64,000 nucleotides of DNA from NCBI GenBank assembly GCA_903891095.1, contig CAITDI010000030.1, forward strand, positions 1 to 64,000, read 5' to 3'. Shown here in pieces: positions 1 through 64,000 of this stretch. Source of the DNA: an uncultured bacterium (GTDB lineage Bacteria > Planctomycetota > Phycisphaerae > Phycisphaerales > SM1A02). The position numbers and the translations under genes are program-made. Numbering within the stretch: position 1 is the first letter of the stretch; every line of letters starts with the position of its first letter. The notes below the pieces were generated by a model. That model did not search any database and was not told the origin of the DNA. It saw only the letters and a program-made list of their open reading frames with translations.

Positions 1-870
1 GCAGCCGGCGCGCTCGGACAGGTCTACGTCGACACGGGAAGCACCGACCTCGGCTTCGTGCGCGCGAGCGAAGGACGCGACGCGTCGATCTTCCTCGGCA
101 CGGGCAATCCCGCCACGAGCTTCCTGTTCACGAGCTCGACGAACACCTTCAAGGACGTGGTCTCCGGCCTGCAGATCGACGCAAAGAAGGCCGGCGTCAG
201 CACCAGCGTCGAGGTCACGCGCGACACCGATCGCATCGTGACCGACGTCAAGCAGTTCGTCACCACGATCAACGACGCGCTCGGCCGCATCGCCGACTAC
301 GACCACTACGACGACAAGACGGAGAAGAAGGGCCCGCTCCTCGGCAACTCGACCGTCGCGCGCATCCGCCAGCAGATCGTCCAGGCGGCGCAAGGTCCTG
401 CGAAGGGCGTCGAGGGCCGCTATCGCTTCCTCTCGCAGGTCGGCATCCGCTTCAGCAAGGACGGCAAGCTCGCGTTCGACGAGGAGAAGTTCAGGGCCGC
501 GTACGACACCGACTCGGCAGCCGTCGAGGAACTCTTCACCGGGTTCGAGATCACGGCGACCACATCGAGCTCTCCCGTCGCGGGCGTGACGGTGGAGAAC
601 ACCACGACGACCTACGGCAAGCTCGGCTTCGGCGACCTGTTCGACCAGACGCTCAAGCGGCTCACGAACACCGTCGACGGCGTCACGACGCTCGCCGACC
701 GCAACTTCCAGAAGCAGATCGACGGCCTGCAGGAGCGACTGACGCGCTTCGACGCCCGCATCGCCACGAAGAAGACGCGATACGAGGCGCAGTTTGCGGC
801 GATGGAGGCCGCGCTGGCCAAGCTGCAGGGACAGCAGTCGTCGCTCAGTCAGATCAAGAGCGTGGTCTGA
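1..870 (+). CDS. fliD: FliD, flagellar filament cap protein (3' part)
   Basis: C-terminal 289 residues of the flagellar cap (hook-associated protein 2), which sits at the filament tip and directs assembly of exported flagellin. The frame is open from base 1, so the N-terminus lies outside the window. The visible part carries typical FliD_C text (FLSQVGIRFSKDGKLAFDE around residues 143-161) and ends in a Gln/Leu-rich amphipathic helix starting at DRNFQKQIDGLQERL, the usual coiled-coil tail. fliS follows after 47 bases, the standard gene order, which supports the call. Confidence 0.93.
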   Translation, partial: AAGALGQVYVDTGSTDLGFVRASEGRDASIFLGTGNPATSFLFTSSTNTFKDVVSGLQIDAKKAGVSTSVEVTRDTDRIVTDVKQFVTTINDALGRIADYDHYDDKTEKKGPLLGNSTVARIRQQIVQAAQGPAKGVEGRYRFLSQVGIRFSKDGKLAFDEEKFRAAYDTDSAAVEELFTGFEITATTSSSPVAGVTVENTTTTYGKLGFGDLFDQTLKRLTNTVDGVTTLADRNFQKQIDGLQERLTRFDARIATKKTRYEAQFAAMEAALAKLQGQQSSLSQIKSVV

Positions 871-917
871 TCCCCGACGGGCAAAGTTCGAGCTGAGTCG
901 ATCCGATAGAGGTAGCG

Positions 918-1406
918 ATGTCCTCCCCCAGCAACCACGGCAGCCAGGCGTACCTCAAGACCAAGGTCATGACCGCGAGTCCGGCGGAGCTTCGGCTCAT
1001 GCTGATCGACGGCGCGATTCGCTTTACCGAGCAGGCGCGCCGCGGCTACGAGACGCGGAACTTCGAGATGGCGTTCGAAGGAAGCTCGCGCGCGCAGGCC
1101 ATCGTGATCGAGCTGATGAACGCGCTTCGACCCGATCAGGCGCCCGAGCTCTGCGAGCGGTTGACGGCGCTGTACACCTACATCTACCAGTGCCTGGTGC
1201 AAGCGGCGGCCATGCGCGACCTGGCGCAGTACGACGAGGCGCTCAAGCGGCTTCGCTTTGAACGCGAGACGTGGGTGCTCTGCATGGACGAGCTCGCGAA
1301 GGAGAACCAGAGCGCGTCGGCCATGCGCGCGATTCCCACCGCGGCTTCGCCGGCGGGTTCGAACGGCTCGGCTGCTCCGCGCAGCGGTCTCTCGATGCAA
1401 GGCTGA
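918..1406 (+). CDS. fliS: FliS, flagellin export chaperone
   Basis: Cytosolic chaperone that binds the flagellin C-terminus and prevents premature polymerisation before export. It is 162 residues, slightly longer than the usual 120-140 because of a Ser/Ala/Gly-rich tail. The N-terminal YLKTKVMTASPAELRLMLIDGA matches the conserved FliS start (Y...V.TASP.EL..MLYDGA), and the rest is a predicted four-helix bundle. The ATG at 918 is preceded by a GAGGT ribosome-binding site about 6 bases upstream. It lies directly downstream of fliD. Confidence 0.92.
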   Translation: MSSPSNHGSQAYLKTKVMTASPAELRLMLIDGAIRFTEQARRGYETRNFEMAFEGSSRAQAIVIELMNALRPDQAPELCERLTALYTYIYQCLVQAAAMRDLAQYDEALKRLRFERETWVLCMDELAKENQSASAMRAIPTAASPAGSNGSAAPRSGLSMQG

Positions 1407-1531
1407 TCGCACCGCTTCGGAATTGCCCTCGGGCGCGCGGAACACGGTCCCTGCACGTCAAATCAGAGTAGATTGCGCCCTTGGTGCGCACATCGCTGCT
1501 GCGCGCGGTGAAGAAGGCTCCGAGTCTCCCG

Positions 1532-2890
1532 ATGGTCGAACACATGAACGGCGTGGCTTCCGAATTGCTTTCCCGCATCGAACGCTGCGAGGCGAAGGTC
1601 GCCGTGGTCGGCCTCGGCTACGTCGGGCTTCCGCTCGCGCATGCGCTGCATCAGGGCGGACTGCCGATCATCGGATTCGACATCGATCAAGCGAAGATCG
1701 ACGCGATCAACGCCGGACGCAACTACCTCGTCCATCTCGGCAACGAGCTGGTGACCACGCTGCGCGACAGCAGGCGCTTCGAGGGCACGACCGACTTCGG
1801 TCGCCTCGGCGAGGCGGATGTGATCATCATCTGCGTGCCGACACCGCTCGGGAAGCACTGGGAACCTGACATCTCGTACATCCTCAACACCGCGCAGGCG
1901 ATCGGCCGCACGCTGCGCGCGGGGCAGCTCGTCATCCTCGAGTCGACGACGTATCCGCGCACGACGCGCGACGACATGATGCCCGCGATCATGGCCGCGG
2001 CGGGCGATCGCGCGAAGTCGCTCAAGGTCGGCAGCGAGGTGTTCGGCGCGTTCAGTCCCGAGCGCGAGGATCCGGGCCGCAAGTCGCACTCGACGAGCAC
2101 GATCCCGAAGCTCGTCGGTGGACTCGACGCGACCTCGACCGAGCTCGCCGCGGCGGTCTACCGCAAGGGCGTGACGACGGTCGTTCCCGTCTCGAGCGCC
2201 GAGATCGCGGAGAGCGCGAAGCTCCTCGAGAACATCTTCCGCTCGGTCAACATCGCGCTGGTCAACGAGATGAAGGTCGTGCTCGACGCGATGGGCATCG
2301 ATGTGTGGGAAGTCGTGCGCGCGGCGGGCACGAAGCCGTTCGGCTTCATGCCGTTCTATCCCGGTCCAGGGCTCGGCGGACACTGCATCCCGATCGATCC
2401 GTTCTACCTCACGTGGAAGGCGCGCGAGTACGGCCACTCGACGCGGTTCATCGAGCTCGCGGGCGAGATCAACACCTCGATGCCGCACTACGTGATCGAC
2501 CGCACCGCCGAGGCGCTCAACGACCACGGCAAGCCGGTCAAGGGCTCGCGCATCCTCGTGCTCGGCCTCGCCTACAAGGCCGACATCGACGATGTGCGCG
2601 AGAGCCCGTCGTTCGAGCTCATCGAGATCTGCAAGCATCGCGGCGCGCAGGTCGACTACCACGACCCGCTCGTGCCCGCGACCTGGGCGGGGCGCAAGCA
2701 CGACCTCAAGATGAGCTCGGTCGCGTTCGACGCGGCGACGATCGCTTCGTACGACTGCGTGCTCATCAGCACCGCGCACTCGAAGGTCGACTACGCGCTG
2801 CTCGCGAAGCACGCGAAGCTCGTGATCGACACCCGCGACGCGATGCGTGCGTTCGAGAAGGAACTGGGAGCGCGGCTCGTCCGCGCGTGA
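1532..2890 (+). CDS. Nucleotide-sugar 6-dehydrogenase (WbpA/TviB-type UDP-N-acetyl-hexosamine dehydrogenase)
   Basis: NAD-dependent four-electron oxidation of a UDP-hexose(amine) to the uronic acid, giving an acidic sugar for surface polysaccharide. It has an N-terminal Rossmann motif VVGLGYVGLP (residues 25-34), the family text FSPEREDPG in the middle, the catalytic cysteine motif PGPGLGGHCIPIDPFY, and a C-terminal UDP-binding domain (VLGLAYKADIDDVRESP). FSPEREDPG favours the WbpA/TviB group over UDP-glucose dehydrogenases. I chose ATG 1532; an upstream in-frame TTG at 1481 would add 17 residues of poor similarity. It is the first gene of the polysaccharide island, 4 bases before the flippase. 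Confidence 0.88.
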   Translation: MVEHMNGVASELLSRIERCEAKVAVVGLGYVGLPLAHALHQGGLPIIGFDIDQAKIDAINAGRNYLVHLGNELVTTLRDSRRFEGTTDFGRLGEADVIIICVPTPLGKHWEPDISYILNTAQAIGRTLRAGQLVILESTTYPRTTRDDMMPAIMAAAGDRAKSLKVGSEVFGAFSPEREDPGRKSHSTSTIPKLVGGLDATSTELAAAVYRKGVTTVVPVSSAEIAESAKLLENIFRSVNIALVNEMKVVLDAMGIDVWEVVRAAGTKPFGFMPFYPGPGLGGHCIPIDPFYLTWKAREYGHSTRFIELAGEINTSMPHYVIDRTAEALNDHGKPVKGSRILVLGLAYKADIDDVRESPSFELIEICKHRGAQVDYHDPLVPATWAGRKHDLKMSSVAFDAATIASYDCVLISTAHSKVDYALLAKHAKLVIDTRDAMRAFEKELGARLVRA

Positions 2891-2894
2891 TGCG

Positions 2895-4478
2895 ATGAGC
2901 GAAGCCGAAGGCGCCCAGCCGTCCCACAAGAGCTACGCAGCGGCTGCTGCGTCAGGTTCCGCTTGGACGACGGCGCAGACGGTCGTCAACAAGGCGATCA
3001 CCGTGATCGCCATGCTGCTGCTCGCGCGTCTGCTTTCGCCCGGCGAGTTCGGACTCGCGAACCTCGCGGCGAGCATCGGCGCGTTCGCGTTCGTGTTCGC
3101 ACCGTTCGTGATGGGCGATGTGCTGCTGTCCCAGCAGAAGCGGTTCGATGAACTCGCGGGCACGGCGAACGCGGTCGCGTGGTCGTCGGCGATCCTGCTG
3201 TTCGCGCTGCTTTCGGCGGCGGCGCTGCCGATCCAGTGGTTCACCGGCAAGGAAGGCCTCGCGCTGCTGCTCGTGATCGCGGCGCTCCGGCCGGTCGCCG
3301 ACGCGGTGCTCGTGATCGCCAACACGCGCATGCGGATCGACCTCGCGTATCGCCGCATCGCGCAGATCGACGGTGGCGTGATCTTCCTCGCGACCGCGGC
3401 GAGCGTCGTGATGGCGTACTTCGGCGCGGGTCCGATGGCGATCACGCTTCCGCCGATCGCCACGATCGCGGTGCGCGGCGTGCTCTACTGGCGCAGCACG
3501 CGCGGGCGGATTCCGACCAAGATCAACCGCGAGTTCGTGCGGCCGATCGCGCGGCGCTTTGCGGTGGCCGGCCTCGGCCAATACCTGAACAACATGCTGC
3601 TCAGCCTCGAGCTGCTGCTGCTCGGCCTGATGGCGAGCGACGCCGAGGTCGGTGTGTTCGGGCTTGCGTTCCAGCTTGCGATGCAGGCCAACACGGTGAT
3701 CGCCGTGCAGCTCGGCGCGGTGCTGCAGCCGATCTTCGCGCACATCCAGAACGATCCCGAGCGGCAGGTCGGCGGATTCCTCCGTGCGACGCGGTTGCTC
3801 TCGTCGATCGCGGTGCCGCTGTCGCTCATGCAGGCGGCGCTGGCGATCCCTGCGTTCGAGCTGCTGTTCCAGCCGAAGTGGACGGGCTCGATCGCGGTCT
3901 TCGCCGTGCTCAGCATCGGACAGACGTTTGTATTCGTGTCGGCGCCATCGATCGCGCTGCTCAAGGCGCAGGGGCGGTTCCGCGCGTACTTCACGTGGCA
4001 GCTCTCGCAGTTGATCGCCGCGGTCGCGGTGTTCTACGCCGCGGTCAGGTTTGGCGGCGACACGGCGCTGCATGTTGCCCAAGCGATCGGCATGCCGACC
4101 GATCCGATGGCGGGCAAGGCGCTCGCGCTGAGCTTCGCGAGCGCGACGGTGTGGGCGATCTCGTGTCCTGTCGCGGTGTGGCTCGCCGGGCGACCCGCGC
4201 GGCTGAGCGTCGCGCGCGCGCTGGGCGTCTTCTTCGAGCCGTGGGTCGTCGCGGTGCCGGTTGGTGCGGCGCTCGTCGGATCATGGCTGCTGCTGCGCGG
4301 AGTGGCGACGCCGTGGATGGCGAATGCGCTCGCCATCGGCATCCTTGGACCGATCGCGGTCATCGTGTCGATCGCAGGTTGCGTGTGGATGCGCGCCGAT
4401 ACGCGCGCGGACTTTCGATCGATCATTGCCCGCTTCATGCGGCGCAAGCAAGCAAATGCGGTGGTGAACAAGCCATGA
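2895..4478 (+). CDS. Wzx-type polysaccharide flippase
   Basis: Integral membrane protein of 527 residues with about 12-14 hydrophobic helices, resembling the MATE-like polysaccharide exporters (Polysacc_synt/WzxC group) that flip lipid-linked repeat units across the inner membrane. The N-terminus (SGSAWTTAQTVVNKAITVIA, then LLLARLLSPGEFGLANL) is typical of this family. ATG 2895 is chosen over an in-frame ATG at 2847 that lies inside the preceding gene. The stop overlaps the start of the following glycosyltransferase (ATGA), so the two are translationally coupled. The exact substrate cannot be read from the sequence. Confidence 0.85.
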   Translation: MSEAEGAQPSHKSYAAAAASGSAWTTAQTVVNKAITVIAMLLLARLLSPGEFGLANLAASIGAFAFVFAPFVMGDVLLSQQKRFDELAGTANAVAWSSAILLFALLSAAALPIQWFTGKEGLALLLVIAALRPVADAVLVIANTRMRIDLAYRRIAQIDGGVIFLATAASVVMAYFGAGPMAITLPPIATIAVRGVLYWRSTRGRIPTKINREFVRPIARRFAVAGLGQYLNNMLLSLELLLLGLMASDAEVGVFGLAFQLAMQANTVIAVQLGAVLQPIFAHIQNDPERQVGGFLRATRLLSSIAVPLSLMQAALAIPAFELLFQPKWTGSIAVFAVLSIGQTFVFVSAPSIALLKAQGRFRAYFTWQLSQLIAAVAVFYAAVRFGGDTALHVAQAIGMPTDPMAGKALALSFASATVWAISCPVAVWLAGRPARLSVARALGVFFEPWVVAVPVGAALVGSWLLLRGVATPWMANALAIGILGPIAVIVSIAGCVWMRADTRADFRSIIARFMRRKQANAVVNKP

Positions 4479-5614
4479 TCCTCCATGTCATCGACAACCT
4501 GTATCCCGAGGCCGGTGGCCCGACCACCGTCGTCGTCGAGTTCGTGCGCCAGCAGGCGATGATGGGCCGCAAGGTCACCGTGCTCTGCTCGAACGGTCCG
4601 CGCAAGCCCGAGCAGCGCGCGGCGCTCGAGGAGCGCTGGGCTGGTCTCGGCGTCGAGTTCATCGAGGTCGGAACGCTCCCGCGCGCGCAGCGTGCGCAGG
4701 CCGCGCGCGACGCGGTCGATCGCGTGAAGCCGTCGATCATCCACATCCACTGCGTGTGGGAACCGGTCGTGCGCCATGTCGCGCTGTACGCGCGCAAGCG
4801 GCGCATTCCGTACGTGCTCTCGACGCACGGCATGCTGCATCCGTACGCGATCGCGCAGAAGCGCCTGAAGAAGTGGGTCTACATGCAGGTGTTCCCGTCG
4901 ATCCTCAAGGGCGCGGGCGAGCTCTACTCGCTCAACCTCGAGGAGGCGGAGTACGTCGCGCGGCGGTTCCGCCGGCCGTCGTCGGTGCTGGCGAACGGCA
5001 TCGTCGTCGCGGACTACGAGAAGCCCGAGCAGGGGATCTTCCGAGCGAAGCGTCCCGAGCTCGCGGGGCGCGACTTCGTGCTGTTCGTCGGTCGGCTGCA
5101 TCCGATCAAGGGCATCGACCTGCTCACGCGCAGCTTCGCGCATGCGCGCAAGCGGGGGATGGAACTCGATCTCGTGATCGTCGGCCCCGATGACGGCGCG
5201 CGCGGCGGCGTCGAATCGCTCGCGCGCGAGCTCGGCATCGAGAAGCACGTGCACTTCACGGGCGGACTCTTCGGCGCGGAGAAGCGCGATGCCTTCGCGG
5301 CGTGCACGATCTTCGCGCACCGGCCGCGGTTCGAAGGCTTCGGCATCACGGTCGTCGAGGGACTCGCGTCGGCAAAGCCCGTGGTGACGACGAAGGAATG
5401 CAAGCTCGACGGGGCCGTCGAGGCGGGCGCGTTGCGCCAGGCTGCGGATACCGACGAGGCGTTCGGCGATGCGCTCTTCGAGATCGCGACGTCGGCCGAT
5501 CGCGGTCGCGCACTCGGCGCGCGTGGTCAGGCGTGGGTGCGCGAGATCTTCGACTGGGCGTCGCTGGTGCGTCGTGTCGATGCGTCGTACGACCGCGTGC
5601 GCGCGGCGCAGTGA
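4475..5614 (+). CDS. GT4-family glycosyltransferase
   Basis: Retaining GT-B glycosyltransferase of 379 residues that adds a sugar to a growing polysaccharide repeat unit. It starts MILHVIDNLYPEAGGPTTVV, the typical first strand and glycine loop of family 4. The C-terminal nucleotide-sugar domain has VLFVGRLHPIKGIDLL and the E-x7-E region RPRFEGFGITVVEGLASAKP. The ATG overlaps the flippase stop by four bases (ATGA). It converges on the polymerase gene of the opposite strand with a gap of 14 bases. Donor and acceptor are unknown. Confidence 0.88.
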   Translation: MILHVIDNLYPEAGGPTTVVVEFVRQQAMMGRKVTVLCSNGPRKPEQRAALEERWAGLGVEFIEVGTLPRAQRAQAARDAVDRVKPSIIHIHCVWEPVVRHVALYARKRRIPYVLSTHGMLHPYAIAQKRLKKWVYMQVFPSILKGAGELYSLNLEEAEYVARRFRRPSSVLANGIVVADYEKPEQGIFRAKRPELAGRDFVLFVGRLHPIKGIDLLTRSFAHARKRGMELDLVIVGPDDGARGGVESLARELGIEKHVHFTGGLFGAEKRDAFAACTIFAHRPRFEGFGITVVEGLASAKPVVTTKECKLDGAVEAGALRQAADTDEAFGDALFEIATSADRGRALGARGQAWVREIFDWASLVRRVDASYDRVRAAQ

Positions 5615-5628
5615 ATTGGTGTTAGGAG

Positions 5629-7038
5629 TCAGCGGCGGCCGCTGTCGGCGGTGACCATCGAGTCCGAGTGGGCGTCGGCGCTTTGTCCGTCGCTGGATTC
5701 GCCGCCGTCGTCGTGATCGTCGTCGAAGTCATCGACGGGATCGACGCGGCGCCACACTGCCGGCGCGGCGACATGCACCGCGATGACGGCGCCCGTGACC
5801 CACGCGACAGCGTTGAATGCGAACAGACCGAGCTCGCCACGCGGCATGCCGAGGACCTGCGCTGCTGCAGCACCGATCGGAATCACGATGAACGGATTCG
5901 ACGGATGCAGTCGCACGCGCTCGTCCATATAGCGGAGCGCGAGGCCGATGATGATCGCGTAGAGCGGGATCGAGATCAGCGTCACGTCGACGACGAGGTG
6001 GCCGACGATGCCTGCACCGAGCGAGAACTCGTCCTTCTTGACGCCTGAAATGCCTGCGTTGAGCACCATCTCGTTGCCGAGCGACCACGGCTTGCCGGCC
6101 CAGATGATGCGCGGGATCGGCTGGGTGACGAAGTAGCGCAGCGAGTGCAGCGGCCAGCGTTCGAACGATTCAGGCACGGACTCGATGAGCCACATGCTGT
6201 TGGCGGCGGCGAACTGACCGCTCACCATGCCGAGCGCTGCGTCGGTGATGTCGCGCCGCTCGACGCTGGCGAATGCGGTGAGGTATTCACCGAGGCTTCC
6301 GCCCTTGCCCTTCTCGCCGCGCGTCGCGGACTGCAGGAGCACGAGCGCGAGACCAAGCACGCCGATCACGACCGTTCGCAGCACGAGCACGGGTCGGTAT
6401 CCCAGGCGCCAGCGCGCGAAGTAGCCCGCCCAGATCGTCGCGAGCACTGCACCGACGAGGCCGCGGCGGCTGAACGTGTTGTTGAGGATCAAGCCGACGG
6501 TCGCGCCGCCGATGAGGACCAGCGACGTGATCGCGGCGAAGTTGAACGGCCGACGCGCCCAGACCCAACCGACCGCAGCGAGCGCGGTGCAGAACGCACC
6601 CGTGCTGAGCATGTCGGTGAGAACGCCGAGCACGGGGATCTTGCCCATCACGTCGCGGAGCAGGACGCCGGTGAGCAGCGCCACGAGGCCGATCGCGATG
6701 AGCCCGCCGTCGCTGACCGTTCGCTCGGTGGTCGGACGCGCGGCGAAGTTGGAGACCCACCAGCCGCGCTTGTAGATCGCGAGCGTGAGCACGATGAAGA
6801 TCGACGAGATCAACCCGAACATCACGCCCGTGTAGCCGAGGTCGCCCGGGATGACGCGGTCGTACTCGCCCGACATCAGCGTGTAGATGCCGCTCGACGA
6901 CTGGAAGAGGATGAAGCCGCCGATGAAGAAGGTCTTCATCGTCAGCGCTTCCTTCTCCGGGTCGAGCGTGTCGCGCACGATCACGACGACGAGCGCGATG
7001 AGTTGCACGACCAGGATGGCGACGGCGAGGGTGATCAT
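5629..7038 (-). CDS. Wzy/O-antigen-polymerase-like membrane protein
   Basis: Polytopic membrane protein of 469 residues with about 10-12 transmembrane segments, a large soluble loop around the middle, and an Asp/Ser-rich hydrophilic tail (DDFDDDHDDGGESSDG). Topology and context (flippase, glycosyltransferases, gmd/fcl) suggest the oligosaccharide repeat-unit polymerase. Sequence conservation in this family is weak, so the call rests mainly on topology and position. The start at 7038 gives MITLAVAILVVQL, a membrane-type N-terminus; in-frame sequence further upstream reads as basic, non-membrane text. It lies 124 bases downstream of gmd on the same strand. Confidence 0.66.
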   Translation of the reverse strand: MITLAVAILVVQLIALVVVIVRDTLDPEKEALTMKTFFIGGFILFQSSSGIYTLMSGEYDRVIPGDLGYTGVMFGLISSIFIVLTLAIYKRGWWVSNFAARPTTERTVSDGGLIAIGLVALLTGVLLRDVMGKIPVLGVLTDMLSTGAFCTALAAVGWVWARRPFNFAAITSLVLIGGATVGLILNNTFSRRGLVGAVLATIWAGYFARWRLGYRPVLVLRTVVIGVLGLALVLLQSATRGEKGKGGSLGEYLTAFASVERRDITDAALGMVSGQFAAANSMWLIESVPESFERWPLHSLRYFVTQPIPRIIWAGKPWSLGNEMVLNAGISGVKKDEFSLGAGIVGHLVVDVTLISIPLYAIIIGLALRYMDERVRLHPSNPFIVIPIGAAAAQVLGMPRGELGLFAFNAVAWVTGAVIAVHVAAPAVWRRVDPVDDFDDDHDDGGESSDGQSADAHSDSMVTADSGRR

Positions 7039-7162
7039 TGGGTCACAGGGATTGCGGCGGGAGGTACGCCAATTGAATATCGCGCGTTTCCGCCATGGAA
7101 CTTGCGTTTGTCTGGGTCTAAATCGCAGCAAATCCACGACCTGCGGGGCAGGTGGGATCGAC

Positions 7163-9322
<2,160 letters not shown>

Positions 9323-9326
<4 letters not shown>

Positions 9327-9919
9327 CGAGCGCGACGAATGGAACAGGCTCGAACGACGGCGGTCTGAGCGACGAAGTGCTCCGCGTGCGGCGCACGAGC
9401 CCGTACTCGACGCGCGAGAAGATCGGGCGATTGCTCTGGGGTTTCGTGCAGTCGACGCTGTTCCGCGCGACGTTCCACAACTGGTACGGCGTGCGGCGCG
9501 CGATGCTCCGCGCGTTCGGCGCAAAGATGCACGCGACGGCCAACGTTCGGCGCACGGTGACGATCGAGTGCCCGTGGAACCTCTCGCTCGGCGCGGAGAG
9601 TTCGATCGGCGATCGCGCGATCGTGTATTGCCTCGGGCCCGTCACGATCGGGCGCAATGTGACGGTGTCGCAGGGCGCGCACATCTGCGCGGGCAGCCAC
9701 GATTCGCGCAAGGCTGCGATGCCGCTGCTGCGCCCGCCCGTGGTGATCGGAAACGAAGTGTGGATCGCGACCGACGCATTCGTCGGCCCGAAGGTGCGCG
9801 TCGGCGACGGCGCGATTCTCGGCGCGCGGGGAGTTGCGCTCGAGGATCTCGAGCCGTGGACGATCTATCTTGGCAATCCCGCGGTAAAGGTGCGCGCGCG
9901 CGAGTTTGAAGGGCGCTGA
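9323..9919 (+). CDS. WcaF-like hexapeptide acyltransferase
   Basis: Left-handed beta-helix acyltransferase of 198 residues, likely O-acetylating a sugar of the polysaccharide made by this cluster. After a short N-terminal helix region ([17 protein letters not shown]) it has hexapeptide repeats ([33 protein letters not shown] in two parts), the catalytic-type histidine in [10 protein letters not shown], and the closing [10 protein letters not shown], resembling the WcaF/colanic acid acetyltransferases. The start overlaps the fcl stop by four bases, indicating coupled translation. Confidence 0.82.
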
Positions 9920-9950
9920 GTCGGGCGCTGAGGCGCCGAAGGAAATCACG

Positions 9951-11465
9951 ATGGCATTCCGGATCTACAACACGCTCACGAAGTCGCTCGAGGAATTCCA
10001 CCCGCTGCACGCAGCCGGCGAGGTGACCTTCTACTCGTGCGGCCCGACGGTGTACGACGACGCGCACATCGGGAACTTCCGATCGTTCCTCAACGCCGAC
10101 ATGCTGCGCCGCGCGCTCGAGCTGCACGGCATGCGCGTCAAGCATGTGATGAACATCACCGACGTCGGCCACATGACCGAGGACGACGCGGCCGACGGCG
10201 GCGGCGAGGACAAGATGGCGCTCGCTGGCCGTCGCATCGCCGAAGCAAAGAAGTCAGGCAAGCTGCCCGCGGGGTCGGAGATCGATCCCGCGAATCCGTA
10301 CGCGGTCGCCGAGTTCTACGCGCAGCGGTTTCTCGAGGATGGACGCCATCTCGGGCTCAAGGTCGCGATCGAGGAGCAGAAGCACCCCGAGCTCATGCCG
10401 CGGCCGACGCGCTGCGTGCCGCAGATGATCGCGCTGGTCGAGCAGCTCGTCGCGCGCGGACACGCGTATGTGGCGAAGGACGGCGTCGTGTACTTCAGCG
10501 TGCAGAGCTTTCCCGCGTACGGCAAGCTGTCGGGCAACACGCTCGACAACCTGCGCGAGGGCGAGGGCGGCCGCATCAGCGCGGAGAACCAGGCGGTCAA
10601 GCGGCATCCCGCGGACTTCATGCTGTGGAAGCCCGATCCGACGCATCTCATGCGCTGGCCGAGCCCGTGGGGCGAGGGCTATCCGGGCTGGCACCTCGAG
10701 TGCAGCGCGATGGCCAAGATGCTCCTCGGCGAGGAGATCGATCTGCATTCGGGCGGCGAGGACAACATCTTTCCGCACCACGAGTGCGAGGTCGCGCAGA
10801 GCTGCTGCGCGAGCGGGCGGCCGCACTTTGCGCGCGTGTGGTTCCACACGCGGCACCTGCAGGTCGAGGGCGAGAAGATGTCGAAGTCGAAGGGCAATTT
10901 CTTTACCGCGCGCGATCTGTTTGCGAAGGGCGTGACGCCGGCTGCGCTGCGGTTGGAGTTGGTTCGCACGCACTACCGCACGAACTCGAACTTCACGATG
11001 CAGGGGCTGCGCGATTGCCAGCGGATGATCGATCGGTGGACGGCTGCGCGCGCGGCGCTCGCCGAGCGTTTGGCGAGTCCTTCGACGAACGCGGCTCAAG
11101 ACGGCCCGATGCAGCGCGCGCTCGTCGAGTTCAAGGATGCGGTCGGCGACGATCTCAATCTCGCGCGCGCGATGGCGGCGCTGAATACGGCGATCGGCGA
11201 GGCGCCCGCGGGTGACGCGAAGGCGGAGCTTGCGGCGCTGGATGCGATGAACTCGGTGCTTGGTGTGTTCGAGCGGAACGAGGCGCTCGCGTCGGCTGCG
11301 AACGATGATTTGGCGGCAAAGGTCGAGGTCCTGCTCGAGCGCCGCAAGAATGCGCGCGCCGCGAAGGACTGGGCCGAGAGCGATCGCGTGCGCGATGAGC
11401 TCAACGCGCTCGGCGTGCGCATCAAGGATGGACCGCAGGGCACGACTTGGGAGCGCGCGGTCTAA
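9951..11465 (+). CDS. cysS: Cysteine--tRNA ligase
   Basis: Class I aminoacyl-tRNA synthetase that charges tRNA-Cys. It has 504 residues. Signature regions are FYSCGPTVYDDAHIGNFRSF (zinc-ligand Cys and HIGN), WHLECSAMA (second zinc Cys), DIxSGGxDxxFPHHE-type text (DLHSGGEDNIFPHHECE) and KMSKSKGNF. The C-terminal DALR-like helical domain is shorter than in some homologues. ATG 9951 is preceded by AAGGAAATC; in-frame sequence upstream (from 9906) overlaps the preceding gene and is not conserved-looking. It lies 31 bases after the acetyltransferase. Confidence 0.96.
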   Translation: MAFRIYNTLTKSLEEFHPLHAAGEVTFYSCGPTVYDDAHIGNFRSFLNADMLRRALELHGMRVKHVMNITDVGHMTEDDAADGGGEDKMALAGRRIAEAKKSGKLPAGSEIDPANPYAVAEFYAQRFLEDGRHLGLKVAIEEQKHPELMPRPTRCVPQMIALVEQLVARGHAYVAKDGVVYFSVQSFPAYGKLSGNTLDNLREGEGGRISAENQAVKRHPADFMLWKPDPTHLMRWPSPWGEGYPGWHLECSAMAKMLLGEEIDLHSGGEDNIFPHHECEVAQSCCASGRPHFARVWFHTRHLQVEGEKMSKSKGNFFTARDLFAKGVTPAALRLELVRTHYRTNSNFTMQGLRDCQRMIDRWTAARAALAERLASPSTNAAQDGPMQRALVEFKDAVGDDLNLARAMAALNTAIGEAPAGDAKAELAALDAMNSVLGVFERNEALASAANDDLAAKVEVLLERRKNARAAKDWAESDRVRDELNALGVRIKDGPQGTTWERAV

Positions 11466-11970
11466 CGGGCACGTCTCGCTGAAAATGCTTCATCGGCGCG
11501 TCGAAATGCTTGCATGATCGGCGAGTGTGTCGTATAGTGTTTGAGTCAGCATCAAGAGCGGCGGAGTCATCCGCACGGCAACCGAGTCAGATCCGACCAC
11601 GGTGCCAAATCGATGCGGCTCGAAAAAGGCTGGAAATCAGCCTAAAACGAGCACAATTCAGGATCGAGCCAACGCTCCATCCCGCTCTTGATGTCGATGC
11701 GGTTCGAACGAACCAGTCGACGCATGTCGCATCGACGCGTTCGTTCCGCGACAACCTGAAGTGCATCCCGAGCGACGCGCGCGCCGTGCAACACACGGCG
11801 TGCGCTCCGGCAACCGGCCGCGAGGCACGGTGCCAGAACGATGCGGGCGGCGTGTGGGAAACACGCCGTCAACCTCGCGAATGCGAGCGCTGTGTGCTGC
11901 CTGATTCGGGCGGCGCGCGCGTCGCTGGGATGCGCGTCCAGCAGGCCGAAGTCGGCCGAGGAGTGCGCGC
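11466..11970 (+). other. 505-bp non-coding leader before the MoxR/VWA operon
   Basis: No convincing gene. The frames that are open here lack the strong G/C third-position bias of real genes in this window. A promoter-like pair lies at 11510-11538, leaving a leader of about 430 bases before the first operon gene. No long hairpin with a U-tract was found by eye, and I did not recognise a known riboswitch. Confidence 0.5.
11510..11538 (+). promoter_or_regulatory. Sigma70-like promoter candidate for the 11971-16484 operon
   Basis: TTGCAT at 11510-11515 and TATAGT at 11533-11538 are separated by exactly 17 bases, close to the TTGACA/TATAAT consensus. It sits just after cysS and in front of the long leader. 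AT-rich hexamers with ideal spacing are rare in this GC-rich DNA, which gives the site weight, but it is a by-eye call. Confidence 0.45.
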
Positions 11971-13023
11971 GTGTCTTTCCATCTCCCACCAACGGATTCC
12001 ATCGAGAATTCCAACGGGGTCTCCATCGCGGACTCCATCGCCCTCGACTCATCGGCGGCGTTCCAGCTGCTCGTCTGTGCGTCGTCGCAGGATGTGCGCG
12101 AGGCCGCGGCGGAAGCGCTTTGGCCCCGGCAGTACGCGGATCAGAATGAGCTCGAATGCAGCCACGAGCGGTTCGCCGATCTGCCGTTTGACACGCGGGT
12201 GTTGGCGTTGATCTGCGCTTCGGTGATCGCAAGGCAGCCATCGAGCACGCACAAGCTCCGCGCGGTGCCGCTCTATGAGTTCCTCGCGCCGCCGCGTTCC
12301 AGTGTGCATTCCGCGGAGAGGCCTGTCTTCCGCATCCAGTCGGGAAGGGCGGCGCGCACGCTCACGATGCCCGGCGGCTCCCCGCAGACGCTCGCGCGCA
12401 ACGCGGCGTTCGTGCTGCCCGGCTGTGCGGATGACACGGTGATTCAGCGCTGTTCGTGGGGCAGAGTCGAGTGTGAACCCTACAGCGATACGTACCAATG
12501 GTGCCTCGACGACTCTTCCGTGTATCTCAACCTCAGCAACCGCGCGCGCACGCGCGCGCGGTGGGGATCACAAGCTCCGGTCATCATCTCCGCGTCCGGC
12601 GAACAGCTCCACGAGCTTTCGTCTCCGCTGCAACGGATCTTCCAGGGCGAGCGGATCTCGTTGGGCACTTCGATGCTCATGAGGCTGGCGGCCGGCGGTT
12701 TGTCTGGCGCGGTGATCGCGTTCGACAACCAGCTGCCCATCGTGCGCGGGCGCCGTCCCCGCGATGCGACGCTGTCGATCGAGATCGGCCCGGACCTCGA
12801 GTCGCCGTTGGTTGGCAGGTGCTTCAAGGGCGACCTGTCGCCGCGCTACGACTTGAATTGCATCGGCCTCGGCGGCCGGGTGCGCGTGTCACTGCGGGAG
12901 GGCCGCACCATCGCGGAGCTCGACCTCATCGCCCGAAAGGTAGGCGTCTGGCATGGAACGCGTATCCGCGGGTCGTTTCAGTACCACCCGCAGTGCGCGC
13001 AGGTCGTCGCGGAGGTGGCGTGA
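11971..13023 (+). CDS. Unrecognised protein, first gene of MoxR/VWA operon
   Basis: 350 residues from a GTG start; function not recognised. There is no signal peptide or transmembrane segment. The first ~30 residues are Ser/Ile/Asp-rich (PPTDSIENSNGVSIADSIAL) and the DNA under them repeats TCCATCG. A mixed alpha/beta body follows with five cysteines between about 145 and 185 and a glycine-rich C-terminal third (GLGGRVRVSLREGR). The stop is one base from the next start, so it is cotranscribed with the second unknown, the AAA+ ATPase and the VWA protein. It may be an adaptor, substrate or effector of that module; this is inference from context. The start is uncertain, since no in-frame ATG is near. 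Confidence 0.6.
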   Translation: MSFHLPPTDSIENSNGVSIADSIALDSSAAFQLLVCASSQDVREAAAEALWPRQYADQNELECSHERFADLPFDTRVLALICASVIARQPSSTHKLRAVPLYEFLAPPRSSVHSAERPVFRIQSGRAARTLTMPGGSPQTLARNAAFVLPGCADDTVIQRCSWGRVECEPYSDTYQWCLDDSSVYLNLSNRARTRARWGSQAPVIISASGEQLHELSSPLQRIFQGERISLGTSMLMRLAAGGLSGAVIAFDNQLPIVRGRRPRDATLSIEIGPDLESPLVGRCFKGDLSPRYDLNCIGLGGRVRVSLREGRTIAELDLIARKVGVWHGTRIRGSFQYHPQCAQVVAEVA

Positions 13024-13024
13024 C

Positions 13025-14044
13025 ATGTGCGACCTGAAACCAAGCGCCTGCGGGTGCGCGCTCGACGTGCTGGACTGTTGCCGCGAGGAGGAGCGCGGTC
13101 GCGACGGCTGGGGGCGACCCGATGGATTCCTCGATCGCGGCCTGCTCGCGCATCCTGACGCGTTCGGGAAGGAGCTCGTGCAGACGCTGCGCGAGGCGCG
13201 CGACTGCGTGCTCCGCAAGGGCGATGCATGGTCGCAAGAGCTGCTGCTCGAGGCGTCAGCCCGAAAGGTGGATCGCGAGATCACGCGGATCCGGTGCGTT
13301 CTTGCGGGACGGCCGAAACGCGAGGAGCGGCAGACGCCGGCGCTCGTCCGCGTGCGGGGCGAACTCACGATCGCGCTCGCGTATCCGATTCCGTGCGGCG
13401 GAAGGCGGCTGTCGGTGCGCGTTCAGATCGACCTTCATCCCGACGTGGTGTACACGTCGGCAACGCGCGTCGAGCCGGACCCCGAGCTGCTCGCGCGCTG
13501 GTCCGCACTCGGGCACACCGCGCCGCCGCACTCGACGTGGATCTGCGAGCCGCCGAGCTGGTGCCTGGGTCATCACGGGCTGGCGATCGAACTGCTGCCG
13601 AACCCGAGCGGCTTTGCCGAGGCGATGCTGATCGCGCATCAGGGCGCCGGTCGCGTGCTGGTACCGACGCATGACCCGCACGCGACGTGCGTCGAGAGCG
13701 AGTGGCGCTCCGCGCGCGTGTTGCCCTCCGGCTGGTCGTACTTGAGCGCCGACCGCACGATGGGTTCGTCGCTCCCCGTCCTTCCCAACGGCGCGCCGCA
13801 TCCTGTGACGCATGTGCGCGTGCCCGACGACGAGATCTTCGCGCGCTGTGCTGCGCGCACGTGGGCGGCGTCACTCCGCGATTCGATCTGGCTTCGAAGG
13901 CGCAGCGAATCTGCGGCGCTGGGCGGCACGCAGTCGCACACGCATGCACGCGACCCGGAAGCAACTCAGGAAACAACCCACGAAACAACCCACGAAACAA
14001 CTCACGAACAGAACCAGGAAGACAACCAGGGAGAGAATCCATGA
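13025..14044 (+). CDS. Unrecognised Cys-rich protein, second gene of MoxR/VWA operon
   Basis: 339 residues; no family recognised. The N-terminus is cysteine-rich (MCDLKPSACGCALDVLDCC), which could bind metal. The centre has beta-rich text (LTIALAYPIPCGGRRLSVRVQ and HHGLAIELLPNPSG) and a WICEPPSWC pair of cysteines. The C-terminus is low-complexity Thr/His/Glu/Gln with three ETTH units encoded by 12-bp repeats at 13970-14005. There is no membrane segment. ATG 13025 comes one base after the upstream stop, and its own stop overlaps the AAA+ ATPase start (ATGA). Phage-baseplate or ubiquitin-like conjugation roles were considered but no diagnostic motif was seen. Confidence 0.62.
   Translation: MCDLKPSACGCALDVLDCCREEERGRDGWGRPDGFLDRGLLAHPDAFGKELVQTLREARDCVLRKGDAWSQELLLEASARKVDREITRIRCVLAGRPKREERQTPALVRVRGELTIALAYPIPCGGRRLSVRVQIDLHPDVVYTSATRVEPDPELLARWSALGHTAPPHSTWICEPPSWCLGHHGLAIELLPNPSGFAEAMLIAHQGAGRVLVPTHDPHATCVESEWRSARVLPSGWSYLSADRTMGSSLPVLPNGAPHPVTHVRVPDDEIFARCAARTWAASLRDSIWLRRRSESAALGGTQSHTHARDPEATQETTHETTHETTHEQNQEDNQGENP
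13970..14005 (+). repeat. 12-bp tandem repeat, three copies, in frame
   Basis: GAAACAACCCAC at 13970-13981 and 13982-13993, then GAAACAACTCAC at 13994-14005. It encodes Glu-Thr-Thr-His three times in the C-terminal tail of the second unknown gene. Its AC-rich composition differs from the surrounding GC-rich coding DNA. Confidence 0.9.
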
Positions 14045-15024
14045 CACCTTCGCAGATCCGCACCAACCTCGACGCACTCTGGAAGACCCGCTGGCCCGCC
14101 TTCATCTGGGGACCTCCCGGGGTAGGAAAGTCCGCGATCGTGTCGCAGCTCGCGGCCGAGCGCGGGCTCGAGCTCATCGACATCCGTGCGCCGCTGCTCG
14201 ATCCAACGGATCTTCGTGGGATTCCCGCGGTGGTCGGCGACCGCGCCGAGTGGTTCGCACCGTCGTTCCTGCCGCGCGCGGACGCGAAGCCCGGCATCCT
14301 CTTCTTCGACGAGCTCAATGCGGCGCCGCCGATCGTGCAGGCGAGTCTCTACCAGCTCGTGCTCGACCGGCGCGTCGGCGAGTACCGGTTGCCGGACGGC
14401 TGGCGCATCGTCGCGGCGGGCAACCGCGAGCAAGACCGATCGGTTGTGTTCCGCATGCCCGACGCACTGGCGAATCGTTTCGTGCACCTCCAGTTCGAGC
14501 CGGTGTTCGACGACTGGCGCCGCTGGGCGGTTACGCGCAGGCTGAACCCGACGGTGGTGTCGTTCCTCACGGTGCGGCGCGAATTGCTCCACAAGCCGGG
14601 CGGCACCGAGCGCGCGTTTCCGACGCCGCGTTCATGGGAGATCGCGGCGGACATTCTCGACGCGTACGGTCCGGACATCGCGACCGACGAGGTCCTCGCG
14701 GGCACGGTCGGCACGGGCGCCGCGGTCGAGCTGCAGGAGTTCATCGGGAGCGCGCTGTCGGCGGCGGAGATCGAGGCGGTGCTCGCGGATCCCGACGCGG
14801 CGAAACTCCCGAAGAAACTCTCGAGCCTCTACGTGCTCGTGAACAACATCGCGCGGCGGAGCGACGACCTCGTGGTCCGCGCGGCGGCGGGCCGGCTGCT
14901 GGCTCGTCTGCCGCTCGAGATCGCGACGCTGCTCGCGAAGGACCTGCTCAGCGCATGGCCGCGCTTCGTGACCGACGCGAACTTCAAGTCGTTCATCGAG
15001 CAGCACCGGGAGGCGTTCGCATGA
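14041..15024 (+). CDS. MoxR-type AAA+ ATPase
   Basis: 327-residue AAA+ ATPase of the MoxR/dynein-related group, which typically works with a VWA-domain partner to remodel or activate a client complex. Walker A is GPPGVGKS at residues 24-31; Walker B is ILFFDELNAA; sensor 1 lies in WRIVAAGNREQD; the sensor 2 region follows RELLHKPGGTERAFPTPRSWE. The C-terminal ~90 residues are a helical lid. The ATG overlaps the upstream stop, and its stop overlaps the start of the VWA gene, giving a strictly coupled pair. The client is unknown; the two upstream operon genes are the obvious candidates. Confidence 0.87.
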   Translation: MTPSQIRTNLDALWKTRWPAFIWGPPGVGKSAIVSQLAAERGLELIDIRAPLLDPTDLRGIPAVVGDRAEWFAPSFLPRADAKPGILFFDELNAAPPIVQASLYQLVLDRRVGEYRLPDGWRIVAAGNREQDRSVVFRMPDALANRFVHLQFEPVFDDWRRWAVTRRLNPTVVSFLTVRRELLHKPGGTERAFPTPRSWEIAADILDAYGPDIATDEVLAGTVGTGAAVELQEFIGSALSAAEIEAVLADPDAAKLPKKLSSLYVLVNNIARRSDDLVVRAAAGRLLARLPLEIATLLAKDLLSAWPRFVTDANFKSFIEQHREAFA

Positions 15025-16484
15025 TGCACGATGCACACCGCGCGGGAGGACGCGCTTTCGCGGGCGAAGACGCGGCGGAGGACGTCACCACCTTCGAGAC
15101 CGAGTCGATCGCGCGTACGCGCGTGGAGCGCGCGCGCATCGACATCCTGCTCGAGCATCCGTACTTCGCGACGGCGCTCCTTGCGATCCCGCTGCGTGGA
15201 ACCGCGGAGCGGGCGATCTCGAAGGCGCTCGTCACCGATGGACAGCGAATCGTGTACCGCCACGACCTGGTGGCGGCGCTGGATCGACCGTCCATTCGAC
15301 GGCTGATCATGCATGCGCTCGCGCACACGCTGCTGCGCCACCCCGAGCGGGGCGGGACGAGGGACTGGGATCGCTGGACGGTGGCCTGCGATATCGCAGT
15401 CGAGCTGCTGCTCCGCGATTTCGGAATGGACCGCGAGCAGGGGAGTGAGCAGAGCGCGAGTCCTGCGCGCTCCGAACCCGTGCTCAAAGAATTTGAGGGC
15501 CGCGCCGCCGAGGAGATCTACGAGGTGCTCGCATCGCAGCCGACGCGCGCGCTCGGCCCGCTCTCGGATCCGGCGGACGCGATGCTGCGACCAAGCGCTG
15601 CGGCGGATGCGCGTGCGAAGGTCGATGATGAAGACGACGACGGCAGCCGTAGGAGCGCGGAGGAGCGCCACGCGTCCGAGCGTGCGTCGTTCGAGCGTGC
15701 CGCCTCGGAGGATGAGGCTCCGACGGCGGTCGAACTGGAACGATTGACGCGGGGCTTTGCGACCAGCGTCAAGTCGACCAAGCCCGGCGGCAGTGCGGGC
15801 GATGGCAGTTCCGAGATCGACGCTGCACAGACGAGCAAGGTGCCGTGGCTCCAACTGCTCGCGCAGTTCATGCGCGAGCGGATCGGCCGTTCGTGGTCGT
15901 TCGCGCGGCCGAACCGAAAGCACTTGTGGCGCGGGTTGTATCTCCCAGGACCGAGCGAGCTCGAGGCGGGTCGCTTCGTCGTCGCGATCGACACTTCGGG
16001 ATCGATGTCGGATCGCGATCTGGGGATGATTCTGAGTGAGATCGATGCGATCAGCCGGATGTGCGCCTGCGAGCTCACGGTGCTGCAGTTCGACTCCGAG
16101 ATCCACGCGGTCGCCGAGTTCTCCCACCACGGTCAGGAGGACGCGTCGATCGGATCGACCCGCATCATGCGCATGTTCGGCCGTGGTGGCACCGATCTAC
16201 GCCGACCGTTCGAATGGGTCGACGAACAGCGGCGGAACGGTCGGTCGATCTCGGCGCTGATCGTGTGCACGGACGGATTCGGACCGCTGCCGGCGGCGGC
16301 GCCGCCGAGCCTACCCGTGCTGTTCATGCTGACGCTGAATCACGCCGCGCCCAAGTTCGGCGAGCACATCGTGCTGGGATGGTCCAGCTTCGGCACCACG
16401 GCACGCGTGGGCGGAGGTGACCCTGCGCTTTCGCTCGCCCGGATGTCCGCCGAAGAGGATATGGCGAGTGCGCTGGGCTTCTGA
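15021..16484 (+). CDS. DUF2201-like protein: degenerate metallopeptidase domain plus VWA domain
   Basis: 487 residues. The N-terminal part resembles the DUF2201 putative metallopeptidase: IMHALAHTLLRHPER at about 96-110 occupies the place of an HExxH helix, but reads HALAH (98-102), so the catalytic Glu is missing. A charged linker follows. The C-terminal VWA domain has a complete MIDAS: DTSGSMS with Asp324, the Thr in GRGGTDLRRPF, and the Asp in VCTDGFG. MoxR ATPases and VWA proteins commonly act as a pair, and here their genes overlap (ATGA). Either ATG at 15021 or at 15024 could be the start. It ends 27 bases from the convergent minus-strand operon. Confidence 0.82.
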   Translation: MMHDAHRAGGRAFAGEDAAEDVTTFETESIARTRVERARIDILLEHPYFATALLAIPLRGTAERAISKALVTDGQRIVYRHDLVAALDRPSIRRLIMHALAHTLLRHPERGGTRDWDRWTVACDIAVELLLRDFGMDREQGSEQSASPARSEPVLKEFEGRAAEEIYEVLASQPTRALGPLSDPADAMLRPSAAADARAKVDDEDDDGSRRSAEERHASERASFERAASEDEAPTAVELERLTRGFATSVKSTKPGGSAGDGSSEIDAAQTSKVPWLQLLAQFMRERIGRSWSFARPNRKHLWRGLYLPGPSELEAGRFVVAIDTSGSMSDRDLGMILSEIDAISRMCACELTVLQFDSEIHAVAEFSHHGQEDASIGSTRIMRMFGRGGTDLRRPFEWVDEQRRNGRSISALIVCTDGFGPLPAAAPPSLPVLFMLTLNHAAPKFGEHIVLGWSSFGTTARVGGGDPALSLARMSAEEDMASALGF

Positions 16485-16511
16485 ATCGCCGCGCGCGACC
16501 TGCCGTCGGGT

Positions 16512-16928
16512 CTATCGAATCGTCGCGAGCCTGCCCGTCGCGCAGTCGACGAGCATCGGGCGGTTCTCAACGCGGAAGATCTTGACGCAGCGCCCGCTCT
16601 CCGCGAGCGCCTGCTCGGCCTCGGCGTCGCTGAGCGTGTCGAGCATCGGGACCACGGAGGAGCTGACGACCGCGAAGTCGACCACGATCGGCCCAGGGCC
16701 GACGGCGGCGTAGTCGATCGCGTGGTTGGAGGCAAGCGAGCGCGGATCGGCATTCGTCGACCCATTGCGCGACAGCATGGAAAGCACGATCGCACCGAAC
16801 GCCAGGATCGCTGCGGCGGACGCGATGCGCGCGTTGCGGACGCGCCGCGCGCGGGCACGATGCAGTTCGCCACCAGCGGCCGCGAGGATCGCAGCACGTC
16901 GGGAGTGCACCGAATCATGCGCGTTCAC
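16512..16928 (-). CDS. Small single-pass membrane protein after ECF sigma factor
   Basis: 138 residues, not recognised. A basic N-terminal stretch (SRRAAILAAAGGELHRARARR) is followed by one transmembrane segment (IASAAAILAFGAIVLSML, about 38-55) and an extracytoplasmic domain of ~80 residues with two cysteines (GRCVKIF and LVDCATG). The GTG start overlaps the sigma factor stop (GTGA). Its position and N-in/C-out topology suggest an anti-sigma or envelope-sensing partner, but no ZAS-type zinc motif (HxxxCxxC) is present, so this is inference. Confidence 0.55.
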   Translation of the reverse strand: MNAHDSVHSRRAAILAAAGGELHRARARRVRNARIASAAAILAFGAIVLSMLSRNGSTNADPRSLASNHAIDYAAVGPGPIVVDFAVVSSSVVPMLDTLSDAEAEQALAESGRCVKIFRVENRPMLVDCATGRLATIR

Positions 16929-17461
16929 GAGACACCTCCGTCGCGGAGCCGGGCGACGATCCGGCGGAGCGCGCTTTCGACCGCATGCGGCGTCGCGCCA
17001 AGCGCGCGGGCGATGGCCTTGACACGCATGCCTTCGACGTGGCGCAGGCGGAGCAATGCGACTTCCTCGGCGTCGAGCCGCGCGAGCAGCGACTCGACGG
17101 CTTCGTCGGCACTGTCCGCGGCGGGTGTTCCCAGCAGGCGCGAACGCTCGCGGCGCTCGCGCCGCGACTCGGCCACGATCGTCGTGCGCGCCACGTTCAG
17201 CGCCGTCACCCGCATCCAGACGAGGAGTGCGGCGTGCGCATCGACGATCGGCGGGTTTGCGGCAAGCCTCATGAACATCTCCTGCAGGCAGTCGAGTGCG
17301 AACGATTCGTCTCGGCGGGTGATGCGCGCGATCGCGCTGACGATCCCCTCCGCGCAGCGGTCGTAGATCTCGGCGAGCGCCTCGCGCGAACCAGAGCGGA
17401 CCGCACGCGTGACGCGCGCGGCCCACTCGTCGTCGGATTCACTGGGCGCATCGGTGGTCAC
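16925..17461 (-). CDS. ECF-type RNA polymerase sigma factor
   Basis: 178 residues with the two-domain layout of extracytoplasmic-function sigma factors. Region 2 is recognisable as EALAEIYDRCAEGIVSAIAR ... LDCLQEMFMRL. Region 4 is EEVALLRLRHVEGMRVKAIA followed by RALGATPHAVESALRRIVAR, the helix-turn-helix for the -35 element. It starts with GTG 17461, which overlaps the stop of the upstream secreted protein, and its stop overlaps the start of the small membrane protein. Target promoters are not evident. Confidence 0.85.
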   Translation of the reverse strand: MTTDAPSESDDEWAARVTRAVRSGSREALAEIYDRCAEGIVSAIARITRRDESFALDCLQEMFMRLAANPPIVDAHAALLVWMRVTALNVARTTIVAESRRERRERSRLLGTPAADSADEAVESLLARLDAEEVALLRLRHVEGMRVKAIARALGATPHAVESALRRIVARLRDGGVS

Positions 17462-18621
17462 TTCTGGTTTCGGATGGCGTCGACGATCTCGCCGATGAGC
17501 CGGACGGAGTCGGCAGGTCCCTTCGCGAAGAGGAGCCGCGATGGCTCGTAGAAGCGCACCTTCATCTGCTCAGCGGTGCCGTTCGCCTGCATCGCGAAGT
17601 CGATGGCCTCGATGAGCCCCTTCATGCCGGCGCCTTCCGCGCCGGGCCAGTCGCCGAGGTCGAAGATGCGCTGCGTCATGGAGGCGGGCCGGTCGATTGG
17701 ATTCGCGCTGAGCTTCTCGGCGATCACGATGACGGGCCGCGTCTCGACCGGGGTCGGCGACTTGCCGTCCGTCGCGCGTGGCTCGGGTGCGATCACCGAG
17801 ACGGAGAGTTGACGACCCTCCGCCAGCGGGATCGACTGCAGCGACTGGAAGAACACCTCGGGTGCGACCCAGTTCACCGAGAGCGCGGGGATCGCGAGTG
17901 TGCCGACCGATTGCTCGGCGAGCACCACATTGCACTCCACGGTCGACCGCACGGCCTTCACGAGGTCGCCGAGCGTACCTCCCTCCCAGTTGATGTTGAC
18001 GGTCGAGCGCTCGCGTTGGATGAACTGCTCTTGTTCGCGACGGAGCCGCTGGGCGTCCCGACTGGTCAGCTCGACCGCCTCAAGCAGCTGGACGCGCTCA
18101 AGGTAGGCCGGCAGCGCCTCCTGCAGCGCTCCCTTCGCCTCCTGCACTTCCCATTGCGGCCCCGTGATCGTGACCATCGCCAGGGGAACATCGACGCTGA
18201 TGCTGGCGTGCGAACCGCGAGCCAGAAGGTCTCGTTCGACCGTGTCGGCGAAATGGTTGATGAAGGTGCGGCGGGACGTGCCCTTCATCGGCTCAGGACC
18301 GAAGTCAGGCGACATTCGGTTCGAGACCTCGACGAGCCTCGTGTCGATTGGAACGCGGACCGTGCATGGCGTCGTGTGCTCCGAGTAGCGTCGCATCTGT
18401 TCTGACAGGCGTGCGCCTTCCTCCTTGATTTCCTGGCGCCTGGGCGAATCCTGGGGCAGGCTGCCGAGTTCTGCCCCGAGCGCCTGCATGCGGGCGCGGA
18501 TCTGCACGAGTTGCTCGGTCGTTGCGGTCGCGGCAGGCGGCGTGGGTGGGTTCGGCTCCTGAGCGAGAGCGGGGACGCCGAGCAGGACGATGCTGAGGAG
18601 GATGGCGGTGAAGTGGCGCAT
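17458..18621 (-). CDS. Secreted protein with STN/secretin-N-like region
   Basis: 387 residues beginning with a signal peptide (MRHFTAILLSIVLLGVPALAQ). A Pro/Thr linker and a coiled-coil stretch (TEQLVQIRARMQALGAELGS) follow. The C-terminal half contains text like a secretin/TonB short N domain (VNINWEGGTLGDLVKAVRS ... VVLAEQSVGTLAIPALSVNW), as in proteins that contact outer-membrane secretins. ATG 18621 is chosen because it starts the signal peptide. It is the first gene of a three-gene operon with the sigma factor and the small membrane protein; overlapping GTGA junctions suggest one regulatory unit. Function is not established. Confidence 0.6.
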   Translation of the reverse strand: MRHFTAILLSIVLLGVPALAQEPNPPTPPAATATTEQLVQIRARMQALGAELGSLPQDSPRRQEIKEEGARLSEQMRRYSEHTTPCTVRVPIDTRLVEVSNRMSPDFGPEPMKGTSRRTFINHFADTVERDLLARGSHASISVDVPLAMVTITGPQWEVQEAKGALQEALPAYLERVQLLEAVELTSRDAQRLRREQEQFIQRERSTVNINWEGGTLGDLVKAVRSTVECNVVLAEQSVGTLAIPALSVNWVAPEVFFQSLQSIPLAEGRQLSVSVIAPEPRATDGKSPTPVETRPVIVIAEKLSANPIDRPASMTQRIFDLGDWPGAEGAGMKGLIEAIDFAMQANGTAEQMKVRFYEPSRLLFAKGPADSVRLIGEIVDAIRNQK

Positions 18622-18703
18622 AGAGGTGTACCTTTCAACGGACAAACCGCGCTCGCGGAGCGAACGCGTCGCGGGATCTTGCGATTTCGAGAAATTCACG
18701 CGC

Positions 18704-20293
18704 TCACGCCGTCGGTGCGTCGACCCGCATGAACGGCGCGCACTTGGCGATCTTCGTGCCCGCCTTCAGCCCGCCCCAGCGCGCGGCGGCGACCATCCCG
18801 CTGCTTGTCTCGACCTGCGATCCATACGCCGCAAGCACCTCGTCGCACTTCGTCGGCATGATCGGCGTCAGCAGCACCGCCGCGACGCGCACGCCCTCGG
18901 CGCATGCGGCGAGGATCTGCGCGACCCGCGGCAGGTTCGCCGGATCCTTCGCGAGCTTGAACGGCGCGGTCTCGTTGATCAGCAGATCCACCGCGCGCAC
19001 GATCGAGAGCGCGGTGTCGGCCGCCTCCGCGAGCTCGAAGTCCTCGTAGTGCTTGAGCGCATTCTCCGCAGCCTGCTGCGTGAACGCGCTCCACGTCGGC
19101 GAACCGGCGGCGCCCGAGATCGGCATCGTCGCCGTCTCGGCCGCGGGCATCTCGCCGGCGAAATACTTCTCGATCATCGAGCTCGTGCGGCTCGCGCAGT
19201 TGGCGAACGTGTTCACCAGCTGCGCGGTGTAGATCTCGTGGAAATGCTTGTCGCTGAAGTCGGCGTCCTGCGTTCCGAGCGGTCCCTGCGTCGCCATGTA
19301 CCAGCGCCAGGCGTCGACGCCGTACTTCGCGAAGAAACCGTCGATCGTCGGCAGGTCGACGAAGTTCCCGAGCGACTTCGACATCTTCTGGCCGTTGCGG
19401 ATCCAGAACGAATGCGCGTACACGCACTTCGGCATCGGCAGGCCGAGCGCCATCAGCATCGCGGGCCAGATCACCGCGTGGAACCACAGGATCTCCTTGC
19501 CGATCACGTGGTATTCGGGCGGCCAGTACTTCGCGCGGTCCTTCGCGAGCGCGCCGTTCGGCTCGCCGAGCCCGAGCGCCGTCGCGTAGTTGAAGAGCGC
19601 GTCGATCCACACGTAGATCACATGCTCGGGCGCGTTCGGCATGGGAATGCCCCACGTGAAGTTCGTGCGCGTGACCGGCACGTCCTGCAGGCCCTCGCGC
19701 ATGCGGCCGAGCACCTCGTTGAAGCGACCGGCGGGGCGCACGAACCCGGGATTCGCTGCGAAGAACGCCTCGAGCTTCGACTGGTACGCGCTGAGCCGGA
19801 AGTAGTAGTTCTTCTCCGTCGCGCGCACGAGCGGCCGGCCGCTGATCGGGCTCTTGTATTCGAGCTCCTTCGCGCGCGTGTCGGTGATGTACTCCTCCTG
19901 GCCCTCGTCGTACCAGCCGACGAACTCGCCGAGGTAGATGTCGCCCGACGCGAGCAGCCGTGAGACGAACGCCTGCACTTGAGACTCGTGGCGCGGCTCG
20001 GTCGTGCGGATGAAGTCGTCGTTCGAGAGGTTGAACGGCCCGAGCAGCTTGCGGAACTCGGCGGAGTTCTCGTCGGCGAGCGCCTGCGGGGTCATGCCGC
20101 GGTCCTTCGCGCTCTTCTCGACCTTGCCGCCGTGCTCGTCGGTTCCCGTGAGGAAGAACACGTCGCGGCCGTCGAGCCGCATCGCGCGCGCCCAGACGTC
20201 GCAGAGCGTGGTCGTGTACGCGCTGCCGATATGCGGGCGGTCGTTCACGTAATAGATGGGCGTGGTGATGTACGCAGGAGCCGGGCGGGACAT
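18704..20293 (-). CDS. metG: Methionine--tRNA ligase (zinc-less form)
   Basis: Class I synthetase that charges initiator and elongator tRNA-Met. It has 529 residues. Signatures: YYVNDRPHIGSAYTTTLCD (HIGH-like), FFLTGTDEHGGKVEKSA, IYVWIDALFNY and GQKMSKSLGNFVD (KMSKS). The connective domain EEYITDTRAKE carries no CxxC knuckles, so it is the zinc-independent form. There is no C-terminal tRNA-binding (Trbp111-like) domain, consistent with the short type. The start at 20293 (MSRPAPAYITTPIYYV) is 60 bases from the divergent gene at 20353. Confidence 0.96.
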   Translation of the reverse strand: MSRPAPAYITTPIYYVNDRPHIGSAYTTTLCDVWARAMRLDGRDVFFLTGTDEHGGKVEKSAKDRGMTPQALADENSAEFRKLLGPFNLSNDDFIRTTEPRHESQVQAFVSRLLASGDIYLGEFVGWYDEGQEEYITDTRAKELEYKSPISGRPLVRATEKNYYFRLSAYQSKLEAFFAANPGFVRPAGRFNEVLGRMREGLQDVPVTRTNFTWGIPMPNAPEHVIYVWIDALFNYATALGLGEPNGALAKDRAKYWPPEYHVIGKEILWFHAVIWPAMLMALGLPMPKCVYAHSFWIRNGQKMSKSLGNFVDLPTIDGFFAKYGVDAWRWYMATQGPLGTQDADFSDKHFHEIYTAQLVNTFANCASRTSSMIEKYFAGEMPAAETATMPISGAAGSPTWSAFTQQAAENALKHYEDFELAEAADTALSIVRAVDLLINETAPFKLAKDPANLPRVAQILAACAEGVRVAAVLLTPIMPTKCDEVLAAYGSQVETSSGMVAAARWGGLKAGTKIAKCAPFMRVDAPTA

Positions 20294-20352
20294 GGGTGGA
20301 ATCCTACAGACCGCGGTGCAGCCAACGCGGAACGATTGCGTAGGATGCGATC

Positions 20353-21135
20353 GTGAGTTCCGAGCCGTCACCTTCAAGCGAGCCGCAGGACGATCTCGAT
20401 CCCGCTTCCGAGCGCGAGGCGAAGATCGAGCCTGCGGTCGATCCATCGGAGGGTGCCGAACCAGCTGAGGCTTCCGATCACGAGCCCGACGACGCGGCCG
20501 AGCCTCGCGACACCAACGGTCTTGCGATCGCCGCGACCGTGGCGCTGGTGCTCTTCTCGGTGTTTATCGGCGTGTTTGGTCCGCGCATCGGCAATCGGCA
20601 GCAGCTTCCCGCGGGTGTGACGCTGGTCGAGCTCGCGGAGGCGATCACCTCGCGGTCGCGTTCCTATGCGGATCGCGATGCCTCCGGCCGCGGCGCCGTG
20701 CTCGACGAGGCGGAGTTTGGCGAGCGGCTCGACGTGCTCACGGGTCGATCCGTGCCGCTGCCCTCGTTCGACGACCTCAAGATGCGGCCTTCGTCGCTGA
20801 ATCGCGTCAAGCTTCCTGGTGGCAGCGGCGGATTCGCGGTCTTCCATAAGGACACCGACACGAAGGAGTTCGTGGCTTCGATCGCGGTGCTCACCGACGA
20901 GGACCGTTTCACGGTGTTTGACCGGTTCGGCCGGCCGATTGCGCTGCCCGAAGGGGAGGTCTTCTCGATCGACGACCCGCACGGGGTGCCGCCTGGGACC
21001 GTCGAGGTGTTTCGGCGCGGGGACCTGGTGTTCGCGGTGCACGCGCGGTCTGCGGATCAGGCGAATGCCTTGGCGTCCCTGCTGCAGTACGCGGCCGCGC
21101 GCCGGCCGGCTGGGGAACACCCCGCGGTTGAGTGA
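20353..21135 (+). CDS. Single-pass membrane protein, unknown function
   Basis: 260 residues from a GTG start. It has an acidic, Pro/Glu/Asp-rich cytoplasmic N-terminus of ~55 residues, one transmembrane helix (GLAIAATVALVLFSVFIGVFG) and a ~180-residue extracytoplasmic domain with FAVFHKDTDTKEFVASIAVL and VEVFRRGDLVFAVHARS. No enzymatic motif was seen. It is transcribed away from metG. The tail of the gene is followed immediately by short tandem repeats. Possibly an envelope sensor or anti-sigma-like protein, but nothing decides this. Confidence 0.6.
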   Translation: MSSEPSPSSEPQDDLDPASEREAKIEPAVDPSEGAEPAEASDHEPDDAAEPRDTNGLAIAATVALVLFSVFIGVFGPRIGNRQQLPAGVTLVELAEAITSRSRSYADRDASGRGAVLDEAEFGERLDVLTGRSVPLPSFDDLKMRPSSLNRVKLPGGSGGFAVFHKDTDTKEFVASIAVLTDEDRFTVFDRFGRPIALPEGEVFSIDDPHGVPPGTVEVFRRGDLVFAVHARSADQANALASLLQYAAARRPAGEHPAVE

Positions 21136-21136
21136 G

Positions 21137-21205
21137 CTTGCCCACGACCTCTTGCCCACGACCTCTTGCCCACGATCTCTTGCCCTTTAGATCTCTTGCC
21201 TTTTG
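21137..21205 (+). repeat. 14-bp tandem repeat directly after a stop codon
   Basis: One base after the stop at 21133-21135: CTTGCCCACGACCT at 21137-21150 and 21151-21164, CTTGCCCACGATCT at 21165-21178, then two degenerate units beginning CTTGCC at 21179 and 21195. It is non-coding and lies before the secreted protein gene at 21280. Confidence 0.88.
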
Positions 21206-21279
21206 TCCGTTAGAGCCGATAGTTGACCGTCGGTTCCGTGCCGACGAATCCGCTTGAAACCGTCCCTCTGCGACCTGCC

Positions 21280-23193
21280 ATGCGACAGTTCGAACCACGC
21301 AACACCGTCTCCCGCCGAACCACCTCCTGCGTGGTCCTCGCCGCCGTATCGCTCGCGATCGTGCTGGCCGAGACCGCGACCGCGCAGACGCTGGTGCAGC
21401 CCAACCGCGTCGGCACGCAGGTTGGCGGCAACCGCACGGGCAATCAGGTCGGTGGTTCGATGGGCGGTCCGATCGGCGGCAACTACCTCGGTGGCCGCGG
21501 GCAGTCGCTCGGTGATGGCAACGCACTCGGCGGGCAGACGTTCGCGTGGGGCCGCTCGGGCGGCTCGGGTCTGGCGGCTGGCGCCGGCAACAGCCTCGAT
21601 GCCAACACGCAGCACGGCTCTGGCGGCGTGAACGGCGGCATCGCGCCGACCGACTACAACGCGCGCAACCTCATCGTGACGGGCAGCGTTCCCGGCGGCC
21701 GCGGTTTCCGTGGTTCCGTTGGCTACAGCGCCGCGACCGATTTCCGCGGCGTGCTCGGCTCGGACTCGACGTTTGCGTTCCGCGCCGACAGCGCGTTCTC
21801 GAGCACCGCGTTCTCCGCGTCGGCGATCTCGCGCGACCGCTTCTTGCTCGCGCAGGGACTTGGCGCGTACCAGTACCTCCGCGATCCGGGTCCGAACGCG
21901 ATCCTCTCGCAGTCGGTTGGTCCTGGCGGCGCCGAAAGCAGCCTCCGCATCGACCGTGCGAATTCGCTGCTCTCGCTCGGCCGTTCGAACTGGGAGATCG
22001 GCGGCGATCGGACGATCGCCTCGTCGTCGACGACCACCGGCGAACCCGTGCGGTACGTGATCTCGCCGCTTCGCGGCATGCAGATCGAGAACATGACCGA
22101 CCCGCTGACCCGCGGCGGCCTGAGCGTGTACGAGCGCGCGCGCGCGCGACAGGACATCGCAGCCGGCCGCGCGACGTCTGACGACTATCTCCGCGCTCGC
22201 GCGATGTACGCGCCGGAAGCGCCCGATCCGCGGCGCGTCGACGCCAAGCTCAAGCCCAAGTCCGAAGGCGATCGGCTGCGCGTGGACGGTTCCAAGTCGC
22301 TGCCGCAGTCGTATCTCGACATCGTCGACGAGGTCAACAAGAAGGCCAAGACCGACCAGCAGTCGCAACAGCCCGACAAGCCGGCGCAGGCGCCCAAGAC
22401 CCCGCTCGAACAGATTCGCGAATCGCTTGACGCCGCGCGCGGCGTGAAGCCCGCGACCGGCGACAAGAAGCCGGACGGCAGCGGCAAGGACGACATGCAG
22501 TCCGACGGCACCAAGTCGGACGGCACGAAACCAGACGCAACCAAGCCTGACGCAACCAGGCCTGACCCGACCAAGCCCGCCAACGCCGACACCGTCACCA
22601 AGCCGGTCGACGCCGAGGCCATGCGCGAAGCTGATCGCGTCAAGCAGCGCGGCAAGCTCATGTCGGTGGAGGACGCCGCCGCGGTGCTCCGCCATGGCAA
22701 GACGATCACCGAGCTCGGCCGCGACGATCGTCGCCGCGTCGACGAGCTCATCAAGCAAGGCGAGAGCGCGCTGCGCGACAGCGACTATTTCCGTGCCGAG
22801 CGGCGCTTTAACCAGGCGCAGTCGCTTGCATCGGACAACCCGCTCATCGAGGCCGGCATCGCCAACGCGCAGCTCGGCGCTGGCCTGTATCTCTCGGCGT
22901 CGCTCACGCTGCGGAGCATGTTCACGTCGTTCCCCGAGCTGATCGATGCGAAGTACGACCGTGCGCTGCTGCCCAAGCAGGACCGTCTCGACGCCGCGAT
23001 TGCGCTGATTCGTCAGCGCATCGACCGCGGCGACGACGCGCCGGGCTATGGCCTCGTGCTTGCGTACATCGGGCACCAGGTCGGCGACCGCAAGCTCGTC
23101 GAGGAAGGTCTCGCCGTGATCAAGGGCGGCGAGCAGATCGAGACGCAGCGCATGCTCCTCGAGGACATCTGGCTTGGCGCTTCCGGCAAGTGA
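21280..23193 (+). CDS. Secreted low-complexity/TPR-like protein
   Basis: 637 residues, function unknown. Signal peptide after a basic start (MRQFEPRNTVSRR then TTSCVVLAAVSLAIVLAETATAQ). Residues ~25-140 are Gly/Asn-rich repeats (VGGNRTGNQVGG...), followed by a Ser/Ala/Arg-rich region, a Lys/Pro/Asp/Thr low-complexity segment (DGTKSDGTKPDATKPDATRP, 12-bp DNA periodicity) and a C-terminal helical part with TPR character (ALRDSDYFRAERRFNQAQSL). In-frame TTG 21223 and GTG 21238 are alternative starts; ATG 21280 gives the best signal peptide. The galactokinase start overlaps its 3' end. Confidence 0.68.
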   Translation: MRQFEPRNTVSRRTTSCVVLAAVSLAIVLAETATAQTLVQPNRVGTQVGGNRTGNQVGGSMGGPIGGNYLGGRGQSLGDGNALGGQTFAWGRSGGSGLAAGAGNSLDANTQHGSGGVNGGIAPTDYNARNLIVTGSVPGGRGFRGSVGYSAATDFRGVLGSDSTFAFRADSAFSSTAFSASAISRDRFLLAQGLGAYQYLRDPGPNAILSQSVGPGGAESSLRIDRANSLLSLGRSNWEIGGDRTIASSSTTTGEPVRYVISPLRGMQIENMTDPLTRGGLSVYERARARQDIAAGRATSDDYLRARAMYAPEAPDPRRVDAKLKPKSEGDRLRVDGSKSLPQSYLDIVDEVNKKAKTDQQSQQPDKPAQAPKTPLEQIRESLDAARGVKPATGDKKPDGSGKDDMQSDGTKSDGTKPDATKPDATRPDPTKPANADTVTKPVDAEAMREADRVKQRGKLMSVEDAAAVLRHGKTITELGRDDRRRVDELIKQGESALRDSDYFRAERRFNQAQSLASDNPLIEAGIANAQLGAGLYLSASLTLRSMFTSFPELIDAKYDRALLPKQDRLDAAIALIRQRIDRGDDAPGYGLVLAYIGHQVGDRKLVEEGLAVIKGGEQIETQRMLLEDIWLGASGK

Positions 23194-24226
23194 CGCGTGC
23201 GGCGCGCGCGCGAGGCTGCTGCTTCGTGCGTGCTTTGGCCGCGAAGCCGACGCGTGCGCGAGCGCGCCAGGGCGCGTGAACCTCATCGGTGACCACATCG
23301 ATTACGCCGGCGGCCCCGTGCTGCCGATGGCGATCGCGGCGCGCACGCATGTGGCGGTTGCGCGCATGACGGAGTCCTCGGCGGCTTCGCGCGACGAGTT
23401 TGCATCCGAGTGGAGCGGCGATGCAGGTTGGATGCGCTACGCACAAGGCGTGCTGATCGAGCTGCGCGCGGCGGGTATCGCGGTGCCGCCGCTTGCGCTT
23501 GCGGTCGCGAGCGATGTGCCGGTTGGAGCGGGCCTCTCGTCGAGCGCGGCGCTCGAAGTCGCGGTCGCGCGCGCGGCGTTGGCTGCGGCGAGCGCATCGC
23601 TCACGCCGCGCGAGATCGCGCTGCTCTGTCAGCGCGCAGAGCATGTGCACGCGGGAACGCCGTGCGGAATCATGGACCAGTGGTGCGTCGCGCATGCGGA
23701 TGTCGATGCGGCGGACGATCCGGCCTCGGCGTCCGCCGCGATCCTTCTCGACTGCGCGACGCTTGCGTGGGAGCGCGTCGAGCTGCCGCGCGGGCTACCA
23801 CGCGAGCTCGCGATCGAGGTCGTCGACTCCGGCGTGCGGCACGCGTTGCGCGATGGCGGATACGCCGCGCGCCGCGCGGATGTCGAGGAAGCCGCGCGCT
23901 TGCTCGGCGTTGCGCTGCTTGCCGAACTTCCGCGCGAGCGCTGGAACGAGATCGACGCGCTTCCACCGCGCATTGCCCGTCGCGCGCGTCACGTCGTGCG
24001 CGAATGCGCGCGCGTGCGCGAGGCCGTTGCGGCGCTGCGTGCGCGCGACATTGCGCGTTTCGGCGCGCTTCTCTTCGAGAGCCATGCTTCGCTGCGCGAC
24101 GACTTCGACGTCTCGACGCCCGAACTCGACGCGATCGTCGAACGCGCGCGTGCGGACGGCGCGCTTGGCGCACGCATGACTGGCGGCGGCTTCGGCGGCA
24201 GCGCCGTGATCGCCCGCAGCGCGTGA
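23174..24226 (+). CDS. galK: Galactokinase
   Basis: GHMP kinase that phosphorylates D-galactose at C1 (Leloir pathway). It has 350 residues with all three motifs: SAPGRVNLIGDHIDYAGGPV (galactokinase signature, with GDH where GEH is usual), DVPVGAGLSSSAALEVAVA (phosphate loop), and MTGGGFGGSAVI near the C-terminus. The catalytic Asp lies in PCGIMDQW. The start is TTG 23174, inside the last 20 bases of the upstream gene; no ATG or GTG in frame precedes the signature, so the TTG is required unless a rarer codon is used. No other gal gene is nearby. Confidence 0.9.
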   Translation: MALPASDACGARARLLLRACFGREADACASAPGRVNLIGDHIDYAGGPVLPMAIAARTHVAVARMTESSAASRDEFASEWSGDAGWMRYAQGVLIELRAAGIAVPPLALAVASDVPVGAGLSSSAALEVAVARAALAAASASLTPREIALLCQRAEHVHAGTPCGIMDQWCVAHADVDAADDPASASAAILLDCATLAWERVELPRGLPRELAIEVVDSGVRHALRDGGYAARRADVEEAARLLGVALLAELPRERWNEIDALPPRIARRARHVVRECARVREAVAALRARDIARFGALLFESHASLRDDFDVSTPELDAIVERARADGALGARMTGGGFGGSAVIARSA

Positions 24227-24235
24227 CGGTCGCTC

Positions 24236-24261
24236 GACTTGACTTGACTTTGACTTGACTT
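24236..24261 (+). repeat. GACTT pentanucleotide tandem repeat
   Basis: Five GACTT units (24236-24250, then 24252-24261 after one inserted T) in the 43-bp gap between the convergent genes galK and the HD hydrolase, ten bases after the galK stop. It is one of several unrelated short tandem repeats that follow stop codons in this window. Confidence 0.85.
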
Positions 24262-24269
24262 GACCGGAC

Positions 24270-24806
24270 TCACGCCACCGCGCGAATCGCCGCAATGCAG
24301 CGCGCGATGTGCTCGTCCTCGGCCACGCCGAGTTCGGCGACGCCCGCCGCGATGTCCTCGCGTGAAACGGCGGCGGCGAACGTCGCGTTCTTGAGGCGCT
24401 TTTTCACGCTCGACGGTTCGAGCGTCGCGACGCCGTCGGGCCGGACCTTTCCGCACGCGACGATAAAGCCCGCAAGCTCGTCGACCGCGAAGAGATGCCG
24501 CGCCATCGGCGTGTCGCGCGCGGTGCCCGTGTACGGCGCATGCGCCATGATCGCGTGCAGGATCTCCTCATCCACGCCGCGCCCCCGCAGGAACGCCACG
24601 CCCACGCGCGGATGCTCCGCCTGCGTCGGATGCCGTTCCCAGTCGAGGTCGTGCAGCAGGCCCGCGAGCATCCATCGCTCGCGCTCGGCGGGCGCGACGA
24701 CATCGGCGTACGCACCCATGCACGCCGCGACCGTCTCCATGTGATGGCGGAGCGCGGGGTTCGCGACCCACTCGTGCAGGATGGCGCGCGCTTGGTCGAG
24801 CTGCAT
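24270..24806 (-). CDS. HD-domain phosphohydrolase coupled to xylA
   Basis: 178-residue HD-superfamily hydrolase. Metal-binding residues are visible: RHHMETVAAC (first His), LLHDLDWERHP (HD pair) and a later HAIMAHAPYTG. Short stand-alone HD proteins of this shape hydrolyse nucleotides or other phosphate compounds; the substrate here is unknown. Its ATG overlaps the xylA stop (ATGA), so it is translated as the second gene of the xylA operon, an unusual partner for a sugar isomerase. Confidence 0.82.
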   Translation of the reverse strand: MQLDQARAILHEWVANPALRHHMETVAACMGAYADVVAPAERERWMLAGLLHDLDWERHPTQAEHPRVGVAFLRGRGVDEEILHAIMAHAPYTGTARDTPMARHLFAVDELAGFIVACGKVRPDGVATLEPSSVKKRLKNATFAAAVSREDIAAGVAELGVAEDEHIARCIAAIRAVA

Positions 24807-26119
24807 CAGATGTGCTCGTGCAGGATGTGCTCGAGCAGTTCCTGGCGACCGCTCTCGACGGGCCACGACTTCTGCGCGAGCGCCATGCGCTCGAGTTCCT
24901 CGAGCGTCGCGTCGCCGTTCTCGATGCGGCGGCCGAGCTCGGAGTCCCAGCTCGCGTAGCGCTGCTTGACGAAGTTCGCGATGCGTCCATCGGCGCGGAT
25001 CGCCGCGGCGGCCTTGAGTCCGCGCGCGAACGCATCCATGCCCGCGACATGCGCGTGGAACAGATCGACCGGCTCGAAGCTCTCGCGCCGGCGCTTGGCG
25101 TCGAAGTTGAGCCCGCCCGTCGTGAATCCGCCCATCGCGAGGATCTCGAGCATCATCTTGGTCGTGAGCCGCGGATCGGTCGGGAACTCGTCGGTGTCCC
25201 AGCCGCAGTTCTCCGTGCCCGAGTTCGCGTCGACCGAACCGAGCGCGCCCGCCGTGCGGCACGCAGCGAGCTCGTGCTCGACCGTGTGGCCCGCGAGCGT
25301 CGCGTGGTTGGTCTCGATGTTCATCTTGAAGTGGCCGAGCAGGCCGAACTCGCGAAGGAACGCGAGGCACGCCGCCGCGTCGGAGTCGTACTGGTGCACG
25401 CTCGGCTCGCGCGGCTTGGGCTCGATGTAGAACTGCCCCTTGAAGCCGATCGACTTCTTGTACTCGACCGCCATATGCAGCAGGTGCGCGAGATGCTCGC
25501 GCTCGCGCTTCATGTCGGTGTTGAGGAGCGTCGTGTAGCCCTCGCGGCCGCCCCAGAAGACGTAGCCCTCGCCGCCGAGGCGGTGGGTCACTTCCATCGC
25601 CTTCTTGACCTGCGCGGCGGCGTGCGCGAAGACCTCGATGCGCGGGCTCGTCGCGGCGCCCGACACGTAGCGCGGATGCGCGAACAGGCACGCGGTGCCC
25701 CAGAGGAGCTTCTTGCCGCTCGCGCGCTGGAGCACCTCGAAGTGCTCGACGACCTTGTCGAGGTCCGCGTTCGACTCGGCGAGCGTCGCGCGCTCGGGCG
25801 CGATGTCGCGGTCATGGAAGCAGTAGAAGTCGATGCGGCACTTGCGGAGGAACTCGAAGAACGCGTCCGCGCGGCGCTTGCAGTTGTCGATCGAGTCGCT
25901 GCCGTCGTCCCACGGCATCTTGGCGGTGGCGGAGCCGAACGGATCGGCGAGGCCGTTGCGCATCGTGTGCCAGTAGCACGAGGCGAAGCGCATCTGGTCG
26001 CGCATCGACTTGCCCTCGACCATCTCGTCGGGGCGGTAGTGGCGGAAGCCGAGCAGCTCCTTCGAAGTGCGCTCGACGAACGGGACGGTATCGATGCCGG
26101 GGAACGCTTCCTGTGACAT
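24806..26119 (-). CDS. xylA: Xylose isomerase
   Basis: Interconverts D-xylose and D-xylulose (also glucose/fructose) using two divalent metals. It has 437 residues, as in the long group II enzymes. Diagnostic segments: [10 protein letters not shown] (catalytic His/Asp), [38 protein letters not shown] (metal-ligand Glu and substrate Lys), and [18 protein letters not shown]. The ATG at 26119 gives [16 protein letters not shown]. It lies downstream of a minus-strand terminator, so it probably has its own promoter in the gap 26120-26228. No xylB is visible in the window. Confidence 0.96.
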
Positions 26120-26161
26120 GCGCGGAGAGTAGCGATTCCGCGCGGGCTTGACGCACGCGGC

Positions 26162-26200
26162 AAAAACAGCAGCGCCGCCCGAAACAGGCGGCGCCGCTGC
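26162..26200 (-). terminator. Rho-independent terminator of the B12-domain-like gene
   Basis: Read on the minus strand: GC-rich hairpin (arms 26193-26186 and 26179-26172 plus an outer 4-bp extension after one mismatch, loop of seven), followed by a U-tract from the A-run at 26162-26166. It sits 29 bases after the stop at 26229 and before xylA. Confidence 0.75.
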
Positions 26201-26228
26201 GCTAGGTCTGGTGGATGGCGGCGCGCGC

Positions 26229-26936
26229 TCAGGCGACGCGGCGCTTCATGGCCGTGCGCGAAGTCCAGCGCGCGTTGCGCTCGCTGCCGCACTCGACGAG
26301 CTTCTCGAGAAGGTCGCGCGGCGAGGTCGCCGAGAGGTCCGCGCCGATCTCCTCATCGAGGCCGGGCGCGCGGTTGAAGATGCCGCCGCCGACGACGATC
26401 TGCATGTCGGGGTGGCCGCCGTTCTCGCGGATGTTGTCGATGAGCTCGCGGATCGACGGCGCGTCCTTGGCGCTCGACGCGAAGAGGAGGAGGATGTCCG
26501 GCTCGCGCTGGCTGAGTTCCTCGCGGATCTCGTCGTTCGCCACGCCGCCGCCGGCGAAGGTCACTTCGTAGCCGTCGGCCTCGAGAAGGTCGGCGACCAT
26601 CTGGCCGGCGAGCTCCTCGGTCTCGTTCGGGCCGCAGAACATGGCGATGCGCTTGTTGCGCTCGGGCGCCATCGCGTAGTTCGCCTGCGCCTGGTCGACC
26701 AGCATGCGGAGCATGCGCGTCGAGTAGTGGTGCGAGAGCGTCGTGATCTGGTCCTTGCGGTACATCGCCGAGATCTGCTCGAGCAGCGGCCAGTAGAGGT
26801 CCTTGGAGACGGTCTCGGGGGTCACGCCCGCCGCGAAGACCGCATCGACAAGGGTGCGCGCCGCGCGACGCTCGCCGCTGACAAGGTGCGAGAAGAGCTG
26901 CTCGGAGACGCGTTCGATGTTCGGGATAGAGGTCAT
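26229..26936 (-). CDS. Cobalamin-binding-domain-like regulatory protein lacking the B12 histidine
   Basis: 235 residues. The N-terminal helical bundle (about 1-90, [20 protein letters not shown]) and C-terminal Rossmann-like domain match the two-part B12-binding unit of methyltransferases and CarH/LitR photoreceptors. The loop that should read DxHxxG is NETEELAGQ (about 105-112), so the cobalt-coordinating His is absent, while later family features remain ([22 protein letters not shown]). There is no DNA-binding domain. It may bind another ligand or act as a protein-protein adaptor. The start at 26936 gives [15 protein letters not shown]. Confidence 0.72.
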
Positions 26937-27201
26937 GGTCGTTTCGATTCTCTGACGCGCGGGCACATCCACCTGCCATGCGCTGATCTTGAGCCTGCGT
27001 CGGGATCCTCCAGACGCTTGCCGCTGCACGGTGCTGCGGCGAGCACTGTTTCGGCGCTACAGGGAACTATTCGCAACAACTGATTGCCTGAGTTGATAAC
27101 CCTCTCACGGAGGGGCGGAGCGAAGCCGATAATGGAACACGCTCGCGTCGGACCCCGTCAGGGGCGTCCACGCAAGCCTCGCTCGCAGAAGGACCTCAAT
27201 C

Positions 27202-28065
27202 ATGACTCGTCGAATCATCGCGCCTCTCGTTCTGCTCGCTCTCACTGTTGCGTCGTTCGGCGAGCGCGCCCACGCGCGCGAGGACGAAGTGACGCCCGCC
27301 AAGGTCGAGCGTCACGTCGACATCCCGAAGGCCGCCGAGAAGGACTTCGCCGAGCGCGTCGTCGCGGAGATCACCGATGGCTCGCTCGAGCTCGTGGTCG
27401 ATCCGACGATCGATGCACCGACGGTCGACGTCGAGTTCACCGTCGATGGCGCCGACGACAAGGACGTCAAGCGTCGTGCCGAAGTCGTGCGCTTGTTCGC
27501 CGAGCGCAGCTCGGACCAGAGCGTCGTCGTGCAGGTCGTGTATCCCGGCAAGGCGATGCCGCGCGACAGCGCGAAGGTCAAGATCACCGTGCCCAAGTGC
27601 GGCGACTCGAGCCTTCGCAGCACCAAGGGCGCGATCACCGCGATCAAGACCGCAGGCAAGCTGCGCGTGAAGAGCAAGGAAGGCGCGATCAAGATCGATC
27701 GCAACGACGGCAGCGTCGAGGTCAACGGCGGCAAGGGCGCCATCGATGTTGTCGGCGCAAACGCCGAAGTCCGCGTGAGCGGCGGCGCCGGCAAGGTCAC
27801 GGTCACGATGGCCGACGCGAACGACCTTCCGTTCGAGGTCGAGGCGAAGGGTGGCGCGATCCGCGTGGAGGTCGGCGCCGCGTTCGACGGCGTCGTGAAG
27901 ATGCACACCACCAGCGGCGAGATCGAGTTCACCGACGGCAGCAAGAGCGCGCGCATGCCGACGTCGACGGAGCACTCGAAGACCGTCGAGATCGGCGCAG
28001 CGGGCGGTCACTCGGAGATCCGAACCACAACCGGTGCGATCGAACTCGTGGTCCGCAGCAAGTAA
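27202..28065 (+). CDS. Secreted DUF4097-like beta-repeat protein
   Basis: 287 residues with a signal peptide (MTRRIIAPLVLLALTVASFGERAHA). The mature part is built of short beta-strand repeats rich in Gly, Val, Lys and Asp (GAITAIKTAGKLRVKSKEGA, IKIDRNDGSVEVNGGKGA), as in DUF4097/putative auto-transporter adhesin head domains. No enzymatic residues were recognised. Likely periplasmic or surface-attached. It ends 50 bases before a strong bidirectional terminator shared with the convergent secreted protein gene. Confidence 0.66.
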   Translation: MTRRIIAPLVLLALTVASFGERAHAREDEVTPAKVERHVDIPKAAEKDFAERVVAEITDGSLELVVDPTIDAPTVDVEFTVDGADDKDVKRRAEVVRLFAERSSDQSVVVQVVYPGKAMPRDSAKVKITVPKCGDSSLRSTKGAITAIKTAGKLRVKSKEGAIKIDRNDGSVEVNGGKGAIDVVGANAEVRVSGGAGKVTVTMADANDLPFEVEAKGGAIRVEVGAAFDGVVKMHTTSGEIEFTDGSKSARMPTSTEHSKTVEIGAAGGHSEIRTTTGAIELVVRSK

Positions 28066-28114
28066 CGCGCGGCCGCGATCCGAACACCGACCGCAGGCGA
28101 AACCAACCACCAAG

Positions 28115-28160
28115 CAAACAACGGGCGGATCATCTCGCGATGATCCGCCCGCGTTGTTTG
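28115..28160. terminator. Bidirectional terminator between convergent genes
   Basis: Perfect 12-bp inner stem (28123-28134 / 28139-28150, loop TCGC) flanked by an outer 8-bp stem CAAACAAC (28115-28122) / GTTGTTTG (28153-28160). The A- and T-rich outer arms serve as U-tracts in both directions. It lies between the genes ending at 28065 (+) and 28189 (-). Confidence 0.85.
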
Positions 28161-28188
28161 GTGCGCGGTGTGAAGCTGGCCCGTGGAC

Positions 28189-28797
28189 TCAGCTGATCTT
28201 GTCGGTGTCGACGGTGAAGGCGAACACGTCGCCCGCATCGAAGCAGGAGCTGAAGAAGACCGTCATCCGGCTGAAGAGGTCGCCCTGCGCAACCGTGCCG
28301 GCGATGTTCACGGCGTTGTCGAACTTGATGTTCGCGGTCCAGATGCCGACCATGCCGCCTGCGACCGGGACCGGATTGGCGCCGGCGAGCGAGCCGACCG
28401 TGCCCGTATTCGGATTGGTGAGGTCGTAGCCGCACTGCGAGTTCGGCGTGCCAAACGAGACGGACTTGATGGCGCAGGTCGGAGCGGTCGCGACGATCTT
28501 GACCGCGGTCTGCGTGGCGCTGAGGACGGTCATGGTGATCTGGTAGTCGGGACCCACGGCGGTGCAGGTGGTGGCGCTGGTCACGACCAACGCGGGGTAC
28601 TGGAGCACGCCGCTGCAGCGCTGCACGGTGAGGTAGCTGGTGGCATTGGTCGCCGGGGTCGCGTTCTGGTTCACGACCGACACGATGCGCGGCGTACCCG
28701 CAGCGATGGTGAAGCCGCCGTAGACCTGGGCGTGCGAGGTGGCCGTGGAGGCGAGGGAGGCGAGAGCGGCGACGGCGAGAGCGATGATCGAGCGCAT
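28189..28797 (-). CDS. Secreted protein, unknown function
   Basis: 202 residues with a signal peptide (MRSIIALAVAALASLASTATSHA). The mature part is Thr/Ala/Val/Asn-rich and beta-like, with six cysteines that could form three disulfides (VQRCSGVLQ, TTCTAVG, TCAIKS, SQCGYD and FSSCFDAG among them). No family recognised. ATG 28797 is chosen over in-frame upstream codons because it begins the signal sequence. It is convergent with the DUF4097-like gene across the shared terminator. Confidence 0.6.
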   Translation of the reverse strand: MRSIIALAVAALASLASTATSHAQVYGGFTIAAGTPRIVSVVNQNATPATNATSYLTVQRCSGVLQYPALVVTSATTCTAVGPDYQITMTVLSATQTAVKIVATAPTCAIKSVSFGTPNSQCGYDLTNPNTGTVGSLAGANPVPVAGGMVGIWTANIKFDNAVNIAGTVAQGDLFSRMTVFFSSCFDAGDVFAFTVDTDKIS

Positions 28798-28917
28798 GGC
28801 AGTGTTTCCTGTGTTGAGAGGAGTGATTGGTTTCGAGGAGCGAGACGTGCTCCTCACAAGCACTCCGCGCGGGCCGGGCGCGTCTCTCAGCACATTGGAA
28901 AAATCGTCAGATCACCC

Positions 28918-29970
28918 TCAGCGCGGCTGCGGGTCGTCGGCGATCGACTGATCAGCGTCGGCGACGGCGGCAGGCCGGATGACCTGCGAGATCACCACGC
29001 CACCGAGCATCAGGGCGGCGCCAGCGTACTTCTGCAGGTCGGGCCGCTCGCCGAGGAAGGCGATGCCGCTGGCCATGCCGAACACGCTTTCGAGCGAAAG
29101 GATCAAGGCTGTGTGCGTCGGCGGCGCCTTGGCCTGCGCGATGACCTGCAGCGTGAACGCCACCGCGACCGGCAGCACCGCGCCGTAGAGCAGCGCCCAC
29201 TTTGCGCCTTCGACGCCCTCGGCGGTGATCTCGCCGCGCGTGGCCGCGATCAGCAGCGCGCCGACGCCCGTCATCCCGAGTTGGATCAGCGAGAGCCGGA
29301 TCGGCTCCGCGTCGCGCGAGTAGCGCCCGACGACCGTGACATGCACCGCCCACACGACCGCACAGAGCAGGACCCACGGGTCGCCCGCGTTCACGGTGAA
29401 TCCCGGCTCGATGCCCATCAGCGCGAGCCCGACGCCCGCGAGCGCGACGCCGACCCACACGGGCCAGCCGACCTTGTGCTTCGAGAGGAGCCCGAGGAAC
29501 GGCACGAACACGACGTACAGACTCGTGATGAACGCGCCGTTCGACGCGGTCGTGAAGCCGAGCCCGTATTGCTGCGCGTTGGCGGCGATGAGCATCACCG
29601 TGCCCGCGATGAGTCCGCCGCGCAGCGTCGCGCGGCGCGAGGTCGCGCGATCGACATGCTTCGGCCACGGCGCAAACCGCAACAGCGGCAGCAGCAAGAG
29701 CGTGCCCATCGTGAACCGCACGCCCGTGAACGCGAACGCGCCGAGGTGCTTGCTCCCGAGGTTCTGCGCGACGAAGCCCGTGCCCCAGATCAGCGCGGCC
29801 GCGAGCAGCAGCAGATCCGCGCCGAGCGTGGTGAGCCCGCGCCCGCGCGCGTGCGCGGGCGCATTAGGCGACGAGCCAGACGCCGCATCAGATGATGTGC
29901 CCGTCCCGCTCAGTGGATGTACGCCTTCGCGGGAACGAGCGTCTTCTTGCTCATGCCCGGGCCTTGCCAC
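28918..29970 (-). CDS. EamA/DMT-family transporter
   Basis: 350 residues with ten predicted transmembrane helices in two EamA repeats, the drug/metabolite transporter fold. Typical phrases are LLLLAAALIWGTGFVAQNLG, the first-repeat end FLGLLSKHK, and the second-repeat ALILSLESVFGMASGIAFLGERP. Substrate unknown. The N-terminus is uncertain: GTG 29970 gives a 61-base overlap with the fucosidase 3' end and a polar leader; no other ATG or GTG precedes the first helix. It is transcribed in the same direction directly after the fucosidase. Confidence 0.78.
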   Translation of the reverse strand: MARPGHEQEDARSREGVHPLSGTGTSSDAASGSSPNAPAHARGRGLTTLGADLLLLAAALIWGTGFVAQNLGSKHLGAFAFTGVRFTMGTLLLLPLLRFAPWPKHVDRATSRRATLRGGLIAGTVMLIAANAQQYGLGFTTASNGAFITSLYVVFVPFLGLLSKHKVGWPVWVGVALAGVGLALMGIEPGFTVNAGDPWVLLCAVVWAVHVTVVGRYSRDAEPIRLSLIQLGMTGVGALLIAATRGEITAEGVEGAKWALLYGAVLPVAVAFTLQVIAQAKAPPTHTALILSLESVFGMASGIAFLGERPDLQKYAGAALMLGGVVISQVIRPAAVADADQSIADDPQPR

Positions 29971-32003
29971 GACACGCGCAGCAGATCCTGCCCCGCGGCC
30001 TCGAGCATGCGGATCTCGATCGGGTGCAGTCCCTTCTCGAGCGCGATCGCGGCGGACTTCTCCGTCGCGCTGTGCAGGCCGTCGTTGTCGACCACGGTGT
30101 TGCCGTGGAGCTTGAGCACCGAGCCGTCGTCCGAATCGACGAAGAACCGATACAGCCCCGTCTCAGGCACCTCGATGAAGCCGTTGAACACGAGGCCGAA
30201 GAACTCCTCGCGCGGCTTGACCGACTCGCTCGGCATGGGCGCGACGCCTTCCTTGACCATCTTCGCGGCGTCGATCTCCGAGCACTTCTTGATCGACTCG
30301 GGCACCTCGTACGCGCGGAACGCGAGACCCGGATCGGCCTTGAACGTCTGCACCGCGGTGAGCGGCTTCATCGCCTCGAACGCGCGCGCGACGGTGCGCG
30401 TGACCGGCTTGTCGCCGAGGAATCCGCGCGCCTTGACGGTCGCGCTCGCGCTGAGCGCGAACGCCTTGCCCGCCGCGGCGCTCTTCGCCGTCGGCTCGCT
30501 GCCGTCGGTCGTGTAGTGGTAGACGACCTTCGTGTCCGCGGGCTGCGCGACCTCGACCTGCATCGAGCCGTAGAACTTGTCGTCGCCCGCGCTGATCACC
30601 GGCGCGGTCGCGATCGCGAGCGGCTCGGCGAGATCGACCGCGACCACGGTGCACACCGCGTCGATCGGCTTGCTGGGAAGGCTGAACACGGTCACATCGT
30701 CGTGCTGCTCGCTCGGCCACATGTTGCGCGTCTTCTGCCCGAGGATCTGCACGGCCATCGGCTTGCTCAAGAGGCCCGAGAGCGCGAGCTTTCCGTCCGT
30801 CGGCCAGTCGAACACGTGCAGGTACAGGCGGTCGTGGCCGTCGGCCATCTTCGCGCGCGTCACGCGGCCCCACGGCGGCGCCTCGGGAAACGGATTCGCC
30901 TGCGTCCCGTAGATCGCGATCGAGTTGGTCTTCATCCACGCGCCCATCGCCTCGAGGCGCTCGACGCTCGGCGCGGGAATCTCGCCCTCGCCCGTCGGCC
31001 CGACATTGAGCAGGAAGTTGCCGCCCTTCGACGCGATGTCGACGAGCTTGCGGACGAGATCCTCCGCGGACTTCCAGTTGTTGTCGTGCTTCTTGTAGCC
31101 CCACGTGTCGTTCATCGTCATGCAGGTCTCCCAGTCGACGCCGGCGGGGAGGCCGGTCGCGGGGATCTGCTGCTCGGGCGTGCCGTAGTCGCCGCGGTAG
31201 TCGCCCTCGCGCGTGATGCCTTCCATACCCGAGCGGCCGGTGTCGACGCGGTTGTTGACGAGCACGTCGGGCTGCAGGCTGCGCACGTAGTCGTAGAGCT
31301 TCATGCCCTTCTCGTGCGTCCAGGTGCCTTCCCACTCGCCGTCGAACCACACGATGCCGATCTTGCCGTAGCGGCCGCTGAGGAGCTCCTTGAGCTGGCC
31401 CTTCATGTACTCCTCGTAGCGCTCGTAGCTCGCGCCGTCGGTCGGGCGCTTGTCCCACGCGCGGCGCGGCAGGTAGTCGGGATGGTGCCAGTCCATGATG
31501 GAGTGGTAGAAGCACAGCCGGATGCCCGCCTCGGTGCACGCGTCGGCGAGTTCCTTGAGCGGATCGCGGGGCGCGAACGGCGAGCCGCCGACATCCCACT
31601 CGGTGAGCGCCGAGTCCCACAGGCCAAAGCCGTCGTGGTGCTTCGAGGTGATCACGATGTACTTCATGCCCGCGTTCTTCGCGATGGCGACCCAGCGCTT
31701 GGCGTCGAACTTGACGGGGTTGAACTGCTTCTGCAGCGCCTCGTAGTCCTCGGGCTTGATGCCTGCGTTCGTGAGCAGCCACTCGCCGACGCCGTTCACG
31801 CGCTTGCCTTGCCACTCGCCGCCCGCGGTCGAGTACGCGCCCCAGTGGATGAACATGCCGAGCTTCGCGTCGCGGAACCACTGCATGCGCGCGTCGTGCT
31901 GCGCGGGCGTCTCGTTGACGAGGTTCACGCCGCCGTAGCGCGGGAGTTCCTGCTGAGGCGCGGCGAGCGAGAGGACGGTGACAAGTGCTGCGGCTTGAAG
32001 CAT
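29910..32003 (-). CDS. GH29 alpha-L-fucosidase with chitobiase-C-like and PA14 domains
   Basis: Secreted glycosidase of 697 residues that removes alpha-L-fucose from glycans by retention. After a signal peptide (MLQAAALVTVLSLAAPQQ) comes the GH29 catalytic domain (about 25-420): GMFIHWGAYS, ITSKHHDGFGLWDSALTEWD, and the nucleophile Asp in KIGIVWFDGEWEG. A small beta domain follows, then text like the chitobiase C-terminal domain (HYTTDGSEPTAKSAAAGKAF) and a PA14-like module (LVFNGFIEVPETGLYRFFVD then SDDGSVLKLHGN), which often binds carbohydrate. It overlaps the transporter gene. Confidence 0.92.
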   Translation of the reverse strand: MLQAAALVTVLSLAAPQQELPRYGGVNLVNETPAQHDARMQWFRDAKLGMFIHWGAYSTAGGEWQGKRVNGVGEWLLTNAGIKPEDYEALQKQFNPVKFDAKRWVAIAKNAGMKYIVITSKHHDGFGLWDSALTEWDVGGSPFAPRDPLKELADACTEAGIRLCFYHSIMDWHHPDYLPRRAWDKRPTDGASYERYEEYMKGQLKELLSGRYGKIGIVWFDGEWEGTWTHEKGMKLYDYVRSLQPDVLVNNRVDTGRSGMEGITREGDYRGDYGTPEQQIPATGLPAGVDWETCMTMNDTWGYKKHDNNWKSAEDLVRKLVDIASKGGNFLLNVGPTGEGEIPAPSVERLEAMGAWMKTNSIAIYGTQANPFPEAPPWGRVTRAKMADGHDRLYLHVFDWPTDGKLALSGLLSKPMAVQILGQKTRNMWPSEQHDDVTVFSLPSKPIDAVCTVVAVDLAEPLAIATAPVISAGDDKFYGSMQVEVAQPADTKVVYHYTTDGSEPTAKSAAAGKAFALSASATVKARGFLGDKPVTRTVARAFEAMKPLTAVQTFKADPGLAFRAYEVPESIKKCSEIDAAKMVKEGVAPMPSESVKPREEFFGLVFNGFIEVPETGLYRFFVDSDDGSVLKLHGNTVVDNDGLHSATEKSAAIALEKGLHPIEIRMLEAAGQDLLRVSWQGPGMSKKTLVPAKAYIH

Positions 32004-32027
32004 GGGCGAAATGGTACTGTCCCGCGC

Positions 32028-32627
32028 ATGTCGACCGCGAAGGACCTGATCAAGACCAAGCGCCGCATCTTCGTCACCGCCGACACGCACTTCGGCCACG
32101 ACGACGCGCTCAGGATCTTCGCGCGGCCGTTCGCGACGGCGGACGCCATGGACGACGCGCTCATCGCGGGCATCAACGAGGTCGTCGGCGCGAAGGACAT
32201 CCTCGTGCACATCGGCGACTTCACCGGTCCGCGCGAGTGGAGCGCCGTGGAGTTCCGCCGCGTGGCCGCGCTGCGCGACCGCATCGCGTGCAAGCGCATC
32301 GTGCTGGTGCGCGGCAACCACGATCCCGCGGGCGAGAAGCGCTTCGACGGGCTCTTCGAAGCGGTCGAGGACATCGTCTCCGCGCGCGGCATCGCGGGTG
32401 TCGACGAGCGCATCGTGATGTTCCACTATCCGATCGACCAGTGGCAGGGGCGGCCGAACGGCGGCTTTCACCTGCACGGGCACGTGCACGGCCACGGGGC
32501 GACGCTCGCGCGGCGGTGCGATGTCGGCGTCGATGTCGCGGCAAGCCAGCTCCGCCCGCGCGCGCTCGACGAGCTGATCGCGCAGCTCCGCAAGGACAAG
32601 CCGACTGGTTTCGTGCGCGTGAAGTGA
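32028..32627 (+). CDS. Small calcineurin-like metallophosphoesterase
   Basis: 199 residues. Motifs of the metallophosphoesterase fold are in order: FVTADTHFGHDD (D-x-H), HIGDFTG (GD), LVRGNHDPA (GNHD), then MFHYPIDQW and HLHGHVHGHG (GHxH). It resembles the YfcE/phage-type small phosphoesterases. Substrate unknown. It is divergent from the fucosidase, with only 24 bases between the two starts, so the promoters must overlap the coding starts or neighbouring sequence. Confidence 0.87.
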   Translation: MSTAKDLIKTKRRIFVTADTHFGHDDALRIFARPFATADAMDDALIAGINEVVGAKDILVHIGDFTGPREWSAVEFRRVAALRDRIACKRIVLVRGNHDPAGEKRFDGLFEAVEDIVSARGIAGVDERIVMFHYPIDQWQGRPNGGFHLHGHVHGHGATLARRCDVGVDVAASQLRPRALDELIAQLRKDKPTGFVRVK

Positions 32628-32658
32628 GGCCGCGGTGGCGCGAAGCCGCCGCAGGCGG

Positions 32659-34767
<2,109 letters not shown>

Positions 34768-34829
34768 AACTCGCGTGGGGCCGTGGAGACATCGTCCGAA
34801 TTCCCGGCGCACTCAAGCCAAACCCAAAC

Positions 34830-35014
34830 GGTGCCAGGCACCAACCTGGCACCAACCTGGCACCAACCACGCGAACCAGTCACGCGCCAGGCAGCGCGCG
34901 CGGGTCCAGCGTACCGCCGTCTCAATCGCCCCTGCGGACCATCGACACGGTGCCAGGCACCAACCGTGCGAACGCGGTTGGTGTGTGGATGGTGCCAGGT
35001 TGGTGCCAGGCACC
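34830..35014. repeat. 185-bp palindromic element with 39-bp terminal inverted repeats
   Basis: The first 39 bases (34830-34868) and the last 39 (34976-35014) are inverted repeats with five mismatches; the outer 24 differ at one position. The palindrome GGTGCCAGGCACC occurs three times, at 34830, 34949 and 35002, and CCTGGCACCAA/TTGGTGCCAGG variants fill the ends. It lies between the kinase start and the lpdA terminator. GGTGCC(A/T)GGCACC palindromes recall REP/BIME-like elements spread by transposases; no transposase is adjacent. No target-site duplication was evident. Confidence 0.7.
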
Positions 35015-35055
35015 AAAAAGCAGCGCGGCCCGGGGACCGGGCCGCGCTGCTTTTT
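35015..35055 (-). terminator. Strong terminator downstream of lpdA
   Basis: A 19-bp perfect stem (35015-35033 / 35037-35055) with a three-base loop, starting AAAAAGCAGCGCGG and ending GCTGCTTTTT, so it has U-tracts in both directions. It lies 31 bases after the lpdA stop and abuts the palindromic element. Confidence 0.9.
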
Positions 35056-35086
35056 GAACTTTGGGATTCAAACCTCTCGCCAGAAC

Positions 35087-36568
35087 TCACGCGTGGATCG
35101 CGCGACCCTCCGTCGCCAGCGCCGCCTCGTGCAGCGCCTCGTGCATCGTCGGGTGCGCGTGCACCGTCGAGATCACGTCCTCGATCGTCGCCTCGACGCG
35201 GCGGGCAAGGCCCATCTCGCCGATGAGCTCGCTCGCGTCCTCGCCGATGATGTGCGCGCCGAGGATCTCGCCGTACGGCTCGCTCACGATGATCTTCACG
35301 AGGCCTTCGGTCGCGCCGACCGCGATCGCCTTGCCGTGGCCCTTGAAGGAGTACTTGCCGACCTTGTACTTGAGGCCCTTCTCCTTCGCCTGCTTCTCGG
35401 TCATGCCGACCGACGCGATCTGCGGGTTGCAGTACGTGCAGCCGGGGATCGACGCGTAGTCGACGCCGAGCGTGTGATGGCCCTTGAAGCGCTCGACGCA
35501 CGCGACGGCTTCCTCGCTCGCGATGTGCGCGAGCCACGGCGGTCCGATGCAGTCGCCGATCGCGTAGATGCCGGGCACCGAGGTCTGGTACGTCGGCTCC
35601 TTCTTGTCCTTGTAGTCGGTCCAGATGTGGTTCTTCTCGATCTTGAGGCCGAGCTTCTCGTCGAAGAGGCCCTCGTAGCGCGCCTTCACGCCGATGGCGA
35701 CGATCACGCACTCGGCCTCGACGGTCTCGGTCTTCGTCTTGTCGGCGGCCTGCGCGAGGGTGACCTTCGCGCCCGTCGCGGTCTTGTCGATCGCGGTCGT
35801 CATCGTGCCGACCTTGAACTCCATGCCCTGCTTGGTGAACGCGCGCAGCGCGGCGGCCGAGATGTCCTCGTCCTCGTTCGGCAGGATCCGGTCGAGCATC
35901 TCGACGACGGTGACCTTCGTGCCGAACGCGTTGAAGAAGTACGCGAACTCCATGCCGATCGCGCCCGAGCCGATGATCACGATCGACTTCGGCTGCTTCG
36001 GGATCGCGAGCGCGTCGTAGCTCGAGAGGATCGTCTTGCCGTCGCACTTGGCGAACGGCAGCTCGTTCGGCGCGGCGCCGGTCGAGATCATGATCTTGTC
36101 GGCGGTGATCTCGGAGATCTTCTCGCCGCCGGTGCCGTGGTAGTAGTCGGCGTCGGCCTTGGTGACCTGCACGCGGCACGGACCCGACGCGGTCTTGCCG
36201 CTCAGGATCTTCGCGTGGCCCTCGACGTGGTCGATCTTGTTCTTCTTGAACAGGAACGCGATGCCGTTGTTGAGCGTGCCGGTGATCGAGCGCGAGCGGC
36301 CGATGACCTTCGCCCAGTCGACCTTGACCGCGTCGGGAGCGAACTCAAAGCCCCAGTCCTTGCCGTGGCGGATCGCCTCCATGTAGAGCTCCGCGTTGTG
36401 GAGGAGCGCCTTGGTCGGGATGCAGCCCCAGTTGAGGCACACGCCACCGAGCTTGCCGCGCTCGATGCAGCAGACCTTCATGCCCATTTGTGCCGCGCGG
36501 ATCGCGCCGACATAGCCGCCGGGGCCGCTGCCGATGACGAGGAGGTCGTAGTGCTTGGTCTCTGCCAT
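35087..36568 (-). CDS. lpdA: Dihydrolipoyl dehydrogenase (E3)
   Basis: FAD- and NAD-dependent E3 component of 2-oxoacid dehydrogenase and glycine cleavage complexes; it reoxidises lipoyl groups. It has 493 residues. FAD motif LLVIGSGPGGYVGAIRAAQM at the N-terminus; redox disulfide in GGVCLNWGCIPTKALL; NAD motif IVIIGSGAIGMEFAYFF; late FAD motif YAIGDCIGPPWLAH; interface catalytic His-Glu in TVHAHPTMHEALHEAAL. The start at 36568 follows the usual M-x-E-x-x-YDLLVIG layout. No E1/E2 genes are in the window. Confidence 0.96.
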   Translation of the reverse strand: MAETKHYDLLVIGSGPGGYVGAIRAAQMGMKVCCIERGKLGGVCLNWGCIPTKALLHNAELYMEAIRHGKDWGFEFAPDAVKVDWAKVIGRSRSITGTLNNGIAFLFKKNKIDHVEGHAKILSGKTASGPCRVQVTKADADYYHGTGGEKISEITADKIMISTGAAPNELPFAKCDGKTILSSYDALAIPKQPKSIVIIGSGAIGMEFAYFFNAFGTKVTVVEMLDRILPNEDEDISAAALRAFTKQGMEFKVGTMTTAIDKTATGAKVTLAQAADKTKTETVEAECVIVAIGVKARYEGLFDEKLGLKIEKNHIWTDYKDKKEPTYQTSVPGIYAIGDCIGPPWLAHIASEEAVACVERFKGHHTLGVDYASIPGCTYCNPQIASVGMTEKQAKEKGLKYKVGKYSFKGHGKAIAVGATEGLVKIIVSEPYGEILGAHIIGEDASELIGEMGLARRVEATIEDVISTVHAHPTMHEALHEAALATEGRAIHA

Positions 36569-36766
36569 GTTTGGGTCCTCAGGCTCGCTGTGGAGTGCTT
36601 CGCGTCGCGAAGCGGGGGTTCGAAGATTCCGTTCGTGCGGAAGGGGTCGAGAGAATAGCGGCGATCCGACACGCCGATTCATGGTGCGGCTTATCTCTGC
36701 GGCCGCGTAGGTCGATCCACCGACGCCCCCAAAGGGCACCCAAAGCGAACGAGGAGCCGACCGCTC

Positions 36767-38545
36767 ATGAAATCGAAGGATCCAGGTTCAGGCCAGGCTG
36801 CTGCCGCAGGGCTGCAGCCCAACTCCACATCTCAACCCCAGTCGCCATCTGCGGCCTGGAGGCAGATGCTGATCGGGCCTGAGCAGATCGAGAAGTTGAT
36901 CGACCGCCTGTCGACCACGCTGACCGAGCAGTCGCAAACCGTCCGAGAACTGGAACTCGCGCGGGCGGAGCTTGATGCTCGTCAACACGAGCTTGAGCTC
37001 GCCCGCGCAAAGGCTGAACGCGCGACCGAGACGCTGTCGACCTTTCTGAAAGCGCTCGGTCACGACCTGCGCGCGCCGTTTGTCTCGATCGATGCCTCGA
37101 TGCAGATGCTCGACATGGACCTTCATGCCGAGGACATCCCGTCCTCGCTGGAGCGGCTCGGCGAGATCCGCCGCACCTCGAGCCACGGCCTCGCGCTGAT
37201 CGACGACCTGTTCGAGCTGATCCGCTCCGACGCGGGCCAGTGGCGCGTCGAGCCGCAGCCGGTGCGCATCTGCGAGATCGTCGCCGATGCCCGCGCGGTG
37301 GTCGCGCCCAAGGCGCACATGAAGCGCATCCCCCTCGAGACCCGCTGGGTCGGCGAGCAGACGGACCCCAAGCAGCTCGTCGAGACCGACCTGGTGCGCA
37401 TCCGCCAGGCGCTGGTCAACCTGCTCGTCAACGCGATCAAGTTCTCCGAGCGCGGACCGCTGATCATCGAGGTCGAGCGGATCGGCGAACACACCCTCGC
37501 GTTCCGCGTGCTCGACAACGGGCCGGGCATCGATCCCGATGCGATGCAGTCGATCTTCGAGCCGTTCACCCAGTCCAAGCGCACTGCGCGCAACGCCAAG
37601 GATGGCGCTGGCCTCGGTCTCGCGATCGTGCGCCGCTGCGCGCGCCTGCTTGGCGGCGATGTCAGCGTCGTCAACCGCAATGGCGGTGGCGCGGCGTTCA
37701 CGCTGGAGATCTGCGCGCCGGTGGTCGCGGAGGAAGTTGCTGAGGACGTCGTCGAGGAAGTCGCTGAGGAAGTCGCCGAGGAAGTCGTCGCGGAATGGAC
37801 GCAAGAAATCGCGGCCGACGACGCGGTTTCCACTCCGCAAGTCCCCGAGCCCTCCTCTGAAGCCTCGCCTGAAACACGCCCCGAGCCGTCGCGCGCACCG
37901 CGTTCGCCGTCGAGCTTCATGCCGATGGGCGCTTCGATTCTGCCGCCGCCGACGCCGGTGCAGGGTGTCCTGCCGTTCTCGGTGACCGACGACGATTTCG
38001 GTGCGCTCTACCGCGCGCCGCGCGAGGAGCGTGCGATCCGCACCGAGCCGACCGCCGAGGCCGTCGTCGTCCAGCCGCAGCCCGAGCCCGTCGCGTCGCC
38101 CGCACCCACGCCAACTCCGAGCATGCCGGCCGCGCCGCGTCGCAATGTCCACGCGCGCAAGCTGCACGCGCTGATCGTCGATCGCTCCGCCGACGCCGCG
38201 GCGCAGCTCTCGCAGTTGCTCCATGACTGCGGCCTCGAGGTCGCGACCGCGTCGTCGCTTGCCGAAGCGCGCGGCCTGATCTCGCAGCAGCGCCCCGACC
38301 TGATCGTCAGCGAGCGCAAGCTCCCCGACGGATCGGGCGTCGAGTTCCACGACATCGCGCCAGGCACGCGCCTCGTGCTCGCGAGCGTGAACCCCGATCC
38401 CAACGATCTCCCCGCGGGCACGCGCGTGATCGCCAAGCCCTACACGGTCTACGCCGTGCAGGAAATGGTGCGCGTCTCGCTCAACCGCGCGGTCAAGTTC
38501 CCGTCGTTCGCGGCGGACCCTGCTAGGATCCGCCCTCGCTCTTGA
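36767..38545 (+). CDS. Hybrid sensor histidine kinase with degenerate C-terminal receiver
   Basis: 592 residues, no transmembrane helix, so a cytosolic sensor. A coiled coil (about 50-95) leads into a dimerisation/phosphoacceptor helix with His99 (FLKALGHDLRAPFVSIDAS). The HATPase domain has the N-box LVNLLVNAIKFSE, G1 DNGPGID and G2 DGAGLGLAIV. A long acidic/Pro-rich linker with EEVAEEV repeats (12-bp DNA periodicity near 37733-37796) follows. The C-terminal ~120 residues fold like a receiver (HALIVDRSAD ... VIAKPYTVYAV) but carry Glu516 where the phosphoacceptor Asp belongs (LIVSERKLPDGSG). Confidence 0.84.
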   Translation: MKSKDPGSGQAAAAGLQPNSTSQPQSPSAAWRQMLIGPEQIEKLIDRLSTTLTEQSQTVRELELARAELDARQHELELARAKAERATETLSTFLKALGHDLRAPFVSIDASMQMLDMDLHAEDIPSSLERLGEIRRTSSHGLALIDDLFELIRSDAGQWRVEPQPVRICEIVADARAVVAPKAHMKRIPLETRWVGEQTDPKQLVETDLVRIRQALVNLLVNAIKFSERGPLIIEVERIGEHTLAFRVLDNGPGIDPDAMQSIFEPFTQSKRTARNAKDGAGLGLAIVRRCARLLGGDVSVVNRNGGGAAFTLEICAPVVAEEVAEDVVEEVAEEVAEEVVAEWTQEIAADDAVSTPQVPEPSSEASPETRPEPSRAPRSPSSFMPMGASILPPPTPVQGVLPFSVTDDDFGALYRAPREERAIRTEPTAEAVVVQPQPEPVASPAPTPTPSMPAAPRRNVHARKLHALIVDRSADAAAQLSQLLHDCGLEVATASSLAEARGLISQQRPDLIVSERKLPDGSGVEFHDIAPGTRLVLASVNPDPNDLPAGTRVIAKPYTVYAVQEMVRVSLNRAVKFPSFAADPARIRPRS

Positions 38546-38605
38546 GCAGACGATTTCGGGTGTCGCTCACCCCGGTCCATCGCGACCACCGTCGGCGAGA
38601 GCGCT

Positions 38606-39622
38606 GTGATGGTGACCAGCATGCGCATCGCGATCGTCAGCGACATCCACGCCAACCTGGCCGCGTTCGAGGCGGTCATCGCCCACGCGAAGTCGGTCGG
38701 CTACGACTCGATGATCTGCCTCGGCGATGTGGTCGGCTACGGACCCGATCCGCTCGAGTGCGTCGACCTGGTGCGCTCGACCTGCGAGTGGTCGCTGCTC
38801 GGCAACCATGACTTCGCCGCGCTCTACGAGCCGACGAACTTCAACCCCGTCGCGCGCAACGCGGCGTTCTGGACGCGCGCGCAGGTCTTCGCCAACAAGC
38901 CCGACGAGATCGAGAAGGCCGTCGCGCTGCTCGACAAGCGTCGCGCCGCCGGCGAGATCACCGCCGCCGACTTCGAGCAGCGCGCCAGGCTGCTCCGCGA
39001 CCCCAAGTCGCGCGTCGACTTCCTCTTCAGCATCTCGCCGCGGCATGTGATGCTCGACCGCTACATCTGCGTGCACGGCTCGCCCACGCGGCCCGTGAAC
39101 GAGTACCTCTTCCCGACCGACGCCGAGCAGAACGTGCACCGCATCGAGCGCAGCTTCCGCATGCTCACGATGAACTCCGCAGGCGGCACGCCGCGCCGCG
39201 TGAGCGCGCTGGTCGGGCATACGCATGTGCCGGGGTTCTTCCTCGAGGACCGCGATCTCGACGAGGGGCCGGCGTCTTCTTCAGGCTCCCGTTCGCGCGT
39301 CGAGGCGAACATCGAATGGGTCGGCCTGCCGCCCGACGTCGACTCGTGGACTCCCGGCGAGGACGAGATGCCGCGCGGCATGCGCTTCATCCTCAACCCG
39401 GGTTCCGTCGGCCAGCCGCGCGACCGTGATTCCCGCGCGAGCTACGCGATCCTCGAGACGGGCGCTGGAAACGGCGCCGGCGCGGACGCCTCCCACGACC
39501 GGTTCACCTTCCACCGCGTCGAGTACGACATCGCCCGCACGCAGAAGAAGCTCCACGACCTGCGCGCCGCGGGTGCGGACCTCGATCCGTGGCTGGCTGA
39601 GCGCCTTGAACTGGGGCAGTGA
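38606..39622 (+). CDS. Calcineurin-like metallophosphoesterase (Ap4A-phosphatase-like)
   Basis: 338 residues with the metallophosphoesterase motifs in order: IAIVSDIHANLAAFEA (D-x-H), ICLGDVVGYGPDP (GDxxGYG), LLGNHDFAAL (GNHD), YICVHGSP, and LVGHTHVPGFF (GHTH). The GDVVGYGP form is shared with a group of bacterial phosphodiesterases/diadenosine tetraphosphatase-like proteins. A charged insertion before the C-terminus (about 220-250) is unusual. GTG 38606, ATG 38609 and ATG 38621 are alternative starts. It follows the sensor kinase by 60 bases. Confidence 0.85.
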   Translation: MMVTSMRIAIVSDIHANLAAFEAVIAHAKSVGYDSMICLGDVVGYGPDPLECVDLVRSTCEWSLLGNHDFAALYEPTNFNPVARNAAFWTRAQVFANKPDEIEKAVALLDKRRAAGEITAADFEQRARLLRDPKSRVDFLFSISPRHVMLDRYICVHGSPTRPVNEYLFPTDAEQNVHRIERSFRMLTMNSAGGTPRRVSALVGHTHVPGFFLEDRDLDEGPASSSGSRSRVEANIEWVGLPPDVDSWTPGEDEMPRGMRFILNPGSVGQPRDRDSRASYAILETGAGNGAGADASHDRFTFHRVEYDIARTQKKLHDLRAAGADLDPWLAERLELGQ

Positions 39623-39630
39623 GTCGGTTT

Positions 39631-39670
39631 TGAGGACTCGGATTTGAGGACTCGGATTTGAGGACTCGGT
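39631..39670 (+). repeat. 14-bp tandem repeat after a stop codon
   Basis: TGAGGACTCGGATT at 39631-39644 and 39645-39658, and a partial third unit at 39659-39670, starting eight bases after the phosphoesterase stop. A looser repeat of CGCAGTC/CTAAAC text lies at about 39773-39812, in the same 244-bp gap before yidC. Confidence 0.85.
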
Positions 39671-39866
39671 TGAGCAGGGCCGACGGAGCGCCGAATGCGG
39701 CGCAATCGCATCCAACGGTGCGCGCAACGCCGAAAGTCGGCTGCTGCTGTACGCTTCGCAGTCCTGAGTTCAACCCCGCAGTCTCAAACTCGCAGTCCTA
39801 AACCTGTAGTTCTCCATACTGGTCGCAACACCTCGGCACCCAGCCGAGGCATCCGGTCCTTCAAGC

Positions 39867-42071
39867 ATGTCTCCAACCCTGAAGAAGTTTCTCATCACGA
39901 GCGGTCTCGTCGCCGCCGTCGTCGCCTTTGGTCTGATCGTGGCCCGCGGCTCGGGCACGAAGCCGCAGGATGCGTCGACCGGCACGGCCGCGCCGACCGC
40001 TGCTGCACCCGCCGAGACCGGGTCCAAGCCCGAGTCCACGACCGGGTCCACGCCATCGCCCGAGTCCACGCCCGCCGCCGCACCCGCTGCGCCGAGCATG
40101 GGCGCCGCCGCGCTCACCGCGCGCGTCCCGCAAGGCATGTCCGCCGAGACCGCGCCCGCGCCGATCGGCTCGCTCGATCCTGCGAAGGCGCCGTTCGAGA
40201 TTCGCTTCAGCCCCATCGGTGGCGGCGTGAGCGAGATCCTCTTCTCCGACTTCTGGACCACCGTCGATGCCGCGCGCGAAGCCAAGGCCGCCCGCGCCAG
40301 CGGCGACGCGACGAAGATGCCGGGCGACAACAAGCGCTACATCCTCGCCGCAACGCGCAAACTGCAGGGCTACGACGTTCCTGCGCTCGCCGCGCACCGC
40401 ATCGAGGTCGATGGCGCGATGGTCGGCCTGTTCAACGCGTGGGCGTCCGATGCGGCGCACCCTGGCGTGTTCACCACCGAGATCGTGACCGCCGAAGGCG
40501 CGCCCGTCCTCCGCATCGTCCGCTCGTACACGCAGGTCGGCAGCGACGCGTCCAACAAGTACCTGCTCGGCGTCAACCACGCGATCACGAGCCTCGACGG
40601 CAAGGCGCACACCGTGCGTCTCCTCCAGTACGGCCCGGGCGACCTCGCGCATGATCCCGCGTCGGCCATCGATTCGCGGCGCTTCCACTTCGGCTACCTC
40701 TATCCCGCGCAGCGCGATCCGACGCAGCGCTTCGTGACCGCCAACGGCCAGATGTTCGACCGCTCCAAGACGGTCGGCGAGATCAACGCCGACCGCGTGA
40801 CGATGTGGCCGAACCACGACGCGGCCGAAGGCAAGTTCCAGCTCTCGTGGTACGGCTCGACCGACCGCTACTTCGCGCTCGCGGTGCACGCGCCGTTCGG
40901 CCCGCTGGGCTCGGATTCGCGCGCGCTTTCCGCGGTTTCCGAGGTGCACGGCATCACCAACAGCAAGGATGCCGGCGTCCTTCCGCCGCACGACGCGGTG
41001 TTCACCGAGATGATCAGCCCGGCGGCGACCGTCGACGCGGGCGCAACCACCACGCTCGCGATGGGCGTCTACGCGGGTCCGCTCGATCCGACGATCCTCG
41101 AGGGCATCGAGCCGTACTCGTCGCTCAACATGGGCGACATCATCGTCTACGCGATGGGCGGCTGCTGCTCGTGGTGCACCTTCGCGTGGCTCGCCAACGC
41201 GCTGCTGTGGTTCCTGTCGTTCATCCACAACTACCTCGTGTTCGACTGGGGCTTCGCGATCATCGGCCTCGTGGTCGTCGTGCGCCTTGTCCTGCACCCG
41301 ATCCAGAAGAAGTCGCAGATCTCGATGCAGCGCTTCTCGCGCGCGATGGCCGCGATGAAGCCCGAGCTCGACCAGCTGCAGAAGAAGTTCAAGGACGATC
41401 CGCAGCGCATGCAGGCCGAGCAGATGCGCATGTTCAAGGAGCGCGGCGTGAGCCCCGCGGGTTGCGTCGGCGGCATGCTGCCGACCTTCGCGCAGATGCC
41501 GATCTGGATGGCGCTGTACGCGGTGCTCTACTTCGCGTTCCCGCTGCGCCAGCAGGCGCCGTTCTTCGGCGTGTTCCAGAACTTCGGCAACTGGAGCTTC
41601 CTCGCCGACCTCTCGTCGCCCGACCACTTCATCGCGTTCGCGAATCCGATTCCGATCGGCATCCCCGGCGTCTACACGCTCTTCTCGCTCGCGTCGATCA
41701 ACCTGCTGCCCGTGCTCATGGGCATCGTGTTCTTCATCCAGCAGAAGTACACCGCGCCGCCGGTCACGGCGAGCACCAGCGAGGACCAGATCGCGCAGCA
41801 GAAGATGATGAAGTGGATGATGGTGCTGATGTTCCCGCTCATGACCTACACGGTTCCGAGCGGACTCACGCTGTACATCCTGACTTCGACGTGCATCGGC
41901 ATCATCGAAGGCCGCATCATCAAGAAGCAGGTCGACGCGATGGACCTCAGCGCCAAGCCCGCCGCGGGCAAGCAGCAGAGCGGCTTCCTCGGCCGTCTGT
42001 ACGAGCAGGCGCTCGAGCGCGCGCAGCAGCGCCAGCAGCAGGGCACGAAGAAGAAGCCCAAGGGCCGCTGA
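39867..42071 (+). CDS. yidC: Membrane protein insertase YidC/Oxa1
   Basis: 734 residues. Inserts and folds inner-membrane proteins, alone or with SecYEG. A first transmembrane helix (FLITSGLVAAVVAFGLIVA) is followed by an Ala/Pro/Thr linker and a large periplasmic domain, then the conserved 60-kDa core: VVVRLVLHPIQKKSQISMQR (membrane-embedded Arg), the cytoplasmic hairpin MKPELDQLQKKFKDDP, and GCVGGMLPTFAQMPIWMALY. The basic tail (QQGTKKKPKGR) may bind ribosomes. mnmE follows after nine bases, an order seen in many bacteria. Confidence 0.96.
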   Translation: MSPTLKKFLITSGLVAAVVAFGLIVARGSGTKPQDASTGTAAPTAAAPAETGSKPESTTGSTPSPESTPAAAPAAPSMGAAALTARVPQGMSAETAPAPIGSLDPAKAPFEIRFSPIGGGVSEILFSDFWTTVDAAREAKAARASGDATKMPGDNKRYILAATRKLQGYDVPALAAHRIEVDGAMVGLFNAWASDAAHPGVFTTEIVTAEGAPVLRIVRSYTQVGSDASNKYLLGVNHAITSLDGKAHTVRLLQYGPGDLAHDPASAIDSRRFHFGYLYPAQRDPTQRFVTANGQMFDRSKTVGEINADRVTMWPNHDAAEGKFQLSWYGSTDRYFALAVHAPFGPLGSDSRALSAVSEVHGITNSKDAGVLPPHDAVFTEMISPAATVDAGATTTLAMGVYAGPLDPTILEGIEPYSSLNMGDIIVYAMGGCCSWCTFAWLANALLWFLSFIHNYLVFDWGFAIIGLVVVVRLVLHPIQKKSQISMQRFSRAMAAMKPELDQLQKKFKDDPQRMQAEQMRMFKERGVSPAGCVGGMLPTFAQMPIWMALYAVLYFAFPLRQQAPFFGVFQNFGNWSFLADLSSPDHFIAFANPIPIGIPGVYTLFSLASINLLPVLMGIVFFIQQKYTAPPVTASTSEDQIAQQKMMKWMMVLMFPLMTYTVPSGLTLYILTSTCIGIIEGRIIKKQVDAMDLSAKPAAGKQQSGFLGRLYEQALERAQQRQQQGTKKKPKGR

Positions 42072-42080
42072 GCGGCCGGC

Positions 42081-43496
42081 ATGGTGGGCGTGACGCACAA
42101 CGAACTCGCGCGCGACACGATCGTGGCCACGGCATCGCCGCCGGGCCGCGGGGTGCGCGCGCTTGTTCGTCTTTCGGGGCCAGGTGCGCGCGCGGCCGCC
42201 GAGCGCGTGCTCGGCGCGGTGCCTGCGCGCCGCGGCGTGACGCGCGCGCGTGCGCGGATCGCGACCGGTGACGGCGCGTGCTCGAGCGTGCCCGTGCTCG
42301 CGATGTGGATGGAGTCGGGCGCGAGCTTTACCGGTGAGGATTCGCTCGAGGTCTCGTGCGTCGGCGCGCCCGCGGTGGTCGAGTGCGTCGCGACGGCGCT
42401 GATCGACGGCTCGCGCGCGGGCGGCTTTGGCGCGCGGCTCGCGCGCGCTGGTGAGTTCGCGTTCCGCGCGCATCTCGCGGGGCGCATCTCGGTCGACGAG
42501 GCCGAGGCGATTGCCGCGCGCATCGCGGCGACGAGCGACGCGGAGATCGCGGCGTCGGACGAGATCGCGCACGGCGTGTTCGGCGCGCGCGCGGCGGAAC
42601 TGCTCGCGCGCACGGCCGAGGCGCTCGCGCTGGTCGAGGCGGGGATCGACTTCACCGATCAGGACGATGTGGTCGCGATCGCCGCCGATGAGCTCGCGCG
42701 GCGCGCGGGCGCGATCGCGGCGGCGTGCGAGTCGCTGCGCGGCGGGCAGCAGTCGGCGCGCGCGAACGCGGTGGCGCTGGTGGTGCTCGCGGGCGCGCCG
42801 AATGCGGGCAAGAGCACGCTGTTCAACGCGCTGCTCGGCCGCGCGCGCAGCGTGGCGAGCGACCTCGCGGGCACGACGCGCGACGCGATCGTCGAGCGCA
42901 TCGCGCTGGGTGCCGGGCTTGAAGTCGACCTCGCGGACCTCGCAGGTCTCGACGGCGTCGATGGCGCAGGCCCGATCGAACGCGCCATGCAGCGCCGCGC
43001 GCAGGAGATGCTCGCGGCCGCGGACATCGTGGTGCGCTGCACGCCGCCCGGCGGCGCGCGCGTGGAGCTTGCGACCGCGGCCGACCTGATCGATGTCGCG
43101 ACGATGGCGGATCTCGCGCCGGTCGCGGATGAGCTCGCTGGGCTGAGCTCTACCTCGACCTCTACCTTGAGCGTGAGCGCACGCACCGGCACCGGCATCG
43201 AGCCGCTCCGCATCGCCATCGCCGCGCGCATTCGCCGCGACCGCGCGCTGCGCCGAGCGCGACTCGCGACGATCCTCCCGCGCCACGACGCCGCGTTCGC
43301 CGCCGCCCATGCCGCGCTGACCGAGACGGCGTCGCATGCCTCCGCGTCCGCCAGCCGCGGTCGCCGCCTCGACGACGTCGAGCTGGTGGCCAGCCTTCTC
43401 CGCGCCGCACTCGACGCCCTCGGCGAAGTCGCCGGCCCGATGCACCCCGACGACGTCCTCGGCCTCGTGTTCTCCCGCTTCTGCATTGGAAAGTGA
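42081..43496 (+). CDS. mnmE: tRNA uridine-5-carboxymethylaminomethyl GTPase MnmE, divergent
   Basis: 471 residues. With MnmG it modifies U34 of tRNAs using a folate-bound one-carbon unit. Formyl-folate-binding N-domain (IVATASPPGRGVRALVRLSG), helical domain (LARAGEFAFRAHLAGRISVD), inserted G domain with P-loop GAPNAGKST (238-246), AGTTRD (G2) and DLAGL (G3), and the C-terminal CIGK with the essential cysteine. The G4 motif NKxD is not found; the best matching position reads TAAD, so guanine specificity may be relaxed. It follows yidC, as commonly seen, and its stop overlaps the thioesterase start (GTGA). Confidence 0.9.
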   Translation: MVGVTHNELARDTIVATASPPGRGVRALVRLSGPGARAAAERVLGAVPARRGVTRARARIATGDGACSSVPVLAMWMESGASFTGEDSLEVSCVGAPAVVECVATALIDGSRAGGFGARLARAGEFAFRAHLAGRISVDEAEAIAARIAATSDAEIAASDEIAHGVFGARAAELLARTAEALALVEAGIDFTDQDDVVAIAADELARRAGAIAAACESLRGGQQSARANAVALVVLAGAPNAGKSTLFNALLGRARSVASDLAGTTRDAIVERIALGAGLEVDLADLAGLDGVDGAGPIERAMQRRAQEMLAAADIVVRCTPPGGARVELATAADLIDVATMADLAPVADELAGLSSTSTSTLSVSARTGTGIEPLRIAIAARIRRDRALRRARLATILPRHDAAFAAAHAALTETASHASASASRGRRLDDVELVASLLRAALDALGEVAGPMHPDDVLGLVFSRFCIGK

Positions 43497-43945
43497 CCGC
43501 CATGACCAATCGCCCATCCCCGAGCCGCTCCGGCGCAGGATCCGACAGCCCCACGCCGCTCTCGACGCACGAGACCGAGATCCGCGTTCGCTACCCCGAG
43601 TGCGACCCGATGGGCGTCGCCCACCATGCGACCTACCCCGTCTGGTTCGAGATCGGCCGGACGGAGATGCTCCGCGCGACGGGCGGCAACTACCGCGACC
43701 TCGAGGCGGCGGGGGTGTTCCTGGCGGTCGTCCGGCTCGAGGTCCGCTACCGCCGACCCGCTCGGTACGACGATGTGCTGCGCCTTCGAACCAGCCTTCT
43801 GGTCGCTGGACCGGTCAAGATCGAGCATTCGTACGAGCTGTTTCGCGGCGATGAGCTCGTCGCCGAGGCCCGAACGACCCTGGCGTGCCTCGATCGGAGC
43901 GGGTCGGCGTGCCAAATCCCGCCAGGGCTGCAAATTGGTGCTTGA
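43493..43945 (+). CDS. YbgC-type acyl-CoA thioesterase (hotdog fold)
   Basis: 150 residues. 4-hydroxybenzoyl-CoA thioesterase-like hotdog enzyme. The signature VRYPECDPMGVAHHATYPVWFE has the catalytic Asp in CDPMG and the HH-x-x-Y segment, followed by VRLEVRYRRPARYDD. The GTG at 43493 overlaps the mnmE stop; ATG 43502 is an alternative start after a short Ser/Pro-rich lead. The substrate is probably a short acyl-CoA or acyl-ACP, which the sequence does not settle. Confidence 0.88.
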   Translation: MTAMTNRPSPSRSGAGSDSPTPLSTHETEIRVRYPECDPMGVAHHATYPVWFEIGRTEMLRATGGNYRDLEAAGVFLAVVRLEVRYRRPARYDDVLRLRTSLLVAGPVKIEHSYELFRGDELVAEARTTLACLDRSGSACQIPPGLQIGA

Positions 43946-43989
43946 AGTCGAAGTCGGCGCAAACACCATCCCCGCATGCCCTTAAGCGC

Positions 43990-44323
43990 CGCCAAACGCC
44001 CTCGACTGTCAGGAATTCGCCGAAATAGCGCTCCGCTTGCGCAGAGTCTTGGTCTGAAACTCTTTTCTCAGGTGTCAGGGTTGGCTTCCTCCCAACTCCC
44101 CCCCCTTTGTCGGCCCTGACACGTAAAGCAGGTCAAGCGAAAGCAAGACCTGTAGGGCCCACACGACCCCCTTCGTGTGGGACACAACTGACTGATGCGA
44201 TGACGTGTCGCTGAAAGTTAGTCCCTCGAGCTTGCGGCTGATTGGATTCCCGTCCTCGCCGCAGACCGAATTCCACGTTTGCATCGCCGGCGCCTCAGAT
44301 TTCTGTGGCGCCGGCGATGTTTT
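43990..44323 (+). ncRNA. Candidate structured RNA, family not recognised
   Basis: No protein gene fits here, and base composition departs from coding DNA (pyrimidine runs near 44086-44107). Several strong hairpins stand in series: 44072-44080 pairs with 44114-44122 (9 bp) enclosing GTTGG/CCAAC; CAGGTC 44129-44134 pairs with GACCTG 44147-44152 and closes on GC-GAAA-GC, a GNRA tetraloop; CCCACACGA 44158-44166 pairs with TCGTGTGGG 44173-44181; a terminator-like hairpin ends it at 44282-44323. tmRNA, RNase P, SRP RNA and 6S signatures were looked for and not found. The 5' end is a guess. Confidence 0.5.
44282..44323 (+). terminator. Terminator-like hairpin closing the structured RNA region
   Basis: CATCGCCGGCGCC at 44282-44294 pairs perfectly with GGCGCCGGCGATG at 44307-44319 (13 bp, loop of 12), followed by TTTTTG. 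It is 336 bases after the thioesterase stop, so a separate short transcript ending here is plausible. Confidence 0.78.
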
Positions 44324-44370
44324 TGCATTGCATCGAAATCGCCGCGGAGTGCATCGCTAGGATGCGCGCC

Positions 44371-44934
44371 ATGCAGATCCGTTCCCTCGCGGCGCTCTTT
44401 GTTCTCGCACTCGTTCCGGTTTCCTGCACTGCGATGTCGACGTATCCGCCGACCGCGGGGCACACCGTCTCGACGCCCAATGTCACGCCTGGACCCGAAG
44501 TCATGGCGGGCGCGATCAAGGAAGCGCACCGACTCACCGCGCCGAACTCGAAGATCATCTTCAACCTTCCGGTTGGACTCGCTGAGAACACATGGAACCG
44601 CGTCGCAGGTCTCCTGCCCGACAACGCACGCGCGATGGAGCCGGGCGATGAAGGCGTCTACTCGGTCCAGCAGCTGCGCATCGGCGGCGGCGCGGCGGAA
44701 GTCGACATCGTCTATCCCGATCACGGCGTGTATCAGCTGATGACCGTCAAGTTCAGCGGCGGCATGCTGATGGACTGGCGCGTCGAGTGGGCGTACCGCT
44801 GGATGATTCCCGCGACCAAGCCCGTCGCCAACGATCCGCTGCAGCGCGTCGCAGACGAGCAGAAGGCTGCGGATTCCAACGCCGCTGCCGCCGAAGTCGA
44901 GTCGCAGAGCGCGCCGGCTGACTCGTCGAAGTAA
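44371..44934 (+). CDS. Lipoprotein, unknown function
   Basis: 187 residues. Type II signal peptide MQIRSLAALFVLALVPVSC with lipobox VPVSC, so Cys19 would be lipidated. The mature domain (about 45-150) is alpha/beta with SKIIFNLPVGLAENTWNRVA and VDIVYPDHGVYQLMTVKFSGG; the tail is Ala/Asp/Glu-rich. ATG 44371 is chosen over several upstream in-frame starts because it begins the signal peptide. A strong terminator follows 28 bases after the stop. No family recognised. Confidence 0.68.
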   Translation: MQIRSLAALFVLALVPVSCTAMSTYPPTAGHTVSTPNVTPGPEVMAGAIKEAHRLTAPNSKIIFNLPVGLAENTWNRVAGLLPDNARAMEPGDEGVYSVQQLRIGGGAAEVDIVYPDHGVYQLMTVKFSGGMLMDWRVEWAYRWMIPATKPVANDPLQRVADEQKAADSNAAAAEVESQSAPADSSK

Positions 44935-44962
44935 GGCGAGTGACGCCAACGGAAAACTGAAA

Positions 44963-45002
44963 CGGGTGCCATCGCCAAGCGGCGATGGCACCCGTAGTTT
45001 TT
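44963..45002. terminator. Terminator between lipoprotein gene and proS
   Basis: 14-bp perfect stem (44963-44976 / 44981-44994), loop AAGC, followed by TAGTTTTT. It terminates the plus-strand lipoprotein transcript; the convergent proS gene stops at 45044 on the other strand. Confidence 0.88.
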
Positions 45003-45043
45003 GCGTTCGTAGTTCAGCAGCTCGTCACGCAACGGCTCGTCAC

Positions 45044-46648
45044 TCAATAACTCTTGGCAAACACCGCGCGCCGCGCGCTCGGCTTGCCGCTGAAGATGCA
45101 CGTGCCCGCCTCGGCGTCGCCCTCGACGGGGATGCAGCGGCAGGTCACGGCGAACTTGGTCTTGAGCTCGTCCTCGACCTTCGGATCGGGCGAGTAGTGG
45201 ACGAGCGCGAAGCCGCCCTTCACGGCGCCGCCGGAGCCGTCTTCGCCTTCGGCCTCGTTCTTCGCGCCGAAGAACGCATCGAACTCCGCGCGCGAGTCGA
45301 TGCGCTTGGTGTTCGCCTCGCGGTGCGCCTTCGCGCGTGCGAAGAGACCCGACTGCATGTCCTCGAGGATCGTGGTGATCGTCGCGACGAAGTCGTCGCG
45401 CTTGAGCGACTGCTTGTCCTTGTGCGCGCGGTCGCGGCGCGCCATGAACACCGAGTCCTGCTCCATGTCGCGCGGTCCGACCTCGACGCGCAGCGGGATG
45501 CCCTTCTTGATCCACTGCCAGGCCTTGTCGCCGCCGCGGATGTCGCGGTTGTCGACCTCGACGTCGATCGTGCGGCCGGCGTACGGAATCTTGCGGAGAT
45601 CCGCCGCGAGCTTGGTGCAGTAGTCGAGCACCGCCTGCGCGGTCTCGGGCTTGTGCGTGACGGGGATGATCACCACATGCGACGGCGCGAGGCGCGGCGG
45701 AAGCACCATGCCGTCGTCATCGGCGTGGGTCATGATCATGCCGCCGATGAGGCGCGTCGACACGCCCCACGAGGTCGTCCATGCGAACGAGATCTTGCCC
45801 TCGGCGTCGCTGAACTTGATGTCGCTCGCGTGCGCGAAGTTCTGGCCGAGGAAGTGCGAGGTACCCGCCTGCAGCGCCTTGCGGTCCTGCATCATCGCCT
45901 CGATGCAGTAGGTGTTCACCGCGCCAGGGAATCGCTCGCCCTCGGTCTTCTCGCCCTTGATGACGGGCATCGCCATCCAGTTCTCCGCGAAATCCGCGTA
46001 GACCTCGAGCATCTTGAGCGTCTCCTCCATCGCCTCCTTCTCGGTGGCGTGCGCGGTGTGGCCTTCCTGCCAGAGGAATTCCGCGGTGCGCAGGAAGAGT
46101 CGCGTGCGCATCTCCCAGCGCACGACGTTCGCCCACTGGTTGATGAGGAGCGGAAGGTCGCGGTAGCTCTGCACCCACTTGGCGAAGCTCGCGCCGATGA
46201 TCGTTTCCGAAGTCGGACGCACGACGAGCGGCTCCTGCAGCTCGCCGTCGGGGATCAGGCCTTCCTTGCCGTCGGCCTTGATGCCGGGCTTGAGGCGGTG
46301 GTGCGTGACGACCGCGCATTCCTTGGCGAAGCCCTCGACATGCTCGGCTTCCTTCTCGAAGTACGACAGCGGGATGAACAGCGGGAAGTACGCGTTCTTG
46401 TGGCCCGTGTCCTTGAACATCTTGTCGAGCGAGCGCTGGATGTTCTCCCACAGCGCGTAGCCCCACGGCTTGATGACCATGCAGCCGCGGACATCGCTGT
46501 TCTCCGCGAGTTCGGCCGCGCGCACAACCTGCTGGTACCACTCGGGGTAGTTCTCCGCGCGGGTCGGCGTGATGGCGGTGGTGGGGGCGGCGGGTTGCTT
46601 CTGGTTGGACGAGGGATTCGACTGGGGATTCGACTGGGGGTTCGACAT
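45044..46648 (-). CDS. proS: Proline--tRNA ligase, short (archaeal/eukaryotic-like) type
   Basis: 534 residues. Class II synthetase that charges tRNA-Pro. Motif 2 region WANVVRWEMRTRLFLRTAEFLWQEGHTAHA, split here by the active-site loop; no inserted editing domain of the bacterial type; C-terminal cysteines (TCRCIPVEGDAEAGTCIFSG) and a final Tyr (VFAKSY) as in the archaeal-type enzyme. The N-terminus SNPQSNPQSNPSSNQ comes from a 12-bp tandem repeat (about 46612-46646). The start at 46648 is the first ATG before ENYPEWYQQVV. Confidence 0.94.
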   Translation of the reverse strand: MSNPQSNPQSNPSSNQKQPAAPTTAITPTRAENYPEWYQQVVRAAELAENSDVRGCMVIKPWGYALWENIQRSLDKMFKDTGHKNAYFPLFIPLSYFEKEAEHVEGFAKECAVVTHHRLKPGIKADGKEGLIPDGELQEPLVVRPTSETIIGASFAKWVQSYRDLPLLINQWANVVRWEMRTRLFLRTAEFLWQEGHTAHATEKEAMEETLKMLEVYADFAENWMAMPVIKGEKTEGERFPGAVNTYCIEAMMQDRKALQAGTSHFLGQNFAHASDIKFSDAEGKISFAWTTSWGVSTRLIGGMIMTHADDDGMVLPPRLAPSHVVIIPVTHKPETAQAVLDYCTKLAADLRKIPYAGRTIDVEVDNRDIRGGDKAWQWIKKGIPLRVEVGPRDMEQDSVFMARRDRAHKDKQSLKRDDFVATITTILEDMQSGLFARAKAHREANTKRIDSRAEFDAFFGAKNEAEGEDGSGGAVKGGFALVHYSPDPKVEDELKTKFAVTCRCIPVEGDAEAGTCIFSGKPSARRAVFAKSY

Positions 46649-46767
46649 GGATTTGCTCGCGATCAAGGTGCCGCGATCTGTATCGCGACAGGACCGAGAA
46701 GGTAGCACGAACGCCGAAATATCGGTGGAACGCGGGAAATCACCGCGCGCGGGGATACAGTCGCCGC

Positions 46768-47712
46768 GTGGCTCACGACGAAGGTACGCAACCCGAGAAG
46801 AACTCCGCAGCAAGTGGTGCGTCGAGCGGCGCATCGTCCGTGCTGCTGGGAGCGCTTCGATCGTCCGTGCTTGTCGCCGATGCGTCGCTGATGCTGACCG
46901 CGACGCCGACCGCGCGTCGCGAGGCCGTGCGCAACGCGCGCCGCGAGCTCAAGGCCGTGCGCGCGATCGCGCCGCTGTGCCGTTCGGCCACCACCGATGT
47001 CGCGATCGACGGCGTGCTCGAGTTCAGCGCGAAGGCGAACCAGCTGCTCGGACCGCTGCGCGACCGCGACGCGTTGTCGCGCTCGATCCACCGGCTGGCC
47101 GATCGCTTTGCCGACGCGGAGACGCGCCGCGTCACGCGCACGATCCTGCTGGCGACGCTGATCCTCGCCGAGGCCGATCGCCGCGACGACGCCGCGTACA
47201 GCGATGCGTCGATCGATCGCGCCAAGCGCTCGATCCGCTCGGCGCGCGCGGTGGTGTCGTCGATCGGACCCGATGCGACCATCGATAGCGACCATGCGGC
47301 GTTGCTGATGCAGCGTTCGTTTGCCGATTGCCGCGACGAGCTCAGCGCGGCGCTCAACAAGAGCGATCTCGCGCGCCTGCATGAATGCCGCAAGAAAGCG
47401 TCGTTTCTGGCGCTGGCGATGCGGACGTTCGAGGACGAGCTTCCGTCGTCGGTGCGGCGCATGCGCGCGCGCGCCAAGCGGCTTGCCGCGGCGCTGGGCG
47501 AGGATCGCGATCTCGCGCTGCTGGACGTCGAGATGCGCGCCACGCGGTCGCAACTCAGCGGTTCGCCGCTCGCCGCCGCGATCGACGATGCGCTGCGGCT
47601 TGCGCGGCTCGAGGCGGGTGCGCGCGTCGAGGATGCGGCCCGCGCGTTCCTGCGCCTTGGCCGAGGCCGCGTGCGGCGCGGTCTCGACGAGCTGTTCGGC
47701 CGTTGCGATTGA
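46768..47712 (+). CDS. CHAD-domain protein
   Basis: 314 residues from a GTG start. A helical CHAD domain (conserved histidine alpha-helical domain) covers most of the protein: RREAVRNARRELKAVRAIAP, DLARLHECRKKASFLALAMR and MRARAKRLAAALGEDRDLAL with the typical R-x3-K-x3-R pattern. CHAD proteins bind polyphosphate granules through basic surfaces. No CYTH partner domain or polyphosphate kinase gene is nearby. It is divergent from proS, with 119 bases between the starts. Confidence 0.8.
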   Translation: MAHDEGTQPEKNSAASGASSGASSVLLGALRSSVLVADASLMLTATPTARREAVRNARRELKAVRAIAPLCRSATTDVAIDGVLEFSAKANQLLGPLRDRDALSRSIHRLADRFADAETRRVTRTILLATLILAEADRRDDAAYSDASIDRAKRSIRSARAVVSSIGPDATIDSDHAALLMQRSFADCRDELSAALNKSDLARLHECRKKASFLALAMRTFEDELPSSVRRMRARAKRLAAALGEDRDLALLDVEMRATRSQLSGSPLAAAIDDALRLARLEAGARVEDAARAFLRLGRGRVRRGLDELFGRCD

Positions 47713-47784
47713 ATGACCCGCTGACGCCGCCGCGATCGGACGCCAGTACGACAACCGCCGCGCGATGTGAGTATTCTCACGCCG

Positions 47785-48438
47785 ATGTCTCGCGCCGCTT
47801 CTTCCTTGCCCTTTCGCCCGACCATCGGCATCGCCGGCGGCATCGGCAGCGGCAAGAGCGCCGTGGCCCGCGCGCTCGCGGAGCTTGGTTGCGAGGTGTG
47901 CATTTCCGACGACGCGGCGCGCGCGGTGCTCGATGAGCCTGCGGTCCGTGCGGCGCTGATCGCACGCGTCGGCCGCGAGGCAGTGCACGAGATCGCGCGC
48001 CCCGACGGCTCGATCGACCGCGTCGCGCTCGGCCGCGCGATCTTTGCAGATGCCGGGATCCGCGCCGATGTCGAGCGGATCATGCATCCCCGCATCGAGG
48101 CCCGCCGGCGCGCGCAGTTCGCCGCGGCGCCCGAGTCGGCGCGCGCGTTCGTGATCGATGCGCCGCTGCTCTTCGAGGTAGGCCTCGAGCGCGAGTGCGA
48201 TGCGGTGATCTTCGTCGACACGCCGCGGGAAACGCGCATTTCACGCGTGATTTCCACGCGCGGCTGGGACGACGCCGAGCTCGCGCGCCGCGAGGCGTCC
48301 CAGCTCTCGCTCGACGAGAAGCGCCGTCGCAGCACCGATGTCGTCGAGAACACCGGTGATCCAGCGGGGCTCCTCGCCGCGACCGCAACGGTGCTTGAGC
48401 GCATCATTGCCCGCGGACCGCGTGCGGCGTCTTGCTGA
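47785..48438 (+). CDS. coaE: Dephospho-CoA kinase
   Basis: 217 residues. Last step of CoA synthesis (phosphorylates the 3'-hydroxyl of the ribose). P-loop IGIAGGIGSGKSAVARALAE, then ISDDAARAVL, IMHPRIEARRRAQF and FVIDAPLLFEVGLERECD, which are characteristic of CoaE; the lid region reads RREASQLSLDEKRRRS. ATG 47785 is preferred to GTG 47767. It follows the CHAD gene by 72 bases. Four 14-bp tandem repeats follow its stop. Confidence 0.93.
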   Translation: MSRAASSLPFRPTIGIAGGIGSGKSAVARALAELGCEVCISDDAARAVLDEPAVRAALIARVGREAVHEIARPDGSIDRVALGRAIFADAGIRADVERIMHPRIEARRRAQFAAAPESARAFVIDAPLLFEVGLERECDAVIFVDTPRETRISRVISTRGWDDAELARREASQLSLDEKRRRSTDVVENTGDPAGLLAATATVLERIIARGPRAASC

Positions 48439-48444
48439 TCCCTT

Positions 48445-48502
48445 GCACTTGACCCCTCGCACTTGACCTCTCGCACTTGGCCCCTTGCACTTGACCTTTG
48501 CC
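48445..48502 (+). repeat. 14-bp tandem repeat (four copies) after the coaE stop
   Basis: GCACTTGACCCCTC at 48445-48458, GCACTTGACCTCTC at 48459-48472, GCACTTGGCCCCTT at 48473-48486 and GCACTTGACCTTTG at 48487-48500, beginning six bases after the stop at 48436-48438. It is in the 275-bp gap before rho; the rest of the gap has no gene that I can support. Confidence 0.9.
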
Positions 48503-48713
48503 ATGCGTTCGGTCAAGATCCCTCGGTCGCGAAAGCGGCGGTTGGGTGCGCGAGGCGTCGCGTGCCCCGGAAGGCGCGGATTGCCGCGGTTCCGTCGAAC
48601 ACCAGCGCCCGCAGTTTCGGCGGGCGCGCAGGTCGATCAGGCGCCATCCCTCTCACAGAGCAGTAGCCAAGCCAACGACGCGCACGGCGCGTTGGGAAAG
48701 CAGGAGTTTCGAG

Positions 48714-50201
48714 ATGAGTCATAAGTCCGGTCGTCGTCGTCGTGGTGGCAAGGGTGAGGGCGGCGGCGGTGGTGGTGGAGGAGGCGGTGGAGGTGGTGGC
48801 GGCGGTGAACGCGCCCCGCGCCCGCTGATCCCATCGATTCGCCTCGAGCCCGGCCAGCTGCCCACCGACGAGCAGCTCGCGGCGGAGCTTGCCGAGATCG
48901 AGAAGCAGCTCGAGGGCAAGTACGACGTCGCCAAGAAGGACGACCTCAATCTCGCCAAGCTGCAGAAGATGCCGCTCGACCAGATCAACAAGCTGGCCAA
49001 GCAGTCGGGCATCGAGGACATCAACCAGGCGCGCCAGAAGCTCGTCTTCGAGATCCTCAAGGCCCGCGCGCAGAAGCAGGGCCTGATGATCGCCGAGGGC
49101 ACCCTCGAGATCACGCCCGATGGCTACGGCTTCCTCCGCAGCGCCGACTACTCGTACTGCCCGTCGCCCGACGATGTGTACGTTTCTCCCGCGCAAATCA
49201 GGCATTTCGGCCTGCGCCGCGGCCATGTCGTGAAGGGCCTCGTCCGTCCGCCCAAGGACCAGGAGGTCTACTTCGCGCTGCTCCGCGTCGAGAGCGTCAA
49301 CGGCAAGGATCCCGCGATCCTGCACGACCTTCCGACCTTCGAGAACCTCACGCCGCTCCACCCGAACAAGCGCATCCACCTCGAGATGCTCGGCTCGGGC
49401 AAGGTCGAGACGCGCGTGATCGACATGGTCACGCCGCTCGGTTTCGGCCAGCGCGCGCTGATCGTCGCGCCGCCGCGCACGGGTAAGACCGTCATCCTGC
49501 AGCAGATCACCAACGCCGTCGCGACCAACCATCCCGACGTGCATGTGATCGTGCTCCTCGTCGACGAGCGCCCGGAAGAAGTCACGGACTTCAAGCGCAA
49601 CACCCCGGCGCACGTCGAGGTCGTCGCGAGCACCTTCGATGAAGAGGCGATCCGCCACATCCAGGTCTCCGAGATGGTCATGGAGAAGGCGCGCCGCATG
49701 GTCGAGTTCGGCCAGCACGTCGTGATCCTGCTCGACTCGATCACGCGTCTTGCGCGTGGCTACAACAACGCCATGCCGAGCTCTGGCAAGATCGGCTCGG
49801 GCGGCGTCGACAACTCCGCGCTCATCAAGCCCAAGAAGTTCTTCGGCTCCGCGCGCAACATCGAGAACGGCGGCTCGCTCACCATCCTCGGCACGGCGCT
49901 CGTCGACACGGGCTCGCGCGCAGATGAAGTGATCTTCGAGGAGTTCAAGGGCACGGGCAACGCCGAGCTCCACCTCGACCGCAAGCTCGTCGAGAAGCGC
50001 GTCTACCCCGCGATCAACATCGGCGCCTCCGGCACCCGCCGCGAGGAACTGCTGCTCGATCCGAAGGAGCACGAGCTCATCGTTCGCCTCCGCAAGGTCG
50101 TGAGCGACATGAACGTCGTCGACGCGATGGAACTCCTGCGCACCCGCGTGGCGAAGACCAAGTCGAACGCGGAGTTCTTGATGACGATGGCGCATGGCTA
50201 A
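48714..50201 (+). CDS. rho: Transcription termination factor Rho with poly-glycine N-terminus
   Basis: 495 residues. Hexameric RNA helicase that ends transcription. An N-terminal [10 protein letters not shown] segment and a run of 16 glycines precede the usual domains: Rho_N helices ([20 protein letters not shown]), the RNA-binding cold-shock-like domain ([20 protein letters not shown]), Walker [31 protein letters not shown] (Walker B), and the Q/R-loop text around [13 protein letters not shown] and [13 protein letters not shown]. The start is ATG 48714 with AGGAG 12 bases upstream. The glycine codons are mixed (GGC/GGT/GGA). Confidence 0.96.
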
Positions 50202-50385
50202 GGTTGAGCGGTCGCGGCGTGCGCCCGCTTCCTCTGGTGGAGCTGGCGGCGTGTTTGGACAGCGGCGTCCGGCGTGGGTCGGCGTCAGGTCAGGAGTCCA
50301 AACGCCGTTCGGGCCTTCGTGCCTCTTCGGCCGTCAGCCTTGCGTATGTAGGATGTCGGTTCACCCCTCAAGCGAGGAGCTACGC

Positions 50386-51294
50386 ATGATCAAGCGCAAC
50401 CATCACCGCGGCATCGGCCGCGGAATCACCAGAGGCATCACCATCGTCGAGATGCTTGCCGTCATCGGCGTGATCGCCGTTCTGCTCGCGATTCTGCTGC
50501 CTGCGCTCAATGTCGCGCGTCGCAATGCGCTCTGGGCAACCAGCCAGGCGAACCTGCGCGAAGTCGGTCAGCTGCTCGTGCTCTACTCGACGGAGAACCG
50601 CGAGGCCATCGTGCCGACGGCCTTCGATTACCGCACGAATCTCGCGCCCGGCAAGGTGCGTTCGGCCTCTCCGCCGGGACTGCAGCCGCCGGTTGGCGCG
50701 CTCAACTACGGCTCGTGGACGGACATCCTCTGGACCACCGGCAAGTTCGGCCCCGTGTCGAGCAACGTCGGCGACGGCACGACCGCGACATGGGACTACC
50801 GCTTCGACTCGCCTGACGAGCCGCTGTACGAGAGTGGCTGGAGCGGCAAGAACATCTTCCGCTCGGGCGAGGTCAACAAGACCGTCACTGGTGGCACTGG
50901 CGCGACGCCGTTCGGCACCGGCACGACCGAAGCGGACAAGGGCGAGCCTGGTTACTTCGGCGGCAACCCGTTCTTCGACGCGCGTCCGCCGACCGCGGAG
51001 CATCCGTACTCCGGCACGTTCTGGGTTACCGGTCAGATCAAGCGACCCGAGGCGTCGCTGTACTGCACCGACAGCTCTGTTGGCGAGTTGCTCACGGTCA
51101 ACGATCCGAACCTCACCGCCAACGCCACGCTCAACCTGACCGGTGTCGAGTGGCGCTACTCGGGCAATAACACGCTGATGCTGTTCCTCGACGGCCATGT
51201 CGGAAGCGTTGGTGAATGGGACAACGCGCTCGAGCTCGAGAAGGACCTCGGCGTCCGCGTGTTCGGCCTGGACAAGAACCGATTCTTCCCGTGA
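50386..51294 (+). CDS. Type II/IV pseudopilin-like protein (prepilin-type N-methylation)
   Basis: 302 residues. The N-terminus ends in RGITIVEMLAVIGVIAVLLA, a prepilin peptidase site (cleavage before the hydrophobic helix, with the conserved Glu at +5) and the pilin stalk helix LLAILLPALNVARRNA. The C-terminal part ends with NNTLMLFLDGHVGSV, as in the DUF1559/H-X9-DG-type prepilin family that is expanded in planctomycetes, although the full motif is not clear. ATG 50386 follows GCGAGGAG. No secretion genes lie alongside, typical for these scattered proteins. Confidence 0.8.
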   Translation: MIKRNHHRGIGRGITRGITIVEMLAVIGVIAVLLAILLPALNVARRNALWATSQANLREVGQLLVLYSTENREAIVPTAFDYRTNLAPGKVRSASPPGLQPPVGALNYGSWTDILWTTGKFGPVSSNVGDGTTATWDYRFDSPDEPLYESGWSGKNIFRSGEVNKTVTGGTGATPFGTGTTEADKGEPGYFGGNPFFDARPPTAEHPYSGTFWVTGQIKRPEASLYCTDSSVGELLTVNDPNLTANATLNLTGVEWRYSGNNTLMLFLDGHVGSVGEWDNALELEKDLGVRVFGLDKNRFFP

Positions 51295-51370
51295 TCTGAA
51301 CGGTCGCTCGCGTGCGTGAGCGACTCGACCCCTTGCACGGGCAAGGTGAATTGCTACACTCTCCGTCCCA

Positions 51371-51393
51371 CCGTGCCCTTTGGCACGGTTTTT
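51371..51393 (+). terminator. Rho-independent terminator after the pilin-like gene
   Basis: CCGTGCC (51371-51377), short loop, GGCACGG (51382-51388), then TTTTTC. It is 77 bases after the stop at 51294. The rest of the gap up to the tRNA (51394-51586) holds no gene that I can support. Confidence 0.82.
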
Positions 51394-51586
51394 CATCGGG
51401 CGAAGCATGCTCACGATCGCGATGTCGATCATGATCAGAATCGCACGCGACGGCGCCGAAAGTTTTGGCGACGACGAACCGATGAACGCACGCGCTCCGG
51501 CTGCGCGTGCGTGACAGAACGGCCGGACTGCGATGCTCACACGCGTTCAGCGTGCGCGCGTCACAGGGTGGATCAGGACAAATCAC

Positions 51587-51658
51587 GCCACCGTAGCTCA
51601 GTGGTAGAGCACACCCTTGGTAAGGGTGAGGTCGAGGGTTCAATCCCCTTCGGTGGCT
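51587..51658 (+). tRNA. tRNA-Thr (anticodon GGT)
   Basis: Full cloverleaf of 72 bases without encoded CCA. Acceptor GCCACCG (51587-51593) pairs with CGGTGGC (51651-51657), discriminator T. D-stem GCTC/GAGC; anticodon stem CACCC/GGGTG with loop TTGGTAA, so the anticodon is GGT at 51619-51621; T-arm GAGGGTTCAATCCCC. It lies 136 bases upstream of tuf and is probably cotranscribed with it, as in many bacteria. Confidence 0.96.
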
Positions 51659-51794
51659 TTGGCGACGTCGTGGATGGCGGAGCCGATCAATCCAGTTGGC
51701 GTCTCCCATGAAGGGTGAGCCGAAATTCCTACTTCCGCCCGCAATCGTCCTGTAGTGACGAAGCGACGGGCGGGCGAAAGCCGGAGCAAGAGTC

Positions 51795-53003
<1,209 letters not shown>

Positions 53004-53068
53004 GACCAAAATGGAAGTGCGCCGGCGGAGTGATCTCCGCCGTCGCGAAATCAGATTCGAATCGATGC

Positions 53069-53101
53069 CGCTGCGGGGCGGAGCACTTTCGCCCCGCAGC
53101 G
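53069..53101 (+). promoter_or_regulatory. Strong hairpin between tuf and rpmG
   Basis: CGCTGCGGGGCG (53069-53080) pairs perfectly with CGCCCCGCAGCG (53090-53101), loop of nine, ending 28 bases before the rpmG ATG. There is no T-tract, so it is more likely an RNA-processing or attenuation element than a simple terminator. A second stem, CGGCGGAG/CTCCGCCG, lies just upstream at about 53023-53043. Confidence 0.5.
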
Positions 53102-53129
53102 CGCATCGTCTAGAGAAAGCGAGCAGACA

Positions 53130-53309
53130 ATGGCAAAGAAGTCCATGGACCGTGAATGGGTGTGGCTCGTGTGCACGGAGACGGGCGATATGAACTATCG
53201 CACCAACATCCGCGTCAAGGGCGGCATCCTCGAGCGCGTGAAGGAGGGCTACATGAAGTACTGCCCCAAGCTCCGCAAGCACACGCTTCACAAAATCAAG
53301 AGGAAGTAA
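53130..53309 (+). CDS. rpmG: Ribosomal protein bL33
   Basis: 59 residues: MAKKSMDREWVWLVCTETGD at the N-terminus, then MNYRTNIRVKGGILERVKEG and a basic tail LRKHTLHKIKRK. This matches the small zinc-ribbon-fold bL33 of the large subunit (typical ...CTECGxRNYxT..KN, ..L.LKKYCP..RKHTxHKExK). Only Cys15 and the Cys in MKYCPKL remain, so the zinc-binding pairs are incomplete (C-minus-like form). Its position between tuf and tRNA-Trp/secE is the classic one. Confidence 0.93.
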   Translation: MAKKSMDREWVWLVCTETGDMNYRTNIRVKGGILERVKEGYMKYCPKLRKHTLHKIKRK

Positions 53310-53360
53310 TGGCGTGAAGCGCGGCCCTTCGGTCGCGCATCCGTCGCTTTCTCGAGTGTT

Positions 53361-53433
53361 ACGCCGGTAGCTCAGCTGGTAGAGCAGCGGATTCCAAATC
53401 CGCAGGTCGTGGGTTCGATCCCCCCCCGGCGTG
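53361..53433 (+). tRNA. tRNA-Trp (anticodon CCA)
   Basis: Full cloverleaf of 73 bases, CCA end not encoded. Acceptor ACGCCGG (53361-53367) pairs with CCGGCGT (53426-53432), discriminator G as required for Trp. Anticodon stem GCGGA/TCCGC with loop TTCCAAA, so the anticodon is CCA at 53394-53396; T-arm GTGGGTTCGATCCCCC. It lies between rpmG and secE, a conserved location. Confidence 0.97.
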
Positions 53434-53522
53434 TTTAGAACGAACCGCATCGATTCGATCGATGGTGCGGCAACCAACTCGTGTAGGCGCCTCCGGCGTC
53501 TGGCGCGGATAGGAGCTCGATC

Positions 53523-53984
53523 ATGGCAGACACGAACGACACCGCGATCACGAACTCTCCCGTGGTCGATCATCACGGTGGACTCAGCATCTACAAGCCG
53601 GGCCAGGGCTACTACACCCGCATGGGCACCGTGGTGGGCGCGACGATGGTCAGCCTGCTCGGCATCCTGTGGCTGTGGAGCTACCTGATCAAGATGCGCA
53701 TCGGTAGCCTCAATCCGCTGCTCGCAGCGGCGGGCGGCTCGATCATCATCGGCGGCCTGATCACGTTCTTCGTGTACTACCTCGTGTTCGTGAAGCCGAA
53801 GTCCGTGGACTTCCTCGTCGCCACTGAGATGGAGATGAAGAAGGTCAACTGGTCGACGCGTCGCGAAGTGATCGGCTCGACGGGCGCAGTGATCTTCCAC
53901 GCGATCTTCCTCGCGCTGTTCTGCTGGGGTCTCGAACTTGCGTTTGTCTGGTTCTTCCAGCAGATCAAGGTGCTCGAGTCCTGA
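53523..53984 (+). CDS. secE: Preprotein translocase subunit SecE with N-terminal extension
   Basis: 153 residues, about twice the length of simple SecE. The C-terminal core has the conserved amphipathic helix EMEMKKVNWSTRREVIGST and the transmembrane helix VIFHAIFLALFCWGLELAFV. The N-terminal extension adds two further transmembrane helices (TVVGATMVSLLGILWLWSYL and GGSIIIGGLITFFVYYLVFV), giving three in total as in the E. coli form. It forms the SecYEG channel and is followed by nusG after 47 bases. Confidence 0.93.
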   Translation: MADTNDTAITNSPVVDHHGGLSIYKPGQGYYTRMGTVVGATMVSLLGILWLWSYLIKMRIGSLNPLLAAAGGSIIIGGLITFFVYYLVFVKPKSVDFLVATEMEMKKVNWSTRREVIGSTGAVIFHAIFLALFCWGLELAFVWFFQQIKVLES

Positions 53985-54031
53985 ATCAATGACTTGCTAC
54001 GGCAGGTCGACGACCTGCGGGAGATGGCAGA

Positions 54032-54823
54032 ATGACTGACACCACCAATCGTGCAGATTCGCAGGAGAGCGGCTCGGACGAAGCTCCGAAGACCCTCAAG
54101 CGCGGCACCGATGCACGCAAGGCCGTCGAGCGGCCGCATGAGGTCATGGGCGTTTCGACGCAGGCTCTCGCCGACACCCGCAAGGGCAAGGCCGGCGAGA
54201 AGTCCAAGCTCGAGCAGACCGAGACCTTCGACCCTGCGACCGACCTCCCGATGTTCCGCGAGGGCATGAACTGGTTCGTGCTGCGCGTTGCGAGCAACAA
54301 GGAGCGCTCCGTGCGCCAGACCCTGCTCCGCAAGGTGCAGATCGAGGGCATGGAAGGTTTCGTCGGCCGCATCATGGTGCCGACCGAGAAGGTCAAGACC
54401 CTCAAGGGCAACAAGCCGCGCATCACCGAGACCATGCTCTACCCGGGCTATGTGTTCGTCGAGATGCGCCTCGAGCCGGACGGCCGCATTCCGCAGGACG
54501 TCTTCTTCCTCATCAAGGAAACCGATGGCGTCGGCGACTTCGTCGGCACCGCGGGTCGTCCGACCCCGATGGCGCAGCACGAGGTCGAGAAGATGCTCTT
54601 CGACTCGCGCAAGCCCGAAGAGGCTCCGCAGGTCAAGATGGAGTTCGCGAAGGGCGACAAGGTCACCATCGCGGACGGCCCGTTCCAGAACTACCAGGGC
54701 GAGATCGACGAAGTCCTTCCCGAGAAGGGCCTCGTGCGCGTGCTCGTCACGATCTTCGGCCGTCAGGCTCCGATCGAACTCGAGTACTGGCAGGTCCGCA
54801 AGGGCATCGAAGGCGAAGAGTAA
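54032..54823 (+). CDS. nusG: Transcription antitermination/termination factor NusG
   Basis: 263 residues. Couples RNA polymerase to ribosomes or Rho. A disordered N-terminal extension of ~75 residues precedes the NGN domain (MNWFVLRVASNKERSVRQTL ... LYPGYVFVEM, then VGDFVGTAGRPTPM) and the KOW domain (KGDKVTIADGPFQNYQGEID). The extension (QESGSDEAPKTLKRG...) is Lys/Glu/Thr-rich and unlike standard NusG. A terminator follows 25 bases after the stop; rplK, the usual next gene, is missing. Confidence 0.95.
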   Translation: MTDTTNRADSQESGSDEAPKTLKRGTDARKAVERPHEVMGVSTQALADTRKGKAGEKSKLEQTETFDPATDLPMFREGMNWFVLRVASNKERSVRQTLLRKVQIEGMEGFVGRIMVPTEKVKTLKGNKPRITETMLYPGYVFVEMRLEPDGRIPQDVFFLIKETDGVGDFVGTAGRPTPMAQHEVEKMLFDSRKPEEAPQVKMEFAKGDKVTIADGPFQNYQGEIDEVLPEKGLVRVLVTIFGRQAPIELEYWQVRKGIEGEE

Positions 54824-54847
54824 GCGCCTGATTCAAAGCAGATTTCA

Positions 54848-54894
54848 ACGACTCGCCGGCACTCGACCAACTTGTGCCGGCGAGTTGTCGTTTT
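54848..54894 (+). terminator. Terminator after nusG
   Basis: ACTCGCCGGCAC (54851-54862) pairs with GTGCCGGCGAGT (54874-54885), extended by three more pairs including one G-U, followed within five bases by TTTT (54891-54894). It ends the secE-nusG transcript and explains why no ribosomal protein gene is cotranscribed. Confidence 0.82.
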
Positions 54895-54981
54895 GGGGCG
54901 CTCGCGCCGTGCGCGCGCTCGCTCTGGCGGGGGTGGTGGGTCGTTGGACCCCGGCGCCATGCGCGCGCGCGGAGCGTGCGC

Positions 54982-55398
54982 TCAGGCTTCGCCGCCGACG
55001 CGGACCTTCACGCGGCGGATGCGCGCGGGAAAGCGTTGCATCAGCGTGCGCTCGAGGCTGTCGCGCAGGACGCGCGAGAGCTCGTACGACGCCGATGAAC
55101 TCGCGACGGTGAGCGTGAGCGTGCCTTGCGCGAGACCGGAGATCGTCGCGGCGTCGCGCACCGCGGCGGGTGCGAGTTCGTTCCACGCGTCGATGATGTC
55201 GCCGATCGCGTTCTGACGGTCGCGGAACTCGCGCTCCATGCCGATGAGCGAAGCATCGATCGAGACATCGCGCTCGCGGCGGCCGCGGAACTGGCGCATC
55301 TGGTCGATCCACAGCTGGCGCGGATCGCTCGGCGGCGGCGGCGCGGGCCGCTCGGCCGGCTTTGGTTCGACTTCGTATTTTCTGACGCGCTTTGCCAC
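54982..55398 (-). CDS. DUF721/DciA-like protein
   Basis: 138 residues. The C-terminal two thirds match the DUF721 domain: IIDAWNELAPAAVRDAATIS, LAQGTLTLTVASSSASYELS, then RVLRDSLERTLMQRFP. DciA proteins of this family help load the replicative helicase DnaB. The N-terminus is basic and Pro-rich (KRVRKYEVEPKPAERPAPPP). The start at 55398 gives MAKRVRKYEV. It is divergent from the ABC ATPase gene, with 59 bases between the starts. Confidence 0.75.
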   Translation of the reverse strand: MAKRVRKYEVEPKPAERPAPPPPSDPRQLWIDQMRQFRGRRERDVSIDASLIGMEREFRDRQNAIGDIIDAWNELAPAAVRDAATISGLAQGTLTLTVASSSASYELSRVLRDSLERTLMQRFPARIRRVKVRVGGEA

Positions 55399-55457
55399 GG
55401 TCGCATCCTATCCGCGCTCGCTGCGACAGCCGTGCGGTGGTGCTGTACCTTGCGCGA

Positions 55458-56531
55458 ATGACCGCGATTCGCATCGAGGGACTCGTCAAGCGATTCGGCG
55501 AAACAACCGCCGTGAGCGATGTCGACCTGTCGATTGCGTCGGGAAGCCTGTTCTTCCTGCTCGGGCCGTCGGGCTGCGGCAAGACGACGCTGCTGCGGAT
55601 GGTGGCGGGATTTAGCGAGCCGACGAGCGGGCGCATCCTGTTTGGCGACCGAGACGTGGCGAGCGTGCCGGCGAACAAGCGGAACACCGGCATGGTGTTC
55701 CAGAACTACGCGCTCTGGCCGCACATGACCGTCGCCGAGAACGTCGCGTTCGGCCTCGAGGTGCGCAAGCTGTCGAAGAGCGCGGTCGACGCCAAGGTCA
55801 AGGACGCGCTCGAGCTCGTGCGCATGGGCGAGTACGCCAAGCGCAAGCCGTCGGAACTTTCGGGCGGGCAGCAGCAGCGCGTGGCGCTCGCGCGCGCGGT
55901 GGTGTTCGAGCCGAGCGTGCTGCTGCTCGACGAGCCGCTGTCGAACCTCGACGCGAAGCTGCGCCTGGAGATGCGCCACGAGATCCGCCGCATCGTCGAC
56001 ACGCTCAGGATCACCACGATCTACGTGACCCACGACCGCGCCGAGGCGCTGTCGCTCGCCGACGGCATGGCGATCATGCGCGCGGGCAAGGTCGTGCAGA
56101 CGGGCGCGCCGCGCGCGATGTACCGCCGGCCGAACTCGCGCTTTGTCGCGGACTTCCTGGGCGACACGAACTTCATGCCCGCGATGCTCGTGCGCGGCGA
56201 CGCGAACGAGGCGCTCTACCAGACCGCGGCGGGAAACCTGCGCTCGACGGCGGCGCCGTTTCCGAAGCCGACCGAGCTCTCGCTTTCGCTGCGACCCGAG
56301 GCGTTGCGCATGGTGCGCGGCGGCGGGGGCGCTGGAGCAACGGTCAACGCGATCGCAGGCAAGCTCAAGTCGTCGACCTACCTCGGCGACACCGCGCAGC
56401 ACGAGATCGCGCTCGATGGCTGCGACGCGCTTGTGCGCGTGGCTGAACTGAACCCGAAGCACCCGCCCGCGATCGGCGAGCGCGTGATGCTTGAGATCGA
56501 CGCGGACGATGTCGTTCCGCTGGCGTCGTGA
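55458..56531 (+). CDS. ABC transporter ATP-binding protein (PotA/FbpC-like, TOBE domain)
   Basis: 357 residues. ATPase subunit of an importer of the spermidine/iron/sulfate type. Walker A FLLGPSGCGKTTLLRMVAGF, Q-loop MVFQNYALWPHMTVAENVAF, signature ELSGGQQQRVALARAVV, Walker B VLLLDEPLSNLDAKLR, switch ITTIYVTHDRAEALSLAD. The C-terminal TOBE region (about 270-350) senses substrate or regulates. ATG 55458 is used. No permease or binding-protein gene is adjacent, so it is an orphan and its substrate is unknown. Confidence 0.9.
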   Translation: MTAIRIEGLVKRFGETTAVSDVDLSIASGSLFFLLGPSGCGKTTLLRMVAGFSEPTSGRILFGDRDVASVPANKRNTGMVFQNYALWPHMTVAENVAFGLEVRKLSKSAVDAKVKDALELVRMGEYAKRKPSELSGGQQQRVALARAVVFEPSVLLLDEPLSNLDAKLRLEMRHEIRRIVDTLRITTIYVTHDRAEALSLADGMAIMRAGKVVQTGAPRAMYRRPNSRFVADFLGDTNFMPAMLVRGDANEALYQTAAGNLRSTAAPFPKPTELSLSLRPEALRMVRGGGGAGATVNAIAGKLKSSTYLGDTAQHEIALDGCDALVRVAELNPKHPPAIGERVMLEIDADDVVPLAS

Positions 56532-56553
56532 TGCGCGCCGAGATGATGCACCC

Positions 56554-57138
56554 GTGAATACAACGAATCCTCAAGGTCTACTTCTCATCGTCTCCGGCCC
56601 CTCGGGCGTCGGCAAGACCACGATCGTGCACGAGGTCATCCGCCGGCTTGGCGGCGAGTTCAGCGTGAGCGCGACCACGCGCGCGCGCACCGATCGCGAG
56701 CGCGACGGCGTGGACTACCACTTCGTCGACCAGGCGACGTTTCAGCAGTGGATCGACGACGGGCGATTCCTCGAGTTCGCGCAGGTGTTCGGGCGCTCGT
56801 GGTACGGCACGCTGCAGTCGCAGGTCGAGCACGCGCTGGGCGAAGGCAAGCTGATCGTGCTCGACATCGACGTGCAGGGCGCGAAGAACATCAAGGACCG
56901 ACTGCCCGCGACGTTCTGCCTGTTCGTGCTGCCGCCGAGCGAGGACACGCTGCTCAAGCGCCTGCACGCGCGCGGCCGCGAGGACGAGGCCGCGATCCAG
57001 CGCCGCTTTGCCGAAGCGCAGGTCGAGATCGAGTTCGCGCGGACCAGCGGCGTCTACGACGCGTTCATCGTGAACGACGATCTCGAGATCGCGATCGATC
57101 AGGTGTGTGATCTGGTCCGCGCGCGAAGGCGCGCTTGA
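56554..57138 (+). CDS. gmk: Guanylate kinase
   Basis: 194 residues. Phosphorylates GMP to GDP. P-loop LLLIVSGPSGVGKTTIVHEV, GMP-binding text SVSATTRARTDRERDGVDYH and FLEFAQVFGRSWYGTLQSQV, and VLDIDVQGAKNIK are all diagnostic. The start is GTG 56554 (an upstream in-frame ATG at 56491 lies inside the ABC gene). The 3' end of the reading frame is part of a 30-bp tandem repeat that runs across the stop codon. Confidence 0.94.
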   Translation: MNTTNPQGLLLIVSGPSGVGKTTIVHEVIRRLGGEFSVSATTRARTDRERDGVDYHFVDQATFQQWIDDGRFLEFAQVFGRSWYGTLQSQVEHALGEGKLIVLDIDVQGAKNIKDRLPATFCLFVLPPSEDTLLKRLHARGREDEAAIQRRFAEAQVEIEFARTSGVYDAFIVNDDLEIAIDQVCDLVRARRRA

Positions 57139-57211
57139 AACCTCGTCCGCGCGCGAAGGCGCGCGTGAGACCACGCTCCGCGCGCGAAGGCGCGCGTGAG
57201 ATCACGCGCGC
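57116..57211 (+). repeat. About 30-bp tandem repeat crossing the gmk stop codon
   Basis: Units begin with TCCGCGCGCGAAGGCGCGC at 57116, 57146 and 57177 (periods 30 and 31). Each unit contains a self-complementary core, GCGCG-AAG-GCGCGC. The first unit encodes the last residues of Gmk and its stop codon; the others fill the gap to the convergent tmk gene, which ends at 57213. Confidence 0.88.
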
Positions 57212-57212
57212 A

Positions 57213-57944
57213 TCAGCGCCGCACGCGCGGCCCAATGCCCGCCTTCATGCGCGACACGAACGCCTCGACCAGCCGCGCGAACACCGTCTCGGGATTCTGC
57301 CGCGCGTCGATCGCGACATAGCGCGCGGGATCCTCGCGGCACTGCTGCAGGTAGCCCTGGCGCACGCGCTCGTGGTACTCGTCGCTCTTGAGCTCGATGC
57401 GGTCGGGCGCGGAGTTGGCGCGACCGGCGGCCATGCGCTTCCACGCGGTCTCGGTGTCGACGTCGAAGATCACGATCTCGTCGGGCCACATGTCGCCGAC
57501 GGCGATGCGCGCGACGCGCATGATGTCGTCGGTCGTGATGCCGCCCGCCGTGCCTTGGTACGCGAGCGTCGAGCTCACGAAGCGGTCGGCGAGCACGAGT
57601 TCGCCGCGCTCGAGGGCGGGGCGGATGCGCTGCTCGAGCAGCTGCGCGCGGCTCGCCATGTAGAGGAGCATCTCGGTCTTGACCGTCATCGCCTTGTTGC
57701 GCGGGTCGAGGAGGATCGCGCGGATCTGTTCGCCGATGTCGGTGCCGCCTGGTTCGCGCACTTCGGTCACGACCACGCCCTGCGCGTGCGCCCAGTCGGC
57801 AAAGCGGCGGAACTGCGTGCTCTTGCCGCAGCCGTCGGGTCCGTCGAACACGACGAAGCGCCCGCAGAGGAACGCGCGCATCGCTTCGGTCGGGGTTTCG
57901 GGGGGGATGGTGTCTTCGGGCGGTTGGAGCATCGTGTGACCCAC
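57213..57944 (-). CDS. tmk: Thymidylate kinase
   Basis: 243 residues as annotated from GTG 57944. Phosphorylates dTMP to dTDP. RFVVFDGPDGCGKSTQFRRF (P-loop), REPGGTDIGEQIR, ELVLADRFVSSTLAYQGTAG (DRx motif) and the lid near RANSAPDRIE. ATG 57932 or ATG 57881 (MRAFLCGRFVVFDG) are plausible alternative starts; the latter gives the usual short N-terminus. It is divergent from the zinc-ribbon membrane protein gene with a 25-base gap. Confidence 0.92.
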   Translation of the reverse strand: MGHTMLQPPEDTIPPETPTEAMRAFLCGRFVVFDGPDGCGKSTQFRRFADWAHAQGVVVTEVREPGGTDIGEQIRAILLDPRNKAMTVKTEMLLYMASRAQLLEQRIRPALERGELVLADRFVSSTLAYQGTAGGITTDDIMRVARIAVGDMWPDEIVIFDVDTETAWKRMAAGRANSAPDRIELKSDEYHERVRQGYLQQCREDPARYVAIDARQNPETVFARLVEAFVSRMKAGIGPRVRR

Positions 57945-57969
57945 GCGCGCAAAGTATCATCCGCCGCCC

Positions 57970-58488
57970 ATGCGCATCGAGCTCCGCGATTCGAACGGAC
58001 GACGACTCTCCCGCGTCGAGCTCGACGAACGGGCGCGTCCGGCTCGGGTGCAGATCGCCGAGACGGGACAGGACCTGTTCCCGCGCTGGGACGAGGCGAT
58101 CGACGACGCCGCTGCGCTGCGAAAGTGCGTCGTCTGCGGCTGCGGCGACCTGTACGCGCGCAAGAGCCTGCCGCAGGTCACGCCGTTTGTCGTGGTGCTG
58201 GCGTTCTCCGGTACGGTCGTGGCGTTCCTGGGGTATGCGGCGAACCCGATCGTGTTCGCGCTGCTCGCGGCGCTGCTGACGGTCGATGCGCTCACGCTCT
58301 TGCTCGCCAAGCGGCAGCTCGTGTGCTACGGCTGCGGCGCGGTGTACTCGTCGCTGCGCGTGGCGCGCTATCACCGGCGCTGGGATCGCGCGGTTGCGGA
58401 GCGGGTCGCGAAAGAGCCGATGGAGTTGCCGGCCGCGTTGCGGGCCGAGCGAGCGCCCGAGAAATCGCCCGAGAGAGGACAGGCATGA
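57970..58488 (+). CDS. Two-TM membrane protein with zinc-ribbon cysteines
   Basis: 172 residues. An N-terminal ~50 residues rich in Arg/Asp (DSNGRRLSRVELDERARPAR) lead to CVVCGCGDLY, then two adjacent transmembrane helices (about 72-110: TPFVVVLAFSGTVVAFLGYA and IVFALLAALLTVDALTLLLA) and a second CxxC (LVCYGCGAVYSSL), so two CxxC knuckles on the same membrane face could share one zinc. The tail is basic with Glu/Ala. Function unknown. Its stop overlaps the NeuD-like gene start (ATGA). Confidence 0.68.
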   Translation: MRIELRDSNGRRLSRVELDERARPARVQIAETGQDLFPRWDEAIDDAAALRKCVVCGCGDLYARKSLPQVTPFVVVLAFSGTVVAFLGYAANPIVFALLAALLTVDALTLLLAKRQLVCYGCGAVYSSLRVARYHRRWDRAVAERVAKEPMELPAALRAERAPEKSPERGQA

Positions 58489-59171
58489 ACGAACATCAGC
58501 TTGTGATCTTGGGCGCCGGCGGACACGCGGCCGTGGTCGCGGAGAGCGCGATGCGCGCGGGGTGGACGGTCGTTGCGGTGGCCTCGGCCGGCGCGGATGC
58601 ACATGCCTGTCCTGTCAGCGGTGTCGAGCTCATCGGCGACCCCGACGGCGCCGGCATCGAGCGCATCGCGGCCCTCGTGGCCGCTGGCGCGCGGCTGCAC
58701 GCAGCGGTTGGCGACGGAGCGGTGCGCGAGCGATGGTTCGCGCGGCTTCAAAGGACAGGGCTTCAGGGGACAGGGCATCAAGGGACAGGCATCGCCGGCA
58801 GCAGCACGTTCGCCACGATCATCGATCCCGCGGCCGTAGTCTCCCCCAGCGCGTCGATCGGCGCAGGCTGCTTCATCGGCGCGGGCGCGATCGTCCAGGC
58901 GCGCGCGGTTCTCCATGAATGCGTCATCGTCAACACCCGCGCCGTGGTCGAGCACGACTGCACGGTCGAGGCGTTCGCGCACATCGCGCCGGGCGCGGTG
59001 CTCTGCGGTTCGGTGCGCGTCGGACGCCGCGCGCAAGTGAGCGCGGGCGCGGTCGTGATTCCCGTGCGGCGGATCGGCGAAGGCGCGATGGTCGGCGCAG
59101 GCGCCGTCGTCGTGCGCGATGTCGTTGCCAACACCACGGTCGTCGGCGTTCCCGCGCGCGCGATCGGCTGA
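58485..59171 (+). CDS. NeuD/PglD-like sugar O- or N-acetyltransferase
   Basis: 228 residues. The N-terminal Rossmann-like part LVILGAGGHAAVVAESAMRA and C-terminal left-handed beta-helix (IDPAAVVSPSASIGAGCFIG, VNTRAVVEHDCTVEAFAHIA, with the catalytic-type His in VEHDC) define the NeuD/PglD family, which acetylates sialic-acid-type or bacillosamine-type sugars. A 15-bp tandem repeat at 58746-58790 inserts a Gln-Gly-Thr-Gly-rich stretch (LQRTGLQGTGHQGTG) between the domains. It is translationally coupled to the upstream zinc-ribbon protein. Confidence 0.84.
   Translation: MNEHQLVILGAGGHAAVVAESAMRAGWTVVAVASAGADAHACPVSGVELIGDPDGAGIERIAALVAAGARLHAAVGDGAVRERWFARLQRTGLQGTGHQGTGIAGSSTFATIIDPAAVVSPSASIGAGCFIGAGAIVQARAVLHECVIVNTRAVVEHDCTVEAFAHIAPGAVLCGSVRVGRRAQVSAGAVVIPVRRIGEGAMVGAGAVVVRDVVANTTVVGVPARAIG
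58746..58790 (+). repeat. 15-bp in-frame tandem repeat in the NeuD-like gene
   Basis: Three 15-bp units (58746-58760, 58761-58775, 58776-58790) based on CTTCAAGGGACAGGG encode a five-residue repeat between the Rossmann and beta-helix domains. A period divisible by three keeps the reading frame, in contrast to the 14-bp repeats found outside genes. Confidence 0.85.
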
Positions 59172-59172
59172 G

Positions 59173-59877
59173 TTACGCCTGTCCGCTCGCCCACACGACG
59201 ACCCACGCGGAGAGCACGAGCAGCACCATTCCCAGCAGCGCGCAGCCGGTTGCGAGCGCGGCGTCGCGCGGATGCAGGCGGAACAGCGGGACCATCAGAC
59301 CGCACGCGATCGCCGGCGGCGCAAGCAGGTTGATCATCTGCTTGGCAAAGCGGATCTCGACCGGCACGAGGCACGCGAGCAGGCCGATCGCGGTGATCGC
59401 CGCGGCGCGCGCGAACAGCGCCGCAACGTCGCCCACAGGACGCTGGCGCAGGAACGCAAGCGAAAGCAGGCCGAACACGATCGACAGCGTCGCGAGCGGC
59501 GCATACACCAGCATGCGCGCGAGACCAATCAGGCGATCCATGAAGCCGAGCTCGCGGATGACCGAGCCTTCGGTGGTCGCTTCGATCGGTGCGAGCGCGC
59601 GTGCGCCGGCGAGCCAGCTGATCGCGAGCAGCGCGAGGCACGTGCCGGCGATCACCAGCCATGTGGTCGGGTTCGACTCGCGCGAGATCGGCGGGGGGAG
59701 CAGGTCATCGTCGGATTCGTCGTCGTGGTCGGGGCCGTGACCGTGGCCGCTGCGTTCGTCACCGGTTGCGCTCGACTTTGAAATCGCGGTGGCGGGCACC
59801 GCAGCGGCGGGCTTGACCTGCGCGGCCGCAGGCTCGTCGTCGCCCTCGATGTCATATGTGTGCTTCTCGTCGGTCAT
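59173..59877 (-). CDS. Polytopic membrane protein, unknown function
   Basis: 234 residues. The N-terminal ~70 residues are hydrophilic and His/Asp/Glu-rich (GHGHGPDHDDESDDD), possibly metal-binding. About five transmembrane helices follow (for example TWLVIAGTCLALLAISWLAG, LATLSIVFGLLSLAFL, LLGMVLLVLSAWVVVWASG). No family motif recognised. The start at 59877 (MTDEKHTYDIEGDDEP) avoids a long unlikely upstream frame. Its stop is one base from the end of the convergent NeuD-like gene. Confidence 0.62.
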   Translation of the reverse strand: MTDEKHTYDIEGDDEPAAAQVKPAAAVPATAISKSSATGDERSGHGHGPDHDDESDDDLLPPPISRESNPTTWLVIAGTCLALLAISWLAGARALAPIEATTEGSVIRELGFMDRLIGLARMLVYAPLATLSIVFGLLSLAFLRQRPVGDVAALFARAAAITAIGLLACLVPVEIRFAKQMINLLAPPAIACGLMVPLFRLHPRDAALATGCALLGMVLLVLSAWVVVWASGQA

Positions 59878-59988
59878 GGGGTTCAGTCTCGCATCATCTT
59901 GGGGAAAACGCTTGCGTGCCCGTCGAGCATGCACTAGTTTCGCCGCCCTGTCGTGTCCGATCGATCGCAACGCTAACCCCCTGAGCCC

Positions 59989-60978
59989 ATGACCCGCATC
60001 CACATTCTTCCGTCCATCGCAGCTGTGCTCCTCGTGGCGGCGCCCGCGCTCGCCGACTCGATCACCCTCGTGGGCGGCAACGTCCTGACGGGCAAGATCG
60101 TGTCCGAGAGCGACGCCGCAGTCGTCCTTGACCATGCCGCGCTCGGCCGCATCTCCGTGGCGCGCGCGCAGATCGCGTCGATCGAGATCACTCCCGGCAC
60201 CGCCGCGGTTGCGGTTCCGCCGGCTGCGGAGACCAAGGCCGAGACCAAGGCCGAGACCAAGCCCGACACCACGCCCGTCGCCGTGCTCCCCGCGCCCGCG
60301 CCTCCGCCGCCGGCCAAGCCCGATGGAAAGTGGCGCTACTCGCTGAGCCTCGGGTTCACGGGCTCGAAGAACGACACCAACAGCAGCAAGGACCTGCGCA
60401 CCGCCTTCGATGCACGGAGCGAGACCGAGCAGAACCGCACCACGTTCGGCGCCGAGTACTACTTCAAGAGCACCGACGGCGAGAACACGGACAACAACCT
60501 GCTTGTCCGCGGTCTCGAGGAGTTCCTCTTCAAGGACACCAACTGGGAAGGCTTCGTACAGGGCACGTACCAGTACGACGAGTTCCAGGATTGGGAGCAG
60601 CGGGCCGGCGCGTACGCGGGTCCTGGCTACCGTCTGTTCGACAGCGACACCTTCAAGCTCAGGCTGCGAGGCGGTGCTGGTGCGAGCTACGAGTTCTCGT
60701 CGAGCACGTGGACGCCCGAACTTCTCTTCGCCGACGAACTGATCTGGAAGCTCAACGATCGCTCCGTGCTGCGCCAGGGGCTCGAACTCTATCCCGACCT
60801 CGAGAACTCGGGCGAATACCGCTTCGTCGCGCGCGTGGACTTTGAAGTCGCGCTCACCGCGAAGAACGACCTGAAGGCCACCTTCGGCCTGCGCGACGAG
60901 TACGACTCGTACGTGGAGAGCGATGGCGGCACGTCGAACGACGTCAAGATCTACGGCGGCATCAAGCTCGACTTCTGA
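59989..60978 (+). CDS. DUF481 outer-membrane protein
   Basis: 329 residues. Signal peptide MTRIHILPSIAAVLLVAAPALA, then a small SH3-like domain (DSITLVGGNVLTGKIVSESD), a Lys/Thr/Glu repeat linker (ETKAETKAETKPDT, 12-bp DNA repeats), a Pro-rich stretch, and a C-terminal beta-barrel-like region with alternating hydrophobics that ends in KIYGGIKLDF, a terminal Phe as in outer-membrane barrels. Matches the DUF481 family of putative salt-induced outer-membrane proteins. A terminator-like hairpin follows at 61001. Confidence 0.78.
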   Translation: MTRIHILPSIAAVLLVAAPALADSITLVGGNVLTGKIVSESDAAVVLDHAALGRISVARAQIASIEITPGTAAVAVPPAAETKAETKAETKPDTTPVAVLPAPAPPPPAKPDGKWRYSLSLGFTGSKNDTNSSKDLRTAFDARSETEQNRTTFGAEYYFKSTDGENTDNNLLVRGLEEFLFKDTNWEGFVQGTYQYDEFQDWEQRAGAYAGPGYRLFDSDTFKLRLRGGAGASYEFSSSTWTPELLFADELIWKLNDRSVLRQGLELYPDLENSGEYRFVARVDFEVALTAKNDLKATFGLRDEYDSYVESDGGTSNDVKIYGGIKLDF

Positions 60979-61000
60979 TGCGCGCTTGACACAGTCTCAC

Positions 61001-61038
61001 GCGACGCGCCGCCCTCTTTCGGGCGGCGCGTTGCATTT
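61001..61038 (+). terminator. Terminator-like hairpin after the DUF481 gene
   Basis: CGCGCCGCCC (61005-61014) pairs with GGGCGGCGCG (61021-61030), extended by four outer pairs including one G-U (loop of six), then TTGCATTT. The T-tract is weak. The remaining gap to 61268 contains no gene that I can support. Confidence 0.65.
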
Positions 61039-61267
61039 GCGAAGATCGCGCAAGTCGCGTTGCGGCCGCGGGAGTTGGGCGATTTCGCCAAACCGCGCAG
61101 ACTTCCCTTGGGTCCTCCGCTAAACTCTGTGTCCTGCGCGGAGTGCAAGCCACGCCGCGCACGCAAGAGCACGCACGAGCACGCACAAGCAGATTGCTTC
61201 TGCGTCTCATGCGTCTACTCATGTGTCCATCTGTTCTCTTCGCGATCCGCGTGACCGCAAGTTTGGA

Positions 61268-62320
61268 GTGTCTTTGCACCAGTCCACCATCGGTGAGCCT
61301 CAGCTCACGCTCGACAACTCGATTGAAAACCAGGTCCTGTCGGCGCTCGACATCGTCAGCGCGTCGGACTCGGATCATGCGATCCACGCGCGCCGCCACG
61401 AGGCGCCGCTCGACCACGCCTCCGAGCAGCCGGCTCCGAACACTTCGCTGTTCGTGCGCCTCGCCACGTTCGCAGCGGTGGTGCTCCCGCCGATCGCGCT
61501 CGTCGCGGTCATGTTCCTCGCCTGGGGCGGCTGGTTCCACTGGGTCGACGTGGCGCTGCTGGTCGGCATGTACGTCATCACCGGCCTCGGCGTGACGATC
61601 GGCTACCACCGGCTCTACACCCACAAGTCGTTCGCGACGCGCGGCCCGGTCGCGGCGTTCTTCGGGATCTGCGGCAGCATGGCCGTGCAGGGACCGATCA
61701 TCTGGTGGTGCGCGACGCACCGCAAGCATCACCAGCACTCCGACGACGAGCATGATCCGCACTCGCCGCACGCGGGCCGCGAGCCCGGCGCGATCGGTTG
61801 GGTCAAGAGCTTCTCCCACTCGCACATCGGCTGGCTGTTCAACGACCTCGCGCCCGACATGAAGCGCTACGTCCCCGACCTGCTGGCGGACAAGACGACC
61901 GTGCGCATCAGCAAGCTCTTCCCGCTGTGGGTTGTGCTCGGCGTCGCGATCCCGACCGTCATCGGCGGCCTGGTCACGATGAGCTGGATGGGCGCGCTGC
62001 TCGGCTTCCTCTGGGGCGGCATCGTGCGCATCTGCCTGCTGCATCACGTCACCTGGAGCGTCAACAGCGTGTGCCACATCTGGGGCGCCAAGGAATACAA
62101 CTCCGGCGACGAGAGCCGCAACAACCCGGTCATGGGCATCCTCGCGCTCGGCGAAGGCTGGCACAACAACCACCACGCGTTCCCCGCGAGCGCGCGCCAC
62201 GGCCTCAAGTGGTGGCAGTTCGACGCGAGCTGGGTCGTCATCCGCTCGCTCGAGAAGCTCGGCCTCGCCAAGAAGGTCCGCCTCCCCGCGCCCGAGCGGC
62301 TGGCATCGCGCCGCGTCTGA
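61268..62320 (+). CDS. Membrane fatty acid desaturase (delta-9 acyl desaturase family)
   Basis: 350 residues. Di-iron desaturase that introduces double bonds into membrane acyl chains. The three His boxes are intact: GYHRLYTH (His114-His119), HRKHH (151-155) and HNNHH (299-303), with four transmembrane helices between them. The layout is that of stearoyl-CoA/acyl-lipid desaturases without a cytochrome b5 domain. GTG 61268 is chosen; GTG 61223 and TTG 61274 are alternatives, and no clear ribosome-binding site decides. A 16-bp inverted repeat follows the stop. Confidence 0.9.
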   Translation: MSLHQSTIGEPQLTLDNSIENQVLSALDIVSASDSDHAIHARRHEAPLDHASEQPAPNTSLFVRLATFAAVVLPPIALVAVMFLAWGGWFHWVDVALLVGMYVITGLGVTIGYHRLYTHKSFATRGPVAAFFGICGSMAVQGPIIWWCATHRKHHQHSDDEHDPHSPHAGREPGAIGWVKSFSHSHIGWLFNDLAPDMKRYVPDLLADKTTVRISKLFPLWVVLGVAIPTVIGGLVTMSWMGALLGFLWGGIVRICLLHHVTWSVNSVCHIWGAKEYNSGDESRNNPVMGILALGEGWHNNHHAFPASARHGLKWWQFDASWVVIRSLEKLGLAKKVRLPAPERLASRRV

Positions 62321-62342
62321 CGACAACGCAGAATTGAGATTC

Positions 62343-62379
62343 AACGGTGGAGCGCTTCGGTCTGAAGCGCTCCACCGTT
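62343..62379 (+). terminator. Inverted repeat after the desaturase gene
   Basis: A perfect 16-bp stem (62343-62358 / 62364-62379) with loop GGTCT, 22 bases after the desaturase stop and 12 before the next ATG. Only a weak T-tract (ATCGTTT) follows, so termination may be partial or Rho-assisted. Confidence 0.65.
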
Positions 62380-62391
62380 ATCGTTTGCGAC

Positions 62392-64000
62392 ATGCCTTTC
62401 GCGCTGCTTCCAATCGCGGTGATGCTCGCCGGTACCGGCGAGGCGATCGACTACAACCGGGACATCCGTCCGATCCTCGCGCAGAACTGCTTCGCGTGCC
62501 ACGGATTCGACGAGAAGGCGCGCAAGGCGGGGCTGCGGCTCGACCGTGCCGAGTCGGCCCACGCGCAGATCGAGGGCGAGACCGATGGAACCTCGGCGTT
62601 CAAGCCGTTCGACCCCGCGGTGAGCCTCGCCTGGGCGCGCATCAATGCCGAGGATCCCGAAGTCCGCATGCCTCCCGTCGCATCGCACCGCGTGCTGACC
62701 GAGGAGCAGAAGACCAAGATCCGCATCTGGATCGAGCAGGGCGCCGTGTATGGGGAGCACTGGGCGTTCACGCCGCCGACGCGGTCGGTGACCGCGCATG
62801 GGGCTGCCGATCCGATCGATGCGATCGCGTCGCGGCATCTCGCTGAACTCGGCCTGCGCATGGCGGAGCCCGCCGACCGCGCGACGCTGCTGCGCCGCGT
62901 GACGCTCGACCTCACGGGCCTGCCGCCGAGCGCCGCGGAAGTCGCGGCGTTCATCGCCGATCCCGATCCTGCCGCGTACGAGCACGCCGTCGAGCGTTTG
63001 CTCGCGAGCCCGCACTTTGGCGAGCGCATGGCGATGCCGTGGCTCGACGCCGCGCGCTACGCCGACACGAATGGCTTCTCGATCGACGGCGGCAGGCACA
63101 TGTGGCTGTGGCGCGACTACGTGATCAACGCGTTCAACGCCAACAAGCCGTACGACCGCTTTCTGGTCGAGCAGCTCGCGGGCGATCTCGTGGCGGACAA
63201 GAGCGAGGAGACGCTGGTCGCGACGGGCTTCCAGCGCAACGCGATGATCACGCACGAGGGCGGCACCATTCCCGAGGAGAACCTCGTGAACTACGGCGTC
63301 GACCGCATGCGCACATTCGGCGAGGCGGTGCTCGGGCTCACGCTCGGCTGCGCGCAGTGCCACGATCACAAGTTCGATCCGATCACGCAGAAGGACTACT
63401 ACCGGCTGTTTGCGTTCTTCAACCAGACGAGCGAGCCCGCGAACGGCGGCGACGGCGGCGTGAACGCCAATCCCGTGGCGAGCGTGAAGTCGGTCCTGCG
63501 CACGGGCGAGGAAGACGCGCTGCGCGCGCGCATCGCCGCGCTCGAGGCGCGGCTCGCGGCGCCCGACGACGCCGCGGTCGCCGCGTGGGATCGCGAGCAG
63601 CAGGTCGCGCTCGCGCGGCGCGGGCTCGGACTCGGGCTGCATCCCGTGAAGCTGCTCAAGATCAGCACGCCGAACACGGGCAGCGGGTTCTCGATCGAGG
63701 ACGCGCGGTACGCGCGCGTCGAGCGGCCGATGGGGTTCATCGCGTTCGATGTGTCGATGGAGTTCACGCAGCCGCCGGTGCCCGTCACGGGCCTGCGCAT
63801 CGTGATGCACGCCGATCCCAAGGCGCCCGCCGCGGGCTGGGGTTGGGGCGGCGACGAATGCGGCGCGAAGAACGGCAAGCAGAGCTTTGCCGTCACGAAC
63901 ATCTCCGTCTCGGCCGCGACGGTCTCGAGCGACCAGGTGAATCTCTACCGCATGCTCGGCATCCGCGGCGCGACCGCCGATTGCTGGCGCGGCGACGACC
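62392..64000 (+). CDS. PSCyt1/PSCyt2/PSD1-type secreted cytochrome-like protein (5' part)
   Basis: At least 536 residues; runs off the window. A short signal peptide (MPFALLPIAVMLAGTGEA) precedes a PSCyt1 domain with a c-type haem site CFACH (Cys33, Cys36, His37), then a DUF1549/PSCyt2 domain (LDLTGLPPSAAEVAAFIADP, FGERMAMPWLDAARYADTNG, GFQRNAMITHEGGTIPEENL) with a second CAQCH site (Cys320-His324), followed by a linker and the beginning of a PSD1/LamG-like region. These multi-domain haem proteins are expanded in Planctomycetota and thought to act in polysaccharide degradation. Confidence 0.88.
   Translation, partial: MPFALLPIAVMLAGTGEAIDYNRDIRPILAQNCFACHGFDEKARKAGLRLDRAESAHAQIEGETDGTSAFKPFDPAVSLAWARINAEDPEVRMPPVASHRVLTEEQKTKIRIWIEQGAVYGEHWAFTPPTRSVTAHGAADPIDAIASRHLAELGLRMAEPADRATLLRRVTLDLTGLPPSAAEVAAFIADPDPAAYEHAVERLLASPHFGERMAMPWLDAARYADTNGFSIDGGRHMWLWRDYVINAFNANKPYDRFLVEQLAGDLVADKSEETLVATGFQRNAMITHEGGTIPEENLVNYGVDRMRTFGEAVLGLTLGCAQCHDHKFDPITQKDYYRLFAFFNQTSEPANGGDGGVNANPVASVKSVLRTGEEDALRARIAALEARLAAPDDAAVAAWDREQQVALARRGLGLGLHPVKLLKISTPNTGSGFSIEDARYARVERPMGFIAFDVSMEFTQPPVPVTGLRIVMHADPKAPAAGWGWGGDECGAKNGKQSFAVTNISVSAATVSSDQVNLYRMLGIRGATADCWRGDD

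Follow-up and report, generated by a model that had tools for sequence, protein, structure and literature searches.

A covarying structured RNA downstream of a thioesterase gene in one planctomycete genus: a candidate small regulatory RNA

Introduction

What is encoded in the gap between a thioesterase gene and a small lipoprotein gene in a metagenome-assembled genome of a freshwater planctomycete? A sequence-only reading of the window, i.e., the whole stretch of 64,000 nucleotides analysed here, had drawn attention to the interval 43990-44323, in which several strong stems are followed by a terminator, and had proposed that it encodes a structured RNA, either new or diverged from a known one. 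Comparison with homologous loci indicates that a structured RNA of a previously unrecorded family resides there, and leads us to consider a trans-acting regulatory role.

The Element and Its Predicted Fold

All the stems quoted in that reading were found, at about the positions given for them. The first 9-bp stem (44072-44080/44114-44122) belongs to hairpin S1 and extends to 14 pairs; the hairpin with the AA/AA internal loop and GC-GAAA-GC closure lies at 44129-44152, the other 9-bp stem at 44158-44166/44173-44181, and the terminator at 44281-44320, followed by TTTTT. The interval itself held up in part: it does contain a structured RNA, but its first ~46 bases fall outside the conserved element, since in the alignment of homologues conservation sets in at about 44036-44039, at the GCGCAGA motif. 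The GNRA tetraloop fared similarly, as the GAAA loop of S2 is present in the window and in close relatives but is not conserved, the other copies carrying UUCC-type or unrelated loops. The interval 43990-44323 folds with -145.2 kcal/mol compared with a mean of -106.4 in dinucleotide shuffles (z -7.9, 0/100), and the refined element 44039-44324 with -133.7 kcal/mol compared with -92 in shuffles (z -8.6, 0/200). The overall fold is predicted to be multibranched, with five hairpins and the terminator (Table 1).

Table 1. Position of the RNA, its parts and the flanking genes in the window
Feature	Position	Strand	Remarks
Upstream neighbour, 4HBT-type thioesterase	43493..43945	+	Pfam PF13279/PF03061
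Structured ncRNA, conserved core	44039..44324	+	~286 nt; 11-genome alignment, covariation, fold z -8.6
5' motif GCGCAGA	44039..44045	+	Nearly invariant; alignment
S1, covarying stem with C/U-rich loop TCCTCCCAACTCCCCCCCCTT	44072..44122	+	Covariation; loop composition
S2 hairpin	44129..44152	+	Predicted in every copy, sequence and loop differ; per-sequence folds
S3 hairpin	44158..44181	+	Variable sequence; found at this position in most copies; per-sequence folds
S4 hairpin	44196..44212	+	Five of five pairs covary
S5 hairpin, CTTGCGG...CCGCAGACCG	44226..44269	+	Sequence strongly conserved
GAWTTCCACGTTTGCA motif, 16 nt, ahead of the terminator	44268..44283	+	Nearly invariant in 11 copies
Intrinsic terminator, 14 pairs plus 3, U tract	44281..44324	+	Two covarying pairs
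Downstream neighbour, small putative lipoprotein	44371..44934	+	Without Pfam family; separate from the RNA unit

The most distinctive part is the loop of S1, which in 11/11 copies spans 16-29 nt and consists of C and U with few A. When the 11 loops are pooled, 219 of the 245 nucleotides are pyrimidines, and the three G are located at the loop edge. In most of the aligned copies, a second run of pyrimidines, UCUCUUCUC, lies 5' of S1. With regard to S5, one copy (L011:865-1189, minus strand) carries a 31-nt insertion within this otherwise strongly conserved hairpin.

Two alternative pairings are possible for the 3' motif, with the 5' GCGCAGA or with the S4 loop. GCGCAGA may pair with UUCCACGU ahead of the terminator as a closing stem, whose strands are invariant and thus outside the reach of covariation. 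The S4 loop harbours an invariant CGUG complementary to CACG of the 3' linker, and a pseudoknot between the two is possible. Both strands being invariant, the comparative data cannot choose between these pairings. The GAWTTCCACGTTTGCA motif probably represents a functional 3' module, because it is near-constant in the 11 copies and recurs ahead of a different terminator in three genomes (G002, G006 and G011). This other terminator, CGCAGGGCGCC..., was noticed at L124:257-310 (G006:C120), L108 (G002:C56) and L122 (G011:C365), and would mark a second RNA or 3' end sharing the module. In two of these genomes, G006 and G011, the motif is located upstream of a conserved secreted-protein-like gene.

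Selection for RNA Structure

Comparison of the copies makes it almost certain that selection acts on this locus at the RNA level. In the 11-sequence alignment, the 53 named pairs are standard in 96.7% of cells, and changes on both sides affect 16 pairs, compared with 9.2 +/- 1.7 in shuffles (0/500), or 43 double-change cells compared with 15.0 +/- 3.0 (0/500). When the register is slid by 1-3 columns, 34-50% pairing remains, with no more than five double-change cells, in a control that somewhat favours the structure, derived as it was from the same alignment. The covariation count took in S1, S4, S5 and the terminator, all of which possess covarying pairs, and left out S2 and S3; within the strongly conserved 3' half, many pairs are invariant and therefore uninformative in this respect. 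Every copy shows 100% pairing in the terminator. Compensatory changes, whose absence would have spoken against the proposal of the sequence-only reading, are thus abundant.

On the plus strand, 59 G.U pairs were counted against three A.C pairs, and this excess indicates that the RNA is read from that strand. Furthermore, the 3' ~100 nt display 85-94% identity in most blastn matches, with 52-70% for the neighbouring MnmE protein. A conserved small protein was excluded, owing to indels and to the interruption of every frame in at least some copies.

Distribution among Relatives

A blastn survey of 61 relatives revealed clear matches confined to the same genus. With a covariance model of the 3' half of the RNA, homologues were found in 11 of the 16 genomes of the genus, while no full-scoring match appeared among the remaining members of the family (181 genomes sampled from 45 genera, 44 of them beyond its own) or among 301 genomes sampled from the order. 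Weak matches outside the genus reached up to 28.9 bits and were absent from a stricter family run; those inside the genus fall mostly in coding sequence or on unrelated terminators. A scan of 84,980 species with a 3' pattern returned ten members of the genus and two matches in unrelated phyla (Atopobiaceae and Mycetocola), which were taken as chance; a match at L012 was judged spurious. The same pattern had no match in IMG/VR, leaving a viral origin unsupported. As far as searched, the RNA appears confined to one genus, and its named carriers are mostly planctomycete assemblies from lakes and ponds.

Two relatives that lack the RNA, G004 and G005, group together in a tree of MnmE plus thioesterase (support 94), so that a single event would explain the absence; support at the deep nodes is too weak to decide whether the RNA was lost or gained late.

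Genomic Context and Possible Function

In all 11 carriers, the RNA directly follows the same thioesterase gene, which is preceded by mnmE, and usually also yidC, where the contig extends far enough upstream. The lipoprotein gene lies downstream in 10 of the 11. The exception, G015, keeps the RNA and its terminator, and has a convergent deoxyhypusine-synthase-like gene in place of an adjoining lipoprotein gene (L040:540-1622, plus strand; PF01916, planctomycete). Conversely, G004 and G005 keep the thioesterase and lipoprotein genes, some 30 bp apart, with a TAGGAT/TAGCAT box right ahead of the lipoprotein ATG. This clean empty site argues that the lipoprotein gene and the RNA are separate units. 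Such natural pairs of presence and absence would also make the effect of the RNA testable.

From these sequence features, we would give an even chance to a standalone, single-copy, lineage-specific sRNA of ~290 nt, acting in trans by base pairing. The terminator is both conserved and covarying, and the C/U loop is predicted to be accessible in all copies. Such an sRNA would either have a promoter to itself or be released by cleavage at the 3' end of the mnmE-thioesterase transcript, and would end at the strong intrinsic terminator. The S1 loop and UCUCUUCUC would then act in trans on several mRNAs by pairing with their G-rich, Shine-Dalgarno-like stretches, and this pairing would repress translation or alter stability, in the manner of C-rich-loop sRNAs such as 6C. 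In the account of PMC9569102, which cites Mai et al. (2019), the 6C sRNA of Actinobacteria binds mRNAs through C-rich loops. We infer that the S1 loop, held open by a covarying stem, could likewise reach G-rich ribosome-binding sites. The invariant 3' part (S5, GAWUUCCACGUUUGCA and the terminator) might confer stability, bind a protein or offer a second site for pairing. In the window, a Shine-Dalgarno-like motif was found at 11 of 44 approximate gene starts, compared with 4-7 at control positions, i.e., about twice the background, so anti-Shine-Dalgarno targeting would be limited to a minority of genes. In a search for targets by means of the 3' motif, the near-matches elsewhere in the genomes were not at conserved genes.

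A protein would be an equally plausible partner for the C/U loop. The RNA may accordingly be protein-associated, with a structural or sequestering role in which the loop and the invariant ends (GCGCAGA with UUCCACGU) contact a protein instead of mRNAs, a proposal that we regard as possible but having a minority share of the probability. Indeed, S5 and the motifs at both ends are invariant in sequence and not merely in pairing, and the large size and multibranch closure point the same way. However, neither a protein partner nor a resemblance to a family of this sort was found, and absence from two relatives indicates that the RNA is not a housekeeping ribonucleoprotein component.

Rather unlikely, in our judgement, is that the element simply belongs to the mnmE-thioesterase operon as a structured 3' untranslated region, acting only as a terminator and stability element. 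Its start ~90 bp past the thioesterase stop in the same orientation, its constant association with that gene (11/11 genomes) and a scan for sigma-70-type promoters in which none was recognisable all fit this proposal. Its elaboration and conservation, however, go far beyond the needs of a terminator, and the same gene pair occurs without it in G004 and G005. An sRNA derived from the 3' untranslated region would fit this view as well as that of a trans-acting sRNA.

A further proposal, to which we lend somewhat less credence, holds that UUCCACGU acts as a switch, engaged either in the closure with the 5' GCGCAGA or in the pseudoknot with CGUG of S4, and thereby exposes or hides the C/U loop. 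The RNA would then represent a new large multibranched class restricted to one genus, with its 3' motif shared by at least one second RNA.

Given the distance of ~46 bp between the terminator end and the lipoprotein start in the window, a cis-regulatory leader of that gene, riboswitch or attenuator, with the terminator as expression platform was also considered, and appears very improbable. A leader is expected to precede the same gene in the same orientation, but in G015 the RNA and terminator persist facing a convergent gene. In G004 and G005, the lipoprotein gene leaves no room for the RNA and yet keeps a TAGNAT-like box ahead of its ATG. The occurrence of the RNA and the lipoprotein gene without each other thus disfavours a leader, as do the terminator being fully paired in every copy and the lack of a conserved antiterminator.

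Relation to Known RNA Families

A divergent copy of tmRNA, RNase P, SRP, 6S or another Rfam family, suggested by a size resembling that of tmRNA or RNase P, has a negligible probability, as Rfam gave no useful score at this locus of the window or at five homologous loci, and three housekeeping RNAs score above cut-off elsewhere in the same genome, G000 (tmRNA, RF00023, G000:C29:9772-10124; RNase P RNA, RF00010, G000:C46:18208-18616; SRP RNA, RF00169, G000:C13:12653-12749), where a weak 6S candidate is found as well. In the Rfam scan, the check named in the sequence-only reading, no family was matched at threshold at these six loci, and only chance matches were seen. Covariance models likewise bore out that tmRNA, RNase P, SRP and 6S RNAs are absent from the locus. 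Of the two options originally offered, the new structured RNA therefore stands, and the divergent known one is unlikely in view of the missing Rfam match, the compensatory changes and the housekeeping RNAs present elsewhere. The RNA constitutes a previously unrecorded family, absent from Rfam 15, new as a family but ordinary as a kind, and its homologues provide a ready consensus for it.

With regard to 6S RNA (RF00013), both are standalone structured RNAs of a few hundred nucleotides, but 6S forms one long hairpin with a central bubble, whereas the planctomycete RNA is multibranched and unmatched by RF00013. In G000, a sub-threshold 6S candidate of 30 bits was noticed at L025 (C38:13280-13450, minus strand); similar weak matches occur in 10 other genomes of the genus, for which reason L025 is probably its diverged 6S RNA.

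The likeness to 6C (RF01066) lies in a stem-loop with a C-rich, G-free loop and in a standalone gene. 6C is defined by a pair of hairpins, each with at least six C in its loop, whereas the sole C/U-rich loop here is that of S1 and the other conserved loops are not C-rich. Moreover, the 6C model measures 75 nt and comes from another phylum, compared with ~286 nt and a single C/U loop alongside five further structural elements in the planctomycete RNA, and it gave no match at the locus at the gathering score. A sub-threshold 6C match (37.4 bits, with 47 as the threshold) was observed at L136 (G000:C83:26284-26358, plus strand).

In the RsaE/RoxS and LhrC group of Firmicutes, a C/U-rich single-stranded stretch is directed against G-rich ribosome-binding sites. 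The planctomycete RNA resembles this group in its proposed mode of action, but has no sequence or structural homology to it. If the trans-acting reading is true, it would suggest an origin of regulation by C/U-rich loops in planctomycetes independent of that in Actinobacteria and Firmicutes.

Other Features of the Window

Two tandem SAM riboswitch matches, ~120 nt apart, are located on the plus strand at 11544-11645 and 11764-11881. They are flanked by a cysteinyl-tRNA synthetase-like ORF at 9906-11465 and an ORF without identified family at 11971-13023, with no obvious methionine or SAM gene directly 3' of them, and score 45.5 bits (SAM-I/IV) and 38.6 bits (SAM-IV), the latter just over the cut-off.
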